DNA of 34,199 bases from an uncultured Bacilli bacterium (lineage in GTDB: Bacteria; Bacillota_I; Bacilli_A; RF39; UBA660). This document shows, piece by piece, positions 1 through 34,199 of the stretch; position 1 is the stretch's first letter; each line of letters starts with the position of its first letter. Under the pieces are notes generated by a model, which saw only the letters and a program-made list of their open reading frames with translations, had not been told where the DNA came from and searched no databases. The position numbers were made by a program, and so were the translations under genes. The stretch covers positions 1-34,199 of the forward strand of contig CANRPY010000014.1 of NCBI GenBank assembly GCA_947632595.1, in the 5' to 3' direction.

Positions 1-2
1 CT

Positions 3-29
3 AAAAAATCTTCTAAGAAGAGTAAATAA
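3..29 (+). CDS. C-terminal tail of an upstream gene (partial)
   Basis: In frame 3 the first bases read KKSSKKSK followed by a TAA stop, and a strong terminator begins nine bases later. A short Lys/Ser-rich tail before a terminator suits the end of a coding region running in from the left edge. Only eight residues are visible, so the protein cannot be identified; another frame (stop at 31-33) is possible. Confidence 0.35.
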   Translation, partial: KKSSKKSK

Positions 30-37
30 GTAATATG

Positions 38-65
38 AAAGACTAAGGAAACTTAGTCTTTTTTT
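38..65 (+). terminator. Intrinsic terminator
   Basis: Perfect 10-bp stem (38-47 with 52-61), GAAA loop at 48-51, then a T tract to 65. It ends the unit entering from the left, and the T tract runs almost directly into the next promoter. Confidence 0.88.
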
Positions 66-66
66 G

Positions 67-75
67 TGATATACT
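67..75 (+). promoter_or_regulatory. Extended -10 promoter for the zinc-ribbon membrane protein gene
   Basis: TG-A-TATACT reads as an extended -10 element. The region 17 bp upstream is terminator stem, with no recognisable -35. The start codon lies 30 bp downstream. Confidence 0.6.
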
Positions 76-105
76 AGAATTGAATATTATAAGTGAGGTA
101 ATATC

Positions 106-648
106 ATGAAATGTGTAAGATGTGGTAGGAATATGCGTTATCATTTTTGCTTACATTGTGGTTATATGTTAAATGGTAATGTTATTGATACAAAGAAAAA
201 AATAGAGGCATCTAATATTGAAAAATATTTAGGCGATGATTATAATGATGTTCTTTATAATGAAAATATTAAAACGATTTTTTATCTTGGACCACTTTAT
301 TTTAGTTATCATAATCATTTGTTTTTAGGAACGATTCTTTTGATTTTAGATTCGCTCTTTATTATCACTTCTCGAATTATTACGCAAATGTTTTTTAATT
401 TTTGTATACAGGATTTTTGTTTTAACTTTGATTTGGTTATTTTGATTATTGCTTTTTCTATATCTAGATTATTTTATATGATGTTTGCAAACAATATTTA
501 TTTAAGACTTACAAAAAGAAAAATTCGTTCTTTAAAAAAGACTGTATTAAAAATAAATGATAGAAGTATTATGAAAATTATTATTTCTGTATTACTTGTT
601 CTTCTATTTTATTTTTCAGGATTTCTTATTTTAGCATATCGTTCATAA
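106..648 (+). CDS. Zinc-ribbon membrane protein, function unknown
   Basis: A 180-aa protein. The N-terminus has paired CxxC motifs (C3/C6 and C15/C18), as in the small zinc-ribbon domains common on Bacillota membrane proteins. After a charged linker come three hydrophobic segments at about residues 72-90, 108-128 and 156-176. The zinc ribbon would be cytoplasmic if the arginine/lysine-rich stretch 136-149 is also inside. Start ATG106 follows GTGAGG at 93-98. A 43-aa gene lies 28 bp downstream with no terminator between, so the two are probably co-transcribed. I do not recognise a specific family; the name describes architecture only. Confidence 0.75.
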   Translation: MKCVRCGRNMRYHFCLHCGYMLNGNVIDTKKKIEASNIEKYLGDDYNDVLYNENIKTIFYLGPLYFSYHNHLFLGTILLILDSLFIITSRIITQMFFNFCIQDFCFNFDLVILIIAFSISRLFYMMFANNIYLRLTKRKIRSLKKTVLKINDRSIMKIIISVLLVLLFYFSGFLILAYRS

Positions 649-676
649 GATGCGCTTTTATATTGAGAGGAAATCT

Positions 677-808
677 ATGAATATTGATGATATTAGTATT
701 GAAAAATTAAGACAAGATCTTTTTGATTATTATACTGTGGCTATGTTTATGGTTTTTCCTGTTGCTTTGGTTGATTTAACGAAGTATCGAAAAGAAAAAA
801 GTTTATAA
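677..808 (+). CDS. Small 43-aa protein
   Basis: A short frame with a clear ribosome site (GAGAGGAAA, 665-673) and ATG677, ending TAA just before a strong terminator. It encodes 43 residues: an acidic N-terminal part (MNIDDISIEKLRQDLFDYY) and a hydrophobic middle (about residues 20-33), ending in a basic tail. It is too short for a confident membrane-helix call; an amphipathic or membrane-associated peptide is possible. Spacing, ribosome site and terminator argue for a real gene co-transcribed with the zinc-ribbon membrane protein. No family recognised. Confidence 0.65.
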   Translation: MNIDDISIEKLRQDLFDYYTVAMFMVFPVALVDLTKYRKEKSL

Positions 809-816
809 TGTCTATT

Positions 817-842
817 AGATTAAGGTTTCTTAATCTTTTTTT
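817..842 (+). terminator. Intrinsic terminator
   Basis: Perfect 8-bp stem (817-824 with 829-836), loop GTTT, then a T run. It closes the unit 106-808. Confidence 0.9.
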
Positions 843-905
843 CTGTCAAATTTGTGACTAGTATTCTTTCCTTGGGTTGCTTTTTCTTATTTTTTTTCTT
901 TCCTG

Positions 906-914
906 TGATAAAAT
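906..914 (+). promoter_or_regulatory. Extended -10 promoter for the HD hydrolase gene
   Basis: TG-A-TAAAAT, 28 bp upstream of the HD-hydrolase start codon. No -35 match at 17 bp. Confidence 0.6.
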
Positions 915-941
915 TTTAATTAGGAGAAGAGTGAATTTTCT

Positions 942-1523
942 ATGAAGAAAGATCAAATTATATCTATATTAGAGAGTAATGATTTATTTCATGAGTGGTA
1001 TTCTTATGTGAAAGATATTATTGCTTCTGATGAGTTTCAAATTCGTAAATTATATCCTCATCACGATGATTCTGTTTTTCATCATTGTGTTTTGGTTTCT
1101 TTTCAAAGTTTTTTAATTGCTAGAAAAATTCATGCAGATCATAGAGCATGTGCGATTGCTGGACTTTTACATGATTTTTATCCAAAGGCATGGCAATATA
1201 ATGAAGAACTTGCAAAGATTAGTTCTAATCGTATTCGTGGGAAAAGTAATCTTTTTCATATGCATGGATTTGTTCATGCGAAAGAAGCTGCTAAAAATGC
1301 TCAAAAATACTTTCCTGATGTTTGTAATTCTACTGTTTTAGATGCTATTTCTCATCATATGTTTCCTCTTACCATTATTCCTCCTCATCATATAGAAGGA
1401 TGGATTGTTACTACTGCAGATAAATTGGTATCTGTTCAGACATTGGATGTTAAGATGATTCCTAGATTAATTGGACTTGGTGGAGTACTTGATCGTTTCA
1501 ATATGGGAGAAAGACTTTTATAA
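942..1523 (+). CDS. HD-domain phosphohydrolase
   Basis: A 193-aa soluble protein of the HD superfamily, metal-dependent phosphohydrolases often acting on nucleotides. The metal-binding pattern is visible: H48 in the FHHC segment, the HD pair H77-D78 in GLLHDFYPKAW, further histidines at 138-139, and D160 in the TTADK segment. The fold fills the protein and there is no partner domain, so the substrate cannot be assigned (nucleotidase or (p)ppGpp-type activities are all possible). ATG942 follows AGGAGAAG. It stands alone between its own promoter and a long-stem terminator. Confidence 0.85.
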   Translation: MKKDQIISILESNDLFHEWYSYVKDIIASDEFQIRKLYPHHDDSVFHHCVLVSFQSFLIARKIHADHRACAIAGLLHDFYPKAWQYNEELAKISSNRIRGKSNLFHMHGFVHAKEAAKNAQKYFPDVCNSTVLDAISHHMFPLTIIPPHHIEGWIVTTADKLVSVQTLDVKMIPRLIGLGGVLDRFNMGERLL

Positions 1524-1526
1524 TTG

Positions 1527-1573
1527 ATATCATAACTTTATAAAAAATTTTTATTTCGTTATGATATTTTTTT
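1527..1573 (+). terminator. Intrinsic terminator with a long AT-rich stem
   Basis: Stem 1527-1536 with 1558-1567 (10 bp, perfect), and the internal loop can itself pair (ATAAAAA with TTTTTAT). A T tract follows to 1573. Confidence 0.8.
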
Positions 1574-1610
1574 ATGGGAGAATGACTTTTCCTTTTATAG
1601 GTATTCAGTG

Positions 1611-1616
1611 TATAAT
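1611..1616 (+). promoter_or_regulatory. -10 element for the SGNH/PlsC operon
   Basis: A consensus TATAAT 26 bp upstream of the chosen start. There is no convincing -35 at 16-18 bp, and the TG sits directly next to the hexamer rather than one base away. Confidence 0.5.
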
Positions 1617-1642
1617 GAATTTAGATGATGAAGGTGTTTGAT

Positions 1643-2281
1643 ATGAAAAAAGTATTCGTATATGGAGATTCTAATGTATGGGGGGACAATTTTTTAACGG
1701 GTGAGAGGATTCCTGATTCTCAACAATGGGTCAATATTGTACAAAAAAATCTTCCTTCTTATCGTTTTCTTCAAGAAGGATTACCTGGACGTTTGGCTGG
1801 AAATGATGAGAAAGAAAAAACTTATAAAAATGGGAAAGATACGTTTGTATCTACTTTTCGTACCAATGCTCCTGTTGATGTTGTGATTCTTGCTCTTGGA
1901 ACCAATGATTTACAATTAAAGTATCATAAGTCTGCGTCTAAGATTATTCAGGATTTATGTTGGTATGAAGATGTGATTTCTTCCTCTTTTCAAGATTTAG
2001 AGGATCGTAAAAAGTATTTTGTATCTAATAAGATGCCTAAAATTATTTATATTATGCCCCCTAATTTTGATTATTCTCTTCGAGCAAAGGGTATTTTTTC
2101 CAAAAGTAGTGAAGAAAAAAGAAAAAAGATTATCTCCTATTTTTTAGAAGAGAAAGAATTTGTGATTGTTCCGAACGAAATGCCTTTATTTGATGATGGG
2201 ATTCATCTTAATCATGAGGGACACCAAAAAATGGCAAAATTAGTAGAGGATGTGTTAAATGATGGGGAATCATTCTGTTGA
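1643..2281 (+). CDS. SGNH/GDSL-family hydrolase
   Basis: A 212-aa esterase/lipase-type hydrolase. Block I is VYGDSN with nucleophile S10; block III is GTND (N88); block V is DDGIHLN with D185 and H188 completing the triad. I place the start at ATG1643, 13 bases after AAGGTG, rather than at the upstream in-frame ATGs at 1625/1628, because the protein then opens with the strand leading into block I. There is no signal peptide, so it acts in the cytoplasm. The 3' end overlaps the acyltransferase gene by 23 bp; an esterase coupled to an acyltransferase suggests acyl trimming and transfer on a lipid or glycan, but the substrate is unknown. Codons 13-15 contain a G6 run (1680-1685). Confidence 0.88.
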   Translation: MKKVFVYGDSNVWGDNFLTGERIPDSQQWVNIVQKNLPSYRFLQEGLPGRLAGNDEKEKTYKNGKDTFVSTFRTNAPVDVVILALGTNDLQLKYHKSASKIIQDLCWYEDVISSSFQDLEDRKKYFVSNKMPKIIYIMPPNFDYSLRAKGIFSKSSEEKRKKIISYFLEEKEFVIVPNEMPLFDDGIHLNHEGHQKMAKLVEDVLNDGESFC

Positions 2282-3092
2282 AGAATTAAAAAAACTTAGA
2301 GAATCTTTAAAGTTACATGTGGAGGGAGAAGATCTTTTAAAAAAGACATCTAAAAAGATTATTATGATTTCTAATCATAATTGTTTAAAAGATATCTTTT
2401 ATTTACCTCTTGCTTTTCAAAGAGATTGTATTAGTCTTATTAGTTCTCGTTTGATTTATAATCCTATTCCTGAAAGGCAGGATGCTGTTCAAAGATATTT
2501 ATTGTCTATGCCAATTGAAGCTCATGGAGGTAGTCGTTATGCTTCTATGTGTTTAGAGGTTGCGACTAGTTTGTTATGTGCTGGATATGATTTGAATATC
2601 TTTCCAGAGGGTGCTTATTTAGAAGATTCATCCGTTGTTCATCGAGGAAGAACGGGTGCCTCTCGAATCCTTTTTTCTGCGAAAGAAAGAGGGGAAGATG
2701 TCTTATTCTTACCTGTTGCGATTGATGTGAAGCAAAAGAGTCAAGATTTAGATAATTTTGATTTTTCTTTGGATGATGAAGTCTCTATTTATGTACTAGA
2801 TCCTATTTCTTATGAAGAACAATACCAACAATATCAAAATAGTAATTCTAGAGAAGATAAGAATCATGCTTTACATGAAGTTGTTGATGTTGGAATGGAG
2901 AAGATTGCGAAGGCATTGAATAGAAAATATGATCCAGAATATATTCCTTTATATCCGAAAGGAAATGTCATGTTTGCTAATGGAGATAAGGTAATGACGG
3001 AGGAGTGTCAAAGTCCTGAATTTATGCAATTATATCAAGAAGAATTACAACAAAGAGCAAAAGTTTATGAAAAAAGGATTTATAAAAATTAA
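2259..3092 (+). CDS. PlsC-like 1-acylglycerol-phosphate acyltransferase family protein
   Basis: A 277-aa member of the PlsC/lysophospholipid acyltransferase superfamily. The catalytic H(x4)D motif is H40-NCLK-D45 in ISNHNCLKD, and the acceptor-binding motif FPEG lies at 115-118, followed by a basic RGRTGASR stretch as in PlsC enzymes. No transmembrane helix is obvious, unlike classical PlsC. It is translationally coupled to the SGNH hydrolase (23-bp overlap; GAGGATG near 2246 is the ribosome site; start ATG2259 or ATG2262). The C-terminal 90 residues are hydrophilic and outside the recognisable domain. Likely role: acylation of a lysophospholipid or lipid-linked sugar at the inner membrane face. 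Confidence 0.85.
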   Translation: MMGNHSVEELKKLRESLKLHVEGEDLLKKTSKKIIMISNHNCLKDIFYLPLAFQRDCISLISSRLIYNPIPERQDAVQRYLLSMPIEAHGGSRYASMCLEVATSLLCAGYDLNIFPEGAYLEDSSVVHRGRTGASRILFSAKERGEDVLFLPVAIDVKQKSQDLDNFDFSLDDEVSIYVLDPISYEEQYQQYQNSNSREDKNHALHEVVDVGMEKIAKALNRKYDPEYIPLYPKGNVMFANGDKVMTEECQSPEFMQLYQEELQQRAKVYEKRIYKN

Positions 3093-3096
3093 GATT

Positions 3097-3121
3097 AAGG
3101 TAGAAAGTTCTATCTTTTTTT
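3097..3121 (+). terminator. Intrinsic terminator
   Basis: Stem 3097-3103 with 3110-3116 including one G-T pair, loop of six, T tract to 3121. It ends the SGNH/PlsC unit. Confidence 0.75.
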
Positions 3122-3123
3122 AT

Positions 3124-3129
3124 TATAAT
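3124..3129 (+). promoter_or_regulatory. -10 element for the kinase-phosphatase gene
   Basis: TATAAT three bases beyond the terminator T tract; AGGAGG follows at 3137. No clear -35. Confidence 0.5.
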
Positions 3130-3149
3130 TTATTTAGGAGGATTTCAAT

Positions 3150-4817
3150 ATGAAATATGATGTTTGTGTGATTGGTGGTTGTTCTTTAGACCAGACTTTT
3201 TTCCAAAAAGTAGATGGTAGTTATCCTGATGTTGCGGATACGATTTCTCCTGGAGGAAAAGGGGCAAATCAAGCAGTTGCTGCTGCAAAAGCTGGGGCTA
3301 AAACCGTAATGCTTTCTAGACTTGGTAAAGATGATATTGGTAAGAAGATTCTTGATAATTTAAATTTTTATCATGTAGATACTTCTTACGTTGAAATCGA
3401 TGATAAAATTACGAATGATTATTCTAATATTTATATTCAATTACAAGATAAAGATAATGATATCGTTCGTTTTAGTGGTGCTATTAATAGTTTTACTCCT
3501 GATATGATTGATCGTTATCAAGATATTTTACTTCGTTCTAAGATTATTGCTTGTCAGTTAAAAGTACCAAAAGAAGTTACAAAAGCTTTGATTGAGTTTT
3601 GTGATTCTCATAAAAAGATTTTAGTACTTACTCCATGTCGTCCTGAAAAACTTAATATTTTAGAGGAAGGTAATTTGGAACTTATTGATAAGATTTCGAT
3701 TATTACTTGTAATCAAAAGGAATGTAGCACAATTTTTGGTACAGAGGATGTTTTGGAAGTTGTTAAAAAATATCCAAATAAATTAATTGTTACCTTAGGT
3801 AGTGAAGGATTGGTCTACTATAATGGTACTAGAGTTGTTCATATGCCTGCGATTAGTACAGATGTTGTAGATACAACGGGAGCAGGGGATACTTTAAATG
3901 GTAATTTATGTGCTTTTCTTTCGAAAGGAATGGACTTAGAACATGCTCTTAGAAAAGCAATGTATGCATCTGCCATGAAACTTACTAAAAGTACGGCTCA
4001 AGCAGGTATGCCTTATTTAGAAGATTTAGAGAATTATATTCAAACAAAGAGAAATCGTAAATTTGCTTATCATGAAGAGTTGGATTTGGCATTACAAATA
4101 ATGAAGGATGCTTATGACATTGTACGTTATACAACACAATTTCAAATTCATACAAAAGCAGATCATACATTGGTTACTAGTGTTGATCTTGCTATTGAAG
4201 AGTATTTAACGAGTAAAATAAAAGAGAAGTTTCCAAATGATAATTTTGTAACGGAAGAGTTTCATCCTACTGGTAAATTATGTGATAGAAGTTGGGTCAT
4301 AGATCCTATTGATGGAACGGCTCATTTTGTAAAAAAAGATGGTTTATGGGGAATTCAACTTGCTTTCTATGATAAAGAAGATACTAGATTTTCTGTTATT
4401 TATTTACCAGAAAAGAAAGAACTTTATTATGCTGCAGAAAATATAGGGGCTTTCTTAAACAATAATAAAATTCTTTTGGGGGATGAAGTCCCTTTAGAGC
4501 AAGCTGTTCTTGAGTTTGGGGGATCTATCTATAAAGAGATGGATACGAAAAAGATGGTACTTAATAAAATTATTCAAAAAAATCATTTGATTTTATCGAA
4601 TGTTTTACAAATTAATGCTTGTTGTATTTCTTATACCAATTTAGCTTCTCGCAGAACGGATGCTTTGGTTGTTTCTACGGTTAAACCATGGGACATTATG
4701 CCAGGGGAGTTTATATGTAGGATGTGTCATATTCCTCACCATTACTTAGATGGAAAAGAGACGGTTCGTTTATTTACTAGAAATCAGAAAATCGTAGATG
4801 CTATTTTATCAAAGTAG
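3150..4817 (+). CDS. Fused ribokinase-like (PfkB) kinase and inositol-monophosphatase-family phosphatase
   Basis: A 555-aa two-domain protein. Residues 1-295 are a PfkB/ribokinase-type sugar kinase: GGKGANQAVAAA at 35-46 (the ribokinase sugar-binding signature) and DTTGAGD at 241-247 with catalytic base D247. After a linker, residues 308-555 form an inositol-monophosphatase/FBPase-superfamily domain: VTSVD (342-346), acidic pair E369-E370, DPIDGT (385-390) and WD (514-515), the usual three metal-binding motifs. Both active sites look complete. Each domain is normally a separate enzyme of 250-300 aa. A kinase joined to a phosphatase suggests either a kinase/phosphatase pair acting on one sugar phosphate or sequential steps; the substrate cannot be read from the sequence. 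AGGAGG precedes ATG3150. A GNAT gene follows directly. Confidence 0.88.
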   Translation: MKYDVCVIGGCSLDQTFFQKVDGSYPDVADTISPGGKGANQAVAAAKAGAKTVMLSRLGKDDIGKKILDNLNFYHVDTSYVEIDDKITNDYSNIYIQLQDKDNDIVRFSGAINSFTPDMIDRYQDILLRSKIIACQLKVPKEVTKALIEFCDSHKKILVLTPCRPEKLNILEEGNLELIDKISIITCNQKECSTIFGTEDVLEVVKKYPNKLIVTLGSEGLVYYNGTRVVHMPAISTDVVDTTGAGDTLNGNLCAFLSKGMDLEHALRKAMYASAMKLTKSTAQAGMPYLEDLENYIQTKRNRKFAYHEELDLALQIMKDAYDIVRYTTQFQIHTKADHTLVTSVDLAIEEYLTSKIKEKFPNDNFVTEEFHPTGKLCDRSWVIDPIDGTAHFVKKDGLWGIQLAFYDKEDTRFSVIYLPEKKELYYAAENIGAFLNNNKILLGDEVPLEQAVLEFGGSIYKEMDTKKMVLNKIIQKNHLILSNVLQINACCISYTNLASRRTDALVVSTVKPWDIMPGEFICRMCHIPHHYLDGKETVRLFTRNQKIVDAILSK

Positions 4818-4826
4818 GTGATTGAT

Positions 4827-5276
4827 TTGAGAATTATTTCATTTGAAGAAAAGTATCGTGATGATTTAATTTATATGGTACTTAGTGCGAAAAATGCACT
4901 CGGAAGAGTTCCTAGATTAAATGAGGATTTTCTTCATATTTCTAAGAGTTATTTTGAACTTGGACATCCTTTTTGGATTGCTTTAGATGAATTTGATCGT
5001 GTAATAGGATGTATTGGTACAAGATGTGATGAAGAAGGAAAATTATTCTTATCTCATCTTTATGTTAAATTCGATTGTAAAAGACACGGAATTGGAAGTC
5101 AATTATTACAATTAGCAGAAGAGTCTGCTAAAGAAAGAGGATATCAAGAAGTTCATGTACATTTAGGAAAAGATTATTTAGAAAGTCATTATTTTTATCC
5201 TAAACATGGTTATGTAGAATATCAAGAATGGTATATGAAAAAAAGTCTTGTTTCTGAAGAATCAAAGTCTCTTTGA
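4827..5276 (+). CDS. GNAT-family N-acetyltransferase
   Basis: A 149-aa GNAT protein. The acetyl-CoA-binding motif A is visible as LYVKFDCKRHGIGSQLL (a variant of the R/Q-x-x-G-x-G/A loop), and the C-terminal FYPKHGYVEY is the usual last strand. I prefer TTG4827 because AGGTGA (4816-4821) sits at the right distance; GTG4818 abuts the preceding stop codon and has no Shine-Dalgarno of its own. It is co-transcribed with the kinase-phosphatase fusion, so its acceptor may be an amino sugar or a protein of the same pathway; this is inference. The last codons (ESKSL) lie inside the terminator stem. Confidence 0.82.
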   Translation: MRIISFEEKYRDDLIYMVLSAKNALGRVPRLNEDFLHISKSYFELGHPFWIALDEFDRVIGCIGTRCDEEGKLFLSHLYVKFDCKRHGIGSQLLQLAEESAKERGYQEVHVHLGKDYLESHYFYPKHGYVEYQEWYMKKSLVSEESKSL

Positions 5277-5287
5277 TTCTTTTTTTC
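5257..5287 (+). terminator. Intrinsic terminator embedded in the GNAT 3' end
   Basis: Perfect 11-bp stem (5257-5267 with 5271-5281), 3-base loop, T tract. The stop codon at 5274-5276 lies in the descending arm, so the coding end and the terminator share sequence. Confidence 0.92.
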
Positions 5288-5294
5288 TTTCTTA

Positions 5295-5303
5295 TGTTAT
5301 AAT
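5295..5303 (+). promoter_or_regulatory. Extended -10 promoter for the PMT gene
   Basis: TG-T-TATAAT, a perfect extended -10, only eight bases after the preceding terminator T tract. Confidence 0.7.
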
Positions 5304-5327
5304 GAATTTTGGATAGAGGTCGTTTTT

Positions 5328-6980
5328 ATGAAGAAAATGAAGAAATATTTTAAAACATTTATAAAATGTATGAATCATAAAATCCAACATTTAGAAAAAA
5401 TGGATTATATTCTTATCGGTATTCTTGTCTTTGTTTATGGGATCCTTTCTTTTTATCGTTTAGGAAATTTACATAGTCCTAATACTTTTTATCAAGAGAA
5501 GAAAAATCATGAAATTATTTTTGAATTTGATCAAGATACTACTATTCAAAAGATGAGGTATTATACTGGAGTTTCGGCTCCTAAATTTCAATTATATTTT
5601 TCTAATGATAATGTTACTTATGAAAAACTTTCTAATATCTTAAATAAGGGAGTCTTTACTTGGAATGATATTTATCTTTCTATTCGATGTAAGTATCTTA
5701 AAATTGTTCCTATGGAAGATATTTCTTTGGGAGAGGTTGCTTTTTTAGATGAGTATGCGAATAAAATACCTTATCAATCCAATGGGTATTATTTATCGGA
5801 TGAAGAAGAGATGGTACCTAAACAGATTAGTTATATGAATTCTGCTTATTTTGATGAAGTTTATTTTGCTAGAACGGCTTATGAATATGTTCATGGTCTT
5901 CCTTTATATGAGTGGACTCATCCTCCTCTTGGAAAACTTATACAAGCAATTCCTATTTATCTTACGGGAAATTTTAGTCCTTTTTGGTATCGTTTTATGG
6001 GAAATCTTGCTGGTATTTTGTTACTTGTTGTTATGTATTTGTTTGGTGCTCTTCTTTTTCAAAAAAGAGGGTATGCACTTCTTTCTGCTCTTTTTATGGG
6101 ACTTGATACGTTTCATTTTGCTCAAACTAGGATGGGTACTGTAGATAGCTTTTTAGTATTATTTCTTTTATTATCGTGTTATTTTATGATTCAGTCTTTT
6201 CAGAGTAGAGAAAATCTTTTTCTATTCTTATCTGGATTATTTTTTGCTTTTGGAATTTCTGTTAAATGGACTTGTTTCTTTGCAGGATTTGGTCTTGCTA
6301 TTCTTTATTTTGTTCATTTTCTACACAAGAAAAAGGATATTTTACAATCGATTGTAAAAGGTGCATTGTGTTTTGTTTTGCTGCCTATTTCTTTTTATTG
6401 CCTAATCTTTTTCTGTTTTCCTAATAATTATTATCAAACAAATACTTTATCTAATATTGTTCGGGAACAGAAGGTTATGTATTCTTATCACTCTAAACTC
6501 AATGCAGATCATTTTTATTCTTCTTCTTGGTATTCTTGGCCTGTTTCTTATAAACCTGTTCTTTATCATGAGAAAAAAATTGGTACTCAAAAGAGAGAAA
6601 CTATTTCTGGTGTTGGAAATCTTATTTTATGGATAGGGGGAATTTTTGCTTTCTTTTACTTATGTTTCTTGGTGATTCGTAAGAAGAATACTCATGCTTT
6701 TTATTTGGTTGTTATGATTTTATCTTTATGGCTTCCTTATTCTTTGATTCATCGTGTTATGTTTTTATATCATTATTTTCCTGTTTTGCCATTTTTATTT
6801 TTGGCTTTGGTATTCTTATTAAAAGATTGTTCTGCAAAATATCATCATCGTTTGATTATTCCTATTTTTTTAATTCTTGCAACTTTAAACTTTATTCTAT
6901 ATTATCCTGTTGTCTCTGGAATGCCTGTTTCTCCTGTTTATTCCAATGCTTTAGAATTATTTGACAGTTGGCATTTTTAA
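5328..6980 (+). CDS. Protein O-mannosyltransferase family (GT39/PMT) membrane glycosyltransferase
   Basis: A 550-aa polytopic GT-C enzyme of the dolichyl/polyprenyl-phosphate-mannose:protein mannosyltransferase family. The first helix (about 27-45) is followed by an extracytoplasmic beta-rich insert (about 50-165) and then the catalytic loop with D176-E177 in YFDEVYFA and HPP at 198-200 (EWTHPPLGK). Further family features are SSSWYSWP and FLYHYFP near the C-terminus. The active site faces outward and moves a sugar from polyprenyl phosphate to Ser/Thr of exported proteins. The insert between helix 1 and the DE motif looks like a small sugar- or protein-binding beta sandwich and is not part of classical PMTs. 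Good ribosome site (AGAGGTC). Likely clients include the Ser/Thr-rich envelope proteins encoded at 8249-13131. Confidence 0.9.
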   Translation: MKKMKKYFKTFIKCMNHKIQHLEKMDYILIGILVFVYGILSFYRLGNLHSPNTFYQEKKNHEIIFEFDQDTTIQKMRYYTGVSAPKFQLYFSNDNVTYEKLSNILNKGVFTWNDIYLSIRCKYLKIVPMEDISLGEVAFLDEYANKIPYQSNGYYLSDEEEMVPKQISYMNSAYFDEVYFARTAYEYVHGLPLYEWTHPPLGKLIQAIPIYLTGNFSPFWYRFMGNLAGILLLVVMYLFGALLFQKRGYALLSALFMGLDTFHFAQTRMGTVDSFLVLFLLLSCYFMIQSFQSRENLFLFLSGLFFAFGISVKWTCFFAGFGLAILYFVHFLHKKKDILQSIVKGALCFVLLPISFYCLIFFCFPNNYYQTNTLSNIVREQKVMYSYHSKLNADHFYSSSWYSWPVSYKPVLYHEKKIGTQKRETISGVGNLILWIGGIFAFFYLCFLVIRKKNTHAFYLVVMILSLWLPYSLIHRVMFLYHYFPVLPFLFLALVFLLKDCSAKYHHRLIIPIFLILATLNFILYYPVVSGMPVSPVYSNALELFDSWHF

Positions 6981-7016
6981 AAGAAATAATATTTCCTTTC
7001 TAACTAGATTATTTTT

Positions 7017-7025
7017 TGTTATAAT
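7017..7025 (+). promoter_or_regulatory. Extended -10 promoter for the PfkB/Smr operon
   Basis: TG-T-TATAAT 23 bp upstream of the PfkB start. No clear -35. Confidence 0.65.
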
Positions 7026-7048
7026 GTATATGATAAGAAGGTGTGTTA

Positions 7049-7948
7049 ATGAAAGCTTTGTGTGTTGGACACTCAACGTATGATACTACGTTACCTGTAG
7101 ATTTTTATCCTGAAGAGAATTTAAAATATCGTATTAAAAGACAAATTGTTTGTGGTGGAGGACCTGCTTCTAATGGTGCTTATTTACTTGCAAAATGGGG
7201 ATTTGATACAACTATTGTTTCGGTAGTTGGAGATGATTTTTACGGAGATAAAGTAATTGATGACTTTGAAAAAATAGGTGCAAATACGGAATATTTATTA
7301 AAGTATCCTGGTTATCATACTTCTAGTAGTTATATTATTGCAAATATGAGTAATGGATCTCGTACAATTCTTACTTCTAGAATTGCTCCTGTTCGTAAGA
7401 TTGATAAAGAAATTACAGTTACTGATGCTGATGTTATTCTAATTGATGGAGAACATCCGGAAAGTGCGATGGATGCTTTACAAAAGAATCCGAATGCTAT
7501 TTCTGTTTTAGATGCTGGAAGATTAAATGATGATACTAGGGCTCTTGGAAAAATGGTTACTTATCTTATTTGCAGTCATGATTTTGCAGAAGAGTTTTCT
7601 GGTATGAAGACAGATGTTAGAGATTTTAATACTTTGGTCGCTATTTATGAGAAATTAAGAGAATATTTTCAGACTAATGTTATTATTACTTTGGAAGCAA
7701 ATGGATCTTTTACTATGATCAATGGTGTTTATCGTATTATTCCAAGTGTTTCTGTAAAAGCTTTAGATTCTACTGGAGCTGGAGATATTTTTCATGGAGC
7801 ATTTACCTATTTTATTGGAATGGGATATCCTTTAGAAGAGGCGATTCGTTGTTCTTCTATTACTAGTGCTATCTCTGTTACTAGAATTGGATCTCGTTTT
7901 TCTATTCCTAATTTATCGGAAGTGTTAGAATATAATGATGTTATATAA
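7049..7948 (+). CDS. PfkB-family carbohydrate kinase
   Basis: A 299-aa sugar kinase of the ribokinase/PfkB family. GGGPASNGAYLLAKWG (36-51) is the substrate-binding signature and DSTGAGD (240-246) carries catalytic base D246; the C-terminal helix-strand segment is complete. Start ATG7049 sits after AAGGTG; the in-frame GTG7043 is inside that site. The GGGPASN form differs from the GGKGANQ of the kinase fused to a phosphatase at 3150, so the two kinases probably use different sugars. It overlaps the Smr gene. The substrate (fructose, ribose, nucleoside or other) is not determinable. Confidence 0.88.
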   Translation: MKALCVGHSTYDTTLPVDFYPEENLKYRIKRQIVCGGGPASNGAYLLAKWGFDTTIVSVVGDDFYGDKVIDDFEKIGANTEYLLKYPGYHTSSSYIIANMSNGSRTILTSRIAPVRKIDKEITVTDADVILIDGEHPESAMDALQKNPNAISVLDAGRLNDDTRALGKMVTYLICSHDFAEEFSGMKTDVRDFNTLVAIYEKLREYFQTNVIITLEANGSFTMINGVYRIIPSVSVKALDSTGAGDIFHGAFTYFIGMGYPLEEAIRCSSITSAISVTRIGSRFSIPNLSEVLEYNDVI

Positions 7949-8183
7949 TCATTTACCTAGTTTGGACTTGCATGGATATGATCGAGATTATGCAAGACTT
8001 CAAATTTTAGAGTTTTTAGAAGACCAACATAAACTGAAAAATAAAATGGTTTTGATTGTTCATGGAAGAGGGAGTGGAATCCTTAGAAAAATGACACAAG
8101 AAACCTTAAAAAAACATAAATATGTTGTAAATTATAAGATTGATAATTTTAATGATGGAATGACTGTTGTCACATTGAAATAA
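7935..8183 (+). CDS. Stand-alone Smr-domain protein
   Basis: An 82-aa protein consisting of little more than one Smr (small MutS-related) domain: LDLHGYDRDYA near the start, VHGRGSGILR in the middle and a C-terminal NDGMTVVTL strand. Smr domains are nucleases, best known for ribosome rescue (SmrB-type) and at the end of MutS2; the conserved DLHG and HGRGSG elements are intact here. ATG7935 or ATG7938 overlaps the end of the kinase gene by 14 or 11 bp, so translation is probably coupled. No KH or coiled-coil region is present. Confidence 0.85.
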   Translation: MMLYNHLPSLDLHGYDRDYARLQILEFLEDQHKLKNKMVLIVHGRGSGILRKMTQETLKKHKYVVNYKIDNFNDGMTVVTLK

Positions 8184-8185
8184 TG

Positions 8186-8214
8186 TTGACTTAGCAGTCA
8201 TTTTATGTTAGTAT
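8186..8214 (+). promoter_or_regulatory. Promoter of the envelope-protein operon
   Basis: TTGACT (8186-8191), 17-bp spacer, TAGTAT (8209-8214) preceded by TG one base away. The -35 lies in the left arm of a small hairpin (8187-8191 with 8196-8200) followed by TTTT, which may act as a weak terminator for the Smr gene. AGGAGGGGG follows at about 8235. Confidence 0.65.
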
Positions 8215-8248
8215 AGTGAGCATGTGTATCTACTAGGAGGGGGATTTT

Positions 8249-10228
8249 ATGTACACAGAAGAGTACGAAAAAAGGGGATTTCCTATTAAGGGCTTTTTTA
8301 TTAAGCTTTTATTGGTAATAATCATTGTACTTTTATTATTATGGTTAGTACCAAAATTATTTACTTCAAAGGCAGATTCTAAAAGTAGTTCAAGTTGTAG
8401 TGGGAGCGATACTTGTGATACTTCTAGTATTCGTGCTTTAACATCTCAAATTTTTGCAGATAACCTTGAAAGAATGAGAGATGCTGCCATTCCATATTAT
8501 ACTGCAGAAAGACTTCCTAAACAGGTAGGGGAGTCTGTTCAAATGACTCTTAGTGATATGATTGGTAAAAAATTAATTGTTCCACTTATTGATCAAAATG
8601 GAAAAGCAGTTGATGTTGAGAAGAGTTATGTTAAAGTTACTAAAATGGATGATGAATATCTTTTAAAAGTTAATTTAAAAGATAGTGAAGATGAGGATTA
8701 TATCTTAGTTCATTTAGGTTGCTATGCATACTGCGATTCTTATGTTTGTCAAAAACAAACTTCAACTTCTGTTGGAACTAAGTCAGGAGTTACGAATCCT
8801 GTTGTACCAGGAAAGCCAACGGTTTCTACAACGACACCATCTAATCCTAAATGTGTTGCAAACGGAAATAAATATTATGATCGTAATGGTAATCGTGTTT
8901 CTGAGGTGGATTACCTTAAGAGTTGTCAAGCTCCTAAATGCCAAATCGTTAATGGATACTATTTTGGTTATAATGGTAACTCTGTTACAAAATCTAGATA
9001 TGAAAGTGAATGTAAGGGAAGTACTACTCCAACTTATACATGTACTTATCGTAATGGTAAATACTATGATCGTAAGGGTAAGGTAGTTTCTCATGTTGAT
9101 TATATTATTAGCTGTATGGCTCCAAAATGTGAAATCGTAGATGGTTACTATTTTGGTAAATATGGTGATAAAGTAACGAAATCTACTTATGAGAGACAAT
9201 GTGAGGATGATACTCCAACTTATACATGTACTTATCGTAATGGTAAATACTATGATCGTAAAGGTAACGTAGTATCTCATGTTGATTACATTATTAGCTG
9301 TATGGCTCCAAAATGTGAAATCGTAGATGGATATTATTTTGGTAAATATGGTGATAAAGTAAGTAAATCTACTTATGAAAAAGAATGTGGTAGTCAAAAA
9401 GTAGAATACTTATATGAATATGAAAAAACAACAGGAGCTAGATTCTCTTCTTGGACAAATTGGAGTGCTTGGGATAAAACAAATTGTAGTACTCAAGAGA
9501 TTAATTGTAATGATTCTGATCCATCTTGTTTATTCAAACTTCAAATGTTAACAAGAAAAGAAAAAATTGGAACTTATCAAAAAACATATGCAAAAACAAG
9601 AGAAGTTCAAAAACAAACTGGTTCTTATAATTTAAAGAGTTGTGCTAACTATAATTATGTAGAAATTAATTCTAAATTATATGCTACTACAACGACAACA
9701 ACTTATACGACAATTGAGACAATTACTTCTACAACTTCTAAGTCTGTTGGTACTTGGAAATTTAATGGACGTGCAAGTTATAGTAATCCACCAAGAGATA
9801 CAGAATCTACTCATTATAAATTTGTAGGTGCTGATTATAGTTATTGTGGTGAGACTTGTACTACATTACCTAACTATTATTATGATTCTTATACTTATAC
9901 AGGTGGTTTAGCAAATGTTAGTTCAACAACAAGTTCTACTACAACATCTGGAACACCTTTAAGTGAGACTCATTTAGTAGGACAAACGACTTCTTATGCT
10001 GCTAGCTGCGGAGAATATGTTTATAAAACAATTCCTATTTATGGAACAATAACTGTTACTGAGAAAGCAACTAGAACAGAGCCTTTATATGGTGAAGTTT
10101 GCTATAAGAGTACAAAATCAAGAGAATTAATTAGCAAAGGTACTACTCAAACAAAATGGAGTTATTATAATAATACTTCCTTATTAAATGATGGTTGGGT
10201 ATATACTGGTAGAAGAAAGGTTAAATAA
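8249..10228 (+). CDS. Membrane-anchored cysteine-rich surface protein with tandem repeats
   Basis: A 659-aa protein with one membrane helix (about 15-37) after a short charged N-terminus, so nearly all of it is outside the cell. Order outside: Ser-rich linker; a roughly 100-residue globular region (60-168) ending in C158/C162/C167; a Ser/Thr/Pro linker; three repeats of about 62-64 residues built on (C)..NGKYYDR.G..VS.VDY...C.APKC.IV.GYYFG (about 196-383); a segment with three evenly spaced tryptophans, WTNWSAW; then a Thr/Tyr/Ser-rich C-terminal half with paired cysteines. The many cysteines suggest disulfide-stabilised modules. The Thr/Ser-rich stretches are plausible targets of the PMT encoded at 5328. 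It shares a promoter with the next gene (14-bp gap). Function unknown; adhesion or wall association is inference. Confidence 0.8.
   Translation: MYTEEYEKRGFPIKGFFIKLLLVIIIVLLLLWLVPKLFTSKADSKSSSSCSGSDTCDTSSIRALTSQIFADNLERMRDAAIPYYTAERLPKQVGESVQMTLSDMIGKKLIVPLIDQNGKAVDVEKSYVKVTKMDDEYLLKVNLKDSEDEDYILVHLGCYAYCDSYVCQKQTSTSVGTKSGVTNPVVPGKPTVSTTTPSNPKCVANGNKYYDRNGNRVSEVDYLKSCQAPKCQIVNGYYFGYNGNSVTKSRYESECKGSTTPTYTCTYRNGKYYDRKGKVVSHVDYIISCMAPKCEIVDGYYFGKYGDKVTKSTYERQCEDDTPTYTCTYRNGKYYDRKGNVVSHVDYIISCMAPKCEIVDGYYFGKYGDKVSKSTYEKECGSQKVEYLYEYEKTTGARFSSWTNWSAWDKTNCSTQEINCNDSDPSCLFKLQMLTRKEKIGTYQKTYAKTREVQKQTGSYNLKSCANYNYVEINSKLYATTTTTTYTTIETITSTTSKSVGTWKFNGRASYSNPPRDTESTHYKFVGADYSYCGETCTTLPNYYYDSYTYTGGLANVSSTTSSTTTSGTPLSETHLVGQTTSYAASCGEYVYKTIPIYGTITVTEKATRTEPLYGEVCYKSTKSRELISKGTTQTKWSYYNNTSLLNDGWVYTGRRKVK
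8834..9397 (+). repeat. Three tandem coding repeats (192 + 186 + 186 bp)
   Basis: Copies start at 8834, 9026 and 9212. The second and third (9026-9211, 9212-9397) are nearly identical at DNA level with a 186-bp period (62 codons); the first is diverged and about two codons longer. The near identity implies recent duplication or gene conversion, and the copy number may vary between strains. Confidence 0.9.
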
Positions 10229-10242
10229 GAGGGGTGTTTTCT

Positions 10243-13131
10243 ATGTATAAGAAAATTGCTAATATTGTTTTCTATAAAGTTTCTCAAGGAAATAAATTTG
10301 TAAAACAAGCAACTATCTTCTTTATGGATGGTACGATTCGAACAGTAACATTTGATGAAGGTATTGATGCTTGTGAACAAATTGTTCGAGAGAGAAATAT
10401 TCAAACAAAAGATGCTTTTCAAGCAATGATTAATCACGATATTGTTCATGTAGTTTCTGCAAAGGAATTTGATGATCATTTCGAAGATTATATTCCACAA
10501 GTTAAGAGTATTGAAGAAAGTGGCGCAGTTTATACTCGTAAAATGCCTGTTTCTCCTGCTCATTCATCTAAAAAGGGTGAAGATATGTCATCTTCTTCTC
10601 CAAGAGTGAATCCTGTTGTTAGTCAATCTGTAGACTCTATGAGAAGAGAGAAAACTTCTATCCCAACAGATATTCCTGTTACTGGAGAGGAAGACGAGGA
10701 TGATTTCTCTCGTGGAGATTCCACGGAGATTCCTAGCCCTGTTGTTTCTACTCCAATTTCTACAGGAACTCAAGAAAATCATAAAAATAATGATGGACTA
10801 TATCACTTTGATGATGAAGAGGAAGACGTTCAAGCTGACTCTAGAGGAGCATCTACTCCTTCTACGGGAGAGGATGGTCTATATCACTTCGATGATGAAG
10901 AAAATATAGATGTTCAAGCTGACTCTAGAGGCTCATCTACTCCTTCTCCAAGTGATGATGGATTATATCACTTTCATGATACGGAAGATGTTGATGCTGC
11001 TTCTATAGGTGTCGTAACTCCTTCTACAACTAGTGATGGAGAGGATACTCACAAAGAAGATTCTGCTTCTGATGATTCTATTTTTATTGATTCATCTGAT
11101 GGAACTGTTGACTCTTCTGATCAAACATCAGAATCTACTGATCAAGATGATATGGTTGACTTATATGAGTTTGTTGATGGAAGTCAACCTGTTACTTCTC
11201 AAGCAAGAGGAAATGCTTCTTCTACAGGAGAGAGTACTAGCGTGGAATCTGATGGCAAAGAGTTCTTTGAACAAGATGCAGGAGATGATTTTACCCCTCT
11301 TGCAGATGAGTCAACTCCACTTAGTGATTCTGCCTCTGCTAGTTCTTTTGATGATGACGAAATTCAAGAAGGTGATGGATTCTTCAAAAGATTATGGAAG
11401 AAGATTAAGAAAAATAGTCTTGTTAAACGTATCGTTTTATGTGTTACTGCTTTTGCAGTTGCTATAGGACTTGTCTCTTGTTCTCATCGTAAATCATTAG
11501 AAGGTGAAATGTATCAAAGCAATCTTACTTCTGCATCTGATACTTTACTAGATGGTGATGAAGAACTTATTTTTGGAGAATATGATAATCCTAATATTGT
11601 TCATAGTAGTGTTTTAGAAGATAAACAAGTTGCTGAGTTACTCAAAAATACAAAGAATGAATTCCAAAAAGGTGCTATGACTCATTTAGGAGAAGCCATG
11701 GACGGATTTAATAATGTTTTCTCTGCTTATTATATGGAAGAGGGAAAAGATGTTCGTGCTACTTTAAAATTTGAAGAGGCTGCTGCTTTACAAGTTGCCT
11801 ATAATGATTATTCTAAGGATCAATTAAAAGCTTACTTTAATGGTTCTGATATTCGCGCAGAAGATTTTACTCGATCTTATAAAGATGCTTCTTTACAATT
11901 AATGGGTGCTTATGCGATGGAAAATCAAGAACATCCTGTTGATATGTCTATGCTAATAGACTCTCAAGAAGGAAAAGATTTTTATCAAAAATACCATAAG
12001 GCATTCCTTGCTGCTAAGAGTGCAGAAGGAGAAGAACAGATTCGCCTTGTAAATGAATTTTATGCTATGGTACGTGATGATTTTCCAATTACGGAAAAGG
12101 TTCGTACAGAAGGTATTTCTCATGCAGAAAACTATGGAGAGTTAGCAGCTTATAAGTTATCTGTTGCTCCTATGATTGCTGCAGGGGAAACTTTATGGCA
12201 AAATTTAGATGTTGATCATACTTTAGTAGATGGTGAAATTGATTTTCTAAATGATTTAGGTTTATGTAATTATGCAGATAAGAGTTTTGAAAGAGCAGAG
12301 CTAATTGCTTTAACAACTCCTCAGGATGAAGATAATCCTAAATATTCTCAATATCAAGAAGCTTTTGAAGCATATTATCGTGATCACAATATTTATTATG
12401 TTGATGATGAACATCGCGAATTAACTCTTTTAGATTCTTTCCAAGATGCCGTTAATGGTCACTTTAATATTGTTGATGGAGAAGATGTATCTTCTTATGA
12501 GGGAGAGACTTCTACTTCTACTGAAACACATACAAAGACTTCTACTCATACAAAGACTACAACAACGACCCACGAAGAAACTACTACCAAAAATATTCCT
12601 ATTACGGATGAGGCAAAAGAACAAGTAGATCGTGAGATTGATGAGGAAAATGCTCGTGCGAAAGCAGAAGCTGAAAGACAAGCTGAAGAAGAAAGAAGAA
12701 GATTGCAAGAAGAAGCTGATAGACAAGCAGAACAAGTTCATGAAGAGGTTCGTCAAGATGATCAGGATTTACAAGATAAGATTGATGAAGCTAATCAACA
12801 AATTGATCAAAATCAATCTGATCATAATCCCGGTAATGATACTCCTGTAAATGAGGGAGATCTTGGACATGGAGTGGATTTTGATGATGATCATTCTGAT
12901 CAGAATGGTAATCTTGATCCATCTGTTGGAGGTATTACTACGGATCCATCTGGAGATCAATCCGATGAACCATTACCAGATCCAAACTTAACTGGTGCAG
13001 ACTTTGATGCTCGTGGAGATTCTTATTATTCTGCTACTGTTAGTTACTCATCTGCTGTTGATGAATACGTTGAGTCTTTAGCAGGGGATTCTTATTCTGA
13101 ATCTGGTTATGCTTATCAATATACAAAATAA
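10243..13131 (+). CDS. Large single-pass membrane protein with acidic repeats and coiled coil
   Basis: A 962-aa protein. Residues 1-90 form a small globular domain; 110-380 is a long acidic, Ser/Thr/Pro-rich disordered region that includes three DGLYHF repeats; a basic stretch (KRLWKKIKKN, 382-391) precedes one membrane helix (about 395-413), which by the positive-inside rule puts the acidic half in the cytoplasm and the rest outside. The ectodomain begins with a mainly helical region (430-750), then a Thr-rich linker (757-786), a Glu/Arg/Ala coiled coil (788-858), an Asp-rich part and a Ser/Tyr C-terminus. ATG10243 follows GAGGGG; the in-frame GTG10234 lies within that site. It is co-transcribed with the repeat protein upstream. 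No known family recognised; the layout suggests a scaffold linking cytoplasm and envelope. Confidence 0.78.
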   Translation: MYKKIANIVFYKVSQGNKFVKQATIFFMDGTIRTVTFDEGIDACEQIVRERNIQTKDAFQAMINHDIVHVVSAKEFDDHFEDYIPQVKSIEESGAVYTRKMPVSPAHSSKKGEDMSSSSPRVNPVVSQSVDSMRREKTSIPTDIPVTGEEDEDDFSRGDSTEIPSPVVSTPISTGTQENHKNNDGLYHFDDEEEDVQADSRGASTPSTGEDGLYHFDDEENIDVQADSRGSSTPSPSDDGLYHFHDTEDVDAASIGVVTPSTTSDGEDTHKEDSASDDSIFIDSSDGTVDSSDQTSESTDQDDMVDLYEFVDGSQPVTSQARGNASSTGESTSVESDGKEFFEQDAGDDFTPLADESTPLSDSASASSFDDDEIQEGDGFFKRLWKKIKKNSLVKRIVLCVTAFAVAIGLVSCSHRKSLEGEMYQSNLTSASDTLLDGDEELIFGEYDNPNIVHSSVLEDKQVAELLKNTKNEFQKGAMTHLGEAMDGFNNVFSAYYMEEGKDVRATLKFEEAAALQVAYNDYSKDQLKAYFNGSDIRAEDFTRSYKDASLQLMGAYAMENQEHPVDMSMLIDSQEGKDFYQKYHKAFLAAKSAEGEEQIRLVNEFYAMVRDDFPITEKVRTEGISHAENYGELAAYKLSVAPMIAAGETLWQNLDVDHTLVDGEIDFLNDLGLCNYADKSFERAELIALTTPQDEDNPKYSQYQEAFEAYYRDHNIYYVDDEHRELTLLDSFQDAVNGHFNIVDGEDVSSYEGETSTSTETHTKTSTHTKTTTTTHEETTTKNIPITDEAKEQVDREIDEENARAKAEAERQAEEERRRLQEEADRQAEQVHEEVRQDDQDLQDKIDEANQQIDQNQSDHNPGNDTPVNEGDLGHGVDFDDDHSDQNGNLDPSVGGITTDPSGDQSDEPLPDPNLTGADFDARGDSYYSATVSYSSAVDEYVESLAGDSYSESGYAYQYTK
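10792..11040 (+). repeat. Three tandem coding repeats of about 81-84 bp
   Basis: Units start at 10792, 10873 and 10957. Each encodes DGLYHFDDEE..DVQADSRG.STPS or a variant; the third is the most diverged. Each unit holds one aromatic-histidine patch (LYHF) in an acidic Ser/Thr/Pro background, like a short linear binding motif. Confidence 0.85.
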
Positions 13132-13133
13132 TT

Positions 13134-13160
13134 AAAAAAGCGATCAAATTCGCTTTTTTT
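13134..13160 (+). terminator. Intrinsic terminator of the envelope operon
   Basis: Stem 13134-13143 with 13150-13159 (A6-GCGA pairing with TCGC-T6), 6-base loop, ending in a run of T. Confidence 0.9.
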
Positions 13161-13181
13161 CTTTATTTTTCAATAAAAAAG

Positions 13182-13210
13182 TTGACTTTTTTACTACTTT
13201 ATAGTATAAT
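13182..13210 (+). promoter_or_regulatory. Consensus sigma-A promoter
   Basis: TTGACT (13182-13187), 17-bp spacer, TATAAT (13205-13210). One of the few promoters here with both elements near consensus; it drives the 138-aa gene. Confidence 0.85.
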
Positions 13211-13226
13211 ATGTATACATTGAGAG

Positions 13227-13244
13227 TATAGAAGGGGTTCTATA
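13227..13244 (+). promoter_or_regulatory. Hairpin in the 5' leader of the 138-aa gene
   Basis: Perfect 7-bp stem (TATAGAA with TTCTATA) closing a GGGG loop, within about 15 bases of the predicted transcription start. CCTATAGG (13248-13255) follows and overlaps the Shine-Dalgarno GGGGG (13253-13257). The loop resembles a decoy Shine-Dalgarno; the hairpin could stabilise the mRNA or tune translation. Confidence 0.5.
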
Positions 13245-13266
13245 TTTCCTATAGGGGGTTGAATAT

Positions 13267-13683
13267 ATGACAAACTATTTATTTGAATATTTAGATGAGA
13301 ATGATTTTCGTAAGAAAGAAAGATCTGTACGTAAGTATAATATGTTAGCTTATAAGAAATTAACATTTACTTATTATCCAGAACTTCGTAAGGGTACTTT
13401 TTTAGGAAAAGAAGTTAGTCGTAATGAAAAAGATAATACTGTTAGTTACGAATTACAATTACCAACTGATGAATTATTTAAAAAAGTACATGGTCCTATT
13501 GTTTTACATTATACCGTTTATTTAGAGAAGAATATTATTTTACTTACTAATATTACTCCTGAAGGTATTTTAGATGAAGGACATAGAGCAGAATTATCTA
13601 CTTATAAAGGAGTTATGATTTCTAAGACAAATCCTGAAAAAGATATGTTTAAAATCAATCTTCTAAATATGTTGGGAAAATAG
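13267..13683 (+). CDS. 138-aa soluble protein, function unknown
   Basis: A soluble mixed alpha/beta protein with no signal peptide or membrane helix, preceded by a strong ribosome site (ATAGGGGGTT) and a consensus promoter, so probably well expressed. The sequence reads like a single compact domain with many charged residues (DENDFRKKERSVRKY near the start). I do not recognise a family. It is monocistronic, between its own promoter and a terminator that overlaps its stop codon. Confidence 0.7.
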   Translation: MTNYLFEYLDENDFRKKERSVRKYNMLAYKKLTFTYYPELRKGTFLGKEVSRNEKDNTVSYELQLPTDELFKKVHGPIVLHYTVYLEKNIILLTNITPEGILDEGHRAELSTYKGVMISKTNPEKDMFKINLLNMLGK

Positions 13684-13701
13684 AGAAAACTCTATTTTTT
13701 T
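13677..13701 (+). terminator. Intrinsic terminator overlapping the stop codon
   Basis: Perfect 9-bp stem AAAATAGAG (13677-13685) with CTCTATTTT (13690-13698), AAAA loop, T tract. The TAG stop at 13681-13683 is inside the stem. Confidence 0.9.
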
Positions 13702-13713
13702 TCTTGTTTTCTC

Positions 13714-13742
13714 TTGCGTTCATATTGGTTTTATGCTATTAT
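13714..13742 (+). promoter_or_regulatory. tRNA operon promoter
   Basis: TTGCGT (13714-13719), 17-bp spacer, TATTAT (13737-13742) with TG one base upstream. Transcription would begin shortly before the first tRNA. Confidence 0.65.
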
Positions 13743-13753
13743 TAAATAGCAAC

Positions 13754-13830
13754 GGACCCTTAGCTCAGTTGGTTAGAGCATCCGGCTCATAACCGGGCGG
13801 TCACAGGTTCGAGTCCTGTAGGGTCCACCA
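13754..13830 (+). tRNA. tRNA with CAT anticodon, probably tRNA-Ile2 (lysidine type)
   Basis: A complete cloverleaf of 77 nt with encoded CCA: acceptor GGACCCT/AGGGTCC, anticodon stem 5 bp, loop CTCATAA with CAT at 13788-13790, T arm CAGG-TTCGAGT-CCTG. CAT may be elongator Met, initiator Met or Ile2. The GGACC acceptor start and the CCGGCTCATAACCGG arm match my memory of tRNA-Ile2 in Bacillus and Mycoplasma, where TilS converts C34 to lysidine, better than elongator Met (GGCGG start). It is not an initiator, since the first acceptor pair is normal. Confidence 0.95.
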
Positions 13831-13840
13831 TTATATACAC

Positions 13841-13924
13841 GCGGGTATGGCGGAATTGGCAGACGCGCTAGACTTAGGATCTAGTGTCCCAGACGTGCAG
13901 GTTCAACTCCTGTTACCCGCACCA
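13841..13924 (+). tRNA. tRNA-Leu (TAG anticodon)
   Basis: A class II tRNA of 84 nt with encoded CCA: acceptor GCGGGTA/TACCCGC, anticodon stem CTAGA/TCTAG, loop CTTAGGA with TAG at 13875-13877, short variable arm and T arm GCAGG-TTCAACT-CCTGT. It reads CUN leucine codons. It lies ten bases after the upstream tRNA in the same transcript. Confidence 0.96.
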
Positions 13925-13931
13925 TTATGAT

Positions 13932-13969
13932 AGAAAACTCGGACTTTTATAGTTCGAGTTTTAATATGC
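13932..13969 (+). repeat. Left copy of a 38-bp imperfect direct repeat
   Basis: It matches 14861-14898 at 31 of 38 positions, including an unbroken 12-base core GGACTTTTATAG (13941-13952 and 14870-14881). The copies lie 929 bp apart and bracket the minus-strand gene at 14062-14694. This copy forms a good terminator; in the other the pairing is disrupted. Confidence 0.7.
13934..13962 (+). terminator. Intrinsic terminator after tRNA-Leu
   Basis: Stem 13934-13944 with 13952-13962 (11 bp, one G-T pair), 7-base loop, TTTT at the end. A diverged copy of this element occurs at 14861-14898. Confidence 0.8.
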
Positions 13970-13991
13970 TAACAGAAATGTTAGTTTTTTT
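13969..13991 (+). terminator. Second terminator behind the tRNA operon
   Basis: Stem CTAACA (13969-13974) with TGTTAG (13979-13984), GAAA loop, seven T. A tandem back-up to the first terminator. Confidence 0.75.
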
Positions 13992-14061
13992 AGATATAAA
14001 AAGCCAAATACTTGAATTTGACTTAAAAATTACTTTCTCTTTTTTGCAAAATATAATTAAG

Positions 14062-14694
14062 TTATTTTGAGATTTCTTGGTTGGATTTATATAAATCAAA
14101 AATAGATTTATATGTTTTTTCACCATCAATAATTATTTCTGAATAATCGCAAACTATCCTGTAATTACTACCGCTATTGAACCAAATGTCATATAACGAT
14201 TTTATTTCTTCTATTGATAATATTTCATTTACAAATTTTTTAACAGAATCCATATCATCTGATTCTATTGTTAGAAAATAATCATTTTCTTCATATATAT
14301 ATAAACCATCAAAATAATCTTCGTTATAATGATACTTGTCTGAAGAATAATTATATGTTACGTTTATTCCATATTTTAAACCTATATTTTTTATCTGATT
14401 CTGATATTTTTCATAAACTGATGATAAGATAGAAGTATAAATATTCGTTGTGATAAATCCACCTGCATAACTATCCTTAAAAGTATAAATATAGAATGTC
14501 ATATCATCCGTTTTCATTTCCATTATATAATCAGAATCTTCTATTTCGTGTTTATTGCCAGTTTTAATGGAATATAAATTCTTTAACTTTCTTTTCACTA
14601 TATTCTCGGGTTTTTGACTTTCAACCAAAGCAAATCCTAATGCTAGTACTAATAAAATTGTTATATATATTGTATTTAAAATTATTTTTTTCAT
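14062..14694 (-). CDS. Exported or membrane-anchored protein of unknown function
   Basis: A 210-aa protein with an N-terminal hydrophobic helix (about residues 4-23, MKKIILNTIYITILLVLALG) and no lipobox cysteine, so a signal anchor or signal peptide. The rest is hydrophilic and rich in Tyr, Asp and Glu, with alternating predicted strand and helix, and should lie outside the cell. Ribosome site AAGGTAGGAA on the minus strand. It is the only gene here that uses ATA for isoleucine freely, where the neighbours prefer ATT, which suggests foreign origin. It sits alone beside the tRNAs between diverged direct repeats. No family recognised. Confidence 0.65.
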   Translation of the reverse strand: MKKIILNTIYITILLVLALGFALVESQKPENIVKRKLKNLYSIKTGNKHEIEDSDYIMEMKTDDMTFYIYTFKDSYAGGFITTNIYTSILSSVYEKYQNQIKNIGLKYGINVTYNYSSDKYHYNEDYFDGLYIYEENDYFLTIESDDMDSVKKFVNEILSIEEIKSLYDIWFNSGSNYRIVCDYSEIIIDGEKTYKSIFDLYKSNQEISK

Positions 14695-14719
14695 AAATAT
14701 TTCCTACCTTTCTATCGCT

Positions 14720-14728
14720 ATTATATCA
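14720..14728 (-). promoter_or_regulatory. Extended -10 promoter for the minus-strand exported-protein gene
   Basis: On the minus strand TG-A-TATAAT, 25 bp upstream of the start codon. Confidence 0.65.
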
Positions 14729-15088
14729 TAGAGAGTTATGTAATTTAATATTTGTTGCGATTACTATAGAAAATTACTAATTAGAGTGTAAAATTATAGG
14801 TTAGTTAGTAGTTATTCTTGCATGATACTAGTAAGAAATTCGTTATTCAACTTCTCTTATAGGAAATTTGGACTTTTATAGCTTTAGTTTTAATGTGCGA
14901 TTGCGATATTAATTTTATAAACTGACTTTTACTAAAATATTTTAAATGTATATCACTGTTTCTTTATTGAGAATGTTGTTTAATCTAATTCATACTTAAA
15001 TAAAAAAGTAGTATCTTAAATATTTTAATAATTATGTGTGTAAACAGATTTAAATTTTATTAATATGGTATTAAAAAAATTTTTTATT
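14729..15088. other. AT-rich intergenic stretch without a gene
   Basis: About 360 bp with no open frame backed by a ribosome site on either strand. The only structure I see is the decayed repeat copy at 14861-14898. Base composition is even more AT-rich than the surroundings, as expected for decaying sequence. Confidence 0.6.
14861..14898 (+). repeat. Right copy of the 38-bp imperfect direct repeat
   Basis: The partner of 13932-13969. The terminator stem of the left copy is broken here by several mismatches without compensating changes, so this copy looks like a remnant rather than a working terminator. Confidence 0.65.
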
Positions 15089-15097
15089 TGATATAAT
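15089..15097 (+). promoter_or_regulatory. Extended -10 promoter for the DUF3137/LemA operon
   Basis: TG-A-TATAAT 51 bp upstream of the DUF3137 gene start. Confidence 0.65.
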
Positions 15098-15148
15098 ACA
15101 AATAATAGAAGGTTTTTGTATTAATCTCTATAGGTTTGGAGTGAAGGT

Positions 15149-16045
15149 ATGAGTGTTGAAGAAGTAGAAAAACTTAGAAAGAAAGCAAGAAATATTTTGC
15201 TGATTGGATTATTCATAAATATTGTTATTGCTGTTGTGTTATTCTATTTAGTGAGAATGCCATTTCTTTCTTTTTTGACTTTTTTTGTAGGTATCTTTAT
15301 TATTAACTTTATTTTAAAGAAGCCTGCAAGGAATTTTATTTTAGCTTTTAAAGAAGCTTTTGTTTTAAAGTCTCTTAAGTCTGTTTTTACCGATTTAGAT
15401 TACAAGCCAGAGAAAGGTTTAAATGAATCCATTATAATGAATACTGGAATGATGAAGATGGGGGATCGGTACACATCTAATGATTATGTTTCCGGCAAGT
15501 ACAAAAATATTAATGTAGTTCAGGCTGATGTCCACATAGAAGATGAAAGACAATATACTGATAGTGATGGTAATACTACGACGTATTGGGTTACACTTTT
15601 TAGAGGAAGATGGATGATATTTGATTTTAATAAAAAATTTAAGGCTAATATTCAAGTACGTCATAAGAGTTTTGAAAATTCTAAGTTGGGTAATTGGGGT
15701 GATAAAGTAAAATATCAAAAAGTTATGATGGAGGATCAAGAGTTTAATAATACTTTTAAAATATATGCACAAAATGAGCATGATGCTTTTTATATTTTGA
15801 CCCCTGCATTAATGGAAAAAATTAAAAAATTAACAGCTAGTGTATCTGGAAAATTATTATTTTGTTTTATTGATAATAAATTACATGTAGGATTACAAAA
15901 TAATAAAGATTCCTTTGAACATGGCTTTCTTATCAAAATAAATGAGGAAAAGGTTATGGATGAAATTTCAAAAGATATCAAGTTAATTACTAATTTTGTG
16001 GATGAATTGAGTTTGGATAACGATTTATTTAGAAGGGAGGTGTAG
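15149..16045 (+). CDS. DUF3137 family membrane protein
   Basis: A 298-aa protein with two adjacent membrane helices (about 15-35 and 39-57) and a long cytoplasmic region. The segment FRGRWMIFDFNKKF, the later IYAQNEHDAFYILTP and the KLHVGLQNN stretch match my recollection of DUF3137 proteins. Genes of this family commonly sit beside lemA, as here (one base between stop and start; GGGAGG at 16035 lies in the 3' end). The biochemical role is unknown. ATG15149 follows a GGAG...AAGG region. Confidence 0.78.
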   Translation: MSVEEVEKLRKKARNILLIGLFINIVIAVVLFYLVRMPFLSFLTFFVGIFIINFILKKPARNFILAFKEAFVLKSLKSVFTDLDYKPEKGLNESIIMNTGMMKMGDRYTSNDYVSGKYKNINVVQADVHIEDERQYTDSDGNTTTYWVTLFRGRWMIFDFNKKFKANIQVRHKSFENSKLGNWGDKVKYQKVMMEDQEFNNTFKIYAQNEHDAFYILTPALMEKIKKLTASVSGKLLFCFIDNKLHVGLQNNKDSFEHGFLIKINEEKVMDEISKDIKLITNFVDELSLDNDLFRREV

Positions 16046-16046
16046 T

Positions 16047-16598
16047 ATGAATTCGTTATATATTTTAATTGCAGTTGTTGCTGTTGTTGTACTTATTATT
16101 GTAATATGGTATATAGCAACTTCTAATAAATTAAATAGAGCAGTTGTTAAAATTGATGAGGCACTTTCAGGAATTGATGTTGCTTTAACAAAAAGATATG
16201 ATGTTTTAACAAAAATGATTGATGTTGTTAAATCTTATGCAAAGCATGAAAAAGAAACTTTATTTGAAGTAATTAAGCTTCGTAAAGATATGTCTATTCA
16301 AGAAAGAAATGATGCTAATCATGTTATGGATGAAAATTTTAAGAAGATTAATGTTGTAGCTGAAAGTTATCCTGAATTAAAATCAAGTGAAAATTATAAA
16401 ACTTTACAACAATCTATAGCAGATGTAGAAGAACATTTACAAGCAGCAAGAAGACTTTATAATTCAAATGTTTCATTATATAATCAATTATTAGTTTCTT
16501 TTCCAACAAGTAGTGTTGCAAAAAGTAAGGGATTAACGGAGAAAGAATTCTTTGAGGCAGATGAGACTAAAAAAGAAGATGTTAAAATAGACTTATAA
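16047..16598 (+). CDS. lemA: LemA family protein
   Basis: A 183-aa membrane-anchored LemA protein: one N-terminal helix (about 4-25), then a long all-helical bundle. YNKLN-type residues after the helix (SNKLNRAVVKIDEALSGIDV) and the LTKRYDVLTKMIDVVKSYAKHEKE segment are the conserved LemA core; the length is usual for the family. The bundle would lie on one face of the membrane beside its DUF3137 partner. The function of LemA is not firmly established. It is followed by a strong terminator at 16659. Confidence 0.9.
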   Translation: MNSLYILIAVVAVVVLIIVIWYIATSNKLNRAVVKIDEALSGIDVALTKRYDVLTKMIDVVKSYAKHEKETLFEVIKLRKDMSIQERNDANHVMDENFKKINVVAESYPELKSSENYKTLQQSIADVEEHLQAARRLYNSNVSLYNQLLVSFPTSSVAKSKGLTEKEFFEADETKKEDVKIDL

Positions 16599-16611
16599 AA
16601 AATATTTATTC

Positions 16612-16646
16612 TTTGTCAAATTTTCAGTGATCATTATTTTGACAAA
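16612..16646. repeat. Spaced inverted repeat TTTGTCAAA / TTTGACAAA
   Basis: A 9-bp inverted repeat (16612-16620 and 16638-16646) with a 17-base spacer; a third copy in the first orientation lies at 16734-16742, about 50 bp upstream of the WXG100 gene -10. It could be a regulator binding site or an RNA hairpin; no T tract follows directly, so it is a poor terminator. Confidence 0.45.
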
Positions 16647-16658
16647 TGATTTTCTATG

Positions 16659-16684
16659 GGATGATATTATCATCCTTCTTTTTT
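16659..16684 (+). terminator. Intrinsic terminator after lemA
   Basis: Stem GGATGAT (16659-16665) with ATCATCC (16669-16675), ATT loop, T-rich tail to 16684. Confidence 0.82.
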
Positions 16685-16787
16685 AGAATTTTTTATATGT
16701 TAAAATATTATATTTCTATTAATTGTATCTAACTTTGTCAAATACTCTTTTTTTTTTATGATTTTTCTCTGTTTTTTTGCTTATTAA

Positions 16788-16796
16788 TGGTAAAAT
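16788..16796 (+). promoter_or_regulatory. Extended -10 promoter for the WXG100/lysozyme operon
   Basis: TG-G-TAAAAT 46 bp upstream of the WXG100 start. GGGAGG forms the ribosome site. Confidence 0.6.
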
Positions 16797-16841
16797 GTTT
16801 ATTAGATAGGGTGTTCTTTTATATGTTAGGGAGGGATTTCT

Positions 16842-17129
16842 ATGGCAAAATATGTTTGTGATTTTGATCAAGTTCAATCTGTTGGTAAGAATATTTGTGA
16901 TGCTGCTTCTGAAATGGAGACTTCTGTTTCTACTTATTCTAGTAATATTGATGGGGATTTGTCTGGGTGGAATGGTGCTGCGAAAGATTCCTTTAATACA
17001 ACGAATACAGAACAAGTTGCTCAGGCAACTTCTAATGCACAATCAATGAATGAATTAGGTAATTTTATTCAGGATGCTGCTCAAAGTATTCAAAGTTTAG
17101 ATTCTGAGTTAGCTTCTATGTCTATTTAG
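16842..17129 (+). CDS. WXG100-family (ESAT-6-like) type VII secretion protein
   Basis: A 95-aa helical protein with the W-x-G turn (W43-N44-G45 in LSGWNGAAKDSF) between two amphipathic helices, and no signal peptide: the standard WXG100 architecture and length. Such proteins are exported as helical hairpins by the type VII (Ess/ESX) system through the EssC ATPase, and often act as partners for larger substrates. The gene is directly upstream of, and co-transcribed with, a lysozyme-domain protein (20-bp gap), its likely partner. No EssC, EssB or other machinery gene is in this window. A conserved C-terminal YxxxD/E export signal is not evident here; it may be supplied by the partner. Confidence 0.92.
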   Translation: MAKYVCDFDQVQSVGKNICDAASEMETSVSTYSSNIDGDLSGWNGAAKDSFNTTNTEQVAQATSNAQSMNELGNFIQDAAQSIQSLDSELASMSI

Positions 17130-17149
17130 TATTTGGTAGGTGATTTTTT

Positions 17150-18028
17150 GTGAATGAATATGAAGTACAAGATTATGGTTTGTTTCAGGATGGAGTATCC
17201 TCTGTTCAAACTTTAAATAATAATTTATCTTCTTGCTTGGATGTGTTAGAAGAAAGTAAAGCAACACTTGGCAATGATTCTATTTTTATGGGCCCTGTTA
17301 GTGATTCTTGTTTAGATGGTATTGATATGGTTGCTTCCCAGTTAAGTGGTTTAAATGAAGATTTTTCTACAATGGGAGACTTTTTAATCAATTCTTCTTC
17401 TAGTTATCAAGCAAGTGATGCCGCTGCATCTTCTAATGTTTCTTCTGGAGGAGGTAGTTATTCTTCTGGAGGAGGAGGCGGAGGTGCTTCTTATGTGTCT
17501 TCTGGTGCCTCTTATGGTTCAAGTTCTGGTGCTGCTGTTGCTAGTATTGCTGCAAGTTCTGGATCTTCTGGCAGCAGTGGAAGCGTTAGTGAAAATCAAA
17601 AAACGATTTATGATTATCTATCTCAAAAGGGATTTAATGATGCCGCTATTTCAGGTATTTTAGCTAATATTCAGCACGAATCTGATTTTAATCCTCATTC
17701 TCTTGGAGATGGTGGAACTTCTTATGGTATTTGTCAGTGGCATAATAGTCGTTGGACAAAACTAAAAAACTATTGTAGTCAAAATGGATTGGACTCTACT
17801 ACGTTAGATGGACAATTATCTTATTTGGTATATGAATTACAAACTAGTTATCCATCTGTTTATCAAAAAATTCGTAGTGTTCCTAATACGGCAGAAGGTG
17901 CATATGAGGCTGCTTACGAATGGACCGTACATTTTGAAATTCCTGCGAATAAGGAAGCTACTGCACAAAAGAGAGCTAGTACTGCTGTTTCTCAATACTG
18001 GCCAAGATATTCGACTCAATCTGCATAA
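17150..18028 (+). CDS. Putative type VII-secreted peptidoglycan hydrolase (phage-tail-lysozyme domain)
   Basis: A 292-aa protein with no classical signal peptide. Residues 1-90 are helical with a turn at about 47-52 (FMGPVSDSC), resembling WXG-like type VII effector N-termini; 91-147 is a Gly/Ser linker; 148-285 matches the phage tail lysozyme fold (Phage_lysozyme2): YDYLSQKGFNDAAISGILAN, then the catalytic-glutamate motif with E177 in QHESDFNP, SYGICQW (191-197) and W202. That family cleaves peptidoglycan glycan strands. GTG17150 is the start, seven bases after TAGGTGA. It follows the WXG100 gene in one operon, suggesting co-export. It could serve cell-wall remodelling, assembly of the secretion system, or attack on neighbours; no immunity gene is evident in the operon. 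Confidence 0.85.
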   Translation: MNEYEVQDYGLFQDGVSSVQTLNNNLSSCLDVLEESKATLGNDSIFMGPVSDSCLDGIDMVASQLSGLNEDFSTMGDFLINSSSSYQASDAAASSNVSSGGGSYSSGGGGGGASYVSSGASYGSSSGAAVASIAASSGSSGSSGSVSENQKTIYDYLSQKGFNDAAISGILANIQHESDFNPHSLGDGGTSYGICQWHNSRWTKLKNYCSQNGLDSTTLDGQLSYLVYELQTSYPSVYQKIRSVPNTAEGAYEAAYEWTVHFEIPANKEATAQKRASTAVSQYWPRYSTQSA

Positions 18029-18030
18029 TA

Positions 18031-18056
18031 AAAATACACTTTTTAGTGTATTTTTT
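18031..18056. terminator. Bidirectional terminator between convergent genes
   Basis: Perfect 10-bp stem AAAATACACT (18031-18040) with AGTGTATTTT (18045-18054), TTTT loop, T tract on the right and an A tract on the left, so it can serve both the lysozyme gene and the minus-strand lipoprotein gene. Confidence 0.9.
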
Positions 18057-18519
18057 AATATCCTAATTTTTTAATAAGTTCTACAACAGTATCTTTTGTT
18101 GCAATTCCAACTTTTGCATATAATACGGTGTTATTGACTCTTGTTAGAGACATATATTGGGTATCTGTTTCTAATATATAAGTAGAGTAGTTACCAATTT
18201 CTCTTGTCTCTCCTTTGTATTTGCCATCTGCTTCTTCTTGAAACTCTTTTTTGTTTTTGGCAAACATTGTTTCTGCATGGTCTTTATCGGATAATTCATA
18301 GAACTCTACTTGCCAACCTTCTTGGCTTGCTCCGACAATTGCTTTATCCACATAATCGTAGTCTTTAAATTGTTCTTTTACATCAACAACAATTAATCCT
18401 TCATCTTCTCCAATTTTTTGAAAATCCTCAGCAGTTATTTGCTTTTTGGATAACTCACATCCGGTTACCAAAAAGATGGTAAGTAGAATTGTAAGTCCTA
18501 ATAGTAATTTCTTTTTCAT
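18055..18519 (-). CDS. Small lipoprotein, function unknown
   Basis: A 154-aa lipoprotein: KKK, a hydrophobic stretch and the lipobox LVTGC with C21 as the lipidated residue. The mature part is a compact charged alpha/beta domain of about 130 residues (DFQKIGEDEGLIVVDVKEQFKDY near its start; VELIKKLGY at the end). Strong ribosome site AGGAGGAAG. It converges on the lysozyme operon and diverges from alr, so it is not co-transcribed with either. I do not recognise a family; an immunity-like role against the neighbouring lysozyme would be speculation. Confidence 0.82.
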   Translation of the reverse strand: MKKKLLLGLTILLTIFLVTGCELSKKQITAEDFQKIGEDEGLIVVDVKEQFKDYDYVDKAIVGASQEGWQVEFYELSDKDHAETMFAKNKKEFQEEADGKYKGETREIGNYSTYILETDTQYMSLTRVNNTVLYAKVGIATKDTVVELIKKLGY

Positions 18520-18541
18520 TTCTTCCTCCTAGTCTATTTTG

Positions 18542-18550
18542 ATTATATCA
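18542..18550 (-). promoter_or_regulatory. Extended -10 promoter for the lipoprotein gene
   Basis: On the minus strand TG-A-TATAAT, 22 bp upstream of the start. It is divergent from the alr promoter at 18588-18596. Confidence 0.65.
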
Positions 18551-18587
18551 TGAATTTTTTATTTTTGTTTTTTCTTTTCTTAAAATG

Positions 18588-18596
18588 TGTTATATT
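18588..18596 (+). promoter_or_regulatory. Extended -10 promoter for alr
   Basis: TG-T-TATATT 38 bp upstream of the alr start. Confidence 0.6.
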
Positions 18597-18634
18597 TACA
18601 TACAGAATCCTTATTTATTATTGGGGAGGTATTT

Positions 18635-19729
18635 ATGAGAAATACAAGATTAGAAGTAGATATTGATCAATTTTATGAGAATGTTTCTCTCATTTCTTCT
18701 TGGTGTGGGAAAGAAATTTTGCCTGTTATTAAAGCTAATGCTTATGGTACTTATTTAAATCATCGTCTAGATGTTTTATCTTCTTTTTCTATTGTTGCGG
18801 TTGCGCTTGTTGAAGAAGGTGTCTTTTTACGACAGCTTGGTTATCAAGGAGTAATTTTCATTTTAAATCAACCATCTGTAGATGAAATCTCTACCATACA
18901 AGAGTATTCTTTATCTGTTGGTTTATGTGATTTTTCTTTCTTAGAAGAATGTATTAAAAGGGATTCTTCTTTTCCTGTTCATATCGAAGTTGAGACAGGA
19001 ATGAACCGTACTGGGGTTTCTCTTTCTAATTTTTCTTCTTTTTTAGATTTCATTCAGAAGAGTTCTTTATTGTTAGAGGGAATTTATTCTCATTTTTCTT
19101 CTGCAGATACGGATTCTTCTTATAGTAAAAAGCAAATTTCTATCTTTCAGGAGGCTTTGGAGATTGCCTCTTCTAAGGGAATTTCTTTTCGTTATATTCA
19201 TATGAGTGCCAGTAATGGAATCTTAAATTATCCTCTTCCTTTTACGAATTTAGTAAGACCTGGTATCTTACTATATGGATATGAACCTTATTTCCAAGCA
19301 TCTTCTAAAATACCTGTAAAACCTATTTGTAGATTGGTTAGTCAAATTACTTTTTTAAAAACTGTTTCTAAAGGGGAGATGATTGGTTATGGGCAAAGTT
19401 ATACCTGTTTGAAAGATTCTACGATTGCGACGATTCCTATAGGATATGGAGATGGATATCGTAGAGAATTATCCAATCGAGGGGAAGTTGCTATTTGTGG
19501 GGTGCTTTGTCCTATTGTTGGGAATGTTTGTATGGATAGTATTATGGTTGATGTTAGTGGGGTTAATTGTCATGTTGGAGATGATGTTATCTTAATGGAC
19601 TCTTCTTTGATTCCTCTTGAAAAAATTGCAAGTATCTGTCATACTATTGGGTATGAGATTCTATGCACGATTGGTAGTCGTGTTCCTAGAGTTTTTATTG
19701 GAGGTGGAGAAGATGGAAAGAGAAGTTAA
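18635..19729 (+). CDS. alr: Alanine racemase
   Basis: A 364-aa fold-type III PLP enzyme that converts L-alanine to D-alanine for peptidoglycan. The PLP lysine is K33 in PVIKANAYGT; HVE VETGMNRTG, RPGILLYG and IPIGYGDGY are the other family blocks. The second catalytic base is most likely Y252 in MIGYGQSY, by analogy with Geobacillus Alr. I start at ATG18635 behind GGGGAGG rather than at the upstream in-frame ATG (18587), whose translation runs through the promoter. The usual family residue after the PLP lysine is Ala-Asp-Ala-Tyr-Gly; here it is Ala-Asn-Ala-Tyr-Gly. The 3' end overlaps the DUF1653 gene by 17 bp. Confidence 0.93.
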   Translation: MRNTRLEVDIDQFYENVSLISSWCGKEILPVIKANAYGTYLNHRLDVLSSFSIVAVALVEEGVFLRQLGYQGVIFILNQPSVDEISTIQEYSLSVGLCDFSFLEECIKRDSSFPVHIEVETGMNRTGVSLSNFSSFLDFIQKSSLLLEGIYSHFSSADTDSSYSKKQISIFQEALEIASSKGISFRYIHMSASNGILNYPLPFTNLVRPGILLYGYEPYFQASSKIPVKPICRLVSQITFLKTVSKGEMIGYGQSYTCLKDSTIATIPIGYGDGYRRELSNRGEVAICGVLCPIVGNVCMDSIMVDVSGVNCHVGDDVILMDSSLIPLEKIASICHTIGYEILCTIGSRVPRVFIGGGEDGKRS

Positions 19730-19970
19730 ACCAAATACTATATATCGTCATTTTAAAGGATTTAAGGCATATGTTATTACGATTGCGAAAAACACAGAAA
19801 CTATGGAAGATATGGTTATTTATGTATGTAATGGCGATGATGTTGCGAATAAAGGAGATCATCAAGATGGAATTTATGCAAGACCCCTTAAAATGTTTTT
19901 AAGTGAAGTAGATCATGAAAAATATCCTGATGTAAAACAAAAATATCGTTTTGAAGAGATAAAGAATTAG
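19713..19970 (+). CDS. DUF1653 family protein
   Basis: An 85-aa soluble protein. NTIYRHFKGFKAYVI at the start and GIYARPLKMFLSEVDHEKYP are typical of DUF1653, a small beta-rich family of unknown role. ATG19713 follows GGAGGTGGAGA within the 3' end of alr, so the two are translationally coupled. A longer frame extends upstream in another frame of alr but has no ribosome site. Confidence 0.88.
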   Translation: MEREVKPNTIYRHFKGFKAYVITIAKNTETMEDMVIYVCNGDDVANKGDHQDGIYARPLKMFLSEVDHEKYPDVKQKYRFEEIKN

Positions 19971-19988
19971 TTTTTAATTCTTTTTTTC
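19961..19988 (+). terminator. Intrinsic terminator overlapping the DUF1653 stop
   Basis: Stem AAAGAATTA (19961-19969) with TAATTCTTT (19975-19983), GTTTT loop, T tract. The TAG stop (19968-19970) is in the ascending arm. Confidence 0.85.
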
Positions 19989-20020
19989 TTTGGAATCGAA
20001 TATTTTTTATTGGTGATTAA

Positions 20021-20545
20021 ATGACTTTTTTAGAAATTGTTTTCATTGGAATTGGACTTTCTATGGATGCTTTTACAGTAGCGATGGGAATGAGTAGTAC
20101 TTTACATTGTTTTCGAAATCGTCTTTTTTTATCGTTTTTATTTGGGCTTTTTCAAGCACTTATGATTTTATTAGGATACTATTTTGGATCCTTTTTTCCT
20201 TTTATTTCTACTTTTAAAAACTTTTTTTCTTGTTGTTTACTTTCTTATGTTGGAGTTCATATGATTTATGACTCTTTTTTAAAAACAGAATATCCCTCTT
20301 TTTCTTTTCTTTCGTCTCTTTTTCTAGCTGTTGCGACTAGTATTGATGCTTTTTGTGTTGGATTTCAATTTTCTTTTTATCCTGTATCTCTTTTCTTTTC
20401 TGCTTTTCTTATTGGTATGATTACTTTTCTTTGCTCTTTTTTTGGTTGTTTTTTAGGTATGGTTACGGAAAAAATATTGGGACAAGCTTCTCAAATTTTT
20501 GGAGGAGTTATTCTAATCCTTTTTGGAATTCATTTTTTATTTTAA
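20021..20545 (+). CDS. mntP: Manganese efflux pump MntP
   Basis: A 174-aa six-helix membrane protein of the MntP family, which exports Mn2+. It has the two internally related signatures G-x-S-M-D-A-F (D16) and A-T-S-I-D-A-F (D109) in helices 1 and 4; the acidic residues are essential in characterised members. Length is normal. GGTGAT precedes ATG20021. Only 50 bp separate it from DUF1653, and I see no manganese riboswitch in that space. Its promoter is not clear, so some read-through from alr is possible. Confidence 0.9.
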   Translation: MTFLEIVFIGIGLSMDAFTVAMGMSSTLHCFRNRLFLSFLFGLFQALMILLGYYFGSFFPFISTFKNFFSCCLLSYVGVHMIYDSFLKTEYPSFSFLSSLFLAVATSIDAFCVGFQFSFYPVSLFFSAFLIGMITFLCSFFGCFLGMVTEKILGQASQIFGGVILILFGIHFLF

Positions 20546-20561
20546 TTCTTTCTTTTATTTA

Positions 20562-20570
20562 TGATAAAAT
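20562..20570 (+). promoter_or_regulatory. Extended -10 promoter for the Mbeg1-like operon
   Basis: TG-A-TAAAAT 34 bp upstream of the Mbeg1-like start. Confidence 0.6.
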
Positions 20571-20603
20571 GTATATAGTATCTATTGAATGGGAGAGGGT
20601 AGT

Positions 20604-21701
20604 ATGACTCTATTTGAATATATTGATACTTATGGAGTTCATTCTTTTACAGAGGAGCCACTTAATCAAGTGGATTGTGTTATTTTTTCCTTTTTGTCAT
20701 ATGTTCATTTTGACTCTATTCTTGAACATCCAATATCTATACGAGATGCAGGAAGAATGTATTTAGGAATTCATCCTAAGAAAGAAAAAAAGATCATTGC
20801 TGTAAGAGATGCAGACAAATTATTTCTTTATTTAAAAGATAGTGTTCGTTTTCGTGATTGTATTTTATCTCATTATCAATATGAAAGTAGTCATGATACC
20901 CAATTTGGTGTACTCTCTATTGAATATCAAAAAAATTGTGTTTACGTTTCTTTTGAGGGAACGGATGAGAAGATTCGAGGATGGATTGATGATTTAACAA
21001 TTAGTTATTCTTTTCCAACGATTTCTCATAAAAAAGCCATTCAGTATCTTAATCGTTATTATACTTTTTCTCCTAAAAAACTTATTATAGGTGGTCATTC
21101 ACGAGGTGGTAATCTTGCATTGGTTGCCAGTATGAAGTGTAATTTCTTAGTACAAAAGAAGATACTTGATATCTATAATGTTGATGGCCCTGGGTTATTA
21201 AAAAAAGAATTTGAAAGTCGTGATTTTTTAAAGATTCATCCAAAGTATCATCATGTTCTTCCTAGGGACTCTATCGTTGGTACTATTTTATATAGTGATT
21301 CTTATGAAACAGTTAAAACAAGTATTTCTGGTCCTCTTTCTCATGATATTTTATATTGGGAGGTTTCTTCTACCTCTTTTTGTAAAAGTTCTTTTAGTTC
21401 TTTTTCTAAAGCATTTCATGAGGGACTTATTCCTTTTATTGAGAAGTACTCTAAAGAAGAATTACATGATTTTACTCAGAATTTAGATTTTGTTTGTCAA
21501 AAAGCAAAAATTGATTCTTTGCTTGATTTTCGAGAGAATCCCCATGCTATTATTCGTTTTATGAAAGAGACTAAAGAGATTTCTCCTCATTCAAGAGAAA
21601 TGATTCTTGCACTTTTAAATGTTCTTTTACGAGCATTTGGGAACTCTAAATATCAAGATATTGTTCAATTTATGAAAAGATTTGAGTCTGATTTACTATG
21701 A
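20604..21701 (+). CDS. Mbeg1-like (DUF2974) alpha/beta-hydrolase
   Basis: A 365-aa lipase-class-3-like protein of the Mbeg1/DUF2974 family. The nucleophile elbow is GGHSRGG with S166; VYVSFEGTDEKIRGWIDDL (113-131) is the oxyanion strand region; NVDGPGL follows. MTLFEYIDTYG at the start matches other family members. No signal peptide, so it is cytoplasmic. I start at ATG20604 after GGGAGAGGG; the in-frame ATG20589 precedes that site. The substrate is unknown, probably a lipid ester. Co-transcribed with the DUF4186 and peptidase S51 genes. Confidence 0.85.
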   Translation: MTLFEYIDTYGVHSFTEEPLNQVDCVIFSFLSYVHFDSILEHPISIRDAGRMYLGIHPKKEKKIIAVRDADKLFLYLKDSVRFRDCILSHYQYESSHDTQFGVLSIEYQKNCVYVSFEGTDEKIRGWIDDLTISYSFPTISHKKAIQYLNRYYTFSPKKLIIGGHSRGGNLALVASMKCNFLVQKKILDIYNVDGPGLLKKEFESRDFLKIHPKYHHVLPRDSIVGTILYSDSYETVKTSISGPLSHDILYWEVSSTSFCKSSFSSFSKAFHEGLIPFIEKYSKEELHDFTQNLDFVCQKAKIDSLLDFRENPHAIIRFMKETKEISPHSREMILALLNVLLRAFGNSKYQDIVQFMKRFESDLL

Positions 21702-22090
21702 TGAGTCTTAATCAAGAACAAAGGAATTTTCTTATCAAGAAAATGGATTCCCTTCAACACTCTAAGTTTCGTTCTCAATTTCATCTTAGAAAATATATGA
21801 TTCCTTATATTGAGGAAAAGGGGATGGATGTAATAGAAGAACATGCTTATTCTTTTGTTATAAAAAATTTATCGGAAGTAGATTTTGCTCGTGATGGGCA
21901 TCAGACTCCTATGAAGGGACATCCTGTTTTTTTAGCACAACACGCATGTGCTTGTTGTTGCAGAGGGTGCTTAGAAAAGTGGCATCATATTCCAAAAGGG
22001 AGAAAGCTTACGGAGAAAGAAATTCGTTTTATTGTAGCATTGCTTATGTTTTGGATTCAACAAGAATATAATCGTATGAAGAAAGTTTAG
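21698..22090 (+). CDS. DUF4186 family protein
   Basis: A 130-aa soluble protein whose core GHPVFLAQHACACCCRGC plus EKWHHIPKGRKLT matches DUF4186; the cysteine/histidine cluster (CACCCRGC) suggests metal binding. Start ATG21698 overlaps the upstream stop in the ATGA arrangement, so translation is coupled; ATG21701 is an alternative. No Shine-Dalgarno is obvious, as expected for reinitiation. Function unknown. Confidence 0.85.
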   Translation: MMSLNQEQRNFLIKKMDSLQHSKFRSQFHLRKYMIPYIEEKGMDVIEEHAYSFVIKNLSEVDFARDGHQTPMKGHPVFLAQHACACCCRGCLEKWHHIPKGRKLTEKEIRFIVALLMFWIQQEYNRMKKV

Positions 22091-22099
22091 GTGAAGTTT

Positions 22100-22792
22100 A
22101 TGAAATTAATGTTAATCGGTGGAGGAGAAATTGGTAGAGGAAATACTTCTTATGAAACAAAAGAAATTGATCAAGAAATTGTTTCTATGACAGAGAAAGA
22201 TCATCCTATTTTTTTGTTTGTTGGTCTTGCTTCTAGTTTTTCGGATTCTTACTATGATACTATAAAAAAGATTTATCAAGATTTGGGATGTGAGACAGTT
22301 TATTTAAAAAAGAATAATTTGATTCATAATCCAGATTTGGTTCAGGAGAAATTTGAAAAAGCAGATATTATTTATATTGGTGGTGGAGATACGATTAAAT
22401 TAAAAGAGAAAGTAGAAGAGTATCATTTACAACCTCTTTTTGAAGCTGCCCTTAATAGAGGATGTGTTTTAGCTGGTATTTCTGCTGGTGCTATTTTGCT
22501 TTCTAAAGAAGGGTACTCGGATTCTCTTATTTTAAGAGGAGAAAGTGATCAATATACTTTTTTATCTGGATTTGGTTTTTATCCTTATTCTATTTGTCCT
22601 CATTATCACGCTGATGATCAAAAAACAGAACAGTTAAAGGAGAATCTTTACAAAACTCATTCTTCTGTTATTGGGATTGAAAATCAATGTGCTTTAAAGG
22701 TAGTTGATCAAGATGTTCAGGTAATTTCTATTCAGAATCATCATGCTTTTCAGGTATCTTACACGGATCAATTTCTTGAAAAAGAGATGTAA
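22100..22792 (+). CDS. Peptidase S51 (dipeptidase E-like) family protein
   Basis: A 230-aa cytoplasmic protein of the S51 family, to which aspartyl dipeptidase and cyanophycinase belong. The nucleophile is S128 in GISAGA; IYIGGGDT (91-98) precedes it and CPHYHAD holds the probable catalytic histidine (H168 or H170). Start ATG22100 is eight bases after AGG in TAGGTGAA; the in-frame GTG22091 lies within that site. Third gene of the Mbeg1-like operon (overlap, then 9-bp spacing). The exact peptide substrate is not known. Confidence 0.87.
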   Translation: MKLMLIGGGEIGRGNTSYETKEIDQEIVSMTEKDHPIFLFVGLASSFSDSYYDTIKKIYQDLGCETVYLKKNNLIHNPDLVQEKFEKADIIYIGGGDTIKLKEKVEEYHLQPLFEAALNRGCVLAGISAGAILLSKEGYSDSLILRGESDQYTFLSGFGFYPYSICPHYHADDQKTEQLKENLYKTHSSVIGIENQCALKVVDQDVQVISIQNHHAFQVSYTDQFLEKEM

Positions 22793-22820
22793 AAAGACCT
22801 TGAATGGTCTTTTCTTTTTT
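22791..22820 (+). terminator. Intrinsic terminator
   Basis: Stem AAAAGACC (22792-22799) with GGTCTTTT (22806-22813), loop of six, T-rich tail. It overlaps the final base of the peptidase stop codon. Confidence 0.88.
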
Positions 22821-22828
22821 GCTATGAT
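22820..22828 (+). promoter_or_regulatory. Extended -10 promoter placed for a leaderless mRNA
   Basis: TG-C-TATGAT ends six bases before ATG22835, the normal distance from -10 to the transcription start, so transcription would begin at or next to the A of the start codon. The only purine run (AAGG, 22830-22833) is too close to the ATG to act as a Shine-Dalgarno. Confidence 0.55.
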
Positions 22829-22834
22829 TAAGGT

Positions 22835-23734
22835 ATGAAAAAGAAGTATCGAAATGTTCAAAAATTATTCTATGCTGTTCTTATTCTTTTAGGAGTATTT
22901 TTCTATCAAACTTTCTTTTCCCCAGATTCTTCTACTCAAAAAAGAGTGAATCTTGATGGGGATAAGTTAGAAGTAACTTTTTTAGATGTAGGACAAGCGG
23001 ATTCTATTTTGATTCAAAATAAAGGGGAGACTGCCTTAATTGATGGGGGAAATCGTGCGGATGGAGATAAGCTTGTTTCTTACTTTCAAAGCCTTTCTCT
23101 TTCTTCTTTTCAATACGTTATTGGAACTCATGCTCATGAAGACCATATAGGAGGACTTCCTTCTGTTATTTATCATTTTCCTATTGAACATTTTTATCTT
23201 CCTAATGTTGATCCTGAAACACAGATTTATGATGTTCTTTTTAATGCTGCTAGCCAAATGGATCTCGACATTGAAACTCCTAGTATTGACTCTACATTTA
23301 CCGTAGGGGATGCTAAAATACAAGTTTTATGGGTAGGAGATGATAAAACAGATTTGAATCAAAACTCTATTGTTTTACTTTTGGAATATTATAATAATCG
23401 TATTTTATTTATGGGAGATGCTCCACAAGAAGTAGAAAAAGAATTATTAAGTAAAGATATTAAGAGTGATGTTTTAAAAGTAGGACATCATGGGTCTCAA
23501 TATTCTACTTCTGCGCATTTCCTATATCAAGTTCATCCTGCGTATGCTGTTATTTCTGTTGGAGAGGGAAATACTTATGGTCATCCAAAAGATGTTATTT
23601 TAGAGAAATTAGAGAGAATAGGATGCACTACATACCGTACAGATATATCTGGTTCTATTCATCTTGTTAGTGATGGAGAAAACCTTACTTTTGATTTTTT
23701 AGATACCGATACGAATGGTGGAGAAGACTCTTAG
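22835..23734 (+). CDS. ComEC/Rec2-type metallo-beta-lactamase-fold hydrolase, membrane anchored
   Basis: A 299-aa protein: a basic N-terminus, one membrane helix (about 10-28), then an extracellular metallo-beta-lactamase domain like the C-terminal part of ComEC (FLDVGQADSILIQ, 49-61). Metal motif THAHEDHIGG with H99, H101, D103 and H104; FMGD and VGHHGSQYST follow, as in ComEC-like hydrolases. The ComEC channel domain is absent, so this is the free-standing type, whose DNA or phosphate-ester substrate is unknown. Convergent 4-bp overlap with the minus-strand gene at 23731. Likely leaderless. Confidence 0.87.
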   Translation: MKKKYRNVQKLFYAVLILLGVFFYQTFFSPDSSTQKRVNLDGDKLEVTFLDVGQADSILIQNKGETALIDGGNRADGDKLVSYFQSLSLSSFQYVIGTHAHEDHIGGLPSVIYHFPIEHFYLPNVDPETQIYDVLFNAASQMDLDIETPSIDSTFTVGDAKIQVLWVGDDKTDLNQNSIVLLLEYYNNRILFMGDAPQEVEKELLSKDIKSDVLKVGHHGSQYSTSAHFLYQVHPAYAVISVGEGNTYGHPKDVILEKLERIGCTTYRTDISGSIHLVSDGENLTFDFLDTDTNGGEDS

Positions 23735-23745
23735 AAGTCTTTTTT
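23722..23745 (+). terminator. Intrinsic terminator overlapping convergent stop codons
   Basis: Stem AAGACT (23724-23729) with AGTCTT (23736-23741), 6-base loop, T run to 23745. It contains the stop of the hydrolase gene (23732-23734) and also the end of the minus-strand gene. Confidence 0.7.
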
Positions 23746-24042
23746 CTTGCAAGAAACCGTTTTTATTTTTGCTTTTTTTATGTAAAAATTCTTCTTTTCC
23801 TTTAAACTTTTTTTTGCTTCTTTTAGGCTATCGTAATGCATTACATATTCTTTTTTTTGATACTCAATTCCATTATCTTCTTTTTTAGGTATTTTTTCTT
23901 GATAGGTTATGGTATATTCTTTTTTACAATCTACTGTAATTTCTTCTATGATTTTTAGATGATTTAATTCGATATAGGGTTTTATAGGAAGAAGTATTTT
24001 TAAGAGGATTAAGACTCCTATTAAAATAATTGTTTTTTTCAT
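23731..24042 (-). CDS. Small membrane-anchored protein behind the GerA-like gene
   Basis: A 103-aa protein: KK, one hydrophobic helix (about 4-20), and a lysine-rich extracellular or periplasm-facing part with two cysteines (C39 and C98 by count) that could pair. It starts one base after the stop of the GerA-like gene, with GAGGTAG in that gene's 3' end as ribosome site, so the pair forms an operon. No similarity to GerAB or GerAC is visible: it is far too short and has one helix. Unknown function. Confidence 0.75.
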   Translation of the reverse strand: MKKTIILIGVLILLKILLPIKPYIELNHLKIIEEITVDCKKEYTITYQEKIPKKEDNGIEYQKKEYVMHYDSLKEAKKSLKEKKNFYIKKAKIKTVSCKKKDF

Positions 24043-24043
24043 G

Positions 24044-25120
24044 TTATCTACCTCGTATTCTATTTTTTGTTAGTGATTCATTTCTTTTATATGTATTTTT
24101 CTTAATGATAAAATCATTTTTCATTTCATTATTCAGACTAATATAGGAAAAACCCATGTTTTTGGTTTTTAAAAGATTACTTATTAGTAAAATACTTCCT
24201 ATTCCTACTCCAATGATTCCAAAGATGGTGCTTAAGATTAAAAATAGTATTTTATAAATTCTTAAGGCATTTCCTAGTTCTATGGATTGAAATATTAGAC
24301 CAGAAATAGAGGATATCGCTATTACAATTATCATAATCGGAGAGACAATTCCTGCTGCTACTGCGGCATCTCCTAGAATTAATCCTCCTAAAATAGAGAT
24401 GGATGAACCAGTTGTTGTAGACATACGGAGGTCACTTTCTTTTAAGATTTCAAAACAGGTAATCATAAAAAATGCTTCTATATAGGCTGGAAATGGTACG
24501 TAACTTCTTCCTGCTTTTAATGTGTAGAGTAGGGGGAGAGGAATTAAGTCATAGTCTCTTGTTGTTACAGAAATATAGATTGCTGGAGTGTAGATTGCTA
24601 TGATAAAAGCAAGAAGTCTAATGATTCGAATAAAAGTCGTGTTGAATGATTTTTGATAGTAATCATCTGTTGTATGAAGAAAATCTTGAAAGAAATTTGG
24701 TAATATTAAAGCGTAAGGACTATTGTCTACTAGAATCACTATTTTTCCTTCTAGTAGTGCCATTGAAGATTTATCTGGTCGTTCTGTTGCGATAATCGTT
24801 GGAAAGATATTAAATTGTTCTGTTAGATATCTTTTTAAGTAACTAGAATCTAAGACTCCATCTATTATAATATTTTCTAATTTTTTCCAGGTATCTTGTA
24901 CTAATTCTTCTTTTACAATTCCTTTTATATATAGTAGTTTTACTCTTGTTTTGGTATATCTTCCTATTTTTGTTTCTTTTTGTTGTAGGGCTTTACTTGG
25001 TATTCTTTTTTTTATTAATTGTTCATTTGTTTTAATATCTTCTATAAAACTATCTTTTGGTCCTTCTAAAGACAATTCTGAGTCAATTTTAGGAATACTT
25101 CTTATGGGATTTTGCTTCAT
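24044..25120 (-). CDS. GerA-family spore germination protein, short form
   Basis: A 358-aa membrane protein of the GerAA/SpoVAF family. It begins at the conserved SLEGPKDSFIEDIKTNEQL segment, which in full-length members (usually 480-550 aa) lies well into the soluble N-terminal region; the first subdomain is therefore missing, while the second soluble subdomain and the membrane region (several helices from about residue 165; TRDYDLIPLPLLYTLKAGR loop) remain. I start at the ATG ending at 25120, behind GGTGAA, instead of the TTG at 25132. No gerB or gerC gene is adjacent. It may be a channel subunit working without the standard receptor, a SpoVAF-like accessory, or a relic. Confidence 0.85.
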   Translation of the reverse strand: MKQNPIRSIPKIDSELSLEGPKDSFIEDIKTNEQLIKKRIPSKALQQKETKIGRYTKTRVKLLYIKGIVKEELVQDTWKKLENIIIDGVLDSSYLKRYLTEQFNIFPTIIATERPDKSSMALLEGKIVILVDNSPYALILPNFFQDFLHTTDDYYQKSFNTTFIRIIRLLAFIIAIYTPAIYISVTTRDYDLIPLPLLYTLKAGRSYVPFPAYIEAFFMITCFEILKESDLRMSTTTGSSISILGGLILGDAAVAAGIVSPIMIIVIAISSISGLIFQSIELGNALRIYKILFLILSTIFGIIGVGIGSILLISNLLKTKNMGFSYISLNNEMKNDFIIKKNTYKRNESLTKNRIRGR

Positions 25121-25165
25121 ATTTTTCACCAATATTATTATGCATCTTAATTCTTTTTCTATGTG

Positions 25166-25174
25166 TGTTATAAT
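25166..25174 (+). promoter_or_regulatory. Extended -10 promoter for the rRNA methyltransferase gene
   Basis: TG-T-TATAAT 17 bp upstream of the start; GAGGG is the ribosome site. Confidence 0.65.
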
Positions 25175-25191
25175 AGGTTTGAGGGATTTTT

Positions 25192-26391
25192 ATGGACGTT
25201 ATTATAGAAAAATTGGATCATTTTGGAAGAGGAATTTGTCATATTGATCAAAAGATTTGTTTTGTTCCTTATACGTTACCAGGTGATTATTGTGATATTC
25301 GTATCATTCGGGAAAAGAAAAGTTTTTTGGAGGGGTGTCTTCAAAAAATTATAAATGAGTCGCCTTATCGTATTCATTCTTCTTGTCCTCATTTTGATCA
25401 TTGTGGTGGCTGTCAATTTCAAAATATGATGTTTTCTTATGAAAATCAGTATAAAGAAGAAAAAGTAAAAGAAATTATGGAACGTTTTGGAGAGATTTCT
25501 CCATCTATTGTTCGTCCTATTCTTTTTTCTAATTCTTCTCTTTATCGAAATAAAATTGTTTTACATGGAAAAGATGGTGTTTTGGGTTTTTATTCTTCTA
25601 AATCACATGATATTGTACCCATTCATGAGTGTCATTTAGTGTTACCTAAGATTCAGGAAATCATTTCTTTTTTGCATTCTTATCCTCATGATATTTCAGA
25701 AGTTACGATTAAATGTAGTAATGATCAAAAATATGTTATGGTAAGTTTAAATGGACCTTTTTCAGAGATTTCTCTTTTAAAAGATAAAGTAGATGTTTTG
25801 ATTTATAATGGCAAGTGTCTCAGCAGGGAATCATCTATTCTTACTTCGATAGGGAATGTTTCTTTCTATCAAGAACCTTCTTCTTTTTTTCAAGTTCATT
25901 CTCAGTTTACGAAAGATTTATATGATGAAGTTTCTCGTTTTGCTCAAAGGAAGAGGCCTTCTACTATTTTAGATCTTTATTGTGGGTGTGGTACGATTGG
26001 TATTTATGTTTCTCTTTCTAATACTTCTTTGATTGGGGTGGATTCTAATCCATCTAATATTTCTCAAGCGATTCGAAATGCAGAACTTCATTCTCTTTCT
26101 TCTTATCATTATTATTGTGATAAAGTAGAGAATAGGATTGATGAGTTTTCTAATATTGATTTTGTTATTGTTGATCCTCCTAGAGCAGGATTAGATTCTA
26201 AGACAAGAGATGTTTTAAAGGTGATGCTTCCATCTTCTATTGCTTATGTCTCTTGTGACCCAGTAAGCCTTGCGAGAGATTTAAAAGATCTTTCTTCCTA
26301 TTACCAAATAGAATCTATTCAACCATTTAATTTATTTCCTAGAACTTATCATGTTGAATGTGTTGCTTTGTTATCTTTAAAAAACTCTTAA
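25192..26391 (+). CDS. 23S rRNA (uracil-5-)-methyltransferase, RlmD/RlmCD type
   Basis: A 399-aa SAM-dependent enzyme of the RumA/TrmA family that makes 5-methyluridine in 23S rRNA. N-terminal TRAM-like region (1-55); iron-sulfur cysteines C65, C71, C74 (CPHFDHCGGCQFQ) and C147; SAM motif DLYCGCGTIGIY; DPPRAGLD; catalytic cysteine in YVSCDP; C-terminal FPRTYHVECV. All elements are present. RlmC, RlmD, RlmCD and TrmFO-independent TrmA homologues cannot be separated by eye; the iron-sulfur motif favours RlmD/RlmCD. Divergent from the GerA-like operon. Confidence 0.92.
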   Translation: MDVIIEKLDHFGRGICHIDQKICFVPYTLPGDYCDIRIIREKKSFLEGCLQKIINESPYRIHSSCPHFDHCGGCQFQNMMFSYENQYKEEKVKEIMERFGEISPSIVRPILFSNSSLYRNKIVLHGKDGVLGFYSSKSHDIVPIHECHLVLPKIQEIISFLHSYPHDISEVTIKCSNDQKYVMVSLNGPFSEISLLKDKVDVLIYNGKCLSRESSILTSIGNVSFYQEPSSFFQVHSQFTKDLYDEVSRFAQRKRPSTILDLYCGCGTIGIYVSLSNTSLIGVDSNPSNISQAIRNAELHSLSSYHYYCDKVENRIDEFSNIDFVIVDPPRAGLDSKTRDVLKVMLPSSIAYVSCDPVSLARDLKDLSSYYQIESIQPFNLFPRTYHVECVALLSLKNS

Positions 26392-26472
26392 AATCCATCT
26401 TTTCAAAGAGACTGATTCGTGATACTATTTTCTTGATAAGAGTAGTTTTTGTGTAAGGTGGAGAATTCGTAT

Positions 26473-27366
26473 ATGAAAAATAAAATTATATTTTTACTTT
26501 CTATTATCTTTATTTTTGTAATTATTTGTTTCTCTTTTGGAGAAGTTGTTCATGATTATATGCCAAATTATATTGATTATTTTAAAATAGAAAAATATTG
26601 CCCAGGAGATCATGAAGTTTGTCAATCTTTTCAAACAGAAGAAGATGTTAAACAATATTTAAAGGAAAAAGATCCTAGAAAGAGATTAGATGTCATTACT
26701 TTATCTGATTATGTTATTAATACTCGTCCTTTTGCTTTCTTAATTCTATTATTGCCTTTCATTGTTATCATCCATGTTATCTCTCAAGCACATGATGAGG
26801 TGTATAGCAATTATTCTAAGAATAAATTGAAAAAGATGAAATTGAAAGACTTTATGAAACAATATATTTTAGTTGCCGCTAAGTCAGCTTTATTGGTTTC
26901 TTTGACTTATTTCTTCATTTTTTTCATTTCTTGCGTCATAACTGGATTCCATTTTGAATTTAAATCGTTCCGATTTGATTATTTCTTTATAGATTGGTTT
27001 GTTCTTGCTTTTATTCAGTACTTATTATATTTTGGATATTCTTTAATTGGAATTCTTGCTTCTTTTCTTCATAAAAATAAAATTGTTTGTTCTGTTATAG
27101 GATGTCTATATCTTATTGTTGTATTTGCAATCTATACCGTTTTTGGGGCAGTTGTTGTTAGAGATGCATTGAGAATTTCTTTTGGAACTGATAATTATTT
27201 TGATTTGCTTGGCAATTATTGGTCTTTTAATCATTCTATGAATATTTTCTGGTCTTTTGCAGTAATCATTAGTTTTATTCTCATTAATTTTTTCATTATT
27301 TCAAGACTTCTTTGTACAAACAAGAGTAGGACTCGTAAGAAAAAAATAGAAAGAGTGCTAGTGTAG
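26473..27366 (+). CDS. Polytopic membrane protein, ABC-2 permease-like
   Basis: A 297-aa membrane protein with about six helices. Between helix 1 (4-22) and helix 2 (87-104) is an outward loop containing C43 and C50. The layout and the final basic cytoplasmic tail (KSRTRKKKIERV) resemble ABC-2-type transporter permeases, but no ATPase gene is adjacent and I see no diagnostic motif, so this is only an architectural guess. Start ATG26473 follows AAGGTGGAG; a GTG at 26449 in frame lies before that site. Confidence 0.7.
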   Translation: MKNKIIFLLSIIFIFVIICFSFGEVVHDYMPNYIDYFKIEKYCPGDHEVCQSFQTEEDVKQYLKEKDPRKRLDVITLSDYVINTRPFAFLILLLPFIVIIHVISQAHDEVYSNYSKNKLKKMKLKDFMKQYILVAAKSALLVSLTYFFIFFISCVITGFHFEFKSFRFDYFFIDWFVLAFIQYLLYFGYSLIGILASFLHKNKIVCSVIGCLYLIVVFAIYTVFGAVVVRDALRISFGTDNYFDLLGNYWSFNHSMNIFWSFAVIISFILINFFIISRLLCTNKSRTRKKKIERVLV

Positions 27367-27378
27367 TACTCTTTTTCT
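27350..27378 (+). terminator. Intrinsic terminator overlapping the stop codon
   Basis: Stem AAAGAGTGCT (27350-27359) with AGTACTCTTT (27365-27374), one G-T pair, 5-base loop, T-rich tail. The TAG stop (27364-27366) is at the loop edge. Confidence 0.87.
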
Positions 27379-27416
27379 TTTCCTTATACTTGTTGTGGTT
27401 AGAACTGGAATTTCGA

Positions 27417-27446
27417 TTGACAAAGAACTTTGTTAGTCGATATAAT
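27417..27446 (+). promoter_or_regulatory. Consensus promoter with an operator-like dyad
   Basis: TTGACA (27417-27422), 18-bp spacer, TATAAT (27441-27446): both hexamers are perfect. Within it lies the inverted repeat ACAAAG-AA-CTTTGT (27420-27433), overlapping the -35 and spacer, a position where a repressor would block RNA polymerase. It drives the UbiA/GT-C operon. Confidence 0.75.
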
Positions 27447-27477
27447 AAATAAGTGAAATTAGAAAGGATTTGATTAT

Positions 27478-28416
27478 ATGTTAAGTAACCCATATGTTAA
27501 AATTGCTAGACCAGATCATTGGATTAAACAATTATTTATTGTTCCAGGTATATTAATTGCTTTCTTTTTGGTACCGGGGGGGGTAGATTTTAATTTTTCC
27601 CTTGTATGTTCTTTAATATTGGGATTTTTAGGGACCTGTTTTATTGCTTCTGCTAATTATGTTATTAATGAATATTTAGATGCTGCATTTGATCAGTATC
27701 ATCCTACGAAGAAAAATAGACCTGTTGTTAGTACTAACATGAAAAAAGAATATGTTTACTTAGAATATTTTATGTTAGCTGTTCTTGGACTTATTTTAGC
27801 TTGGTTTGTATCTTTCCCATTTTTTATTACGGATCTTATATTACTTATTATGGGTATTTTATATAATGTTAAACCCTTTCGTACCAAAGATATTCCTTTT
27901 TTAGATGTTTTATCTGAATCTATTAATAATGCTTTACGATTATTACTTGGGTGGTTTATTGTTACCAATTCTTATTTGCCACCAATCAGTATCGTATTAG
28001 GTTACTGGATGTTTGGTGCATTTTTAATGGGAATTAAGAGATATGCAGAATATCGTATGATTGGTAATCCAAAAAAAGCTGCTCAATATCGTAAATCTTT
28101 TCAATTCTATAATGAAAACATTTTATTAATATCTTCTGTTTTTTATGCATTACTTTCTGTGTTTTTATGTGGTACTTTTCTTATTAAATATAAAATTGAA
28201 TTATTGTTATGTATTCCCTTTTTATGTTTATTATTTTGTTATTATTTGGCAATTGCTTTTAAAGAAGATTCTGCAGTACAAAAACCAGAAAAATTATATA
28301 AAGAGAAAAAATTACTTATTTTCTTAGTGTTGTTTGCTATTTTGTTTGCTATTTTACTTTTTATTGATATTCCATTTTTATCTAATTTATTAGATGATAC
28401 TTTAATTGGAATTTAA
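27478..28416 (+). CDS. UbiA-family prenyltransferase, decaprenyl-phosphate phosphoribosyltransferase (DPPR synthase) type
   Basis: A 312-aa polytopic membrane enzyme. Its aspartate-rich motif NEYLDAAFDQYHPTKKNRP (64-82) ends in the HPxKxxRP sequence that marks the DPPR-synthase branch of the UbiA family (as mycobacterial Rv3806c), which transfers phosphoribose from PRPP to polyprenyl phosphate. A second loop carries FRTKDIPFLDVL. The first position is NE rather than the usual ND. The product would be lipid-linked 5-phosphoribose, a precursor of ribofuranosyl or arabinofuranosyl donors, and the GT-C enzyme 24 bp downstream is a plausible user. Codons 33-36 contain a G8 tract in which either a +1 or a -1 change brings a stop within four codons. 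Confidence 0.87.
   Translation: MLSNPYVKIARPDHWIKQLFIVPGILIAFFLVPGGVDFNFSLVCSLILGFLGTCFIASANYVINEYLDAAFDQYHPTKKNRPVVSTNMKKEYVYLEYFMLAVLGLILAWFVSFPFFITDLILLIMGILYNVKPFRTKDIPFLDVLSESINNALRLLLGWFIVTNSYLPPISIVLGYWMFGAFLMGIKRYAEYRMIGNPKKAAQYRKSFQFYNENILLISSVFYALLSVFLCGTFLIKYKIELLLCIPFLCLLFCYYLAIAFKEDSAVQKPEKLYKEKKLLIFLVLFAILFAILLFIDIPFLSNLLDDTLIGI
27576..27583 (+). repeat. Poly-G (G8) tract inside the UbiA-type gene
   Basis: Eight consecutive G in a genome of about 30% GC, encoding Pro33-Gly34-Gly35-Val36 with the locally rare codons CCG and GGG. In the present length the frame is open. Loss of one G gives TAG immediately after two glycines; gain of one gives TAA within four codons. Confidence 0.95.
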
Positions 28417-28440
28417 TGATAGGAGGGTGAGTGATTTTTT

Positions 28441-29967
28441 ATGAAATTTGATAAGAAAAAAGTATATAAAATTATTAGTATTTTCTTGCTTGCTTTCATG
28501 TTTCTTTATTTGTTATATGATGCATCTAAACAATCTTTTTGGTCTGATGAGTTAGAGTGGACGGTTGCTTTTGTTCATCGTCATAGTTTATTTCAAATGC
28601 TAAAGTTACTATCGGTTAGAGGGTATAATCTTCCTCTTTACTATATTATTCTTTTTCCTCTTTATAAGATAGCGCCTTATGGAGAAAGATGGATTTTGCT
28701 TCTTAATTTTATTCTCATTCTTTTTGGTATATGGAATTTAAAAAAGATTGGAGAAAAAATTGGAGGAGAAGATTTAGGATTCTTTAGTTTAGCACTTGCA
28801 ACGGTATCTTACATTCTACTTTATCAAGGGGGATTTCAGTTAAGACCTTATGCACTCTTATTTTGTTGTTCTGCCTTTGCTTTTTACCGATATTTGTTAC
28901 TACTTGATGATTCTACTACAAAAAATAAGATTTTATATGCGATTGCATTGATTCTATTATGTTATACTCATTGGTATGGATGTTTGATTACCGTATTTTA
29001 TTTTTTAGTGGAAGCTGTTCGTTTTCTTTGTAAAAAAGAAAAAATTTCATTTATTCTTCCTTATATTGCTCTTGGGGTCTCATTCTTGCCGTGGCTTATT
29101 ACTTTACTTGTTAATAATCAATTAAATGTATTTGAATATTGGAGTAAGGTTCCTGGATTTGATGCTTTATATGAAGTTGTTCGTTACTTGCTTAGTGAAA
29201 ATTGGATTGGAATTCTTCTCTTTGCATTTGGTGCTTTTCTTACTTTTTTATTTTGTTTTTACCGTAAAGAAAAGAAAGTTTTCTCTTATCTATTATGTAT
29301 TGGCTCTCTTCTTTGGTGTGTTTGTATTATCTTTCTATATGGTCATTTTATCAATCAAGAAGGAACTTTATATGTACTAAGATATTATATGGTTGTTATG
29401 CCTCATGTACTTTTGATTGCCGCTATTCCTTTTGCAGAACTTATGAATTTGGAAGTTAAAGTGAATTCTAAGAAAGTACAACTAGATATTAATGGAATTC
29501 CTATTAATTCCTTTGTGATGATCTTTATTTGTCTTGCGATTATCGGTGTTTTTGGTATCTCAAGTTATCAAAAAGCCCATCAGGAAGTTTTGAAGATTAA
29601 AGAGCCTTATCGTGAAGTCTCTGCCTATGTTGCTCATCAAAAAGATGCTTATGATGGAAATAGTGCTCTTATGGTTAGTGAGGGACCTTCTTACTTACTT
29701 TATTATTTTCAAAAGAAGGGTGTTGAAATTCCTAAACACACTTATTGTATGGAATGGGAACTTTATCGTACAAGCGTAGAAGATGATCATATTAAATCTA
29801 CTAAAGTAGATGAAGAAGAAATCTTACAGTATGATCGGTTATATGTTTTCCTTGTATCTACTACGAATTTTACAGATAAATTTTGGGAAATTGTTCAGGA
29901 AAACTATGAATTAATAGAAGAAAATCCTGGTTTACAATTTTATGTTTATCAGAAAAAGAATGCTTAG
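28441..29967 (+). CDS. GT-C superfamily membrane glycosyltransferase
   Basis: A 508-aa polytopic protein (about 10-11 helices). The first outward loop carries the acidic pair D36-E37 in FWSDELEW, the hallmark of GT-C enzymes that use polyprenyl-phosphate sugars; further loop features are GYNLPLYY and QLRPYALL, and the last 120 residues form an outward soluble domain. It resembles the PMT_2/GT39-like families but lacks an HPP motif. It is the second gene of the DPPR-synthase operon, so a lipid-linked pentose is the likely donor; the acceptor is unknown. AGGAGGGTGA lies 13 bases before ATG28441, somewhat far. Confidence 0.85.
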   Translation: MKFDKKKVYKIISIFLLAFMFLYLLYDASKQSFWSDELEWTVAFVHRHSLFQMLKLLSVRGYNLPLYYIILFPLYKIAPYGERWILLLNFILILFGIWNLKKIGEKIGGEDLGFFSLALATVSYILLYQGGFQLRPYALLFCCSAFAFYRYLLLLDDSTTKNKILYAIALILLCYTHWYGCLITVFYFLVEAVRFLCKKEKISFILPYIALGVSFLPWLITLLVNNQLNVFEYWSKVPGFDALYEVVRYLLSENWIGILLFAFGAFLTFLFCFYRKEKKVFSYLLCIGSLLWCVCIIFLYGHFINQEGTLYVLRYYMVVMPHVLLIAAIPFAELMNLEVKVNSKKVQLDINGIPINSFVMIFICLAIIGVFGISSYQKAHQEVLKIKEPYREVSAYVAHQKDAYDGNSALMVSEGPSYLLYYFQKKGVEIPKHTYCMEWELYRTSVEDDHIKSTKVDEEEILQYDRLYVFLVSTTNFTDKFWEIVQENYELIEENPGLQFYVYQKKNA

Positions 29968-29974
29968 TTTTATG

Positions 29975-30006
29975 AAACAGTCATTTGATTGACTGTTTTA
30001 TTGTTT
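29975..30006 (+). terminator. Intrinsic terminator
   Basis: Stem AAACAGTCA (29975-29983) with TGACTGTTT (29990-29998), 6-base loop, interrupted T tract. The next -10 begins three bases later. Confidence 0.82.
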
Positions 30007-30008
30007 TA

Positions 30009-30017
30009 TGATATAAT
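30009..30017 (+). promoter_or_regulatory. Extended -10 promoter for the alpha-CTD-like gene
   Basis: TG-A-TATAAT 33 bp upstream of the start codon, directly behind a terminator. Confidence 0.68.
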
Positions 30018-30050
30018 AATGCCGATTTTATTGATGAGGGGATTGGTCTT

Positions 30051-31202
30051 ATGGATACGAAATTGAATTATTTGTCTTCCTTAAATTTATCACCAGAAGC
30101 TTATATTTTCTTAGTATCAAATGGAATTAAGTCTATTTCTTTTTTAAGAGATTTTACGTCAAAAGAATTATTTTTATTAAAGATGCCTGGAAATAGTCTT
30201 TTTTTCAAAGAAGATAAGAGATTGATTATTGAAGAAATCATGGAAAAATTAAAGGCTTTTGAAGAGGAACATCCTGAATGTTTTGATTTTCCTAGACTTG
30301 CTTATGAGGTTAAGATTAGTGAACTTTCCTTAGAGGGTAGAGGAGAATATCGTCTTCAAACAAATGGGATTTATACGGTTGGTAAACTTTCTACTTTGTC
30401 TAAGAGTAATATTTTAAATATGCATGCTATTGGTAATAAAACTTTAAATGGTATTTTAATGGGATTAGATTCTGTTTTTGGGTTTTCTTTTGGACTTTCT
30501 CAAGATGAGATGGCTTGTTTAGAATTGCCTGAAGAAGAGAGGGAATATTACTTTAGTCAATTAGGACTTTTCCAAGAGATTAATGCAAAAAGAAGAGAAA
30601 AAATGTATTTGGAAGAAGAAAATACGAAATTAAATGCAACTAATAGAAATACGATTTATCAATTTTCTATTCGTAGTCTTGGAATTCCTGATCCAATATT
30701 TGTTGGAGATACTACAGGAATGGATGCTGCTAAAATGAAATTAGGAGAACTTCTTGGCTTTTTATCTTATCGTAAAGTTATGAATGCCTCTGAAGTTGCT
30801 ATGGGATTACGTAGATTAAAGGTACCTGGTTTGTATTTTGGTATGACTAGAAAAGAAGTTTATGATTTAGCCGTTAGTAATGGTGTTGTTGATGAGTTAA
30901 AAGCTTTTATGAGAAATGTTGCGGTTAAACAGGAAGAAGAAGCTTTTATGAGGGCTCAATTACTGGATGAAGATACAAGTAGAAGATATACTCATTTGCA
31001 AGAACAAATGCGTTGTCATAATGAATTTTTAAAAAGTCAAGTTCAAGTAAAAGAGGAATTATTCAAAAAATTATCTCTTTTAGCAGATGAGAATGAAAAA
31101 CTTCGTGAAGTTAACTCTCAATTAGATACTAAAATTGCAGAGCTTTCTCATAAGCTAGGACTTGATTCTAAGACAGATGGAGATGGATCTTATGGAAAAT
31201 AA
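30051..31202 (+). CDS. RNA-polymerase-alpha-CTD-like protein with C-terminal coiled coil
   Basis: A 383-aa soluble protein. Residues 88-142 (ISELSLEGRGEYRLQTNGI, then YTVGKLSTLSKSNILNMHAI and GNKTLNGIL) align with the C-terminal domain of RNA polymerase alpha, a helix-hairpin-helix-containing module that binds DNA and activators. Residues 4-68 (LSSLNLSPEAYIFLVSNGIK, then SISFLRDFTSKELFLLKMPG) look like a second, diverged copy. Residues 200-290 form another helical region and 286-370 a long coiled coil. There is no alpha N-terminal assembly domain, so this is not rpoA. It may bind DNA or polymerase, or the fold may serve another purpose. It overlaps a 46-aa coiled-coil gene, a likely partner. 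Confidence 0.78.
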   Translation: MDTKLNYLSSLNLSPEAYIFLVSNGIKSISFLRDFTSKELFLLKMPGNSLFFKEDKRLIIEEIMEKLKAFEEEHPECFDFPRLAYEVKISELSLEGRGEYRLQTNGIYTVGKLSTLSKSNILNMHAIGNKTLNGILMGLDSVFGFSFGLSQDEMACLELPEEEREYYFSQLGLFQEINAKRREKMYLEEENTKLNATNRNTIYQFSIRSLGIPDPIFVGDTTGMDAAKMKLGELLGFLSYRKVMNASEVAMGLRRLKVPGLYFGMTRKEVYDLAVSNGVVDELKAFMRNVAVKQEEEAFMRAQLLDEDTSRRYTHLQEQMRCHNEFLKSQVQVKEELFKKLSLLADENEKLREVNSQLDTKIAELSHKLGLDSKTDGDGSYGK

Positions 31203-31332
31203 GGAAATATTAGAGTTATTAGAAATGATTCATACTTTGTCTTCTGAAAATCAGAGTTTAAAAGAAGAAATTTTAGAGAAAAAGAAGATTTTAGAAGAAC
31301 TATTGGAACTTACTTGTTCTCACTCCTGTTAA
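31192..31332 (+). CDS. 46-aa coiled-coil protein
   Basis: Overlaps the upstream gene by 11 bp. It encodes MENKEILELLEMIHTLSS and continues as a heptad-patterned helix (NQSLKEEILEKKKILEELLE) ending in CSHSC. Nearly the whole peptide is one predicted coiled coil, and the protein encoded just upstream also ends in a coiled coil, so the two products may pair. The upstream in-frame ATGs at 31177 and 31183 are alternatives; GGAG at 31179-31182 supports ATG31192. The end coincides with a terminator stem. Confidence 0.65.
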   Translation: MENKEILELLEMIHTLSSENQSLKEEILEKKKILEELLELTCSHSC

Positions 31333-31358
31333 GAATTTTTTAAATTCTTTTTCTTTTG
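31331..31358 (+). terminator. Intrinsic terminator overlapping the small coiled-coil gene stop
   Basis: Stem AAGAATTT (31331-31338) with AAATTCTT (31342-31349), TTT loop, T-rich tail. The TAA stop spans 31330-31332. Confidence 0.8.
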
Positions 31359-31377
31359 TCTATTCATCATTTTTGTA

Positions 31378-31406
31378 TTGAAAAAAGTCTTAAAATAAGA
31401 TAAAAT
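31378..31406 (+). promoter_or_regulatory. Promoter of the 31430 gene
   Basis: TTGAAA (31378-31383), 17-bp spacer, TAAAAT (31401-31406). There is no TG extension, in contrast to most promoters here. Confidence 0.65.
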
Positions 31407-31429
31407 TACTTTGTAAGATAGGTGATTTG

Positions 31430-32500
31430 ATGAATAATGGGGTTGAAAATAATCAAAACAATTTATCGAATGTTCCAGTTATGATTCAAACTGGAGATGT
31501 TGCTCCTAGTACTGTACCGATAAGTAATATTCCATCTAATGGGGTAGTGGCACCATCTGTTCTTCCTGCAACGAATGCGGTTCCATCTTATCCATCTGCA
31601 CCTACTATGGAGATTGTTCCACAATCTGTTGCTCCTAGCGTTCCTGTTATGATGCCACAAACAAATTTGGAGACTGCTCCTGTTTCTACACCTATTGTTG
31701 TTCCTCCTAGTGAATCAGTTGTTAAGGAAGCTCCTAAGAGTGATGAGAAACCGCCAAAACAAAAAATGAATAAGCTTATGCTCTTTTTATTCTTACTTGT
31801 TTTAATTTTAGGAGGACTCTCTTTCTTCCTTTATTCATCAAAGAAACGTAGTCTATCGGAATTAAAATATCGTTGTAGTCCTATTCATGAGTCAAAAGAA
31901 GAAGTTGCTCTTGATTTGGATTCAACTTTGGTACAAGATTTGTATTCTAAAGTAAAGACTTCTATTCGTGAAGATTATGCTCAACCTGAATGGAATGATA
32001 CAATGAAACTTTATCTTGCTTATCGACAAATCTCTAGTCATGAGATGTATGACTCTAATTGTAATATGTTTGATAAAGAAAAAATGGAGCCTTATACTTG
32101 TGAGATGAGTGTTACTTTTATGCCTAGAGCATTTTCAACTTCTACTCTTGAGTTAGAATGGAAGAAATTATATGGTGAAGAGACTCCTATGCCTCATATT
32201 AATGTTAAACTTCAAAATGGTTGTGTAGGTGGTTTTGAGTATATATCTGAAAGAGATGAATATGTAGAAGGATATTGTAAAAATCCTGTTGCGACTTCTT
32301 TTAAAGTTAAAAAGACTTTAAAAAGCGCTTATTCTTCTCGTAATATGATTATTTTAGAAGAAGAAGTAAAATACTCTGGTAATGAAAAAATGGAGTTACC
32401 TAGTTATTTAAAGAGTGGAACGTATTATTATACTTTCCGTTTAGATATGAATTATCATTATGTTTTGGTTAGTAAGAAGCTAGATGATAAATATAGTTAG
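31430..32500 (+). CDS. Single-pass membrane protein with a Pro/Val-rich cytoplasmic tail
   Basis: A 356-aa protein. Residues 1-110 are low complexity, rich in Pro, Val, Ser, Thr and Asn and lacking secondary-structure pattern; a basic patch (KQKMNK) precedes one membrane helix (115-135); 140-356 form an extracytoplasmic domain with several cysteines (RCSP, SNCN, YTCEM, NGCV, GYCKN) that could form disulfides. Positive-inside predicts the proline-rich tail inside. ATG31430 after AGGTGA; TTG31427 is adjacent. Followed by a glyoxalase-II-like gene after 14 bp. No family recognised. Confidence 0.75.
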   Translation: MNNGVENNQNNLSNVPVMIQTGDVAPSTVPISNIPSNGVVAPSVLPATNAVPSYPSAPTMEIVPQSVAPSVPVMMPQTNLETAPVSTPIVVPPSESVVKEAPKSDEKPPKQKMNKLMLFLFLLVLILGGLSFFLYSSKKRSLSELKYRCSPIHESKEEVALDLDSTLVQDLYSKVKTSIREDYAQPEWNDTMKLYLAYRQISSHEMYDSNCNMFDKEKMEPYTCEMSVTFMPRAFSTSTLELEWKKLYGEETPMPHINVKLQNGCVGGFEYISERDEYVEGYCKNPVATSFKVKKTLKSAYSSRNMIILEEEVKYSGNEKMELPSYLKSGTYYYTFRLDMNYHYVLVSKKLDDKYS

Positions 32501-32514
32501 AAAGAAGGATTTTC

Positions 32515-33042
32515 ATGGAAGTAAAATGTGTTGTTACTGGATATTTAGATGAGAATTGTTATATCCTTAGCCAAAATCATCAATGTTTGGTTGTTGATCC
32601 AGGAGATGATTTTTTAAAGATTAAAGAAGAAATCGGGGATTCTCAGGTACTTGGTGTGATGATTACACATTCTCATGCAGATCATATTGGAGCATTAAGA
32701 AACTTCCTTACGAAACGTTCTATTAAAATTTTTAAATGTAGTAATGTATCCGATGGTTCTTTCTATGATATTGGGGATTTTCATTTTCAAGCATTTTATA
32801 CGCCAGGTCATTCTAAAGATTCTGTTACCTTTTATTTTCCAGAAGAGAAAGCCCTTTTTGTTGGAGACTTTATCTTTAAAGAAAGTATCGGAAGATTTGA
32901 TTTACCAGGCGGAAATGAAGAGGAATTAAAAGAAAGCCTTAAAAAACTTCAAATGTTTGATGGGGATACTAAAATCTATCCTGGGCATAATGAAGATTCT
33001 ACGTTAGCTTATGAAAGAGAAAACAATCCTTATTTAAAGTGA
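32515..33042 (+). CDS. Metallo-beta-lactamase-fold hydrolase (glyoxalase II-like)
   Basis: A 175-aa cytoplasmic enzyme. Metal motif THSHADHIGA (H52, H54, D56, H57), plus DPGDD near the start, TPGHSKDSV, LFVGDFIF and IYPGHNED later: the small GloB/YcbL-type hydrolase layout without the C-terminal substrate domain of true glyoxalase II. The thioester or other ester substrate is not determinable. Ribosome site AAGAAGGA. Co-transcribed with the membrane protein upstream. Confidence 0.88.
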   Translation: MEVKCVVTGYLDENCYILSQNHQCLVVDPGDDFLKIKEEIGDSQVLGVMITHSHADHIGALRNFLTKRSIKIFKCSNVSDGSFYDIGDFHFQAFYTPGHSKDSVTFYFPEEKALFVGDFIFKESIGRFDLPGGNEEELKESLKKLQMFDGDTKIYPGHNEDSTLAYERENNPYLK

Positions 33043-33053
33043 TTGTTTTTTTT
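33021..33053 (+). terminator. Intrinsic terminator spanning the stop codon
   Basis: Stem AAACAATC (33021-33028) with GATTGTTT (33041-33048), 12-base loop, T tract to 33053. The TGA stop (33040-33042) sits at the loop-stem junction. Confidence 0.8.
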
Positions 33054-33062
33054 CGTCTCTTG

Positions 33063-33071
33063 TGTTATTAT
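33063..33071 (+). promoter_or_regulatory. Extended -10 promoter for the 100-aa gene
   Basis: TG-T-TATTAT 23 bp upstream of the start; AAGAGGTGG is the ribosome site. Confidence 0.6.
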
Positions 33072-33094
33072 AGTTAGTCAAAAGAGGTGGTATT

Positions 33095-33397
33095 ATGAAG
33101 GTATGGACAAAAGTTAAAATACAAGACAAAAATCCACAGGTTGATTTAATTTCCAAATCTTTTATCAATTACTTATATGAATTCGGTCCTATTTTAGACT
33201 TATGCCGAAAATATCAAATTTCTCCAGATGACCGAAGAGTTCTAGAACAATATACTGCCAATCGTATTTCTGGTTTACTCCTTTTGTATTTATCTAATGA
33301 TATACGTCGTATTAATGATATTGCGAATAAATATAATGTTAGATCTTCTACGAATCTTGAAATTGTACCAGAAATAGAAGGTTATGTTGATCGATAA
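33095..33397 (+). CDS. 100-aa soluble protein, function unknown
   Basis: A mostly helical, charged, soluble protein of 100 residues (SKSFINYLYEFGPILDLCRK and QYTANRISGLLLLYLSNDIR are the main helices). There is no metal-binding motif and no membrane helix. Strong ribosome site and own promoter/terminator support a real gene. No family recognised; a small adaptor or regulator is possible. Confidence 0.68.
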   Translation: MKVWTKVKIQDKNPQVDLISKSFINYLYEFGPILDLCRKYQISPDDRRVLEQYTANRISGLLLLYLSNDIRRINDIANKYNVRSSTNLEIVPEIEGYVDR

Positions 33398-33400
33398 AAT

Positions 33401-33434
33401 AAAAATATAATGTTTTTACACATTATATTTTTTT
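33401..33434. terminator. Bidirectional terminator
   Basis: Stem 33401-33412 with 33421-33432 (12 bp, AT-rich), loop of eight, T tract on the right and A tract on the left. It serves the 100-aa gene and the minus-strand 28-aa gene. Confidence 0.82.
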
Positions 33435-33521
33435 CTACATAAATATAAAGACACTTATAAAACTTATTATTGTTGCGATTAACATGACAATTGCAACGAT
33501 TTTGATTACTTTATCACTCAT
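33435..33521 (-). CDS. 28-aa single-helix membrane protein
   Basis: A short minus-strand frame with an excellent ribosome site (AGAGGTGA, seven bases before ATG) and its own promoter. It encodes MSDKVIKIVAIVMLIATIIS then FISVFIFM: four polar residues, a basic pair and one hydrophobic helix through the C-terminus. The size and layout are like those of small Bacillota membrane proteins such as Prli42 or DUF4044, but I cannot confirm membership. It converges on the bidirectional terminator and diverges from spoIIM. Confidence 0.72.
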   Translation of the reverse strand: MSDKVIKIVAIVMLIATIISFISVFIFM

Positions 33522-33540
33522 TGCCTTCACCTCTTTTCTT

Positions 33541-33569
33541 ATTATATAAGATTTGTTGTTTTTTGTAAA
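33541..33569 (-). promoter_or_regulatory. Promoter of the 28-aa protein gene
   Basis: Read on the minus strand: TTTACA (33564-33569), 17-bp spacer, TATAAT (33541-33546), then about 19 bases to the start codon. Confidence 0.65.
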
Positions 33570-33624
33570 ATGTTCTTTTTCATATTTTCTCTTCTTTTTT
33601 CATATGGTCTAGTAGGTGAATATT

Positions 33625-34194
33625 ATGAAAAGGCTCTTGAAAAGGAATAAAATTTTATTTTTTTTATTATTTTTTACTATATTATCTATTTTATTTGGAA
33701 TCTTTTTTTATGCTAACTTAGATATGGAAAGTAGGGGAGTTGTTGCTTCTAATATTGATCATATGATTCATGGGGAGAATACCGAACCTTTGTCTTTTTT
33801 CTTTAATCGGGCTATCTCTGATGGTCTTATTTGGATTTTTGGTATCTCTATTATTGGGGTGTTTTTTGTCTTTTTTCTTTATTTTTTACAAGTATTTTTC
33901 TTTTCTTTTGAATTTACTAGTATGGTATCTCTCTTAGGACTTAGAAAACTGCCTTCTATCCTTCTTTCTTTTTTACCATCCCTATTTCATTTATTTTTTA
34001 CTTTTTTACTTTCCTTTTATTCTATTTCCTTTTCTTTCTATCTCTTTCGATTTCTATTTCTACATAAGAATTACTCTTTTTCTCCTATTGTTTCGAAATA
34101 TATTAAAATTTTTCTTTTTACCTTACTGGGATTGTTGTTTTCCAGTATATTAGAGGGAATTCTTTTGCCTTTTCTTTCTAAAATATTTTTTTAA
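33625..34194 (+). CDS. spoIIM: SpoIIM-like (stage II sporulation protein M) membrane protein
   Basis: A 189-aa protein with about five helices. The segment AISDGLIWIFGISIIGVFFV and the following long helices resemble SpoIIM of Bacillus (MWILGISVIG), and the length is close to that family. SpoIIM works with SpoIID and SpoIIP during engulfment; some relatives (DUF95) occur outside sporulation. Start ATG33625 after TAGGTGAA; GTG33616 lies inside that site. Together with the GerA-like gene it hints at a sporulation heritage. The stop is at 34192-34194, so the gene is complete. Confidence 0.75.
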   Translation: MKRLLKRNKILFFLLFFTILSILFGIFFYANLDMESRGVVASNIDHMIHGENTEPLSFFFNRAISDGLIWIFGISIIGVFFVFFLYFLQVFFFSFEFTSMVSLLGLRKLPSILLSFLPSLFHLFFTFLLSFYSISFSFYLFRFLFLHKNYSFSPIVSKYIKIFLFTLLGLLFSSILEGILLPFLSKIFF

Positions 34195-34199
34195 TTGTG

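Follow-up and report, generated by a model that had tools for sequence, protein, structure and literature searches.

To our knowledge, few enzymes are known in which a small-molecule kinase and a phosphatase are carried by a single polypeptide chain. A gene from an uncultured Bacilli bacterium, located in a stretch of 34,199 nucleotides referred to here as the window, was originally predicted to code for such a protein, namely a ribokinase-like kinase followed by an inositol-monophosphatase-like phosphatase. The locus raises the questions of whether the two enzymes are genuinely joined, how they came to be joined, and what they might accomplish together in one chain.

One reading frame and two domains

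The fusion gene (3150-4817, + strand) is a single open frame of 555 amino acids plus stop that starts with ATG, 8 bases downstream of a Shine-Dalgarno motif, AGGAGG, read from the sequence (3136-3141, +). A ribokinase-like PfkB kinase domain spans amino acids 4-288 (3159-4013, +; Pfam PF00294, E 1e-51) and an inositol-monophosphatase-fold phosphatase domain spans amino acids 314-524 (4089-4721, +; Pfam PF00459 Inositol_P, E 1.8e-34). The junction between them, amino acids 289-313 (4014-4088, +), corresponds to the overlap between the unfused genes in Clostridia bins (see below). Both matches lie far above the Pfam cut-offs (176.5 bits against 25.8 for PfkB, and 120 bits against 27 for Inositol_P, with the metal ligands E, DPxD, and D present), which places the two halves in their respective superfamilies and bears out the prediction of a fusion. 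The catalytic motifs also fall at the residues first proposed: GAGD (3879-3890, +) ends in the catalytic base Asp247, the counterpart of Asp255 of E. coli ribokinase; DPIDGT (4302-4319, +) contains the metal-binding residues D385 and D388, which are metal ligands together with E369 and D515; and the third metal-ligand motif, identified from the sequence and the clade alignment, is W514-D515 (4689-4694, +). These motifs were kept in all five intact fusions first aligned, and the catalytic residues of both halves are kept in every intact copy. The full chain is predicted with pLDDT 91.8 and pTM 0.86. A genuine bifunctional enzyme is the best explanation of the protein. The source genome is a 1.4 Mb bin, 95% complete, in which the fusion is present as a single copy and which also codes for two inositol monophosphatases (IMPases) of another clade and for a distant second PfkB kinase (7043-7948).

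The probability that sequencing or assembly merely joined two genes is negligible. All copies of the fusion come from metagenome bins, and one copy of approximately 55% identity in a Clostridia bin (L056, 4989-6679) is spread over three frames, being either a decaying or broken gene or the product of a low-quality assembly. Against such an error stands the recurrence of the in-frame fusion in five other genome bins, at approximately 50-64% identity across the whole chain, which brings the intact copies to six with that of the window; the identical in-frame junction in six separate and mutually differing assemblies already refutes it. Full-length, stop-free homologues occur in three bins of the same genus (G001, G024, and G025, 62-64% identity; loci L005, L006, and L007 are among the full-length copies), in an uncultured Bacilli bin (L053, CANQHJ010000007.1, 62%) and in a distant Clostridia bin (G1016, L092/L103, 50%), which means that the frame cannot be put down to a local assembly error. 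Stops and frameshifts, one of two findings that by the original prediction's own account would refute it, are absent from the relatives except in the broken L056, and the key residues, whose inactivity would have been the other, are intact in all unbroken copies.

The fusion is rare and its spread patchy. Four of the 39 genomes of the genus carry it, as does one of 197 from the Clostridia family to which G799 belongs. Searching the order (288 genomes) with the single protein yielded no further fusion, nor did samples of the class (395 genomes) and of the phylum (392 genomes) at a threshold of E 1e-70; these wider searches begin with a loose first pass that weak or split copies may escape. Plasmid and phage collections held no place covering 80% of the fusion, and viral contigs held no relative of it. 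Its occurrence in bins labelled Bacilli and Clostridia, in varying gene surroundings, suggests transfer between gut lineages.

The neighboring genes were considered as a guide to the substrate and discarded, as no partner recurs across the window, G024, G001/G025, and L053. The fusion sits between an acyltransferase gene and a GNAT gene in the window, adjoins a flavodoxin-like gene in G024 and a separate IMPase in L053, and lies near a histidine-phosphatase-like gene in G001/G025; a position upstream of a mannosyltransferase-PfkB2 pair is common only to the window and G024. The distant second PfkB kinase of the window (7043-7948, +), of the GGPASN type, lies beside a MYTEEYE...GFP gene across the genus, has a PMT-type mannosyltransferase gene next to it in several genomes, and scores far under every curated kinase cut-off. 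Another gene of the window (8249-10228, +), conserved across the genus, codes for a membrane-anchored 659-aa protein with repeated Cys-containing units (YYDRNGNRVSEVDY...CQAPKC).

The sugar pocket of the kinase and the identity of the phosphatase

The kinase half resembles E. coli ribokinase in its fold over 291 residues (Z 38.0 and rmsd 2.1 for the predicted model against 1rk2; Z 37.7-38.0 in the comparison with RbsK, 1rkd), in its GGKGAN motif, in the GAGD aspartate and in the ATP-site residues N188 and E191. Gly36, Lys37, Asn40, and Asp247 are kept in all 15 members of its clade, and neither the ATP-site Asn/Glu nor the catalytic Asp has changed; Asp255 is the catalytic residue in the E. 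coli enzyme (PMC9604405). The differences, apart from the C-terminal phosphatase domain, lie at the sugar end, which was compared between the 15 clade members and 12 ribokinases, with positions mapped onto E. coli ribokinase through a phmmer alignment or, for Ser12/Asn14, taken from the family alignment. In E. coli ribokinase, Asn14 and Glu143 hydrogen-bond ribose, and a lid covers the sugar (PMC9604405). At the position of Glu143 the window kinase has Lys138 (3561-3563, +), which is Lys in 15/15 clade members and Glu in 12/12 ribokinases, and at that of Ile112 in the lid strand it has Arg107 (3468-3470, +), Arg in 14/15 and aliphatic in all 12 ribokinases. Asp90 replaces Gly96 (Asp in 15/15, Gly in 12/12), Ser12 stands at Asn14 (Ser in 14 members, Ala in one, and mostly Asn in ribokinases), and Thr161 replaces in the clade the Asn of NPAP. 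Of the three ribose contacts Asn14, Asp16, and Glu143, the Asp is kept and the other two are replaced, a combination that sets the protein apart from ribokinases. The curated family scores agree: the best match is the ribokinase equivalog TIGR02152, whose cut-off of 299.65 bits is reached neither by the window kinase (201.3 bits) nor by the other clade members tested (171-198 bits), whereas the lone ribokinase L024 passes with 330.8 bits. Judged from its sequence, the kinase is a descendant of ribokinase with a rebuilt sugar pocket, and the two new positive charges brought by Lys138 and Arg107 suggest an anionic acceptor that bears a phosphate or a carboxylate. This conserved pocket change makes one metabolic step experimentally approachable in gut bacteria with small genomes, whose biochemistry has hardly been studied.

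In the phosphatase half, D385, D388, T390, E369, E370, D515, and K336 are kept in 10/10 members of its clade. This half was modelled and used for structure searches alone (pLDDT 95.5, pTM 0.92); with the whole fusion as query, the matches listed were all taken up by kinases. The isolated model matches SuhB/IMPase best (Z 28.7, 2.4 Å over 242 residues), with NADP phosphatase, PAP phosphatase, and histidinol phosphatase ranking lower (range Z 25-29). The inositol-monophosphatase superfamily includes bisphosphate, sugar-phosphate, and nucleotide phosphatases. While the window phosphatase shares the whole fold and all metal ligands of the SuhB/IMPase/HisN superfamily, it falls under the cut-off of each specific family that it matches: HisN (TIGR02067, 103.4 bits against 275.15), inositol-1-monophosphatase (NF008027, 73.9 against 332), CysQ, the 3′(2′),5′-bisphosphate nucleotidase (TIGR01331, 68.7 against 228.8), and the bifunctional fructose-bisphosphatase/inositol-phosphate phosphatase (NF009321, 53.7 against 264).

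Separate genes and a probable route to the fusion

Kinase and phosphatase are also encoded by separate genes in three Clostridia bins that belong to the family of G799. In G1072, the kinase gene (L109, 8754-9659, -) is followed by the phosphatase gene (L109, 7963-8754, -) with a 4-base ATGA overlap, and in G1018 the kinase gene (L104, 8801-9727, +) is followed by the phosphatase gene (9708-10478, +) with a 23-base overlap; the gene order of both pairs is the domain order of the fusion. In G1007, the two genes are unlinked and lie on different contigs (L105 and L106), the phosphatase retaining the same neighbors. Since all three states, fused, overlapping, and unlinked, are preserved, the steps that led to the fusion can be traced. 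The junction of the fusion coincides with the overlap of the separate genes, the kinase tail being followed by the phosphatase start ...FxYxxEL, and the start ...FKYEKEL... of the L104 phosphatase aligns with FAYHEEL of the window. One frame change inside the overlap would suffice; the fusion would have arisen from an overlapping, translationally coupled gene pair whose overlap lost the stop codon and the frame of the kinase gene.

The phylogenies of the two halves were built separately. In the kinase tree, a single clade (support 100/100) unites the 15 sequences that have Lys at position 138; its nearest relative, L024, is a genuine ribokinase encoded within a cluster of ribose-transport genes. 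In the phosphatase tree, which was repeated without the long-branched outgroup, the seven fusion phosphatases, including that of the broken L056, form one clade (99/96) that is sister to three operon or split phosphatases (joint support 99/99). The clade of each half mixes fused and unfused forms, and the simplest reading is that a coupled gene pair fused once. The lone kinases of Coprosoma genomes (63% identity) are placed among the fusions in the kinase tree; constraining the fusions as one clade gives a p-AU of 0.356, so that this alternative topology is not rejected, and the Coprosoma lineage possibly lost the phosphatase. Two of these genomes, G796 and G797, carry lone kinases of the clade with no phosphatase match in the genome, which indicates that the kinase does not require the fusion. 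Among the fusions, the phosphatase half diverges faster than the kinase half (approximately 57% against 68% identity).

Precedents and possible roles of the paired activities

Close parallels are found in methanogens, where MJ0917 of Methanocaldococcus and MMP1489 are fused NAD kinase/NADPases ascribed to the overlap of two genes (PMC8553519). Like the window protein, they unite a kinase and a phosphatase of the IMPase superfamily in one chain, but their kinase is an NAD kinase of a different fold family, whereas that of the window is PfkB/ribokinase-like; Pfam and NCBIfam scans found no NAD-kinase domain in the window fusion, which is therefore not of the MJ0917 type. Among PfkB-family kinases, there is precedent for the phosphorylation of a sugar phosphate to a bisphosphate, ribose 1-phosphate being converted to ribose 1,5-bisphosphate by an enzyme that, unlike the window kinase, is unfused and feeds ribose-1,5-bisphosphate isomerase (PMC9700705). 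Against NF053626 the window kinase scores 54.6 bits of 330, below that family, a score that leaves the activity possible. In heptose biosynthesis (HldE, HldA/GmhB), a kinase of the ribokinase family produces a sugar bisphosphate, from which a phosphatase takes off the other phosphate, a functional model for the window protein that differs from it in that HldE is fused to an adenylyltransferase and GmhB is a HAD phosphatase encoded by a separate gene. A search of the openly accessible literature found no description of a PfkB-inositol monophosphatase fusion, in keeping with the initial impression that no enzyme with this order had been described; a domain-architecture database may nevertheless list it. 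Each of the two domain families is well known in itself, and what is apparently new, at least to us, is their arrangement and the clade of Lys-type kinases.

One kinase type has repeatedly been paired with one phosphatase clade, in overlapping genes and then in one chain, which argues for a metabolite shared by the two activities. The original prediction proposed either a sugar-phosphate switch or channelled steps, and the clade-specific change of the ribose pocket tilts the choice slightly toward sequential steps. Because the kinase acceptor probably carries a charge from the start, resolution of a bisphosphate intermediate by the phosphatase is slightly favored over opposing activities, as a tentative reading to which we give a little less than an even chance. 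The pocket changes (Glu to Lys, lid Ile to Arg, Asn to Ser, and Gly to Asp) would fit a sugar- or nucleoside-type acceptor with an anionic group, in the simplest case a sugar phosphate with its phosphate at the C1 end; the kinase would convert it to a bisphosphate with ATP, the C-terminal Mg-dependent phosphatase would then remove the phosphate at the other position, and in effect ATP would pay for relocating or clearing a sugar phosphate. The six intact fusions, the overlapping pairs of the same order, the joint phosphatase clade, the Lys138 kinase clade, and the confident fold models of both halves speak for such sequential steps. Against them, the gene surroundings differ between genomes and no conserved operon partner points to a pathway, some genomes of the kinase clade are without a phosphatase match, so that the phosphatase step is not essential everywhere, and a carboxylate or a nucleobase would be an equally possible ligand of Lys138 and Arg107. 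The bolder proposal of a phosphate-relocating family of gut Firmicutes, making and then removing a bisphosphate with ATP and acting in effect as a mutase or in the salvage of a sugar or nucleoside phosphate, is unlikely. One specific version of the sequential reading, the bypass of phosphopentomutase (ribose 1-phosphate to ribose 1,5-bisphosphate to ribose 5-phosphate), was dropped for want of gene-content support: deoB scores above cut-off in 32 of the 39 genus genomes, and all four fusion carriers are among them. As the genomes keep phosphopentomutase, we do not commit to this route, although the reaction itself may take place.

The phosphatase could instead remove the very phosphate that the kinase adds, the two being under allosteric control and setting the level of one metabolite. 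MJ0917 and MMP1489, in which a phosphatase of the same superfamily opposes a kinase, set a precedent (PMC8553519), both catalytic sites are intact, and a 1:1 ratio is guaranteed by the fusion and favored by the overlapping gene pair. Such a switch nevertheless seems rather unlikely: no regulatory domain or insertion was seen, and an unregulated pair would waste ATP; the changes in the kinase pocket are compatible with it but left unexplained, and lone kinases exist. Decidedly unlikely is a housekeeping pairing, in which a broad clean-up phosphatase would deal with side products of the kinase or with other sugar phosphates and the fusion would be convenient rather than mechanistic. The faster divergence of the phosphatase half and the patchy distribution would fit it, as would the pairing or fusion of distant phosphatases of the branch with a deaminase (L030), a HAD hydrolase (L128), and an unclassified C-terminal extension (L026); the fusion and operon phosphatases, however, form a clade of their own with this one kinase type. 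That the protein is an ordinary ribokinase, turning ribose into ribose 5-phosphate and merely fused to a phosphatase, is highly improbable. TIGR02152 is indeed its best curated family, E. coli ribokinase its closest fold, and GGKGAN and GAGD are kept; but the kinase falls under a cut-off that the nearest lone ribokinase exceeds, the ribose-contacting Glu is Lys in 15/15 clade members, Ser stands at the Asn14 position in 14/15, and the true ribokinases L024, L121, L124, and L126 lie in ribose or nucleoside-hydrolase clusters while the fusion lies elsewhere.

Several other arrangements of these domain families were observed. A second two-domain enzyme of the same phosphatase branch has an IMPase fused behind a dCMP/cytidine-deaminase-like domain (PF00383; L030, 1042-2241, +), and two further IMPases carry C-terminal extensions of approximately 200 aa without a Pfam name (L026, 865-2169, -; L017, 1310-2761, +). 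In L128 and L133, an IMPase of a distant branch is fused to a HAD hydrolase. At four loci of Clostridia bins (L122, L123, L125, and L128, approximately 1.4-3.2 kb of each locus), an IMPase of the distant branch follows a gene of approximately 344 aa whose start (YDVFIAYHGSY...GLxCFYFP) resembles a TIR/SEFIR-type domain by eye and in which Pfam recognizes only DUF5919, in the C-terminal part; the two genes are possibly a small signalling or defence-like pair. Finally, lone true ribokinases that keep the ribose-contacting Glu (L121, L124, L126, L138, and L025) lie beside nucleoside-hydrolase-like genes, with which they likely form a salvage pair leading from nucleosides to ribose 5-phosphate.
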